Source: an uncultured Candidatus Marinamargulisbacteria bacterium
GTDB taxonomy: Bacteria; Margulisbacteria; Riflemargulisbacteria; GWF2-35-9
DNA length: 37,897 nt
Direction: 5' to 3'
Assembly: GCA_903910705.1 (NCBI GenBank)
Contig: CAIWAN010000019.1
Span: forward strand, 1 to 37,897
Shown here: piece after piece, positions 1-37,897 of the stretch
Layout: each line of letters begins with the position of its first letter
Numbering within the stretch: position 1 is the stretch's first letter
The notes under the pieces: model-generated
Told to the model about the DNA's origin: nothing
Databases searched by the model: none
Seen by the model: only the letters and a program-made list of their open reading frames with translations
Program-made: the position numbers and the translations under genes

Positions 1-103
1 TCTTCTGTATAGATAGGCGTTTGCCAGAGTTCGCCAATATCAAATGGAAGCCACTTATCTGTGGCGGGTGTTGGGACGGTGCATACAAAGCGGTTTATCT
101 CAA

Positions 104-1597
104 ATGAGAGTAGCACTCTACATTCGCGTATCCACCGAGCGGCAAGCCAACGAGGGCGACTCGCTCGAAGAACAAGAAAACGAGCTAAAGAAGTATTGTG
201 ACTTCCGAAAGTTCGCTATTCATCAGACCTACATCGAGCGAGGCAAATCCGGTGGCAACACCAATCGGCCCGAATATCAGAAGCTGGTTAAGGACATTCG
301 GCAAAAGAAGATCAACGCAGTTGTGGTCAAGAAGCTGGATCGGCTCAGCCGGTCGCTTCTCGACTTTGAGCAGCTCATGAACATCATGAATGAAAACGAG
401 GTGGAATTTATTTCCATCAAAGAGAACTTTGATACCACAACAGCGATGGGCAAAGCCATGCTTCGGGTTGCCTTGGTCTTTGCCCAGTTGGAACGGGAAC
501 AAACCTCGGAGCGCGTGAGTGATGTCATGACCCATCGAGCGAGTCTGGGGTTGTTCAATGGAGGGTGTCGTCCCTTTGGTTATTCCATCATCGAGAAAGA
601 GCTGGTGCCATACCCGAAAGAAAAACAGAGCATTGAACTGGTGTTCCAGAAGTTTCTGGAAACGCGTTCCACATCAGCTGTGGCGCATTACCTGAATGAC
701 AACGGGGTTCCGTATCGTGACGGCAAATCTTGGGACATTCGCCAAGTCCACAAGATGCTTCAGACGAGCCTGTATCTCGGCCATATTTTTTGGAAAGGCA
801 AAACTTACAATGGCATCCATCAACCCCTTATCTCGACCAAGACCTTCGAGAAAGTGCAGGCAATCTTTCGATCCAGAAACTTTACCAAAGCAACCAACAC
901 GACCCCAGCACTTTTCGCCAAACGGATCTTTTGCGGGGTATGCGGTTCGCCACTCGCTCCCAACTACGCCTACAACAGCCGGCAAATGAAGTATCTGTAT
1001 TATCGCTGTACCGGCTCCAAAAACGACAACAAGAAATGTGGATCTCGGCGTCCCTATTTCAATCTGGAACAGCTTGAAAAGCGGGTGATTGATATCGTTC
1101 TGTCGCTGTCTGAGGAGCAGTATTTTTTGCCCATCGAGAACAAAGCCCTCAAGCACAACGAACAGATCGCCGCCCGAGTTGCCGAGAAAGAAAAAGTTCT
1201 GGATCGGCTTGAAGAAAGCCTTTCGGACATCAAGACCCGCAAGGACAAATATCTAGATGGACTACTCGCTAGCCGTTTTTCGAGCAAGGAACGGGATCTC
1301 ATCACCACCAAGCTCAGTGAATTAGAGTCAGAGGAAAAACAGCTCAAAAGTCAGATTTTTCGCCAACAGACATTGATTATTCAAACAAAGGAAGAGGGTT
1401 TATCAATTACAGAAATCAAGAAGATGTTCATCCGTTATCGCTCGGAGCATCCTTTTGAAAGTCACCAGACCGAGCGCACCGAGCTATTTATGATTATCGA
1501 AAACATTACCTGTGCTGAGTCTCAACTGGAAATCCAGTTCAATCTACTACCATGGAAGGAGGTTTTTCCCCTTCGACAAGCTCAGGACAAGCTATGA
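104..1597 (+). CDS. Site-specific serine recombinase (resolvase/invertase N-terminal domain, recombinase domain, zinc-ribbon, coiled-coil)
   Basis: Protein from Met at 104: MRVALYIRVSTERQANEGDSLEEQ...KKLDRLSRSLLDF...; zinc ribbon CGVCGSPL...YYRCTG...CGSRRP; C-terminal coiled coil. Confidence 0.93.
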   Translation: MRVALYIRVSTERQANEGDSLEEQENELKKYCDFRKFAIHQTYIERGKSGGNTNRPEYQKLVKDIRQKKINAVVVKKLDRLSRSLLDFEQLMNIMNENEVEFISIKENFDTTTAMGKAMLRVALVFAQLEREQTSERVSDVMTHRASLGLFNGGCRPFGYSIIEKELVPYPKEKQSIELVFQKFLETRSTSAVAHYLNDNGVPYRDGKSWDIRQVHKMLQTSLYLGHIFWKGKTYNGIHQPLISTKTFEKVQAIFRSRNFTKATNTTPALFAKRIFCGVCGSPLAPNYAYNSRQMKYLYYRCTGSKNDNKKCGSRRPYFNLEQLEKRVIDIVLSLSEEQYFLPIENKALKHNEQIAARVAEKEKVLDRLEESLSDIKTRKDKYLDGLLASRFSSKERDLITTKLSELESEEKQLKSQIFRQQTLIIQTKEEGLSITEIKKMFIRYRSEHPFESHQTERTELFMIIENITCAESQLEIQFNLLPWKEVFPLRQAQDKL

Positions 1598-1628
1598 AAT
1601 CCTGACACACTCTGTTCAACATTTCGCG

Positions 1629-1650
1629 GACATTTCAGCACTGAAATGTC
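1629..1650. repeat. Perfect 10-bp inverted repeat GACATTTCAG-CA-CTGAAATGTC downstream of the recombinase, nested in a wider imperfect dyad (about 1616-1654)
   Basis: Read directly from the sequence; outer arms GTTCAACATTT / AAATGTCGAAC. Confidence 0.7.
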
Positions 1651-1713
1651 GAACAATGAACGCCTTGAATACCTAGTCTCACTAAGCTAAACTGTTAGGG
1701 CTGAGCGGAGTTT

Positions 1714-1788
1714 TGGCAGCCCCACGGGGAATTGAACCCCGGTTTACAGGTTGAGAACCTGACGTCCTAACCACTAGACGATGGGGCC
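1714..1788 (-). tRNA. tRNA-Glu (anticodon CUC), CCA encoded
   Basis: Reverse complement GGCCCCATCGTCTAGTGGTTAGGACGTCAGGTTCTCAACCTGTAAACCGGGGTTCAATTCCCCGTGGGGCTGCCA; acceptor GGCCCCA/TGGGGCT; anticodon loop TTCTCAA; T-arm GGGGTTCAATTCCCC; GTCTAG..GGAC D-arm as in bacterial tRNA-Glu. Confidence 0.95.
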
Positions 1789-1802
1789 ACTACGGCCTAG
1801 CG

Positions 1803-1832
1803 ATTATAGCAGGAGGGGCAACATTCGTTCAA
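1803..1832 (-). promoter_or_regulatory. Putative sigma70-type promoter of tRNA-Glu: TTGAAC-N18-TATAAT
   Basis: -10 TATAAT (1803-1808) and -35 TTGAAC (1827-1832, overlapping the ADH stop codon); predicted start just upstream of the tRNA 5' end at 1788. Confidence 0.65.
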
Positions 1833-2947
1833 CCAAACAATTTCACAAGCAACCCATCTACATCCTCTGGGGTGATCACCCTCGGATTCATCGCCGTCGA
1901 GCCACTGCTTAAAACAAGTTGGATCATTTCGTCTCGACGCACGATCGGTCGCCCTTTAAATGCAGCAGGGATCTTCATCGCCAAAAGAAGCCCTTTGACC
2001 CGTTCGAGCAGATCGCCCCCCATAGATTGAGATAACAACATATAGGCCTCGCCCATGGCACTACGATTTAACTCCAGAGCAAGCGGCAAGCAAACCGCAC
2101 AAACCAATCCATGAGGAACCGAATAAAAGGCTCCCAAGGGATGTGCCATACCATGAACGATACCAAGCCCCGAATTGGTAAAACCAACCCCTGCCAGATA
2201 ACTGCCTTCAAGCAACATCTCTGATTTTTCTGGCACAAGAGGCTTTCCCTCCAACGCACTAAGATAAACGCTGGGCAGCGATTCAATAATGCGATTAAAC
2301 GCAGCAAACGCCATTCCTCGGGTAAAGGGGGTCGCCCCACGAGACACGTAAGACTCAATACTTTGTGTTAAGGCATCCAACCCCGAGTAGGCCACTTGCT
2401 CAGGTGACCGTCCCTCAAGGAGGTTCGCATCGAGGATAACGAGGTCTGCCATAAAGGACTCGTGTCGGATCGAGCGCTTATCTTGCGTCTTATCGTTGGT
2501 GATCACCGCATTGATCGTGGCCTCTGACCCCGACCCCGCCGTGGTGGGAATGGCATAAAAAGGAAGTCCGGGACGCTCTGGAACAGACCCCTTTTGATAG
2601 GCTTCGGGGTCTTGCTCGCCCCGATAGAGTCCAGCGGCGGCCTTGGTCACATCAAGGATAGAGCCACCCCCTATTCCCGCCAACCAGAGGGCTTTTTTCT
2701 TTTTGGCATAGGCGATCAGATGCCTGACATTCTCTAAAGTCGGCTCGCCGCCCTCGTAGGGATAAAAAAAGCCGTGCGGTTCGATTCGTCGTTGAAGATC
2801 TTTAAATTGCGGCTTTTTGCGAAACGAGGCCCCGTGAACGATCAGTCCGGGCCCTTTATTTTTTACATAGCTAGCGAGATCGAGGACTCGCCCACGGCCT
2901 GTCCACGTTATCTTGGGTAAAAAAAGGGATGAGCCTAAAAAACTCAT
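1829..2947 (-). CDS. Iron-containing alcohol dehydrogenase family protein
   Basis: GGGSILDVTKAAAGL, PTTAGSGSEATINAVI, GLDALTQSIESYVS, GIVHGMAHPLGAFYSVPHGLVCAVCLP motifs of the Fe-ADH family. Confidence 0.9.
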   Translation of the reverse strand: MSFLGSSLFLPKITWTGRGRVLDLASYVKNKGPGLIVHGASFRKKPQFKDLQRRIEPHGFFYPYEGGEPTLENVRHLIAYAKKKKALWLAGIGGGSILDVTKAAAGLYRGEQDPEAYQKGSVPERPGLPFYAIPTTAGSGSEATINAVITNDKTQDKRSIRHESFMADLVILDANLLEGRSPEQVAYSGLDALTQSIESYVSRGATPFTRGMAFAAFNRIIESLPSVYLSALEGKPLVPEKSEMLLEGSYLAGVGFTNSGLGIVHGMAHPLGAFYSVPHGLVCAVCLPLALELNRSAMGEAYMLLSQSMGGDLLERVKGLLLAMKIPAAFKGRPIVRRDEMIQLVLSSGSTAMNPRVITPEDVDGLLVKLFG

Positions 2948-3723
2948 AGCGGACTAATTTCTATTTCTAGTCCATCATAGGCTAGCTCGACCCCGTCAGG
3001 GAGTTCGGCATTGACCTTATCGTAATCAAGATCGTGTGTGGTGTGGATCAAATAGGCCTTCTTTGGGGCGATACGTTTGATCATGTCGAGGGTTTCGTCG
3101 ATATTCATATGGGTTGAATGTTGCCGATATCGTAGCGCATTGATCACGAGATGATCGATCCCTTTCAATTGGTCAACGGTTTCATCCGGCAGCGTCTTGA
3201 TATCGGTTAAATACGCCGCATTATGAAAACGATAGCCCAGAATACAGAGCGTGCCATGAAACGCTAACAGCGGCAAAACGGTGATACCCGCGACACCAAA
3301 GGGGTGATACGCAGGGATCTGAAGAAGTTCAATATCGGGAACCCCTCCCCCTCTTTGCTCCAAAGGCTCAAAAAAATAATAAAAAGTCCGTTGGATCCGC
3401 TCCGCTTCCGACCCCAAAATATAGACAGGGATCCGACCCGAGGTGGCATTCATTGCGCGGACATCATCCAGTCCACCGATATGATCGTGATGGGCATGCG
3501 TTAAAAGGATAGCATCCAATCGACGAATATGATGATTTAACGCTTGTTGGCGAAAATCCGCCGACGCATCAATGAGAATACTGTGTTTTTCGTCATGCAA
3601 CCAAGCCGACGTTCGAAGGCGTTTGTTTCGAGGGTTGGAACTGGTGCAAACCGGACATTGACACGCGATCTCCGGCACACCATGCGACGTTCCGGTCCCC
3701 AGTAATGTTAATTTTAGGGTCAT
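2944..3723 (-). CDS. MBL-fold metallo-hydrolase (PhnP-like)
   Basis: LLGTGTSHGVPEIACQCPVC; HAHHDHIGGLDDVR; 4-bp overlap with flanking genes. Confidence 0.88.
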   Translation of the reverse strand: MTLKLTLLGTGTSHGVPEIACQCPVCTSSNPRNKRLRTSAWLHDEKHSILIDASADFRQQALNHHIRRLDAILLTHAHHDHIGGLDDVRAMNATSGRIPVYILGSEAERIQRTFYYFFEPLEQRGGGVPDIELLQIPAYHPFGVAGITVLPLLAFHGTLCILGYRFHNAAYLTDIKTLPDETVDQLKGIDHLVINALRYRQHSTHMNIDETLDMIKRIAPKKAYLIHTTHDLDYDKVNAELPDGVELAYDGLEIEISPL

Positions 3724-4625
3724 GCCTTCAGTTTAAGCGTCGAGAGCGTCTCACCACTCGCCACCAAATAGGCTGAAAGTTGATCGACCAATTCGCCGGA
3801 TAAAGAGGGGCGCACAAAATTCATCATCCCCACCGAGACCGCATCGGCACCCACGAGTAAAAACTTGACCACATCCTCAACGGAGGCAACCCCACCCATG
3901 CCGATGATCGGAATATCTACGGATTGCGCCACATCGTAAACCGCTTTCAGGGCAATGGGCCGAATGGCAGGCCCAGATAATCCGGCTGAACCCCGTTTAA
4001 AAAATAGTGCCTTCTTGGCAATATCCACATCCATGCCAGGGATCGTATTGATCAAGGATAAGATATCGGCCCCTGACTCGACGGCGGTCTTGGCCAACGC
4101 GACAATATCGGGCACACTCGCCGACAATTTGACAATGAGGGGTTTAAGCGTCACCTTTCGCACCGCTTTGGTTAAGCGAGAAACCATCGGCAGATCCTGA
4201 CAAAAAGCAAGTCCACCCGCATCTACATTGGGGCAACTGATATTGAGTTCGATGGCATCGACACGGTCAACCTGATCGAGTCGTTTGGCCAGTTCGACAT
4301 TCTCTTCGAGTGAATGTCCTGCAATGTTAGCGATCACTTTTACGCGATCGAAGGCTTCCAGTTTTGGCAAGATAGAATCCATCAAAACGTCGATCCCATG
4401 ATTAGCCAACCCGATCGAATTCATCATACCCGAGGGTGTCTCGGCAATACGAGGCGGGGCGTTCCCCTCTCTGGGGTTGAGCGTTACACTCTTTAGCGTA
4501 ATGGCGCCCAATTTATTGATATCGAGATAATCGGCAAACTCGACCCCATATCCGAACGTTCCGGATGCCGTCACGATCGGGTTCTGAAGCGTAAGTGGCC
4601 CTAATTGAACGGTTGTCTTTACCAC
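3720..4625 (-). CDS. pyrD: Dihydroorotate dehydrogenase B, catalytic subunit
   Basis: NPIVTASGTFGYGVEFADYLDINKLGAITLKSVTLNPREGNAPPRIAETPSGMMNSIGLAN; NISCPNVDAGGLAF; adjacent to pyrK. Confidence 0.96.
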   Translation of the reverse strand: MVKTTVQLGPLTLQNPIVTASGTFGYGVEFADYLDINKLGAITLKSVTLNPREGNAPPRIAETPSGMMNSIGLANHGIDVLMDSILPKLEAFDRVKVIANIAGHSLEENVELAKRLDQVDRVDAIELNISCPNVDAGGLAFCQDLPMVSRLTKAVRKVTLKPLIVKLSASVPDIVALAKTAVESGADILSLINTIPGMDVDIAKKALFFKRGSAGLSGPAIRPIALKAVYDVAQSVDIPIIGMGGVASVEDVVKFLLVGADAVSVGMMNFVRPSLSGELVDQLSAYLVASGETLSTLKLKA

Positions 4626-5365
4626 AGCAACGCTCCATCAAAAACAGGTCCATCGCTGCATACTTTCTTATAACCGGACTTTGTCTCGATCACGCAGCCC
4701 AAACAAACACCAAAACCACAGGCCATTCGGGCCTCGAGGGACACTTCACAGCTCACACCCGCTCGCGCAGATGCCTCGACGATCTCTTTCATCATCGGGA
4801 TAGGGCCACAGGTCACAACATGCTGTGCCTCATGCTGGCGAATAACCTTCTCAAACCCTGCACAAACATAATGCCCAACCTCTTCATCCACATGGGTTTG
4901 AACGGGCAAATTTGCCCAAACCATCGCCTCTTGGCGTGTTCGGACGCCATGCAATATTTTGACCTCATTGTGCGCTTTAAGGCGATCATACAAATAGATA
5001 AGCGGGGCCACCCCGATCCCACCTCCAACCAAAAGGACTTTCTTCTTTTTAGGAAGCGTAAAGGTATTTCCGAGCGGACCAAGGAGTTCAACCTCATCGC
5101 CTTTTTGAAGAGTGGTCATAACGGTTGTCACGTCACCCTTTACTTTATAGAGAATTTGAATGGCCTCTTTGTCTGTGCCATAAATTGAAAACGGACGCTT
5201 TAATAAATTGGCGTTGGTTCGACTCGGTAGGGACACATTAACAAAATGACCGGGTTTGACCTGCCTGACGAGTTGCGGTTCACGGATAGAGATAATAAAC
5301 GTATTGGCCGCGACTTCACTTTGTCCAACAACGGTGCCTATTTGGATTTGTTTACGCTGTGACAT
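4619..5365 (-). CDS. pyrK: Dihydroorotate dehydrogenase B, electron-transfer (FAD / iron-sulfur) subunit
   Basis: LKRPFSIYG; LLVGGGIGVAPLIYLYD; MACGFGVCLGCV...CSDGPVFDG cluster motif. Confidence 0.95.
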   Translation of the reverse strand: MSQRKQIQIGTVVGQSEVAANTFIISIREPQLVRQVKPGHFVNVSLPSRTNANLLKRPFSIYGTDKEAIQILYKVKGDVTTVMTTLQKGDEVELLGPLGNTFTLPKKKKVLLVGGGIGVAPLIYLYDRLKAHNEVKILHGVRTRQEAMVWANLPVQTHVDEEVGHYVCAGFEKVIRQHEAQHVVTCGPIPMMKEIVEASARAGVSCEVSLEARMACGFGVCLGCVIETKSGYKKVCSDGPVFDGALLW

Positions 5366-6369
5366 TCAAGGATTTTCTTTGAAATAGATAATACCGACGA
5401 CAAGATCTCTGGGCTGATCCGTTGATGGAAAACCGTCTTCATCACGATCGTTAGTTTATCGGTTAGCGCAAATAAGGTAACAGGTCCGGGGCCCAACTCT
5501 TGAAAAAAATGATCCCCGCTATCTCGGACAGGATACTCGCCCACCTTTTTCAGTCCATCGATCGTCTTTCGATCATACGATTGTAAATACTCAACATGAA
5601 ACGCTCGGATCGGTTTATACAGCGCACTTCGACGCTCAAATAAGATCCCTTTTGTTGCACCATGTGCCTTGAGGATATAGCGAAGAATATGATCCGCGTG
5701 TCGTGCCTCATCGGTCTCATCACCCAGCTCATGTATGAACGAAATATAATCGCTCATTCGTGTTCGTTCATATTTTGACTCATAGCCCACATAGAGATCG
5801 TAATAGTGTCGTCCCCATGAGAACAAATGCGGCTTGAGCGCCTCACGCCAATCTGTATCAGCTTTTCGAGTTGCTTTTGTACAGGTTAATACAAACCCAA
5901 AGAGACCGGAATTTGAATCAACTAAGGGAAAGAAATCCGTAACGCCAAGATGTTGAAATAATCGCAATTCTGACCCCAACTGAGACTGGAACTCACTGGG
6001 CAGAAAAATATCGTCTTCAAAATAGGTGCGAACGTTTTGAAGCGAGTGATGATGAGGGTGAGATTTCAAGAGATCCACGATCAAGCTATCCTTTTCAAAG
6101 GTCAGGGCATCAACTTGAAGCGCATCTAACCCACGCCAGCTCGCCAACTGATAACGACCCTCTCGATGAATAAACAACATATAGTCCCGAATATCGACTT
6201 TTTTAAATTGGGCTTCGATCATCATCTCTTGTTCATGAAGAAGCGTGTTTCGAGGAGAGATCGGCTGAATATTAAGGGGGGCCTGAGTTTTTTTAGTCAT
6301 GAGTCGCGGAAAGGCCATTGTACTTCCATTGTATGAAGGAAAAACCGACCTGACAAGCGACCTTTTCAA
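5338..6369 (-). CDS. Hypothetical protein, possibly with GAF-like folds; start codon uncertain (TTG 6369 or ATG 6318)
   Basis: Long ORF translationally coupled between lon and pyrK (overlaps 4 and 28 nt); no family recognised with certainty. Confidence 0.75.
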   Translation of the reverse strand: MKRSLVRSVFPSYNGSTMAFPRLMTKKTQAPLNIQPISPRNTLLHEQEMMIEAQFKKVDIRDYMLFIHREGRYQLASWRGLDALQVDALTFEKDSLIVDLLKSHPHHHSLQNVRTYFEDDIFLPSEFQSQLGSELRLFQHLGVTDFFPLVDSNSGLFGFVLTCTKATRKADTDWREALKPHLFSWGRHYYDLYVGYESKYERTRMSDYISFIHELGDETDEARHADHILRYILKAHGATKGILFERRSALYKPIRAFHVEYLQSYDRKTIDGLKKVGEYPVRDSGDHFFQELGPGPVTLFALTDKLTIVMKTVFHQRISPEILSSVLSISKKILECHSVNKSK

Positions 6370-8705
6370 CCCTCATCCAACCAAAATTTTTGTTTAATAA
6401 AGGGGCTCTGGGGAAAGACATGTTCCCAAACATCTTCAAGCGTCCGAACCCCAACAATTCGCATGGGTTCCTTAAGCAACTGTTTAACCTCTTCGACATC
6501 GTCCAGATTATCAACGGGGACTAAGACCGTGCGTATCCCTTCCCTCTCCGCTGCAAGCAGTTTTTCTCGCACCCCACCCACCGGCAAGACGCGACCATAA
6601 AGGGAAATCTCTCCTGTCATGGCAACCTTGGGAGACACGGGGCATTTCGAAAAAGCTGACAACAAGGCCACCGTTATCGCCACCCCAGCCGAGGGACCTT
6701 CTTTAGGAACCGCATTATCGGGGATATGCAGGTGAACATCAAACGCCTCATGGAACCGTTTTGGCAAACCGAGGTTTTTTGCCATCGATCGGACATAGCT
6801 CATAGCGGTCTGGGCCGACTCTTGCATGATCTCGCCCATCTTCCCTGTCATAATGACCTGACCTTTTCCAAAATAGGCCTTGGCCTCGATGGGCATGATC
6901 GTTCCTCCAGATTGAGTATAGGCGAGGCCCATCGCATAGCCGATGGTCGGTTTGATCGGGGCTATCGTTGGCTTGACCCTCGCAGCCCCAAGCCATTGAC
7001 GAAGCAAATCCTCGTTAAGCGTGGGGACCTTATTCGTCAGCAAGAGTTCCACGGCCAATTTTCGGGCGATCATTGCCAAGACCCGTTCTAGATCACGAAG
7101 TCCGGCCTCTCGGGTATAGGTTTGGATCAACCACTTTAACTGAGCAGGATCAAGCGCGATTTGCGTATCAGAGAGACCATTCTGGCGTGAAACGCGAGGA
7201 GTTAAATAGGTTCGCGCGATTTCGATCTTTTCATCCAAGGTATAGCCCGACAGCTCGATCAATTCCATACGATCTAAAAGCGGAGCGGGGATATCGGCCA
7301 CACTATTTGCCGTTGCAATAAAGAGCGCATCGCTGACATCAAAAGGGACATCCAAATAGTAATCGTGAAAACTCTTGTTCTGCTCTTTATCTAATATTTC
7401 GAGCATCACAGCCGCTGGATTGTGTTGAAATTGATGAGCTAATTTGTCGATCTCATCCAAAAGGATCACGGGGCTTCGCGACTTGGCGGTTCGCATCGCT
7501 TGAATAATTCGTCCCGGCATCGCCCCCACATAGGTTCGACGATGACCGCGAAGCTCGGCCTCATCATTCATCCCCCCCAATGAAATATCAACAAACGGAC
7601 GACCTAACACATCAGCAATAGACTTTGCGATACTTGTTTTACCCACCCCACTCGGCCCGACCAGACACAAAATTGATCCTTGAATATCTTGGGTCAATTT
7701 ATAAACCGCCAAGAACTCGAGTATCCGTTCTTTAACCTTGATCAACCCAAAGTGATGCCGATCAAGCGTTGTCCGAGCCTTGTCTAAATCAACGTCGACA
7801 GGTTTGACGGGTTCCCATGGCAAATCCAATATCCATTCCAACCAACTTTTGATGACACCCGCTTCGGATGAGAAACCCGATAGTTTTCGTAGTTTTCGGA
7901 TCTCTTGATCGACGTTTCCCCGCGCGCGTTCGGATAAAGGCAAAACGCCCAACCGTGTCTCATAGCTCACGATCTCGTCCGCATCATCGGACACCCCGCC
8001 AAGCTCGGCTTGGATCGCCTTGATCTTTTCCTTCAAATAAAACTCGCGTTGGGTCTGCTCCATCTTCCCTTTAATCGTCGAATGCAGTTGATCTTCAACT
8101 TGCAAGACCTCAACTTCTTTTCGGATCAGATCGATCAATAGCGTCGTTTTCTCCACCAACGTTTGGGCTTCCAGAATGCGCTGCTTGTCTTCTAATGGGA
8201 ACATCAAGAAATGCGTGATCGTATGAACGAGTTGGGGCAACTCCTTTTGCTTTAAAATTTCAAGGAGAACGGCCGAGGGGATTTTCTGACTCTTACCTAC
8301 GAGGACTTCCAGTTCATGTTTAAGGGTCGCCCTGAATGCTCTTTTTTCTGCTACGGATACATCGCCCACGAGTGAGACGATGCTTCCCTTCACCACATCA
8401 TGCGTGGTGCCGATCTTAAGCGTATCGATATGAAAGACCTGCTGCCCTTCAACCAACAACTTGATGGTCTTATCATCTATGGTTTCATTTTGAACAATTT
8501 TGGCAAGCACACCTATCGAGTAAATATCGTCTAGGCTTATGGTCTCAACCATTCGTCGCTGAAGGACTAAAACGACCCGTCCCCCATCCTTTTGGGCTGC
8601 CTTGTAAGCATTGACGGATTTGGTGCGACCCACAAAAACAGGAAAGACAACATCGGGAAGAACAACCGTGTTCTTCAGCGGAATAACGGGAACGTTAAGC
8701 GGCAT
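6366..8705 (-). CDS. lon: ATP-dependent endopeptidase Lon
   Basis: [22 protein letters not shown]; Walker [16 protein letters not shown]; proteolytic-site [18 protein letters not shown]. Confidence 0.97.
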
Positions 8706-9933
8706 GCTGATCGAGTTGTCGAATTTGAGGGAATTTCTCTTCTATCGACTCACGATTGATCGTAATGGTCTTTTTCTTGCCATTGGCAGGAATGTCATAC
8801 ATATGGTCAAGCATCAACGCTTCAGCGATGGATCGAAGCGCTCTGGCCCCGATTTTTTTCTCTATCGCCAATTTAGCGATCAATCCCAAGGCTTCGGTTG
8901 TAAATTTAAGGATAATATTGTCATACTCAAGCAGCTTTTGGTATTGCTTGACTAGGGCATTCTTTGGCTCGGTCATAATGAGCACCAACTGCTCTTCGGT
9001 TAACTCAGTTAGCGAAGTCACGATAGGAAGCCGACCGACCAGTTCGGGTATAATGCCGTATTTAATGAGATCTTCCGATTCGATCCGATCTTCCTCAAGC
9101 GTCTCATGCGGCTTATTCGTACTCGACATAAAGCCGATCAACTTTCGATTCTTTCGTTCATCGACCAATTCATTTAACCCGTCGAATGCGCCCCCACAGA
9201 TAAAAAGAATGTTCTTCGTGTCAATTTTTACGAACTCATCATGCGGGTGTTTTCGGCCCGGATGAAGCGGAACATTGACAACCGTTCCTTCAAGAATTTT
9301 AAGAAGCGCTTGTTGGACACCCTCTCCTGACACATCACGAGTAATCGAACGACTTTCGCTTTTTCGGCTAATCTTATCGATCTCATCGATGTAGATGATC
9401 CCTTGTTGAGCTTTGGCTACATCATCACCGGCTTGCTGAAGCAATCTAAAAATAACCGTTTCAACATCCTCGCCGACATACCCCGCCTCAGTAAGTGTGG
9501 TGGCATCGGCGATAGCGAACGGAACATTCAACATTCTCGCCAAGGTCTGAGCGATCAAGGTCTTGCCGCTGCCGGTGGGACCGATCAATAAGATATTGGA
9601 CTTTTGAATTTCAACCACATCGAGTAGCCCCGTCGCCGACTCATGCATCAGTCGCTTAAAGTGATTATAGACCGCCACCGCAATGATCTTTTTGGCTCGA
9701 TCTTGTCCAATGATATACTGATCAAGGAAATGCTTAATTTCCTTAGGTTTTACAAGGTTTAGATCGAAATCTCCTTTGCCTGCGGCATTGTGAATAACCC
9801 GATATCCTGTCTCAAGACATTGGTCGCAAATATAGAGGTCGTCGTGTTGCCCAGCGAGATCGCTTTTGAAAAGATAATTCGCCTCTTCTTCACGGATCCC
9901 ACAAAAAGAACAATGGCTATGCTTATTGGTCAC
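8695..9933 (-). CDS. clpX: ATP-dependent Clp protease ATP-binding subunit ClpX
   Basis: N-terminal zinc finger [52 protein letters not shown]. Confidence 0.97.
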
Positions 9934-9937
9934 AGAG

Positions 9938-10564
9938 CTATTTCTTCTTGCCTGTTGGTTTGACAGGCGCAGGCTTTGTCGTGACTGACTTTGATGTCAT
10001 CACTTCATCGATCATACCGTAAGCAACCGCTTCAGCTGCGGACATAAAGAAATCCCGATCGGTATCTCTTTTGATAATATCCATCGTCTTGCCCGTATTC
10101 TCAACTAAAATATTATTCAAATATTCCTTTAACCGAAGGATCTCTTTGGCTTGGATCTCAATGTCGGTGGCTTGACCTTGCGCGCCACCTAACGGCTGAT
10201 GGATCATGATCCGTGAACTGGGCAGCGCGTAGCGCTTTCCTTTTTCACCCGACGATAAAAGAAGCGCCCCCATGCTTGCCGCCTGACCGAAACAGATGGT
10301 AGAAACCGGTGCTTTAATAAAATTCATGGTATCAAGGATCGCAAGTCCAGCGGTCACGACACCCCCGGGGCTATTGATATACATATTGATATCTTTTTCT
10401 GGATTCTCCGCTTCAAGGAAAAGCAACTGAGAAACGATCAAGTTTGACATATGATCATCGATCTCGCCGCCTACAAAAACGATGCGTTCTTTGAGTAAAC
10501 GAGAATAAATATCATACGAACGTTCCCCACGGCTGGTTTGCTCTATAACGATTGGAACTAACAT
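9938..10564 (-). CDS. clpP: ATP-dependent Clp protease proteolytic subunit ClpP
   Basis: [77 protein letters not shown]. Confidence 0.97.
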
Positions 10565-10578
10565 AGACGCCCCCTATT

Positions 10579-11880
10579 TTACTTTTTTTTAATTTTTGCG
10601 TTCTCTAACAACCAATCCACGACTTTTCGCTTCAAAACAGGTTCTTTTATCGAGTCCTTCATGCTTTCCATGCGAACACGATAAATCGCCTTCTTTTCTT
10701 CATCCGTTTCGAATTTAAGCTGTTCGTCGATCTCGGCTTGGAGCTCGGCTTCTGATACAACCATTTTCTCAAGTTTAGCGATGGCATCAAGAGCCAGATT
10801 ATATTTAACGCTCTTAATCGCCTCATCGTGATAGTCCGCTCTTAATTCATCGAGCGTTTTACCGGTCATACTTAAGTAGGCCGTCAGTTGAAGATTGTAT
10901 TGGCGAAGCCCGTTCTCCATGTGGCGGATCATATCCTCGACTTCATGTTTGATCATGACTTCGGGGATCACGTCTTTCACCAGATCAACGATCGCATTGG
11001 CTAGATCTTCTTTAAGTTTATTGTTCGCGGTTGTTTCTTGTTTAGTGCGCAGCTTTTCTTCAACCGATTTTTTATATTCATCGACTGACTTAAAGGCGGT
11101 CTTACTTAAAACCAGATCTGTCTCGAGCTTAGGAACCGATTTAACCCGTATCATTTTAACCGTCACATCAAACGCCACCGTTTTACCGGCGATTTCCTTG
11201 TTATAGGTTCCTTCATCAGGAAACGAGACCGAAAAAGTCGATCGATCGCCCAGCCGAGAACCGATGAGCGCTTCATCAAATTGCTTATCGATAACGCTAT
11301 TACCGACCTTGATCTCTTCCTCGTTTTTAGTCCAATGCTCAAAGGGTTCACCGTCGATGGTCGCAACCATGTCAACCGTGACGTGGTCACCGTCTTTGAT
11401 CGCTGCTTTTTCGTCCTCTTCAAAGGATGACTGCTCTTCTAAAAAAGACTGGATCTCTTGCTGGACATCTTCTTTGCTGACTTTGACGGCGTTCTTCTCT
11501 AGACGAAGGCCTTTATAATTTTTTATTTTGATATCCGGTCTAACCTCAACAGAGATCGACACACGGAAGGGTTCATTTTCTTTTAAGTTAATGATCTGAA
11601 TATCTTTGGGGGAATCGATCACTTCAAAGTGATGGTCGTCCACCAGTTGAGGGTAGGCGTCATTTAATAGATCGATAAGCGCCTCGTAAGAAAGATGCTC
11701 AAACCCATAATAATTGATGAAATGACCCTTAGGGACTTTTCCCGGACGAAAGCCGGCAATTTTAACTTTTTTTGATAATTCACGGTATTTCTTGTCGATA
11801 GCGACATCTAAAACACTATAGGCATCTTCAACTTCAAATGTTACCAAATTATCTTGGCGTTTAATATTTTCAACCTTCAT
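10579..11880 (-). CDS. tig: Trigger factor
   Basis: MKVENIKRQDNLVTFEVE...KVKIAGFRPGKVPKGHFINYYG; PPIase-like and C-terminal domains; SD AAGGAGA before ATG 11880; adjacent to clpP-clpX. Confidence 0.93.
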   Translation of the reverse strand: MKVENIKRQDNLVTFEVEDAYSVLDVAIDKKYRELSKKVKIAGFRPGKVPKGHFINYYGFEHLSYEALIDLLNDAYPQLVDDHHFEVIDSPKDIQIINLKENEPFRVSISVEVRPDIKIKNYKGLRLEKNAVKVSKEDVQQEIQSFLEEQSSFEEDEKAAIKDGDHVTVDMVATIDGEPFEHWTKNEEEIKVGNSVIDKQFDEALIGSRLGDRSTFSVSFPDEGTYNKEIAGKTVAFDVTVKMIRVKSVPKLETDLVLSKTAFKSVDEYKKSVEEKLRTKQETTANNKLKEDLANAIVDLVKDVIPEVMIKHEVEDMIRHMENGLRQYNLQLTAYLSMTGKTLDELRADYHDEAIKSVKYNLALDAIAKLEKMVVSEAELQAEIDEQLKFETDEEKKAIYRVRMESMKDSIKEPVLKRKVVDWLLENAKIKKK

Positions 11881-11991
11881 AGATATCAATCTCCTTCGCG
11901 ACAAGTTTAACACAAATCCCAACAAAGCAGGAAGGGGCAGCGATTGCTGCCCCTTCTAAAGATTCAATTATCTCAATTCTCCTAAGCCTTA

Positions 11992-14109
11992 TTAGCTCAG
12001 AAACAAAATCTCCGCATAGCTCGGAATGGGCCAAACATCTTCTGACACGAGTGTCTCAAGCTCATCAGCGATTTCACGAAGCGCAGCCATCGCGGGAAAC
12101 ACCTTGTCGCGATAGGTTTCAGCTTGTGTAAGCGCACCCTCAGTAACCTTGGCAGCTTTAACGACTTTATCCAAAGCGGTTGTCTTATCAATCAGAATAG
12201 CGAGCTTCTTGTTGAGATCATTGACCAATCCCGCCAAGGATTCATTCGTTAACTCACTAACTTCAAGACCTTGAAGCAGTCCGAGTTGTTCACTTAGGTA
12301 GCGACTGACCGCTGGTGTGATCTCACGTTTTGACATGTGGACCATCGTTTGGGCTTCAATATTGATCTCTTTGCTGTAACGCTCAAGCGAGATCTCGTAA
12401 CGACTTTCCATTTCCTTATGGCTCAAGACGCCATATTTTTCAAAAACTTTCAGGGTGTCTTTATCGGTATAGGCCTTGATCGCCAAAACCGTTGAATTGA
12501 TGTTGGGTAAGCCACGTTTCTGTGCTTCTTTTACCCAGTCCTCAGAGTAATTATTGCCATTGAAAATGACCCGTTTATGCTTCTTGATCAACCCAACAAG
12601 AAGGTCTTGAACCACTTTTTCGAGTTTATCGGCAGGTGCTTTTTCAAGCTCTGTTGCAATCTCGTCAAGCTTCGACGCCACAATCGTATTAAGAACAATG
12701 TTTGGCATCGAAACGGAAGCTGACGAAGGAACCATACGAAACTCAAACTTATTACCCGTAAAGGCAAAGGGGCTGGTTCGGTTACGATCCGTGCTATCTA
12801 GCGGAATCGTTGGAAGTGTCTTTACATTAATGTTAAGACCATCTTTTGCTTTGGCGGCTTTAAACTGGCCCTTTTCGATTCCCTCAAGGATCTCTTCGAG
12901 TTGTTCGCCCAAGAAAGCGGAAATAATAGCGGGGGGCGCTTCGTTCGCACCTAAACGATGATCATTGCCGGGATTAGCGGCAGAGGCTCGAAGAATCGGC
13001 GCGTAGGTATCCACGGCAGCGATGACAGCCAAGAGGAACACCAAGAACTGAAGATTATCATGAGGGGTTTTGCCGGGCTCGAGAAGGTTCTGCCCATCGT
13101 TGCTCCCTAATGACCAATTGTTATGCTTGCCGGATCCATTGATGCCAGCGAAAGGCTTTTCATGGAGCAAACAAACGAGATCATGATGAAGCGCTATACG
13201 ACGCAAAGTATCCATAACGAGTTGATTGTGGTCGGTTGCCACATTGGTTGATTCGTAAACAACCGCGATCTCATACTGTGCGGGCGCTACTTCATTGTGC
13301 TTCGTTTTAGCAGGAACACCCATCAGCCAGAGTTGTTGATCCACTTCTGCCATATAGGCATTGATGCGCTCACGAATGCTACCAAAATATTGATCTTCGA
13401 GTTCTTGACCCTTTGGAGCGGGTGCACCAAAAAGTGTTCGGCCGGACGTGACGAGGTCAAGGCGTTGTTCATAAAATTCTCTGTCGATCAAAAAGTATTC
13501 TTGTTCTGGGCCCACCGTGGAAGTTACTCGTGTTGCGGTGGTATTGCCTAAAACGCGCAAAACACGAAGGGCTTGTTTGGAAACCACTTCCATCGAACGA
13601 AGAAGCGGCGTCTTGGCATCTAGGGTCTCACCTGTGTAAGAATAGAAGGCTGTAGGAATACAAAGAGTAATGCCCGATTCATCTTCGCGAAGAAACGCAG
13701 GCGACGTACAATCCCACGCCGTATAACCTCGTGCTTCGAATGTTGCCCGAAGACCACCGGAGGGGAACGAACTGGCATCAGGCTCACCTTTGACGAGCTC
13801 TTTGCCACCAAATTCAACAATAGCCGTCCCAAAACCGGTTGGCTTCAAAAAGGAGTCGTGTTTTTCAGCGGTAAGGCCTGTCAAGGGTTGAAACCAATGC
13901 GTATAATGGGTCGCACCCTTCTCCATGGCCCAATCTTTCATTGCGTTTGCAACAACATCAGCAACGGACTCATCCAGCTTTTTGCCCATTTCAACGGTTT
14001 CCATCACCGCATTGAAAACACTTTTGGGCAGACGCTCTTGCATCACCGTTTCATTAAACACATTCGCACCAAACTGATTAAGATCATTCATAGCTTCACA
14101 ACAACTCAT
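11992..14109 (-). CDS. glnN: Glutamine synthetase type III
   Basis: [62 protein letters not shown]; length about 705 aa; SD AAGGAGGAG upstream. Confidence 0.95.
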
Positions 14110-14146
14110 AGGGAACTCCTCCTTATTAGATAGTCAATTCAAGGGA

Positions 14147-14176
14147 AGTATAAAGAAAACAAACTTCTATTGTCAA
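14147..14176 (-). promoter_or_regulatory. Putative sigma70-type promoter of glnN: TTGACA-N18-TATACT
   Basis: Consensus -35 (14171-14176) and -10 (14147-14152) about 37 nt upstream of the glnN start. Confidence 0.7.
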
Positions 14177-14332
14177 CCTGTTTTTTTTATGTTACGCGAC
14201 AAGAGGCGCATATTTTTGTCCACAGAAAATGAATTTTCAGCATATCGCAAGCTATTTCTGTTTATTTTTTGATAATTCGATAATTTTGTCTCGACGATTT
14301 GTATTTATAAATCGATCGGAAGGGAAAATACC

Positions 14333-14362
14333 CTTGCACTCCGGTCAACCGCTCGCCATAAT
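14333..14362 (+). promoter_or_regulatory. Putative leaderless-type promoter TTGCAC-N17-CATAAT, 6 nt before ATG 14369
   Basis: -10 CATAAT followed by GAGACC then ATG; no Shine-Dalgarno possible in this spacing. Confidence 0.5.
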
Positions 14363-14368
14363 GAGACC

Positions 14369-15034
14369 ATGAATAAATGGGTCTACGCTCTGCAAAATTC
14401 GATCATCGCGCCTGAGTCGATGATCACACATAGCCCTCTTTTATCGATCCATGCCCCCAACCAAGTGGGCGTTTGCTTGATCTATCCCGATCATGTCACC
14501 TTGCCAACCCTATTAAGCTACCCCCTCAACAAGATCGCCAAGCGCGTTCCGGTTCTTCTGTTTACCGAAACCGAACTGAAACGAACGGCCGACTGTTACC
14601 CCATTGAGCTATTAGAGATGGTTCTCACAGAAAAAGTGCTTATTGGCCGATCGATCCGCCCCCTGATCGAAGTCGAATCGGGTGCGCTCCGACTCGAGAT
14701 CGAAGCCAATTGCCGGCGAAACCTCATTTTGTTGCGGCAACAAGCTTGGCACAATCCGTTCGCACTGGCAAAGATCCTTCGTGCTTCGTTGGGGCAGCTC
14801 CTTCAAACCCTCAAATATGTTCCGGCACTAAAGACCCCCACCATCGAGCCGATCGAAAATGCCGACCTTGATCTTATTGCCAACCTTCTAGGACTCGATG
14901 CCGATAAATTGGATAGTCTCGCTACGTCTATCATGAGACGACATGCCCCCAGCACATGGCTTCAGATCGCCGAAGAATACCTCGCTCTCCTGACCCTAGT
15001 CGTTTCCAAAATCGACACTTTTCACGGCGAATGA
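14369..15034 (+). CDS. Hypothetical protein
   Basis: ORF of 221 aa with promoter-like upstream sequence; ATGA overlap with the following TPM-domain gene. Confidence 0.7.
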   Translation: MNKWVYALQNSIIAPESMITHSPLLSIHAPNQVGVCLIYPDHVTLPTLLSYPLNKIAKRVPVLLFTETELKRTADCYPIELLEMVLTEKVLIGRSIRPLIEVESGALRLEIEANCRRNLILLRQQAWHNPFALAKILRASLGQLLQTLKYVPALKTPTIEPIENADLDLIANLLGLDADKLDSLATSIMRRHAPSTWLQIAEEYLALLTLVVSKIDTFHGE

Positions 15035-15783
15035 ATCGGTTCGTTGCTTTAACCCTATTAGGGTTCGTCTACGTCTCCTTGGCCTTCTCTGCCCCAAGCA
15101 TTGTGTCCGATGAAGCGGGCATTTTATCGACTGAATCCCAACAAACCTTAGAATCCATTGTCCTTCAGTGGACAAAGGCAACCCAGCATCAAATGGCCAT
15201 CGTCACCGTTAAATCCCTTGAAGGGATCTCGATCGAAGAGGTCGCCGTCAAACGCTTTGAAGCCCTAGGCATCGGACGAAAAGGAGCAAATGACGGACTT
15301 CTCTTTTTAATCGCCCCGAACGACAAGAACCTGCGCATCGAGGTCGGTTATGGCCTTGAAGGCACCTTGCCCGATGGGCCGGTTGGCTCGATACGCGATA
15401 AATATATCGTTCCCTTTTTTAAAACCGCACATTATGATCAAGGCATTCTAGCCGGCACACTCGCCCTGCTTACCCTTCAAGCCAAAAATGAAGGAATCGA
15501 CTTTACCCCCAATCTCTCTACCCCCATTCCATCACCACCGACACCTCGATCAGCTAGTCCCGACTGGGGCGGACTGATCTTTATCATCATCATGGTTGTG
15601 ATCGTCATCAGCTCAAAGGGAGGCCGGTCTGGCAGCTTCTGGCCGCTCCTTATTCTCAGCAGCTTGCTCGGAGGGGGTGGACGCTACGACGATCGAGGCG
15701 GCTTCGGCGGCTTTGGTGGGGGTGGCTTCGGGGGTTTCGGCGGCGGCATGAGCGGCGGCGGTGGCGCCAGTGGCAGCTGGTAG
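15031..15783 (+). CDS. TPM-domain (YgcG-type) membrane protein with Gly-rich C-terminus
   Basis: Signal peptide MNRFVALTLLGFVYVSLAFSA; VSDEAGILSTESQQTLESIV; IEVGYGLEGTLPDGPVGSIRDKYIVPFF; GGFGGFGGG...GGGGASGSW tail. Confidence 0.9.
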   Translation: MNRFVALTLLGFVYVSLAFSAPSIVSDEAGILSTESQQTLESIVLQWTKATQHQMAIVTVKSLEGISIEEVAVKRFEALGIGRKGANDGLLFLIAPNDKNLRIEVGYGLEGTLPDGPVGSIRDKYIVPFFKTAHYDQGILAGTLALLTLQAKNEGIDFTPNLSTPIPSPPTPRSASPDWGGLIFIIIMVVIVISSKGGRSGSFWPLLILSSLLGGGGRYDDRGGFGGFGGGGFGGFGGGMSGGGGASGSW

Positions 15784-15823
15784 AATCTCGAGGAAGGTCA
15801 TGGAGCTAGGGTGAGTCTTGGTA

Positions 15824-15829
15824 TATAAT
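15824..15829 (+). promoter_or_regulatory. Putative -10 element (TATAAT) of a lemA promoter
   Basis: TTGGTATATAATGAC upstream of SD AGGAGG and ATG 15854; no convincing -35. Confidence 0.4.
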
Positions 15830-15853
15830 GACAAAAAACTCAGGAGGGTCATC

Positions 15854-16420
15854 ATGAAACAACTTGGCATAATTTTGATCGGTATTCTCGTTGTCGTGTT
15901 GCTAAGCGCAGGTTATTTAATCAAGCTTCGCAACAATCTCGTCGTGATGGATGAAGGCATTAACACCCAATGGGCACAGGTGGAGAACCAGATGACCCGC
16001 CGCTTTGACTTGATCCCCAATCTCGTCAACACGGTTAAGGGCTACGCTAATCAAGAAAAAAGTATTTTCCTTGGCATCGCCGAATCTCGTGCCAAATTAG
16101 CTGGCGCGAAAACCGTCAACGATAAGGTCGCCGCCTCGAACGGCATGGAGAGCGCCCTTTCCCGACTGCTCGTTGTCGTCGAGCAATATCCAAACTTGAA
16201 ATCTAACGAGAACTTTACCCGATTGATGGATGAGTTGGCCGGCGCGGAGAATCGTCTTTCTGTGGAGCGTATGCGCTACAACGATGCCGTTAAGGTTTAC
16301 AATATTCGCATCCGTTCTTTCCCTGCCACCGTATTCGCAGGAATGTTTGGCTTTGACAAGAAAAACCTCCTCGAAGCGCCGACTGCAGCCAAAGTCGCAC
16401 CCACGGTGAACTTCCAGTAA
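15854..16420 (+). CDS. lemA: LemA family protein
   Basis: N-terminal TM helix; LRNNLVVMDEGINTQWAQVENQMTRRFDLIPNLVNTVKGYANQE; SD CAGGAGG. Confidence 0.94.
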   Translation: MKQLGIILIGILVVVLLSAGYLIKLRNNLVVMDEGINTQWAQVENQMTRRFDLIPNLVNTVKGYANQEKSIFLGIAESRAKLAGAKTVNDKVAASNGMESALSRLLVVVEQYPNLKSNENFTRLMDELAGAENRLSVERMRYNDAVKVYNIRIRSFPATVFAGMFGFDKKNLLEAPTAAKVAPTVNFQ

Positions 16421-16425
16421 TCGCG

Positions 16426-16710
16426 ATGATCAGCACCGAGGACGTCAGACATTTAGCCACCTTATCTCGACTTCGTTTCAACGAGGCCGAGGTGGCCCAA
16501 TATGCCAAAGACCTCGGTTCGATCTTTGACTATGCCAAGGCACTCAACGAGCTGCCTACCGACGATATCGCCCCCTCCGCTCATGCGATCCCGATTGAAA
16601 ATGTCTTCCGTGAGGATGGAGTCGTCCCCTTTGATGCCGACACCTTATTGATCAATGCACCCGAGCAAGAAGGCCATGCCTTCAAGGTGCCCCAAATTTT
16701 GGCGGACTAA
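16426..16710 (+). CDS. gatC: Asp-tRNA(Asn)/Glu-tRNA(Gln) amidotransferase subunit C
   Basis: ISTEDVRHLATLSRLRFNEAEVAQYAKDLGSIFDYAKALNEL; adjacent to gatA/gatB. Confidence 0.95.
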   Translation: MISTEDVRHLATLSRLRFNEAEVAQYAKDLGSIFDYAKALNELPTDDIAPSAHAIPIENVFREDGVVPFDADTLLINAPEQEGHAFKVPQILAD

Positions 16711-16711
16711 C

Positions 16712-18157
16712 ATGCCCCTCATCCACAAACCGGCCACCGAGCTGCATGAACTGATCAAAACAAAGCAAGTCTCAAGCCGAGATGTGACCGAGGCTTTTTT
16801 GGCCCAGATCCATCACGTTGAACCCAGCTTGAACGCCTTTCTGACCCTAACCGACGATCTCGCCCTGTCGATGGCTGATGCGGTCGACCAAAAAGTCTCG
16901 AAGGGACTACCCCTCGGCCCACTGGAGGGCGTCCCCATTGCGATCAAAGACAATATCTGCACTGAAAATATACCTACCACGTGTGCCTCAACTATCTTAA
17001 AAGGCTTTTTGCCCCCCTACAATGCAACCCTTATTGAGACCCTTAAGCAGGCCGGTCTGCCGATTCTGGGCAAAACCAACATGGACGAGTTTGCCATGGG
17101 CTCCTCCACCGAGACATCGGCTTATCAAAAAACCCATAACCCGTGGAATGTTGATTGTGTTCCAGGGGGCTCCTCTGGTGGCTCCGCGGTTGCTGTGGCG
17201 GGATTTGAAGCACCCCTATCGATCGGCTCTGATACCGGCGGCTCGATCCGTCAGCCAGCAAGTTTTTGTGGCAATGTCGGGCTTAAACCCACCTACGGCC
17301 GCGTCAGTCGGTATGGACTGATCGCCTTTGCCTCGTCGCTTGATCAAATCGGATCGTTTGCAAATAATGTCACCGACACGGCCCATTTACTTAATCTTTT
17401 GGCCGGCCATGACCCCAAAGACTCCACCTCACTCGCCCTTGAAAAAGAAGACTTTACCCGCCTACTGGGTTCTCCTAAAAAAGGTCTCCGTGTCGGACTT
17501 CCGAATGAATTCTTTAAACATTTAAGCCCTGAGGTCAAAGCTCTTTATACGACTCTCATCAACACATTAAGCCAAGACGGGATCGAATTTGTTTGGCTCG
17601 ATCTCCCAAGCATCGAATACGCGCTCGCCACGTACTATATTATTGCGCCGGCTGAAGCAAGCTCCAATCTTGCTCGCTATGACGGGGTTCGGTTTGGGTT
17701 TCGGGCTGCCGGAACGTCCTCAACCGCAGAGATGATCGAACAAAGTCGCAGCCAAGGGTTTGGCGCCGAAGTCAAACGCCGCATTCTTATCGGAACCTAT
17801 GTGCTAAGCAGTGGTTATTATGATGCCTACTACAAAAAGGCGCAAAAAGTCCGCACGCTGATCAAAAAAGACTTCGATCGAGCCTTTGAGCAAGTCGATA
17901 TCATTGCCTCTCCCACCACCCCAACCCCTGCTTTTAAGTTAGGCGAGAAAACCAACGATCCGCTTGAGATGTACCTCTCGGATATTATGACTATCCCGCT
18001 TAATTTAGCGGGGCTCCCAGGCCTTTCAATCCCTTGTGGACTTCATAACAATCTACCCATGGGTTGGCAACTCATGGGCAAAGCCTTTGACGAAGCCCGC
18101 TTATTACAAGTCGCCCATCAGATGGAATCCCTCATCGGGTTTGGAGGTTGTGCATGA
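16712..18157 (+). CDS. gatA: Asp-tRNA(Asn)/Glu-tRNA(Gln) amidotransferase subunit A
   Basis: Amidase signature GGSSGGSAVAVAGFEAPLSIGSDTGGSIRQPASFCGNVGLKPTYGRVSRYGLIAFASSLDQIG. Confidence 0.97.
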   Translation: MPLIHKPATELHELIKTKQVSSRDVTEAFLAQIHHVEPSLNAFLTLTDDLALSMADAVDQKVSKGLPLGPLEGVPIAIKDNICTENIPTTCASTILKGFLPPYNATLIETLKQAGLPILGKTNMDEFAMGSSTETSAYQKTHNPWNVDCVPGGSSGGSAVAVAGFEAPLSIGSDTGGSIRQPASFCGNVGLKPTYGRVSRYGLIAFASSLDQIGSFANNVTDTAHLLNLLAGHDPKDSTSLALEKEDFTRLLGSPKKGLRVGLPNEFFKHLSPEVKALYTTLINTLSQDGIEFVWLDLPSIEYALATYYIIAPAEASSNLARYDGVRFGFRAAGTSSTAEMIEQSRSQGFGAEVKRRILIGTYVLSSGYYDAYYKKAQKVRTLIKKDFDRAFEQVDIIASPTTPTPAFKLGEKTNDPLEMYLSDIMTIPLNLAGLPGLSIPCGLHNNLPMGWQLMGKAFDEARLLQVAHQMESLIGFGGCA

Positions 18158-19605
18158 CACAATGGGAAGTCGTTATTGGGCTAGAGATCCACGCTCAGGT
18201 CACCACTCAATCCAAATTATTTTGTTCCTGCTCGACCCAATTTGGCTCTACCCCCAATACGCAAGTTTGTCCGGTCTGCACGGGTATGCCTGGCGCGCTT
18301 CCCGTTCTGAATCGAACGGTTCTCGATAAAGCCATCACGCTCGGGCTTGCCACCCACTGCACCATCAATGAACACAACGAATTTGCTCGAAAGAACTATT
18401 TCTACCCCGATCTCCCTAAAGGATATCAAATTTCTCAACTCGACAAACCCATTTGTTCCCTCGGTTATCTCGATGTTGAGGTGGATGGCAGCACACGCCG
18501 CATCGGTCTAACCCGTATTCATATGGAAGAAGATGCCGGAAAGTTGGTTCATCAAGGAAGCGATAATATCAAAGGAGCCACTCACAGTTTGGTCGACCTT
18601 AACCGATCCTCCGTTCCGTTGGTAGAAATTGTCAGCGAACCCGATATTCGCAGCGCCAAAGAAGCCAAAGCCTATATGGAATCCATGGCTCAAATTGTTC
18701 GTTGGCTCGGTGTTTGTGACGGCAATCTCGAAGAAGGCTCGCTGCGTTGTGATGCCAATATTTCGCTACGCCCCAAAGGCACAGAGACGCTCGGGACTAA
18801 AACCGAAGTCAAAAACCTCAACTCCTTCAAATCCGTCGAACGAGCCATTTTACTTGAAATCGAACGTCAAACGGATATTCTTGACGAAGGCGGAACCATC
18901 ATTCAGGAAACCCGACATTATAACGAGGCCACTAACAGCACCAAATCGTTGCGCAGCAAAGAAGAAGCCCATGATTATCGATACTTCCCCGATCCTGACC
19001 TCGTCCCCATTGCCATCGATAGGGCGTGGGTAAGCCGGATCGAACAAACCTTGCCCGAACTCCCGACCGCTCGACATAAGCGCTATCAAACCGAGCTCGG
19101 TCTTTCTGACTATGATGCGGGCAAAATGACCGTCGATCGCGAAACCGGTGATTTTTTCGAAGCCACGCTTAGTTTGGGCAGTTCGGCCAAAGAGATCGCC
19201 AATTGGCTAAACGGCGATATCTCCGCATGGCTAAAAGAACACAGCTCGACGCTCGCCATATGCAAACTAACCCCCGCTCATTTGGCAGAAATGTTAAAGG
19301 AGTTGATCAACGGAACCATTAGCGGCAAGATCGCGAAACAGTTGGTTGATGATATGCTCGAAACAGGGACACACCCTAGCACCCTTATCAAAGAAAAAGG
19401 ACTGGCTCAAGTCAATGATACGGGCGCGATCAACCAAATGATCGATATCGTTTTAAGTGAAAACCCGAAAGCGGTTGAGGATCTAAAAGCCGGCAAAGTC
19501 CAAACGATGGGGTTCATTGTTGGTCAAGTGATGCGAAAATCGCAAGGTAAAGCGAATCCTGATCAAGTCAACAAACGGCTAAAAGAGCTGTTTAGCCTTA
19601 GCTAA
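18154..19605 (+). CDS. gatB: Asp-tRNA(Asn)/Glu-tRNA(Gln) amidotransferase subunit B
   Basis: WEVVIGLEIHAQVTTQSKLFCSCS; KNYFYPDLPKGYQISQLDKPI; ATGA overlap with gatA. Confidence 0.97.
   Translation: MTQWEVVIGLEIHAQVTTQSKLFCSCSTQFGSTPNTQVCPVCTGMPGALPVLNRTVLDKAITLGLATHCTINEHNEFARKNYFYPDLPKGYQISQLDKPICSLGYLDVEVDGSTRRIGLTRIHMEEDAGKLVHQGSDNIKGATHSLVDLNRSSVPLVEIVSEPDIRSAKEAKAYMESMAQIVRWLGVCDGNLEEGSLRCDANISLRPKGTETLGTKTEVKNLNSFKSVERAILLEIERQTDILDEGGTIIQETRHYNEATNSTKSLRSKEEAHDYRYFPDPDLVPIAIDRAWVSRIEQTLPELPTARHKRYQTELGLSDYDAGKMTVDRETGDFFEATLSLGSSAKEIANWLNGDISAWLKEHSSTLAICKLTPAHLAEMLKELINGTISGKIAKQLVDDMLETGTHPSTLIKEKGLAQVNDTGAINQMIDIVLSENPKAVEDLKAGKVQTMGFIVGQVMRKSQGKANPDQVNKRLKELFSLS
19577..19597. terminator. 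Hairpin GGCTAAA-AGAGCTG-TTTAGCC in the overlap of convergent gatB and coaX 3' ends (possible bidirectional terminator, no U-tract)
   Basis: Perfect 7-bp inverted repeat read directly; lies in the 27-bp CDS overlap. Confidence 0.4.
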
Positions 19606-20283
19606 CCTGACTAATCCTTCTAAAATCAACGTTGGATTGATGATGGCGACATCCGCGATAGGGCTGAGCAGATCGATGGCGGAGCCACCAGTTCCTACTA
19701 CAAGAATATTTGGGTATTGCGATTTTATTTCAGCGATCAGCGAGGTCAGACCTCGTTGAAGGATTTCGGTGGTTCCCACTTGCATGGCGGTCAGCGTGTC
19801 TTGGGGTAGCAGCCCCTTTCGAGGGGGCGTCCAAATTTGATCTTTATGAAGCTGAGCACCTTCACCATAGGACGCCATCATCGTATGCGGTCCAGGAATG
19901 ATATAGCCACCAACAAACACATTCTGATGGAGCACCGATAGCGTCATAAACGTTCCCACATCGATCACGAGGACCGTTTCAGCCTTATATAGCGTCTTCG
20001 CCGCATATAAAGCAACCAATCGATCCACCCCCACATTCGTGGGAGACAATATAGGAAGATCGGCATGAGTGATCCAATGGACATGGACTTTGTTCTGAAG
20101 GCGCGCTGTTCGTCGTGGCACCACCGAGCAAGCGATAATGGGAACGTCATATTTAATCAAGTTGGGACAACTCTTTGTTCGATGAATGGAATGGATTTCA
20201 CCTTGCGAAACAAAGGCAACCTTATAATCGGAATTGCCGATATCGACGACGATGCCGTCTAAAGAAAGTGAGTTTTTAGCCAT
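19579..20283 (-). CDS. coaX: Type III pantothenate kinase
   Basis: VVDIGNSDYKVAFV; GVDRLVALYAAKTL; VLVIDVGTFMTLSVL; GGYIIPGPHTMM. Confidence 0.88.
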   Translation of the reverse strand: MAKNSLSLDGIVVDIGNSDYKVAFVSQGEIHSIHRTKSCPNLIKYDVPIIACSVVPRRTARLQNKVHVHWITHADLPILSPTNVGVDRLVALYAAKTLYKAETVLVIDVGTFMTLSVLHQNVFVGGYIIPGPHTMMASYGEGAQLHKDQIWTPPRKGLLPQDTLTAMQVGTTEILQRGLTSLIAEIKSQYPNILVVGTGGSAIDLLSPIADVAIINPTLILEGLVRLAKAKQLF

Positions 20284-21350
20284 TCGCGGAAAAAGAGATT
20301 GCTGATCGCATATCGTCGCCCTTCTTTATGGATCACATTCTTACGTTGCAACCCCGCAATAGAGGTCTGTATCGAAGGGACAGAGACCAACCCATTCATA
20401 TAAATGAACTCGCCTTTAAATAACGCGGCTTGCGGATCTTTTGACATGGCAATAACAAGTCGCTTTTGATGGGTCGACAACGCGTCAAAAAGCAGGCGAC
20501 ACCAGTCATCCAGATAGGCGACATGATCGGTCAAAACATTTCCGATATCCAAAAGACTCACTCGTTTAAACAATTTACCCTTTTGAATGAGTCGTTGAAG
20601 AAGCGGATCGATGAACGCGATCTCACCATCATTTAAAGCGATCAATCGATCAATGATATTATTGGATACTTTGATGTCATTATCTTTAAACTGGGACTCC
20701 ACATAGAAATACAGCACATTTGCTGCAAGCTTCCCGAGGCTCAGTCGAGCCTTACATCGAAGGTTCTCACGAAACTTATCGGTTAGCATGACCTTTAACA
20801 GATCCGGTCGTGAACTAACAAAAATATACTGAACCCCTTCACTCGCCGAGCGACCGATCATCTCAACAATAGGGAGGCCCTTTAGCTCCATCAGCAAATG
20901 GATCTCATCGAAGACAATAACAAGCGGCTGTTTCTTTTCTTCATACAAACGTTTGGGAAGAGCTAACGCTTCGCCCAAGTATTGGACAATATCGGCATCC
21001 GACAGGTGATAGTCGATCCGAACATCAGACCCATGAACCGCATTCATGCTTATTTTGGGTCGAATATTGGGCAAATATTTCTGGCTTTCTTCAAAAATTG
21101 ATTTAACATTATTTGAGAATGACTTGAGCAATACTTTGCAATATTGTTCTAGAAAACTGCGACCATCAAAAGCGATTTCACAGGGGAACGCAACAACAAT
21201 ACGACCTTGATGTTTGAGTTCTTCTTTGACCAATTCGATAAGGTGCGTCTTCCCTCTGTAGGGTGGGGCTTCTATTGCAAGGCTCTCGCCTTTAGCCAAA
21301 ACGCTTAAAACAAGCGCAACATCCTCATCACGTCCAACACTATGCACCAT
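20259..21350 (-). CDS. AAA/STAND-like P-loop ATPase with C-terminal winged helix (Arch_ATPase-like)
   Basis: Walker A-like APPYRGKTHLIELV; Walker B PLVIVFDEIHLLMEL; C-terminal wHTH-like segment. Confidence 0.8.
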   Translation of the reverse strand: MVHSVGRDEDVALVLSVLAKGESLAIEAPPYRGKTHLIELVKEELKHQGRIVVAFPCEIAFDGRSFLEQYCKVLLKSFSNNVKSIFEESQKYLPNIRPKISMNAVHGSDVRIDYHLSDADIVQYLGEALALPKRLYEEKKQPLVIVFDEIHLLMELKGLPIVEMIGRSASEGVQYIFVSSRPDLLKVMLTDKFRENLRCKARLSLGKLAANVLYFYVESQFKDNDIKVSNNIIDRLIALNDGEIAFIDPLLQRLIQKGKLFKRVSLLDIGNVLTDHVAYLDDWCRLLFDALSTHQKRLVIAMSKDPQAALFKGEFIYMNGLVSVPSIQTSIAGLQRKNVIHKEGRRYAISNLFFREWLKTHFL

Positions 21351-21367
21351 AACATAATGTTATAACA
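21349..21367. repeat. Two overlapping palindromes at the AAA ATPase start: ATAACAT-A-ATGTTAT and TGTTATAACA
   Basis: Read directly; 21349-21363 and 21358-21367. Confidence 0.6.
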
Positions 21368-21395
21368 CATCGGCTTGATGCGCAAGGAATAACCG

Positions 21396-24056
21396 CTAAT
21401 GTTTCATTTGATCTTTAAGTCGATCCGCCAGAGAACGTAGCTTGATTTTGGGCGTCTGTTTGACGGGCAAGGACATCCCTTTGACCATTTCAGAAACGGT
21501 ATACATGGCGACGCGTTTTTCTTGTTCATCATCCCATTGCGTGTCTTCTTGAACCAATTGAAGCGGTTTCTTTAAATCAACAAAGTCGGGCTTAATGGCC
21601 CCTCCCTCACTAAAGACATAATCCGTAATCTCAAGGAAACGTTGAAATGACAAAGATTTTTCGGGTTGCTTCGCTAAAGACAAATATTGTTTCAAGACAC
21701 CGTGAGGCTGCTCACTCTCAATCGTTGCGATCAATCGAAGAAGCACGCCTATCGACAGCTCTTCTCGATCAGAATCGTCAAGCTGAGCAAAGGTTCGGGT
21801 TGAAAGAAAGTTTGAGTACAGGTCATGAAAAGGGTGAGAGGGGTCTATCATAAAATCCTCATACTCGGAGAGGAACAATGATGCCAGATCGCGTTCGAGG
21901 AGAGTAAAGGATTCCTTTGAAAGGAACAACTCTTCCATTTTATTCGCAAGAGCCGTATCTCCGCCTGCCAATGTATTCATCCATGAATCAAAAGATGCAA
22001 AACTATTAAGATCTGCACGCTCTCGGAGAAGTCCGATCGAATTTTCATTAAACCGAATAAAGCCAAAATCCCAAGACATTTCGCTTATCTTTCCTTGTCG
22101 CACCTTCTCAAAGTCCTGCCGACTCACCCGCTCTTTCCCAATCCAATCCTGAACCAATGGTGGCAATAGCTCGGGAGCTGTATCAGGGGGGATCTTTAAT
22201 AAGCGAAGCATCGCTTGAAGCGATTCAGGCTTTAACCGTTCATGGTCGGCACCTTTTGCCCCCTCACCAGGAACTAACCCGAAATCATTCTTCAAATCCT
22301 CGGGGTTAAGCAGATTACGATCCATGAGTTGTTTTACAATAAGGGGGAATTCAGGCGACTTCTGCAAATGGCCCTTTCGAAGTTCAATGATCAGGGGCGC
22401 AAGAGAATCGGTCCCCTTTTCAGCCGCTGCTTCAAATCGATCGATAAACGCCGAGACCAGCTGATTAATTTGTGTCTTACTCTGAGGACTATCTTCTTTT
22501 GAACGACTCGAGAGGGGGGGCGTCTCTTTTCGATCCTCCTTGACGGTTGTTTGCTGTTCGGGAGAGCCCTTTAAATCGAGCACCCACTGACCCAAGGATT
22601 TTGAACCAAATGCTTCTTGGTCATCCAGCATAAAAGACCGCTGAGTCTGAAGCTGCTCAACAAGGGTCTGATTTGATTCGACAATTTGCTGAAACTTATT
22701 AAGCTGACTAAACGATAAAAGGGATACCGGAAGACGCAACAAATCCATTAGTTTATCAATAGGAATATCCGTAGCCTTATCGGGACTCGAATCAAGAACA
22801 TTTATTAACGACTGCTGATCGTCGATATCTTGGATATTCGCAAGGATCGCTTGCTTCACATCACTCCGAAGTCGACTATTCTTTATTTGCGTAGCTACAT
22901 CAGAAAGCGAGCTGTTCTCGGCTTGTCCCATTAACTTATCTATAAGCGCTAACTGATCGTCAAAGGGTTTGGACGTCGACTCGGTATTGCCTTTAGATCG
23001 GGCGACCAGTCCTTTGATCTCTTTTTGAATAATGTTAGATGAAAGCAGCTGGTTCTTTTGCTCTTCAATACTTTGTTTAGCGGCGTCAAGCACCCGTTTT
23101 GCGGGGGTTGACTCGCGTCGATCATACAATCTTTTTTGAAGGTTTGTTTGAATATCTTTTAGTTGCTCAAGCTCTTGCTCCGTCTTGACGACCTCATCGG
23201 GTTCATCCGTCCCCAAATCACTGATCGCTCCGCTTTTTTGTCTCAGCTCTTGAATATCGCGCTTCACTTCAGCAACCGACTCTTTGAGAAGCGCTTGATC
23301 TTGACCCTCCGCGGGTTTTGCCAACAATTCATCCCTTAGTTGGTTTAATTTTACATCGAGCTTGGATATTTGTTGGGTGACCTTATCGAGCTCACGCTTC
23401 AAATTCTTTTGTTGCCCCATTTGCCGAAGGATCTCTTCTTGTTTGGCCCCCAAAGATTCCAAGAGCCCCCTGATCTGGGTAAGTCTAGAGGATGCTTGCC
23501 TGCCTGCAGGACCTTCTTGCCTTGACCGAGGCACAAACGACTCCGACTTATTGTCTTTTAAGAAAGATTGAATTTGTGATTGTGTTAATTTATCAACGGG
23601 GATCTTTAATGTTTTCGCGATGTTTTGAAGGAGCTGCATCTCACTAGAAAACTTTTGTTTAATCCCTTGGCTTTCAAGTTGGGACTCTTTATATCGCTTC
23701 TGAATGTTTTGAAGATTTTGCGTCTCGAGTATTCGGGCGAGCGCGTCCGCTTCGGATTTCTGCAATAATGGCAACACATCTTTGATGTTTTGGGCTTGAA
23801 GCGCTTCGGGAGGTTGATTTAATAGTTTTGCGGCATGCTCTAAGGCCTTAAATTCAACCTTATGCTGTTCTTGAAGTTTTGAGGTGTCTTGCTGTTGCTG
23901 ATCTTGAAGGTGAAATTCTTGGACTTTTTGACGCTGTTGCTCCTGAACAACCTTTTGTTGTTCTGATTTCTTTCGGATCGACTCAAGAAAAGCCTCATCA
24001 TCCGCTTGCTTGAGCGCTCCGGCTGATTGATTCTGTATGGATTGAATATCGCTCAT
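21396..24056 (-). CDS. Large Gln/coiled-coil-rich hypothetical protein (886 aa)
   Basis: Long uninterrupted ORF; extended heptad-like Q/E/K-rich N-terminal two thirds; globular-looking C-terminus; no family recognised. Confidence 0.8.
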   Translation of the reverse strand: MSDIQSIQNQSAGALKQADDEAFLESIRKKSEQQKVVQEQQRQKVQEFHLQDQQQQDTSKLQEQHKVEFKALEHAAKLLNQPPEALQAQNIKDVLPLLQKSEADALARILETQNLQNIQKRYKESQLESQGIKQKFSSEMQLLQNIAKTLKIPVDKLTQSQIQSFLKDNKSESFVPRSRQEGPAGRQASSRLTQIRGLLESLGAKQEEILRQMGQQKNLKRELDKVTQQISKLDVKLNQLRDELLAKPAEGQDQALLKESVAEVKRDIQELRQKSGAISDLGTDEPDEVVKTEQELEQLKDIQTNLQKRLYDRRESTPAKRVLDAAKQSIEEQKNQLLSSNIIQKEIKGLVARSKGNTESTSKPFDDQLALIDKLMGQAENSSLSDVATQIKNSRLRSDVKQAILANIQDIDDQQSLINVLDSSPDKATDIPIDKLMDLLRLPVSLLSFSQLNKFQQIVESNQTLVEQLQTQRSFMLDDQEAFGSKSLGQWVLDLKGSPEQQTTVKEDRKETPPLSSRSKEDSPQSKTQINQLVSAFIDRFEAAAEKGTDSLAPLIIELRKGHLQKSPEFPLIVKQLMDRNLLNPEDLKNDFGLVPGEGAKGADHERLKPESLQAMLRLLKIPPDTAPELLPPLVQDWIGKERVSRQDFEKVRQGKISEMSWDFGFIRFNENSIGLLRERADLNSFASFDSWMNTLAGGDTALANKMEELFLSKESFTLLERDLASLFLSEYEDFMIDPSHPFHDLYSNFLSTRTFAQLDDSDREELSIGVLLRLIATIESEQPHGVLKQYLSLAKQPEKSLSFQRFLEITDYVFSEGGAIKPDFVDLKKPLQLVQEDTQWDDEQEKRVAMYTVSEMVKGMSLPVKQTPKIKLRSLADRLKDQMKH

Positions 24057-24107
24057 TATGGGTTCATCACGATTAAGATCATGCCCATAAAAACGGTTTT
24101 TTAAACC

Positions 24108-24935
24108 TTATGAGCGCAGAATACGGGTCGGGATGTTCGCCTCGATCATTTTTTGTTTGATCGCAGACACGGTGGTTTCACCGAAATGAAGCATGGAGGC
24201 TAAGAGTGCGGCATCCGCAACATCGAGGATCTCCACGACATGATCAAGCGTTCCCGCACCGCCCGAAGCAATGATCGGGATACGAACGGCCTGACGAATG
24301 GCGGTCGTCAAAGGGCGATCATAGCCTTGTTTTGTCCCATCAGCGTCCATACTTGTTAAAAGGATTTCGCCTGCCCCAAGGGACTGGGCATACGTGGCCC
24401 ATTTCACGGCATCAAGCCCTGTAGGGGTTCGCCCCCCATGGATGACAACCTCAAATTGACTCTGTTTATCGAGCGCGCAGGCTTGACGAAGGCTATTGGG
24501 GATCGATTCATAATAATACCCTACATCTGAACATCGAGATCGGGCATCAATCGCTACCACGACACATTGGGTGCCAAATTGATGGGCCCCCTCCTCGATC
24601 AAAGTAGGGCGCATCACCGCTGCCGTATTGATCGAAACCTTCTCCGCTCCGGCCAAGAGAATGTCGCGCATATCTTGCGTGCTTCGGATCCCTCCACCAA
24701 CAGTAAACGGAATAAACACTTCATTCGCCACACGTTCGACTAAATCAAGAACGATATCTCGATCATCCGATGAAGCCGTTATATCAAGGAACACCAGCTC
24801 ATCAGCTTGCTGTTCGTTATACGCTTTAGCCAGAGCCACTGGGTCGCCCGCATCCGCAAGATCAACAAAGTTGACCCCTTTGACAACACGACCTTTATGA
24901 ATATCGAGACAAGGAATAATCCGTTTTGCGATCAT
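24108..24935 (-). CDS. hisF: Imidazole glycerol phosphate synthase cyclase subunit HisF
   Basis: [83 protein letters not shown]. Confidence 0.95.
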
Positions 24936-25624
24936 CGGATTTCACACTTTCCAACGGCCTGAGCAAAATAATCTCGCATCTCCATGATCTCCTCTTCTTT
25001 TATAGATAAACGTTTTGTCTCTTTAGCCAATGTTACCTTGCTATTAAAAGGCTGTAAATAATAGGCAGGGGCACCCGCCACAAGCGCTTTAATAGCACCC
25101 CACTCTTCCCGCGGGAAAAAAGGAGGATAAAGGGTCGAGCGAAACTCGTAAGGAACGTTATCGTCTTTCAAAAATTCGATCGTCTCCGAGATCCTTGACC
25201 ATAACCCTTCGTGGTTTAATCCAAGCGGAAACACCTGTTTGTAGAGTGTGGGGCTTGTCTTGATATCCATGGCAACATAGTCGATTAGTTTGGCTTCGAC
25301 CCAACGCTTGACCTTGTCAGGCTGAGTCCCATTCGTATCGAGTTTGACTAACAGATCGAGGGCTTTGATCTTGATGAGAATATCCTCTAGGTCGGGGTAC
25401 AGAGTGGGTTCTCCACCCGACACACACACCCCTTCGTAGAGATGCTTCTTCGTCTCTAAATACGAAAGAACCTCCCCATCGTTGATGTCGGGGAGGCTCT
25501 CTGGTTTAAGAACAAGCTCTGGGTTATGACAAAATGCGCATCGAAAATTGCATCCACCAAAAAAGAAAACCGAGGCTATTTTATCGGGATAATCGATAAA
25601 GCTGGTTTTCTGCCATCCTTTCAT
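24932..25624 (-). CDS. nrdG: Anaerobic ribonucleoside-triphosphate reductase activating protein (radical SAM)
   Basis: [30 protein letters not shown] (CxxxCxxC); [16 protein letters not shown]. Confidence 0.93.
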
Positions 25625-26151
25625 GCCACCATCAGGCGTTCGATCTGAGCGGGGGTATGGGCCTTTGTTACGAGCTCGCCGGCAGCATTAAAGAACAGGA
25701 CGGTTGGCGTGCCGGTGATGTTAAACCGGATCGCCTCTTCGAATCCTTCACGGGTTCCGGCATTGATCTCTTCACCGGTCATGTTGACCTGCTTTAATAC
25801 GTGTTTTACCGGTGGGCATCCAGGGCAATTGTCGGAGTAGAATAATTTATAATTTTTAATGTTGCCGTTGTCATTAACAACAAACTGAACCGACTCCACT
25901 TCAGGTGCGGGTAGGCAACACTCTTCAAGAACCGCGTCAGCTGCCTGCGCCACCTCAACACTATCGACAGCGAGCTGGGTATTAAACTCTACGCGATCAC
26001 CATATTCTTCTTTCTTTCCGGCGTTCCAATTCGAAACGGGGCGATAATAACCCACAATTCGAGTATAAACCTCGGTGGATGTACCTTTCACGGTCTTAAG
26101 GCTCTCTTTTAACGACTCGATCTCTTGCTTAACGGTTGCTGCTGTATTCAT
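25621..26151 (-). CDS. Detached glycyl-radical segment of anaerobic RNR fused to a thioredoxin/glutaredoxin-like domain
   Basis: STEVYTRIVGYYRPVSNWNAGKKEEYGDRVEFN matches the normal NrdD C-terminus; C-terminal KLFYSDNCPGCPPVKHVL...TGTPTVLFFN redoxin signature; SD AAGGAGGGG before ATG 26151. Confidence 0.88.
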   Translation of the reverse strand: MNTAATVKQEIESLKESLKTVKGTSTEVYTRIVGYYRPVSNWNAGKKEEYGDRVEFNTQLAVDSVEVAQAADAVLEECCLPAPEVESVQFVVNDNGNIKNYKLFYSDNCPGCPPVKHVLKQVNMTGEEINAGTREGFEEAIRFNITGTPTVLFFNAAGELVTKAHTPAQIERLMVA

Positions 26152-26174
26152 AATAACGTCCCCTCCTTGTTTTG

Positions 26175-28250
26175 TTAGGATGCCTTTTCGGTCGACATCG
26201 AAGATAGCTCTTTTTCTAATTTCTGGATATTTTGATTGATCTCATGCTCTTTTTCTTGCTTACATTTTGGGCAATCAAAATGTTCCCCCGTCAAATATCC
26301 GTGAACAGGGCAAATCGAGAAGGTTGGGGATATCGTCAAATAGGGTATATGGTAGTTATACACTATTTTCTTTACAAGGCTCTTACAAGCTTGCGCACTG
26401 CGAATCCTTTCCCCTAAGAATCCGTGAAAGACGGTACCCCCCGTATATCGTCGCTGAAGTTGATCCTGATGATCCAGCGCTTCAAAGATATCGGGGCTAT
26501 AATCAACCGGCAATTGGGTCGAATTCGTGTAATACGGATCCTTAACCCCAGCCGTGATGATATCCGGATATCGCTCTTTGTCGATCTTTGCCAAACGATA
26601 AGAGGTCGACTCGGCCGGTGTTGCTTCGAGATTGTACATGTCCCCCGTTTCTTCTTGCAGATCGCTGAGTTTGTTTCGCATAAAATCTAAGATGTCTTGA
26701 GCAAAAACGATGCCTTCAGGGGTGGTGATATCTTTACCCATAAAATTGAGCATGGCTTCGTTCATGCCATTAATCCCAATCGTTGAAAAGTGACTATTAA
26801 AACTCTTCAAGTACTTGCGCGTATACGGATACAGGCCCACGTCCATAAGACGATTAATGACTTTTCGTTTGATCACCAACGACTCGCTCGCGAGATCCAT
26901 TAAATGAGCCAGTCGAGAAAAAAATTCGTCCTTTGTTTTTGACAAATACCCGATTCGAGGAAGGTTAATGGTGACAACCCCGATCGACCCAGTTAATTCA
27001 TCCGCACCAAACAATCCGCCGCCACGATTGCGAAGCTCACGTTTATCGAGCTGAAGACGACAACACATCGACCGCACATCGGAAGGATTGAGGTCGCTAT
27101 TAACGAAGTTTTGAAAATAGGGCGTCCCATATTTCGCCGTCATTTCAAAAAGAAGCTCAGCATTGGGCGTTTCCCAGTCAAATTCACGCGTAATATTGTA
27201 GGTTGGGATCGGATAGGGAAACCCTCTTCCGTCCGCATCGCCTTCCATCATCACTTCGATAAACGCCCGATTCACGATATCCATTTCTTTTTGATAATCA
27301 GAGTATTTCGTTTCTTGTGGTTTCCCCCCAATAATCACATTGCGATCCTTCAAATCTTCAGGAACAACCCAGTCCAAGGTAATATTGGTAAACGGCGCCT
27401 GACTGCCCCATCGCGAGGGAGTATTAATGCTGAACACAAAACTCTGGATCTGTTGTTTAACCTCATCAAACCCCATATTATCCACCCGAATAAAGGGGGC
27501 AAGATAGGTATCAAAACTTGAAAAAGCCTGAGCACCAGCCCATTCATTTTGCATCGTTCCAAGAAAATTCACCATCTGAGAGATCAAGGTGCTTAAATGT
27601 TTGGCGGGCTTTGAATTGATCTTATTGATTACCCCACCAAAACCCTCTTCGATAAGCTGACGAAGCGACCAACCGGCACAATATCCTGAGAACATCGAGA
27701 GATCATGGAGGTGATAGTCACCATTACGATGAGCATCTCCCACTTCTTTTGGATAAATATTGTTGAGCCAATAATTGGCCGTCACCGTTCCCGAATTGTG
27801 AAGGATAAGTCCGCCCAAAGAGAAATTGACGTTGCTGTTCTCATTCACGCGCCAATCCGACTGATTCAAATAGCCATCCATCGTCTTATTAATATCGAGG
27901 ATCAGTTTTTCCTTGTCTCGCAGCTTGGTCCGCTGCTCGCGATAAAGAATGTAGGCTTTCGCGGTTTTAGCGTGCCCCATCTTGATGAGAACGGTTTCAA
28001 CTAAATCTTGAATTTCTTCTATCGCAGGGATGGTCTTTTTGTTATATCGAGCGAGCATTTCCTCGACAACATTTTCCGTTAAGGCAGCAGCCTTGTCTTG
28101 ATCATTGCCACCCACCGATTCAGCGGCTTTAAAAATGGCTTCTTGGATCTTTTCTTTTTTAAAATCAACGATCTCGCCATTGCGCTTAATAACTTTTTTG
28201 ACGAGGCCTTTTTTATCTTGAATATCGCGCTTAATTTCTTCCGTAATCAT
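26175..28250 (-). CDS. nrdD: Anaerobic ribonucleoside-triphosphate reductase core (ATP-cone plus catalytic barrel plus zinc motif), lacking the C-terminal glycyl-radical motif
   Basis: ATP-cone VIKRNGEIVDFKKEKIQEAIFKA; CCRLQLDKRELRNRGGGLFGADELTGSIGVVTINLPRIGYL; SPTFSICPVHGYLTGEHFDCPKC; then a heptad tail and stop. Confidence 0.95.
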   Translation of the reverse strand: MITEEIKRDIQDKKGLVKKVIKRNGEIVDFKKEKIQEAIFKAAESVGGNDQDKAAALTENVVEEMLARYNKKTIPAIEEIQDLVETVLIKMGHAKTAKAYILYREQRTKLRDKEKLILDINKTMDGYLNQSDWRVNENSNVNFSLGGLILHNSGTVTANYWLNNIYPKEVGDAHRNGDYHLHDLSMFSGYCAGWSLRQLIEEGFGGVINKINSKPAKHLSTLISQMVNFLGTMQNEWAGAQAFSSFDTYLAPFIRVDNMGFDEVKQQIQSFVFSINTPSRWGSQAPFTNITLDWVVPEDLKDRNVIIGGKPQETKYSDYQKEMDIVNRAFIEVMMEGDADGRGFPYPIPTYNITREFDWETPNAELLFEMTAKYGTPYFQNFVNSDLNPSDVRSMCCRLQLDKRELRNRGGGLFGADELTGSIGVVTINLPRIGYLSKTKDEFFSRLAHLMDLASESLVIKRKVINRLMDVGLYPYTRKYLKSFNSHFSTIGINGMNEAMLNFMGKDITTPEGIVFAQDILDFMRNKLSDLQEETGDMYNLEATPAESTSYRLAKIDKERYPDIITAGVKDPYYTNSTQLPVDYSPDIFEALDHQDQLQRRYTGGTVFHGFLGERIRSAQACKSLVKKIVYNYHIPYLTISPTFSICPVHGYLTGEHFDCPKCKQEKEHEINQNIQKLEKELSSMSTEKAS

Positions 28251-28265
28251 TTCCCTAAACTCCTC

Positions 28266-28709
28266 TTATAACTTTTTTATTTCTTTAATAAATTCGCCTA
28301 CGTCTTTAAACTGTTTATATACTGACGCAAACCTCACATAGGCGACGGGATCAAGGGTCGCCAATTGCTCCATCACATATTCTCCGATCTCTCGAGAATC
28401 AACTTCGCGATCCGTCTTTTTATGCAGCGCATCGGTGATCGCGTCGACTAATTCTTCCACTTGCGCAAACGAGACCGGTCGTTTCTCGATGGCCCGCATG
28501 ACTCCCTTAAGGATTTTTTCCCGCTGAAAGATCTCTTTTGACCCATCCCGCTTTTTTATCATGAGCGGTTTGTCTTCTATCCGCTCGTATGACGTAAATC
28601 GCGCCCCACATTCCAAACATTCTCGACGGCGTCGTATCGCCTCGCCATCAGCAAGCGTCCGTGATTCAAGAACTTTATCCTGATCCTTCGTACAATATGG
28701 ACATTTCAT
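28266..28709 (-). CDS. nrdR: Transcriptional regulator NrdR
   Basis: MKCPYCTKDQDKVLESRTLADGEAIRRRRECLECGARFTSYERIE; ATP-cone VIKKRDGSKEIFQREKI-like. Confidence 0.97.
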   Translation of the reverse strand: MKCPYCTKDQDKVLESRTLADGEAIRRRRECLECGARFTSYERIEDKPLMIKKRDGSKEIFQREKILKGVMRAIEKRPVSFAQVEELVDAITDALHKKTDREVDSREIGEYVMEQLATLDPVAYVRFASVYKQFKDVGEFIKEIKKL

Positions 28710-28720
28710 GTTAACCAGCT

Positions 28721-28736
28721 ACTCTATATATAGTGT
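28721..28736. promoter_or_regulatory. Putative NrdR box ACTCTATATATAGTGT (consensus-like ACACTATATATAGTGT)
   Basis: 15/16 match to the palindromic NrdR consensus, 12 nt upstream of nrdR; weaker second site at 28762-28777. Confidence 0.75.
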
Positions 28737-28908
28737 TTGTCAAACCAAGAGAGAGCGTATCACACTAAAAATACGCTTGTCAAATCGGCTTCTTTTTCGA
28801 TATTCATGGTGTTTTCTAGACTTATCAAGGGTTTAACCACAAAGTGTTCACAAAATTATTATATGAAAAGTTTTGAATCTGTTAACAACTCACTGTGGAC
28901 AAGTCTCG

Positions 28909-29757
28909 TTAAGACGCAAGCAGGGAGCCGTTTCCATGGACGAACTGTTGATAGCTTATCACTGATTTGCCTTCGCACTGAACTTTTTGAATGTTTAATT
29001 TGTTGTCTTGAAACTCAACCTCGATCAACTTAACGCGTTTCCCTTCATGAAAAACAAAAACACCTGGCCACGGAGTATACGCCTGCCATTTTCGATAAAT
29101 TGATTCAGGGCTCTCTGCGGAAAGATCGATCAAGCCATCTTCTCGCTTAATTTTTTTAGTCATGGTTGAAAGGGTATGATCTTGCGGCTTGCCCTTCCAA
29201 GGTAACGTCTGTCGTCCATATTGATCGACAAACAGTTTGACCGAGGCAACGATCAGCTTATCGGTCAGGGTTGCTGCCTGGTCAAGAGGATCGATCGATA
29301 CATGCTCAATCGCAATAACATCCCCTGAGTCGACCGCTTCGCCAATTTTCATAAGGGTCATCCCCGTCTCCACATCCCCGTTAAGCAATGCTGCTTGAAT
29401 GGGTGATGCACCCCGATAGCGGGGAAGAATGGATGCATGAAGATTAACCAACTCAAATTGATGAACGATCTGGGACGGCAGGATCATACCATAAGCAACA
29501 ACCAGACCAAGAAAGGGTTCAAGCCCTTCCAGTAAGGCCTGCAACTGAACAGCATTCTCAGGTTGATAACAGGCGATATTGGAGGAAATCGCCATCTGCT
29601 TTACAGGCGTTGACATGAGCTGATAGCCCCGACCCTGTGGTCGATCTGGCATACTAATAACAGCAGCAACACAAAGACCGGATTGAAGGATCCCTTTCAA
29701 TACCCTTGCCGCGAAATCAGGGGTTCCAAAAAAGACGATAGGATTATTCTTCGTCAT
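28909..29757 (-). CDS. fmt: Methionyl-tRNA formyltransferase
   Basis: IVFFGTPDFAARVLKGILQSG; NLHASILPRYRGASPIQAALLNGDVETGMTLMKI. Confidence 0.96.
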   Translation of the reverse strand: MTKNNPIVFFGTPDFAARVLKGILQSGLCVAAVISMPDRPQGRGYQLMSTPVKQMAISSNIACYQPENAVQLQALLEGLEPFLGLVVAYGMILPSQIVHQFELVNLHASILPRYRGASPIQAALLNGDVETGMTLMKIGEAVDSGDVIAIEHVSIDPLDQAATLTDKLIVASVKLFVDQYGRQTLPWKGKPQDHTLSTMTKKIKREDGLIDLSAESPESIYRKWQAYTPWPGVFVFHEGKRVKLIEVEFQDNKLNIQKVQCEGKSVISYQQFVHGNGSLLAS

Positions 29758-30226
29758 CACGGGATGGCTTAAGCGTCCCTGTCTCGACGCGATCAATATA
29801 AAGGACCCCTTCTAAATGATCCACCTCGTGCTGAAGAGCCACCGCGAAGTAGCCTTCGGCCTCCACCTCGACATCTTTAAAGTGGATATTCTTTGCCTTC
29901 ACGATAATCTGCTGAAAACGGCTCACTTTGCCCTCAAGTCCAGGCACACTAAGGCAGGCTTCTTTGCCAATCTCTTCTTTCGATTTCTCGACGATCTTTG
30001 GGTTGATCAGAACAAAGGGTTGATCTTTCTTTTCGGAAACATCAATGACAATCAGTCGCTTTAATTCGCCAATCTGAACTGCAGCCAAACCAGCGCCCTG
30101 ATTTTCATACATGGTTTCGATCATATCCTCCACTAATTTGCGAATATCGGGAGTCATGATCTTAATCGGCTTCGATACTTTACGAAGCAGAGGATTGCCG
30201 TTTAATAGGATTTTACGAACGACCAC
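29744..30226 (-). CDS. def: Peptide deformylase (probable GTG start)
   Basis: GAGLAAVQIG; EACLSVPGLEGKVSR; ALQHEVDHLEGVLYIDR; GTG 30226 preceded by GAGGGA. Confidence 0.95.
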   Translation of the reverse strand: MVVRKILLNGNPLLRKVSKPIKIMTPDIRKLVEDMIETMYENQGAGLAAVQIGELKRLIVIDVSEKKDQPFVLINPKIVEKSKEEIGKEACLSVPGLEGKVSRFQQIIVKAKNIHFKDVEVEAEGYFAVALQHEVDHLEGVLYIDRVETGTLKPSRDDEE

Positions 30227-30962
30227 GCTGACGTCCCTCAACCACTTTAAACAATATAATCGCCCCTGCAACAGACGCGTTCAGTGAGTCAATCCCCTCC
30301 TTGCGAATAGGGATCTTGACCATAAAATCGCATTGTTCCCTAACCAACTTGGACATACCCCGCCCCTCGTTTCCAATAACCAGCGCAAGTGGCAAATCAA
30401 AATCGGCCTCGATATAGGTTTGCGGCGCATTTTGATGGGTTCCAAAGATCCAAACCCCTTTTTCTTTGAGGCCTCGAATGGTTTGATTGATGTTCTTGAC
30501 CCGCACAATAGGAATATACTCCGTTGCGCCGGTACTGACTTTAACCACAACCGCCGTGATGTCGGCTTGTTTATGCTCGGGGACGATGACACCATGAACC
30601 CCCGCACCCACAGCGGAACGGATCAAAGAGCCCACATTGTAGGGGTCTTCTAGCTCTTCTAAAATCAGGATAAAGGGCTTCTCATTACGCTCCTGTGCAC
30701 GCTCAAACACATCTTCGATCTCTGAGTATCGAAAAGAAGGGCCGAAAGCGATCACGCCTTGATGCTGCTCATTTTTGGCCTGCCGGTCAACATCCCGTCG
30801 CTCGGCGAACATTGAGCCTATTTTCAATTCATGGGCAATCGCTCGAATCTCTTGCACCTTTTCATCTTCGACGATACCCCGAGCAAACACAATTCGATGA
30901 ATGGGCCGGCCGGCCTTTAATGCTTGAAGGACGGCGTTTTTCCCGATTAATGTTTGACTCAT
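30213..30962 (-). CDS. rlmB: 23S rRNA (guanosine-2'-O-)-methyltransferase RlmB / TrmH family
   Basis: LEELEDPYNVGSLIRSAVGAGVHGVIVPEH; LVIGNEGRGMSKLVREQCDFMVKIPI; DSLNASVAGAI. Confidence 0.94.
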   Translation of the reverse strand: MSQTLIGKNAVLQALKAGRPIHRIVFARGIVEDEKVQEIRAIAHELKIGSMFAERRDVDRQAKNEQHQGVIAFGPSFRYSEIEDVFERAQERNEKPFILILEELEDPYNVGSLIRSAVGAGVHGVIVPEHKQADITAVVVKVSTGATEYIPIVRVKNINQTIRGLKEKGVWIFGTHQNAPQTYIEADFDLPLALVIGNEGRGMSKLVREQCDFMVKIPIRKEGIDSLNASVAGAIILFKVVEGRQRGRS

Positions 30963-32242
30963 GTTTGCTCCCTAATAATATCGAGAATAATATTGATGCC
31001 TTGAGCCGCCTCTTCTTTCGTAATCATCAGGGGAGGGATCAATCGGATCACTTGACCTTCTTCGCCGCACGAAAGCAACAGAAGTCCGCGCTCTTGGGCA
31101 ACTCGACGAAGGGTCGTCACCAACTCAGGATTTGGCGTTAGCGTTCCGGCTTTGACGAATTCGATTCCTATCATCAGGCCAGCCCCTCGAATATCACCCA
31201 TCACCGGATGGCGTTGTTTTGCCTCTTCAAGGAGTCCTTTAATAAACTGCCCCACTTGGTAAGCGTTGTCTAATAGTTTTTCTGCCTCGATCACTCGAAG
31301 CGTCGCGAGTCCTGCCGCACAACTTAGTGTATTGCCAAGGAACGTCCCCCCGTGTGCTGAGGTTGTCCATTGCTTCATCAGATCTCCACGGGCTACACAG
31401 GCCCCCAAGGGCATCCCCGAAGCGATCCCTTTCGCGAGAGCCATAACATCCGGCTGAACGTCGTAGAGCTCTTTAGCAAACATCATCCCCGTCCGACCAA
31501 ACCCGCTTTGGATCTCGTCAAAAATAAGCGCGATTCCTCGCTCAGACGTAAAGCGACGAAGTTCTTGAATATATTCGATTGGAGCGGGAACATAACCGCC
31601 TTCACCAAGGATGGGCTCGATTAACACCCCACCGATCTGGTCATCTGCTAACAGAAGAGATTTTAATGCCTTTAAGCATTCAAACCCACAATCACCATAG
31701 GTTTTGGCATAGGGGCAACGATAGCAATAGGGATAAGGCAATCGCTCTACATCTTTGATAAGCCAATTCTCATAGCCCTGTCGGAACTTTTCTTTATAGG
31801 TCATGGACAACGCCCCTAGCGTTCTGCCGTGAAAGGCTAAGGTATAGGTTAATAGTTTAGGCTTTTTCGTCACATACCGAACCAGTTTAATACTCGCCTC
31901 AATCGCCTCGGTACCGCTTTGACAGAAAAAAACCGATCCATCAGCGTATCCCGTTTTCTGAACGAGCTTTTCGGCTAAATCAACATTCGGCTTGCAGTAC
32001 GCCACCCCAGAACTGATATGGATCAATTGATCCGCTTGATCTTTTATGGCCTGTACAACAGCCGGATGGTTATGCCCCGTATTCGTTACCGCGACACCGG
32101 AGGTGAAATCAAGATAAGATCGGCCTTGAACGGTCGTTACCCAAACCCCTTTAGCGGAGATCACTTCTAAGTCAGTATAGTGGCCCATAACGGGTGATAA
32201 ATATTGTTTGCCTTTATCTAGAATATCCATTTGAATAGCCAT
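30959..32242 (-). CDS. Class III aminotransferase (4-aminobutyrate / acetylornithine aminotransferase-like); start may be ATG 32230
   Basis: YLDFTSGVAVTNTGHNHPAVVQAI; FCQSGTEAIEASIKLVR; LIFDEIQSGFGRTGMMFA; ALAKGIASGMPLGA; HGGTFLGNTLSCAAGLATL. Confidence 0.93.
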   Translation of the reverse strand: MAIQMDILDKGKQYLSPVMGHYTDLEVISAKGVWVTTVQGRSYLDFTSGVAVTNTGHNHPAVVQAIKDQADQLIHISSGVAYCKPNVDLAEKLVQKTGYADGSVFFCQSGTEAIEASIKLVRYVTKKPKLLTYTLAFHGRTLGALSMTYKEKFRQGYENWLIKDVERLPYPYCYRCPYAKTYGDCGFECLKALKSLLLADDQIGGVLIEPILGEGGYVPAPIEYIQELRRFTSERGIALIFDEIQSGFGRTGMMFAKELYDVQPDVMALAKGIASGMPLGACVARGDLMKQWTTSAHGGTFLGNTLSCAAGLATLRVIEAEKLLDNAYQVGQFIKGLLEEAKQRHPVMGDIRGAGLMIGIEFVKAGTLTPNPELVTTLRRVAQERGLLLLSCGEEGQVIRLIPPLMITKEEAAQGINIILDIIREQT

Positions 32243-32270
32243 TATAGCGTATGTGCTATAATACCGGCAA
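32241..32270 (-). promoter_or_regulatory. Putative promoter TTGCCG-N18-TATAAT of the aminotransferase operon
   Basis: -35 at 32265-32270, -10 TATAAT at 32241-32246 overlapping annotated ATG 32242. Confidence 0.5.
32242..32261. repeat. Palindrome TTATAGC-GTATGT-GCTATAA containing face-to-face -10 elements
   Basis: Perfect 7-bp inverted arms, spacer 6; TATAAT on both strands. Confidence 0.65.
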
Positions 32271-32283
32271 AGGAGGGATTAAT

Positions 32284-32481
32284 ATGATTGATCAAGGCAT
32301 GAAAATTGTTGATTTATTAAACCAGTATCCCAGTGCGATTCCCGTTCTACAAAAAAATGGGGTGGGGTGTTTGGGCTGCATGTTAGCTCACTCTGAAACC
32401 ATCGGTGAAGGGCTTTCTGCTCACGGACTTGATGTTAACGCTATTCTTCAAGAGATCGAATCCGGAGCTGACGCGGCTTAG
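32284..32481 (+). CDS. DUF1858 / hybrid-cluster-associated redox disulfide domain protein
   Basis: MKIVDLLNQYPSAIPVLQKNGVGCLGCMLAHSETIGEGLSAHGLDVNAILQEI; SD AAAGGAGGG. Confidence 0.88.
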   Translation: MIDQGMKIVDLLNQYPSAIPVLQKNGVGCLGCMLAHSETIGEGLSAHGLDVNAILQEIESGADAA

Positions 32482-33141
32482 TTGGTCAAACGAAAAATTA
32501 TCGAAATCGACCGCGATCTCTGCAATGGGTGCGGTCTTTGTACAACCGCTTGCGCTGAAGGCGCACTCGCGCTTGATTCTGAAAATAAAGCGTTTATTGT
32601 TCGAGAACTCTACTGTGATGGAATGGGCGCCTGCCTAGATGTTTGCAACACAGGCGCCCTGACGATCGTAGAAAGGGACAGCGAAGCCTACGACGTTGAA
32701 GCAACGGTTGATCATGTTGTCCAGACAAGAGGCCCCGAAGCAGCAAAACATGTTCAGAGCATCGACAGTAGGTCAGCTTTAAACCAATGGCCGATTCAGC
32801 TACATCTTATTTCCCCTACCACTCCCTATTTTGACAGATGCGACTTGCTCATTGCCGCCGATTGTACGGCGTTTGCCTGTGGGGGATTTCATGCGTCGTT
32901 TTTGAAGAATAAAAAGTTGGTCATCGCTTGCCCAAAGCTAGACAACACCTCGTCGTATGTTAAAAAACTACACGCGTTAATGGCTCTCAATACGATTTAC
33001 TCGATTACGGTTGTTATAATGACGGTACCCTGCTGTTCTAGTCTCGACAAAATAGTGCAAGATGCTGTAACGCTTTCAGGTAAAGCGATTGCTATAAAAA
33101 AGGTGGTTATGGGTTTAGATGGCACCATTTTGGCCGTGTAG
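32482..33141 (+). CDS. 4Fe-4S ferredoxin-type protein with extra cysteine-rich C-terminal domain (TTG start)
   Basis: IDRDLCNGCGLCTTACAEGALAL...YCDGMGACLDVCNTGALTIVER; later CTAFACGG, ACPKLDN, PCCSSLD. Confidence 0.88.
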   Translation: MVKRKIIEIDRDLCNGCGLCTTACAEGALALDSENKAFIVRELYCDGMGACLDVCNTGALTIVERDSEAYDVEATVDHVVQTRGPEAAKHVQSIDSRSALNQWPIQLHLISPTTPYFDRCDLLIAADCTAFACGGFHASFLKNKKLVIACPKLDNTSSYVKKLHALMALNTIYSITVVIMTVPCCSSLDKIVQDAVTLSGKAIAIKKVVMGLDGTILAV

Positions 33142-33148
33142 CCAAAAT
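33127..33148. terminator. Hairpin ATTTTGGC-CGTGTA-GCCAAAAT at the end of the ferredoxin gene, between convergent genes
   Basis: Perfect 8-bp inverted repeat overlapping the stop codon; guaA ends 8 nt away on the opposite strand. Confidence 0.5.
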
Positions 33149-33155
33149 TAGAAGA

Positions 33156-34697
33156 CTATTCCCACTCGATCGTCGACGGGGGTTTTGAAGTAATATCATA
33201 AACCACCCGATTTACCTCAGGAATTTCGTTAATAATCCGAGTTGAAATATTGCCGAGCACATCATAAGGAATATGCGCCCAATTAGCCGTCATCGCGTCT
33301 TCACTCGTAACAATCCGAAGTGCGATCGTGTGAAGATAGGTGCGTTTATCACCCATCACTCCAACGGATCGAATCGGAAGCAGCACGGCGAACGCTTGCC
33401 AAACCTTACGATAGAGTCCGGCTTTTTTAATCTCAGCCATCACGATATCATCGGCTTCTTGAACAATACGAACACGTTCAGGTGTTACCTCGCCGATCAC
33501 TCGAATGGCAAGCCCCGGACCCGGAAAAGGCTGACGAAAAACAATCGCTTCAGGAACACCAAGCTCAAGGCCCATTAATCGAACTTCATCTTTAAATAAT
33601 TTGCGTAAAGGCTCAATCACCTTAAAGTTCATTTTCTCCGGCAATCCCCCCACATTGTGATGGGTTTTGATCTTATGTGCATTCTTTGAAACACCACTTC
33701 CACTTATGGCGCTTTCGATCACATCAGGATAAAGCGTTCCTTGAGCCAAGTAGGGAATTTCACCTTGCAACTTTTTCGCTTCAGCTTCAAACGTACGGAC
33801 AAACTCATGGCCAATCTTCTTTCTCTTTTCTTCGGGGTCGATAACCCCTTTCACTTCTTCAAAAAACCGTTTTGAAGCATCAACATGGATCAATCGAATT
33901 TTAAAGCTTTGATTAAATAATTCAACAATTTTTCGAGCTTCATCTTTCCGCATAAACCCTTGATCGATGAACACACAAACCAGTTGATCCCCTATAGCTT
34001 TATGAAGGAGGACTGCGACTGTCGTCGAATCAACGCCCCCGCTAAGACCTAGCAAAACTTGATCTTTCCCGACGGTGGCACGAATTTCTTCGATGGATTC
34101 ATCAACAAAGCTTTTCATGTTCCACGTTGGGGCTATGCCTGCGATGTTGTAGACAAAATTACGGATCACATCGATCCCTTGCTGAGTATGAACCACTTCA
34201 GGGTGGAATTGCACACCATACAAACGACGAGCCTGATTGGATACAGCCGCATAGGGTGTATTATCTGAATGCGCCATTTTCTGGAAGCCTTCAGGCAGCT
34301 TAACCACACTATCACCATGGCTCATCCAAACCGTAATATTTTCAGTAATACCAGCGAACAGATCAGACCGGTCATCAATCGCAAGCTCAGTCTTTCCGTA
34401 TTCTTGTTTGCTGAAATTAACCACTTCACCACCCAATTGGTGCATCATGAGTTGAAGACCGTAACAAATACCCAGAACCGGAATGCCTAGGTCAAAGATC
34501 TCTTTGGGGCATTTAGGGGCATCCTCATCGTAAACAGAAGATGGCCCACCCGACAAGATAATCGCTAAAGGTTTGAGCGCAATAATTTCATCGAGCCTAG
34601 CATCGCCAGGAAGAATTTCACAATAGACTTTACATTCCCGAATTCGTCGAGCGATGAGTTTTGAATATTGAGAACCGTAGTCTAAGATTAGAATCAT
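33156..34697 (-). CDS. guaA: GMP synthase (glutamine-hydrolysing)
   Basis: [45 protein letters not shown]-terminal [12 protein letters not shown]. Confidence 0.98.
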
Positions 34698-35857
34698 TAG
34701 CCGTGATACATCCCTAAAGACTGTGCTTTTTGATAAATTTTACCTTCGGTTAATAGTGAAGGGGCAATAATGATCTCGATTTCTTGCATCTCAGTTAGAT
34801 TTTTTGCACCTAAGGTTCCCATGGAGGTTTTAAGGGCACCGGACATATTTTGAGTACCGTCGTCATAAACAGCCGGTCCATGAAGAATGGAGGCTAATGT
34901 TCCGATCGTCCCGACTTTAATTCTCGTTCCACGTGGAAGGGTGGCATTGGGTGTTGCCATTCCCCAATGATAGCCGCGTCCAGGTGCTTCTTGTGACTTT
35001 GCGATCGGCGAACCGATCATGACAGCATCGGCACCGCAAGCAATAGCCTTACAGACATCGCCACCCGTCGCAATTCCCCCATCAGCAACCACCGAAACAT
35101 ATCGGCCCGTATCACGAAAATAATCTAACCGTGCTGCCACCACATCGGCGACAGCTGTTGCCATTGGAACACCAATCCCAAGAACACCGCGAGAAGTACA
35201 AGCGGCACCAGGCCCTACCCCAACAAAGACCGCTGAAACACCTGTTTCCATGAGGCTTCGCGCTACTTCGTAGGAGGTGCAGTTTCCAACCATTACGGGG
35301 ATTTTTAAGGTTTTAACCAACTTAGCAATATCAAGCGATTCGTACTTCGAAGAATAATGCCCGACAGAAACAACCGTCGAGGCGACTAAAAAAGCATCCG
35401 CACCCGCATCTTGAACAATGGGGCCAAGCTTTTCAGCATCTTGAGGAATGGAACTAACAACGGCTTTACCGCCTTGTTGTTTAATTTCTTGAACTCGTTT
35501 TGTAATAAGATGAGGTTTTATCGGTTCTTTATAGATCTCTTGCATTAATTCTACATACTCGGTGGTTGAAACCGACCCGATTTTCTTTAAAATCTCTGAT
35601 GGATCTTCATATCGAGTCTGTACCCCGTGAAGGTTCAGAACACCCAAACCGCCCAGCTTGGACATGAGAACAGCCGTTTTAACATCAACAACCCCGTCCA
35701 TAGCAGAGGCAATGATGGGAACTTCGAGTCGGATCCCTGCAATGATGGTTGAGATATCAACATCTTCAGGGTCAACGGTTGTTCGATTGGGAACCAAAGC
35801 GATCTCATCAAGACCATATGCACGTTTTGCTGAACGATATTTGCTAAGTGTCTCCAT
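34697..35857 (-). CDS. guaB3: GuaB3-type IMP dehydrogenase family protein, no CBS domains
   Basis: [99 protein letters not shown]; about 386 aa from Met 35857. Confidence 0.92.
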
Positions 35858-35870
35858 GCTGCTGTCCTTT

Positions 35871-36716
35871 CTAACCGATATTGAACCGAACAAACGTAGC
35901 GATCTTAAGCGCCTTGCCACTTGCTTTTACAGCAGCGTCAACGACATCTTTAATCTTCTTTTCAGGATCTTTAACGAAGGTCTGCTCTAACAAACAAACT
36001 TCTTCATAATATTTTCGGATTTTACCTTCGACGATCTTATCCGCGATCGCTTCGGGTTTGCCTTCATTGATCACTTGTTGTCGAAGGATTTCTTTTTCTT
36101 TGGCAACATCAGCAGAAGAAACATCCGCGATACCGATCACGCTGGGGTTTGCGGCAGCAATATGCATACAAATATCCTTAACAAGCTCATCTTGGCCCGC
36201 CCCATTCTCGACAACCAAAAGGACGCCTATTTTATTATTCGAATGAAGGTAATAGCCAATGGCATCGCTTGCCTTTGCATGAAGAGTAACCACTCGACCG
36301 AGCTCTAACTTCTCACCAAGGATAGCCGCAAGCTCGTCTATTGAATCTTGGATCGTCTTTCCTTGACTATTCTTTGCAAGGATAAACGCATCCCGATCAG
36401 CGGATTGTTCTTTAACTAAGAAGCTGATCGCTTCTTGCGCTAAGACATTAAACTTTTCACTTCGTGATACAAAGTCGGTCTCGGATGTTAGTTCTAACAT
36501 TGAAGCGGAATTTCCCGCTACGACGATTTTTACTAGCCCTTCGTTGGCAACCCGGTCAACCCGTTTTGCTGCCTTTGCGATGCCTTTTTCACGAAGAATT
36601 TTTACGGCAGCATCCATGTCGCCACCAACTTCCTCAAGGGCACGCTTACAGTCCATCATGCCAGCATCTGTTTTTATTCGTAACGCCTGTATTGTTGCTG
36701 TTGTTATCGCCATCAT
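35871..36716 (-). CDS. tsf: Translation elongation factor Ts
   Basis: TATIQALRIKTDAGMMDCKRALEEVGGDMDAAVKILREKGIAKAAKR; SMLELTSETDFVSRSEKF. Confidence 0.97.
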   Translation of the reverse strand: MMAITTATIQALRIKTDAGMMDCKRALEEVGGDMDAAVKILREKGIAKAAKRVDRVANEGLVKIVVAGNSASMLELTSETDFVSRSEKFNVLAQEAISFLVKEQSADRDAFILAKNSQGKTIQDSIDELAAILGEKLELGRVVTLHAKASDAIGYYLHSNNKIGVLLVVENGAGQDELVKDICMHIAAANPSVIGIADVSSADVAKEKEILRQQVINEGKPEAIADKIVEGKIRKYYEEVCLLEQTFVKDPEKKIKDVVDAAVKASGKALKIATFVRFNIG

Positions 36717-37607
36717 TTATTCCTCCGTCACTAACATATCTTCGTACATTTCTTGAAAATCAAGATGTTTTTCAAGCTCTTCGTCGGTTAGGACGATATC
36801 GCCATCAAGGAGTTCGCTCTTAAGTTCTTCGGTTATCGAAACACCTTCAGCATCGGCAAGATTGCGTCGTCCCTCAAGAACGGCATTCGCAACAATACTT
36901 GCCAGCAACTTTATGGTTCGGATCGCGTCATCATTTGCAGGGATAGGGTGGCTAATCAGCTCAGGGTCACAGTTGGTATCAACGATCCCGACGATGGGGG
37001 TCTTCAGCTGATTGGCTTCATGGACGGCGATCTCTTCTTTTTTTGTGTCCACAATAAAGACGATCGATGGAGGCTTTACCATATCCCGAATGCCATTAAG
37101 GTGAAACTGCAATTTGGTAAGACGTTTTTGCATCATGGATTGCTCTTTCATTCCGAATGACTGAAAAATGCCATTATTCTGCCATTCTTCGATCTCTTTC
37201 ATTTTGTGGATGGATTTTTTGATAGTTTCAAAATTCGTTAACATACCCCCGAGCCAACGATTAGAAACATACGGCATACTGCAACGCTTGGCTTCTTCTT
37301 CAACGGCAGACTGGGCTTGTTTTTTGGTTCCAACAAACAAAACCACAGCACCCTTCGCAACTTGATCGCGAACATAGTCGTAGGCCTTATTGATATAGAC
37401 TAATGTCTTTTGAAGATCGATAACATGAATGTCATTTCTGCTCGTATAAATATAGGGTTTCATTTTGGGATTCCATCGACGGGTTTGATGTCCAAAATGA
37501 ACGCCTGTCTCTAAAAGTTGACGCATCGTCACGACACGTTCTGGCGCACTTTTTTTGGGTCTTTCTGATTTTGTCTCTGGGGTAACGGCTGCTGTTGTTT
37601 CTTCCAT
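36717..37607 (-). CDS. rpsB: 30S ribosomal protein S2
   Basis: MRQLLETGVHFGHQTRRWNPKMKPYIYTSRNDIHVIDLQKT; VSNRWLGGMLTNFETIKKSI; SD AGGAGG. Confidence 0.97.
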   Translation of the reverse strand: MEETTAAVTPETKSERPKKSAPERVVTMRQLLETGVHFGHQTRRWNPKMKPYIYTSRNDIHVIDLQKTLVYINKAYDYVRDQVAKGAVVLFVGTKKQAQSAVEEEAKRCSMPYVSNRWLGGMLTNFETIKKSIHKMKEIEEWQNNGIFQSFGMKEQSMMQKRLTKLQFHLNGIRDMVKPPSIVFIVDTKKEEIAVHEANQLKTPIVGIVDTNCDPELISHPIPANDDAIRTIKLLASIVANAVLEGRRNLADAEGVSITEELKSELLDGDIVLTDEELEKHLDFQEMYEDMLVTEE

Positions 37608-37711
37608 GGGATCCTCCTGTTTGGTTATTCCTCTACTTGCGAACATTGGCGAATCCCTATTGCAGGGCACCTATCACCAACTCTTTGAACAAGTATGTGT
37701 AATTGGGCGTA

Positions 37712-37740
37712 AGTTTAGCACTTTGACGGTGTTTAGCCAA
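37712..37740 (-). promoter_or_regulatory. Putative rpsB operon promoter TTGGCT-N17-TAAACT
   Basis: -35 at 37735-37740, -10 at 37712-37717; about 100 nt upstream of rpsB. Confidence 0.5.
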
Positions 37741-37757
37741 GCCCTAGCGACTAGAGT

Positions 37758-37897
37758 GTTAGCCCAAAGTGATAATGTCACCCCTGAACCAAATAGAAAT
37801 GTCACCCTAGAGAAGATAGACTACCCTCTGAATCAAAAAGATTGGGGGATAAGACATGAAAGAAGGCGTGACAATGAGCCACATAGAAATCGAAAGA
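37758..37897 (+). mobile_element. Probable insertion-sequence end with the start of a transposase-like ORF (truncated by window end)
   Basis: Direct repeats AATGTCACCC at 37774 and 37798; ORF from ATG 37856 (MKEGVTMSHIEIER...) resembling the N-terminus of ISNCY-type transposases; only 14 codons visible. Confidence 0.45.

Follow-up and report, generated by a model that had tools for sequence, protein, structure and literature searches.

Class III ribonucleotide reductases (RNRs) are described as bearing the glycyl radical and the catalytic barrel on a single chain. The NrdD proteins of T. maritima and Neisseria bacilliformis (NrdDh in RNRdb, NrdD2 of Wei et al.) resemble the enzyme reported here in their barrel, zinc motif, double-cysteine finger loop and active-site Glu, and a protein reductant has been shown or suggested for them (PMC4493059). 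They are, however, single chains without a redoxin, in which the radical Gly is part of the enzyme's own C-terminal loop, and their finger loop reads SCCR instead of MCCR. Small separate proteins that repeat the glycyl-radical terminus of a large enzyme are known from YfiD/GrcA and T4 Y06I, although these repair an enzyme, pyruvate formate-lyase (PFL), that has its own radical domain (PMC8683613); this 2021 paper regards spare parts for any enzyme but PFL as speculative. Two obligate RNR chains, the small one handling disulfide exchange, are found in the split NrdJa/NrdJb, but this is a class II enzyme of proteobacteria whose small chain has no radical site (PMC4520616). According to the same 2015 paper, split NrdJ was the only split RNR in a non-viral organism. 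In Facklamia ignava NrdB, a redoxin is fused to the radical-bearing RNR subunit and was shown to be the reductant, whereas the subunit is of class I, with a metal-based radical, and the fused redoxin is a glutaredoxin (PMC6187632); the same paper also lists a single grx::nrdD fusion, from a Lachnospiraceae bacterium. Finally, phage nrdD genes also occur in pieces, being mostly interrupted by mobile elements (introns or inteins; PMC3653736), while the two parts described below have their own start sites. In the open-licence literature we found no account of a class III RNR whose radical site is encoded by a gene of its own. Since the arrangement is common in Treponema, as reported below, curators may nevertheless have seen it without publishing it.

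Two reading frames for one NrdD

The window, i.e. the whole stretch of 37,897 nucleotides that was analyzed from an uncultured Candidatus Marinamargulisbacteria bacterium (GCA_903910705.1, contig CAIWAN010000019.1), carries on its minus strand, in this order and tightly packed, nrdR, an nrdD core, a 176-aa ORF, nrdG2 and hisF. The regulator of RNR genes, nrdR (28266..28709), scores 189.8 bits with TIGR00244 (cut-off 124.65). Just upstream of it lies the unstranded NrdR-box-like palindrome ACTCTATATATAGTGT (28721..28736), which has one mismatch to ACACWATATATWGTGT and is the sole match to it in the window with fewer than three mismatches. The spacing between nrdR and nrdD is 15 nt, and the junctions after the 176-aa ORF are 4-nt overlaps, including that with nrdG2 (24932..25624). 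The latter encodes a radical-SAM activase (TIGR02495, 172.5 bits for a cut-off of 131.15), so that the NrdG partner of a class III RNR both adjoins and overlaps the 176-aa ORF.

The core gene (26175..28250, minus strand) had been read, from the letters alone, as a 691-aa NrdD with an ATP-cone, a catalytic barrel and a zinc motif, ending in a helical tail, and each of these parts was recovered. Pfam places the ATP-cone (PF03477) at residues 18-108, the NF006126 match reaches 1113.9 bits, and the NRDD profile PF13597 scores 603 bits but is covered only from position 1 to 533 of its 562. The core thus combines the NRDD barrel and the ATP-cone of class III enzymes and is devoid of the glycyl-radical motif. 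In a pairwise alignment with T. maritima NrdD (4coi), the barrel cysteine Cys191 (27678..27680), which is nearly invariant, falls on the conserved YC, and Glu542 of NLEATPAE (26625..26627) on the Glu of NIEQVPAE. The latter, the finger-loop motif M395-C396-C397-R398 (27057..27068) and the complete zinc motif C647-x2-H650-x9-C660-x2-C663 (26262..26312) are all invariant in 28 split cores. Behind the zinc motif, AlphaFold2 predicts a helix at residues 661-690 (26181..26270) with a heptad pattern at 671, 675, 678, (682) and 685; positions 671, 675 and 678 are hydrophobic in 96-100% of the 28 sequences, the core model as a whole being of moderate quality (pLDDT 73.5).

The missing end of the profile is found on the 176-aa ORF (25621..26151, minus strand), whose residues 25-56 match NRDD positions 532-562 above the Pfam gathering score (E=6.7e-9). 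Covering positions 1-533 and 532-562 respectively, the two ORFs are thereby complementary pieces of one enzyme. The enzyme system therefore does possess the RxxGY glycyl-radical motif, TEVYTRIVGYYRPVSNWNAGKKEEYGDR (25981..26079), encoded by an ORF distinct from that of the core; the radical residue is Gly34, encoded at 26050-26052 as the sequence-only reading had proposed, and EVY.RIVGY is invariant in 41 subunit sequences. The separate start in another frame, at ATG 26151 behind a strong ribosome-binding site, was confirmed too: AAGGAGGGG stands at 26160..26168, and the core stop codon at 26175-26177 lies 23 nt from the ATG, these 23 nt being all that intervenes between the ORFs in place of a mobile element. 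As the radical Gly is on another polypeptide than the barrel, encoded by a conserved ORF, the locus is a variant of class III rather than an ordinary member.

The subunit also has a second domain that was overlooked at first. Residues ~99-176 (25624..25857) form a thioredoxin-fold domain with the active site CPGC at 25816-25827, modeled by AlphaFold2 at pLDDT 95-98 across residues 101-170. The Thioredoxin_2 match is weak (E=4.7e-5, below the Pfam cut-off) and a PDB sequence search with the 176-aa ORF gave only marginal thioredoxin matches; the identity of the domain was settled by fold comparison with Foldseek, whose best PDB matches are thioredoxins. In line with this, both CPGC cysteines and proline 149 are invariant in 41 relatives. 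At the other end, a helix predicted at residues 4-20 (26092..26142, pLDDT 87-91) carries a heptad pattern at 4, 7, 11, 14, 18 and 21, positions that are hydrophobic (ILVMAF) in 68-100% of the 41 sequences. Between the two, the radical loop (residues 24-36) is disordered in the model of the isolated subunit (pLDDT <50), which would suit a loop that becomes ordered only within the barrel.

Conservation of the split and the two-polypeptide reading

The 176-aa ORF is kept separate in six relatives, at 50-93% identity, and the same split occurs in 7/7 sampled genomes of the order. Beyond it, a draw of 247 Spirochaetota genomes contained 139 with an NRDD match. Among the matches listed, about 100 of these 139 have a core that ends at NRDD profile position 525-539, a count based on the end position of the core; about 40, again among the matches listed, have a full-length NrdD, and some have both forms. 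In a scan of bacterial and archaeal genomes, an ORF with the helix, the radical motif and the redoxin was found beside the truncated core in Spirochaetota, including the cultured Treponema bryantii XBD1002, and the split NrdD is the only NrdD found in T. bryantii and in most of the others examined. Loci of the window type, hereafter type A, have the radical loop and the redoxin together in 44 of 46 cases.

A sequencing or assembly indel breaking a single gene could not be excluded from one genome alone, but the same architecture in about 100 independent assemblies (among the matches listed), in which the spacing and the relative frames vary and where the second ORF has its own Shine-Dalgarno (SD) site and extra helices exist at both cut ends, leaves this explanation with a negligible probability; it was rejected on the ground that the relatives carry the same split. 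Programmed frameshifting or readthrough, giving one polypeptide after all, gains some room in the window, where no stop codon interrupts the second frame over about 30 codons before its ATG, so that it overlaps the core end. Yet in 37 of the 44 type-A loci with redoxin the frame of the second ORF does not reach into the core, so that frameshifting is excluded for these loci, and the relative frame differs from locus to locus. In addition, an SD-like 5-mer precedes the candidate start in 48/55 split loci, compared with 4% of internal ATGs. Recoding was hence rejected as well, its chance being just as negligible. That the locus might be degenerate, with another RNR doing the work, is only slightly less remote and very improbable: the window genome (97.7% complete) gave no contiguous or second NrdD match, no class I/II catalytic subunit (NrdA/E, NrdJ) was found in it or in any of the eight genomes of the class, and both ORFs are under strong purifying selection. 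Compared with the congener G031, the subunit has a dS of 0.92 and a dN of 0.037 (dN/dS ~0.04), and the core a dN/dS of ~0.01. With a sole NrdD and no class I/II catalytic subunit found, the enzyme should be the working RNR.

Taken together, the complementary profile parts, the conserved split and the failure to find another NrdD strongly support the two-polypeptide RNR that the sequence-only reading had put forward; none of the findings that it had named as fatal (an indel, relatives with an unbroken gene, a second intact NrdD) turned up, the same split being present across the order and in Spirochaetota. We put the probability that this is a class III RNR of two polypeptides, both obligate, whose radical subunit would also carry the likely reductant, at about 0.86. 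The parallel drawn earlier with GrcA/YfiD as the closest precedent holds in part. The 176-aa ORF does encode a small, autonomous glycyl-radical protein, but it belongs to the NrdD family, has a redoxin attached and accompanies a core that has no radical domain of its own; neither a contiguous NrdD nor a PFL was found in the window genome, the latter being likewise absent from the matches in any of the eight genomes of the class. Being the only source of a radical site found in this genome, the small protein is an obligate, bifunctional subunit and not a spare part.

In the mechanism that we propose, the 691-aa core would supply the ATP-cone, the barrel, the finger-loop cysteines and the zinc ribbon, and the 176-aa subunit the glycyl-radical loop and a linker-borne thioredoxin-like domain. 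Pairing of the terminal helices would place the radical loop in the barrel as in the unsplit enzyme, NrdG2 of the same operon would generate the Gly34 radical, and once a turnover is complete the active-site disulfide would be reduced by the CPGC domain, itself recharged by thioredoxin reductase (above the cut-off in 8/8 genomes of the class, the window genome included). The complex itself, the helix pairing and the reductant role are here inferred. For experimental work, the two-chain class III RNR of the cultured T. bryantii offers a radical subunit that can be supplied, withheld, mutated or exchanged while the barrel is left as it is, and a natural system in which to study how NrdG reaches the radical loop.

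Candidate docking devices and reductant

In contiguous NrdDs, the distance from the CxxC to EVY is four residues (56/57 sequences); type-A cores run on for 22-34 residues after the CxxC in 46/46 cases. The heptad patterns of both type-A helices are conserved across Margulisbacteria and Spirochaetota. The core tail helix and the first helix of the subunit would probably associate into an antiparallel coiled coil, with the cut lying at the open end of the pair. Other Margulisbacteria families have a second type of split, type B, in which the cut falls inside the zinc ribbon: the last CxxC is lacking from 9/9 linked cores, and the radical peptides, of about 50 aa, have a Cys exactly five residues before EVY in all short Margulisbacteria examples. 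This is the place of the fourth zinc ligand, as seen by comparing the contiguous NrdD of G034, CPTCGIESEVYS, with the peptide VCGKATEVYS, and a zinc common to the two chains would accordingly hold such an enzyme together. Type B would thus represent an independent docking solution, with a candidate zinc site shared by two chains. On the core tree, types A and B lie on separate branches and the best tree has five changes between split and contiguous states, two for the window-type split, for which one origin or two would fit, and three for the zinc-type split, at least two of them forced; several viral branches are long, making the deeper placement unsure.

The redoxin and the radical loop have been brought together repeatedly, with or without a split. 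In G034, which belongs to the same class, the core, zinc motif, radical motif and redoxin form a single 818-aa chain, followed by NrdG and HisF, and the same fusion of core, radical motif and redoxin occurs in many Clostridia and some archaeal genomes, while in the type-B operon of G041 a glutaredoxin-like gene of its own (92 aa) stands between the radical peptide and nrdG. Regarding the electron donor, the conserved pattern present here in M395-C396-C397-R398, C191 and E542, with its double-cysteine finger loop and active-site Glu, is linked to thioredoxin use by Wei et al., as summarized in PMC4493059. For double-cysteine enzymes that contain the Met, Burnim et al. considered either formate or thioredoxin as a possible reductant (PMC9669993). 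Since the core keeps Met395, formate might still be used, but the tethered redoxin and the lack of any PFL match make thioredoxin-type reduction the better guess, and the CPGC domain is a likely reductant of the split enzyme.

Possible exchange of the radical subunit after oxygen damage

Exposure to oxygen cuts the NrdD chain at the glycyl radical (PMC3019208). In the split enzyme, more tentatively than for the steps above, such cleavage would leave only the 19-kDa subunit to be replaced, so that the part destroyed by oxygen could in principle be renewed cheaply. That the split serves this exchange, the subunit being a consumable cartridge, extends the two-polypeptide reading and has, in our estimate, a little under an even chance of being right. 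It has a precedent in the rescue of cleaved PFL by YfiD (PMC8683613), and it is made plausible by relatives whose radical peptides lie among oxygen-defence genes. In G010, the core and nrdG share one contig, and the unlinked 55-aa radical peptide, on another, is flanked by a Fur/PerR-type (Fur-family) regulator and rubrerythrin, both confirmed by Pfam, then by a 46-aa rubredoxin-like ORF, a flavodiiron-type protein (ODP domain, on part of it) and a small desulfoferrodoxin-like ORF. On the other hand, the window subunit belongs to the nrd operon and does not adjoin any oxygen-defence gene, and several of the neighbor names come from reading the sequence rather than from profile scores. The split might instead be neutral or serve reductant coupling only, the radical loop having moved onto a redoxin gene within a permanent complex, an option that we consider possible, if somewhat less probable than exchange. 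The ordinary NrdR box of the window operon and the near-constant company of radical loop and redoxin in type A (44/46) are in its favor; the type-B radical peptides, which have no redoxin (the glutaredoxin-like gene of G041 being separate), speak against it, as do G010 and G011, in which core and peptide are encoded on different contigs.

Contiguous NrdDs occur in about 25 other Margulisbacteria genomes, usually as a tandem pair. An unlinked protein of ~100 aa with the NrdD radical motif is also encoded in most of these genomes. In the four genomes checked, each with two contiguous NrdDs, 18-23 of 30 residues of this protein matched the local NrdD C-termini, and in G071 it adjoins an Rrf2-type regulator and putative ferritin-like, desulfoferrodoxin and flavodiiron genes, an apparent oxygen-stress cluster. 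By analogy, this standalone protein is a better counterpart of YfiD than the window subunit, and its match to the NrdDs of its own genome also favors the exchange of radical subunits. The weak matches L025-L032, tried as further split NrdDs, were rejected, as they correspond to the ~100-aa protein, and contiguous NrdDs are present in most of the genomes concerned.

A broader proposal lies between exchange in the split enzyme and the permanent complex in our estimation, and is worded with corresponding reserve: many anaerobes (Spirochaetota, Margulisbacteria) may have a class III RNR whose radical cartridge is replaceable and is the sole part that oxygen destroys, docked by a coiled coil or a shared zinc site and, in some lineages, resynthesized under oxygen-stress control, and many phage and archaeal-virus genomes may bring their own cartridge for the core of the host. 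A published phage collection yielded almost no relatives. A standalone radical peptide was found in 36 viral records, 33 of which have no NrdD core in the record, some of these records being fragments. The published archaeal virus ANMV-1 encodes a 145-aa protein annotated as anaerobic RNR, which matches only in the radical motif.

Standalone radical proteins of cellular genomes

A standalone NrdD-type glycyl-radical protein of about 100 aa is encoded in many Margulisbacteria genomes (loci L025-L032, L216, L218, L220 and L222), most of which also carry two contiguous NrdDs in tandem. Its gene neighbourhood often includes regulators of the Rrf2 type and genes for oxygen or NO stress. This protein looks like a spare part for NrdD in the style of YfiD, which plays that role for pyruvate formate-lyase.

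In the genome G010, a 55-aa NrdD radical peptide that is not linked to its core (L202, G010:C558:14500-25582, 3036-5735) is located within a row of oxygen-defence genes, being flanked by a Fur/PerR-type regulator on one side and a rubrerythrin on the other. In G011, the core NrdD has kept a complete CxxC despite its unlinked radical peptide, on which the extra cysteine is also present (G011:C14 and G011:C114; L203, L204).

Interrupted and fused NrdDs

Two Spirochaetota NrdD matches (G112:C57:688-2538 and G190:C34:2258-4117) reach position 562, the end of the Pfam NRDD profile, each with one internal stop codon, and may be splits with a very short gap. Contiguous NrdDs with a redoxin domain C-terminal to the radical loop (L081-L112, L058, L071, L088, L199) are common in Clostridia and also occur in some archaeal genomes; a single NrdD-glutaredoxin fusion is all that is mentioned in the open-licence literature found.

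Radical peptides of viruses

Many viral contigs (IMG/VR, L114-L192) encode standalone NrdD radical peptides of 45-75 aa, some with the zinc cysteine and others with a helix resembling that of the window's subunit. No NrdD core was found in 33 of the 36 viral records searched, some of which are fragments. The 145-aa AJP62049.1 of the ANMV-1 virus (KP703175.1, L213, 4683-5117) is annotated as an anaerobic ribonucleoside triphosphate reductase; its match is confined to the glycyl-radical motif.
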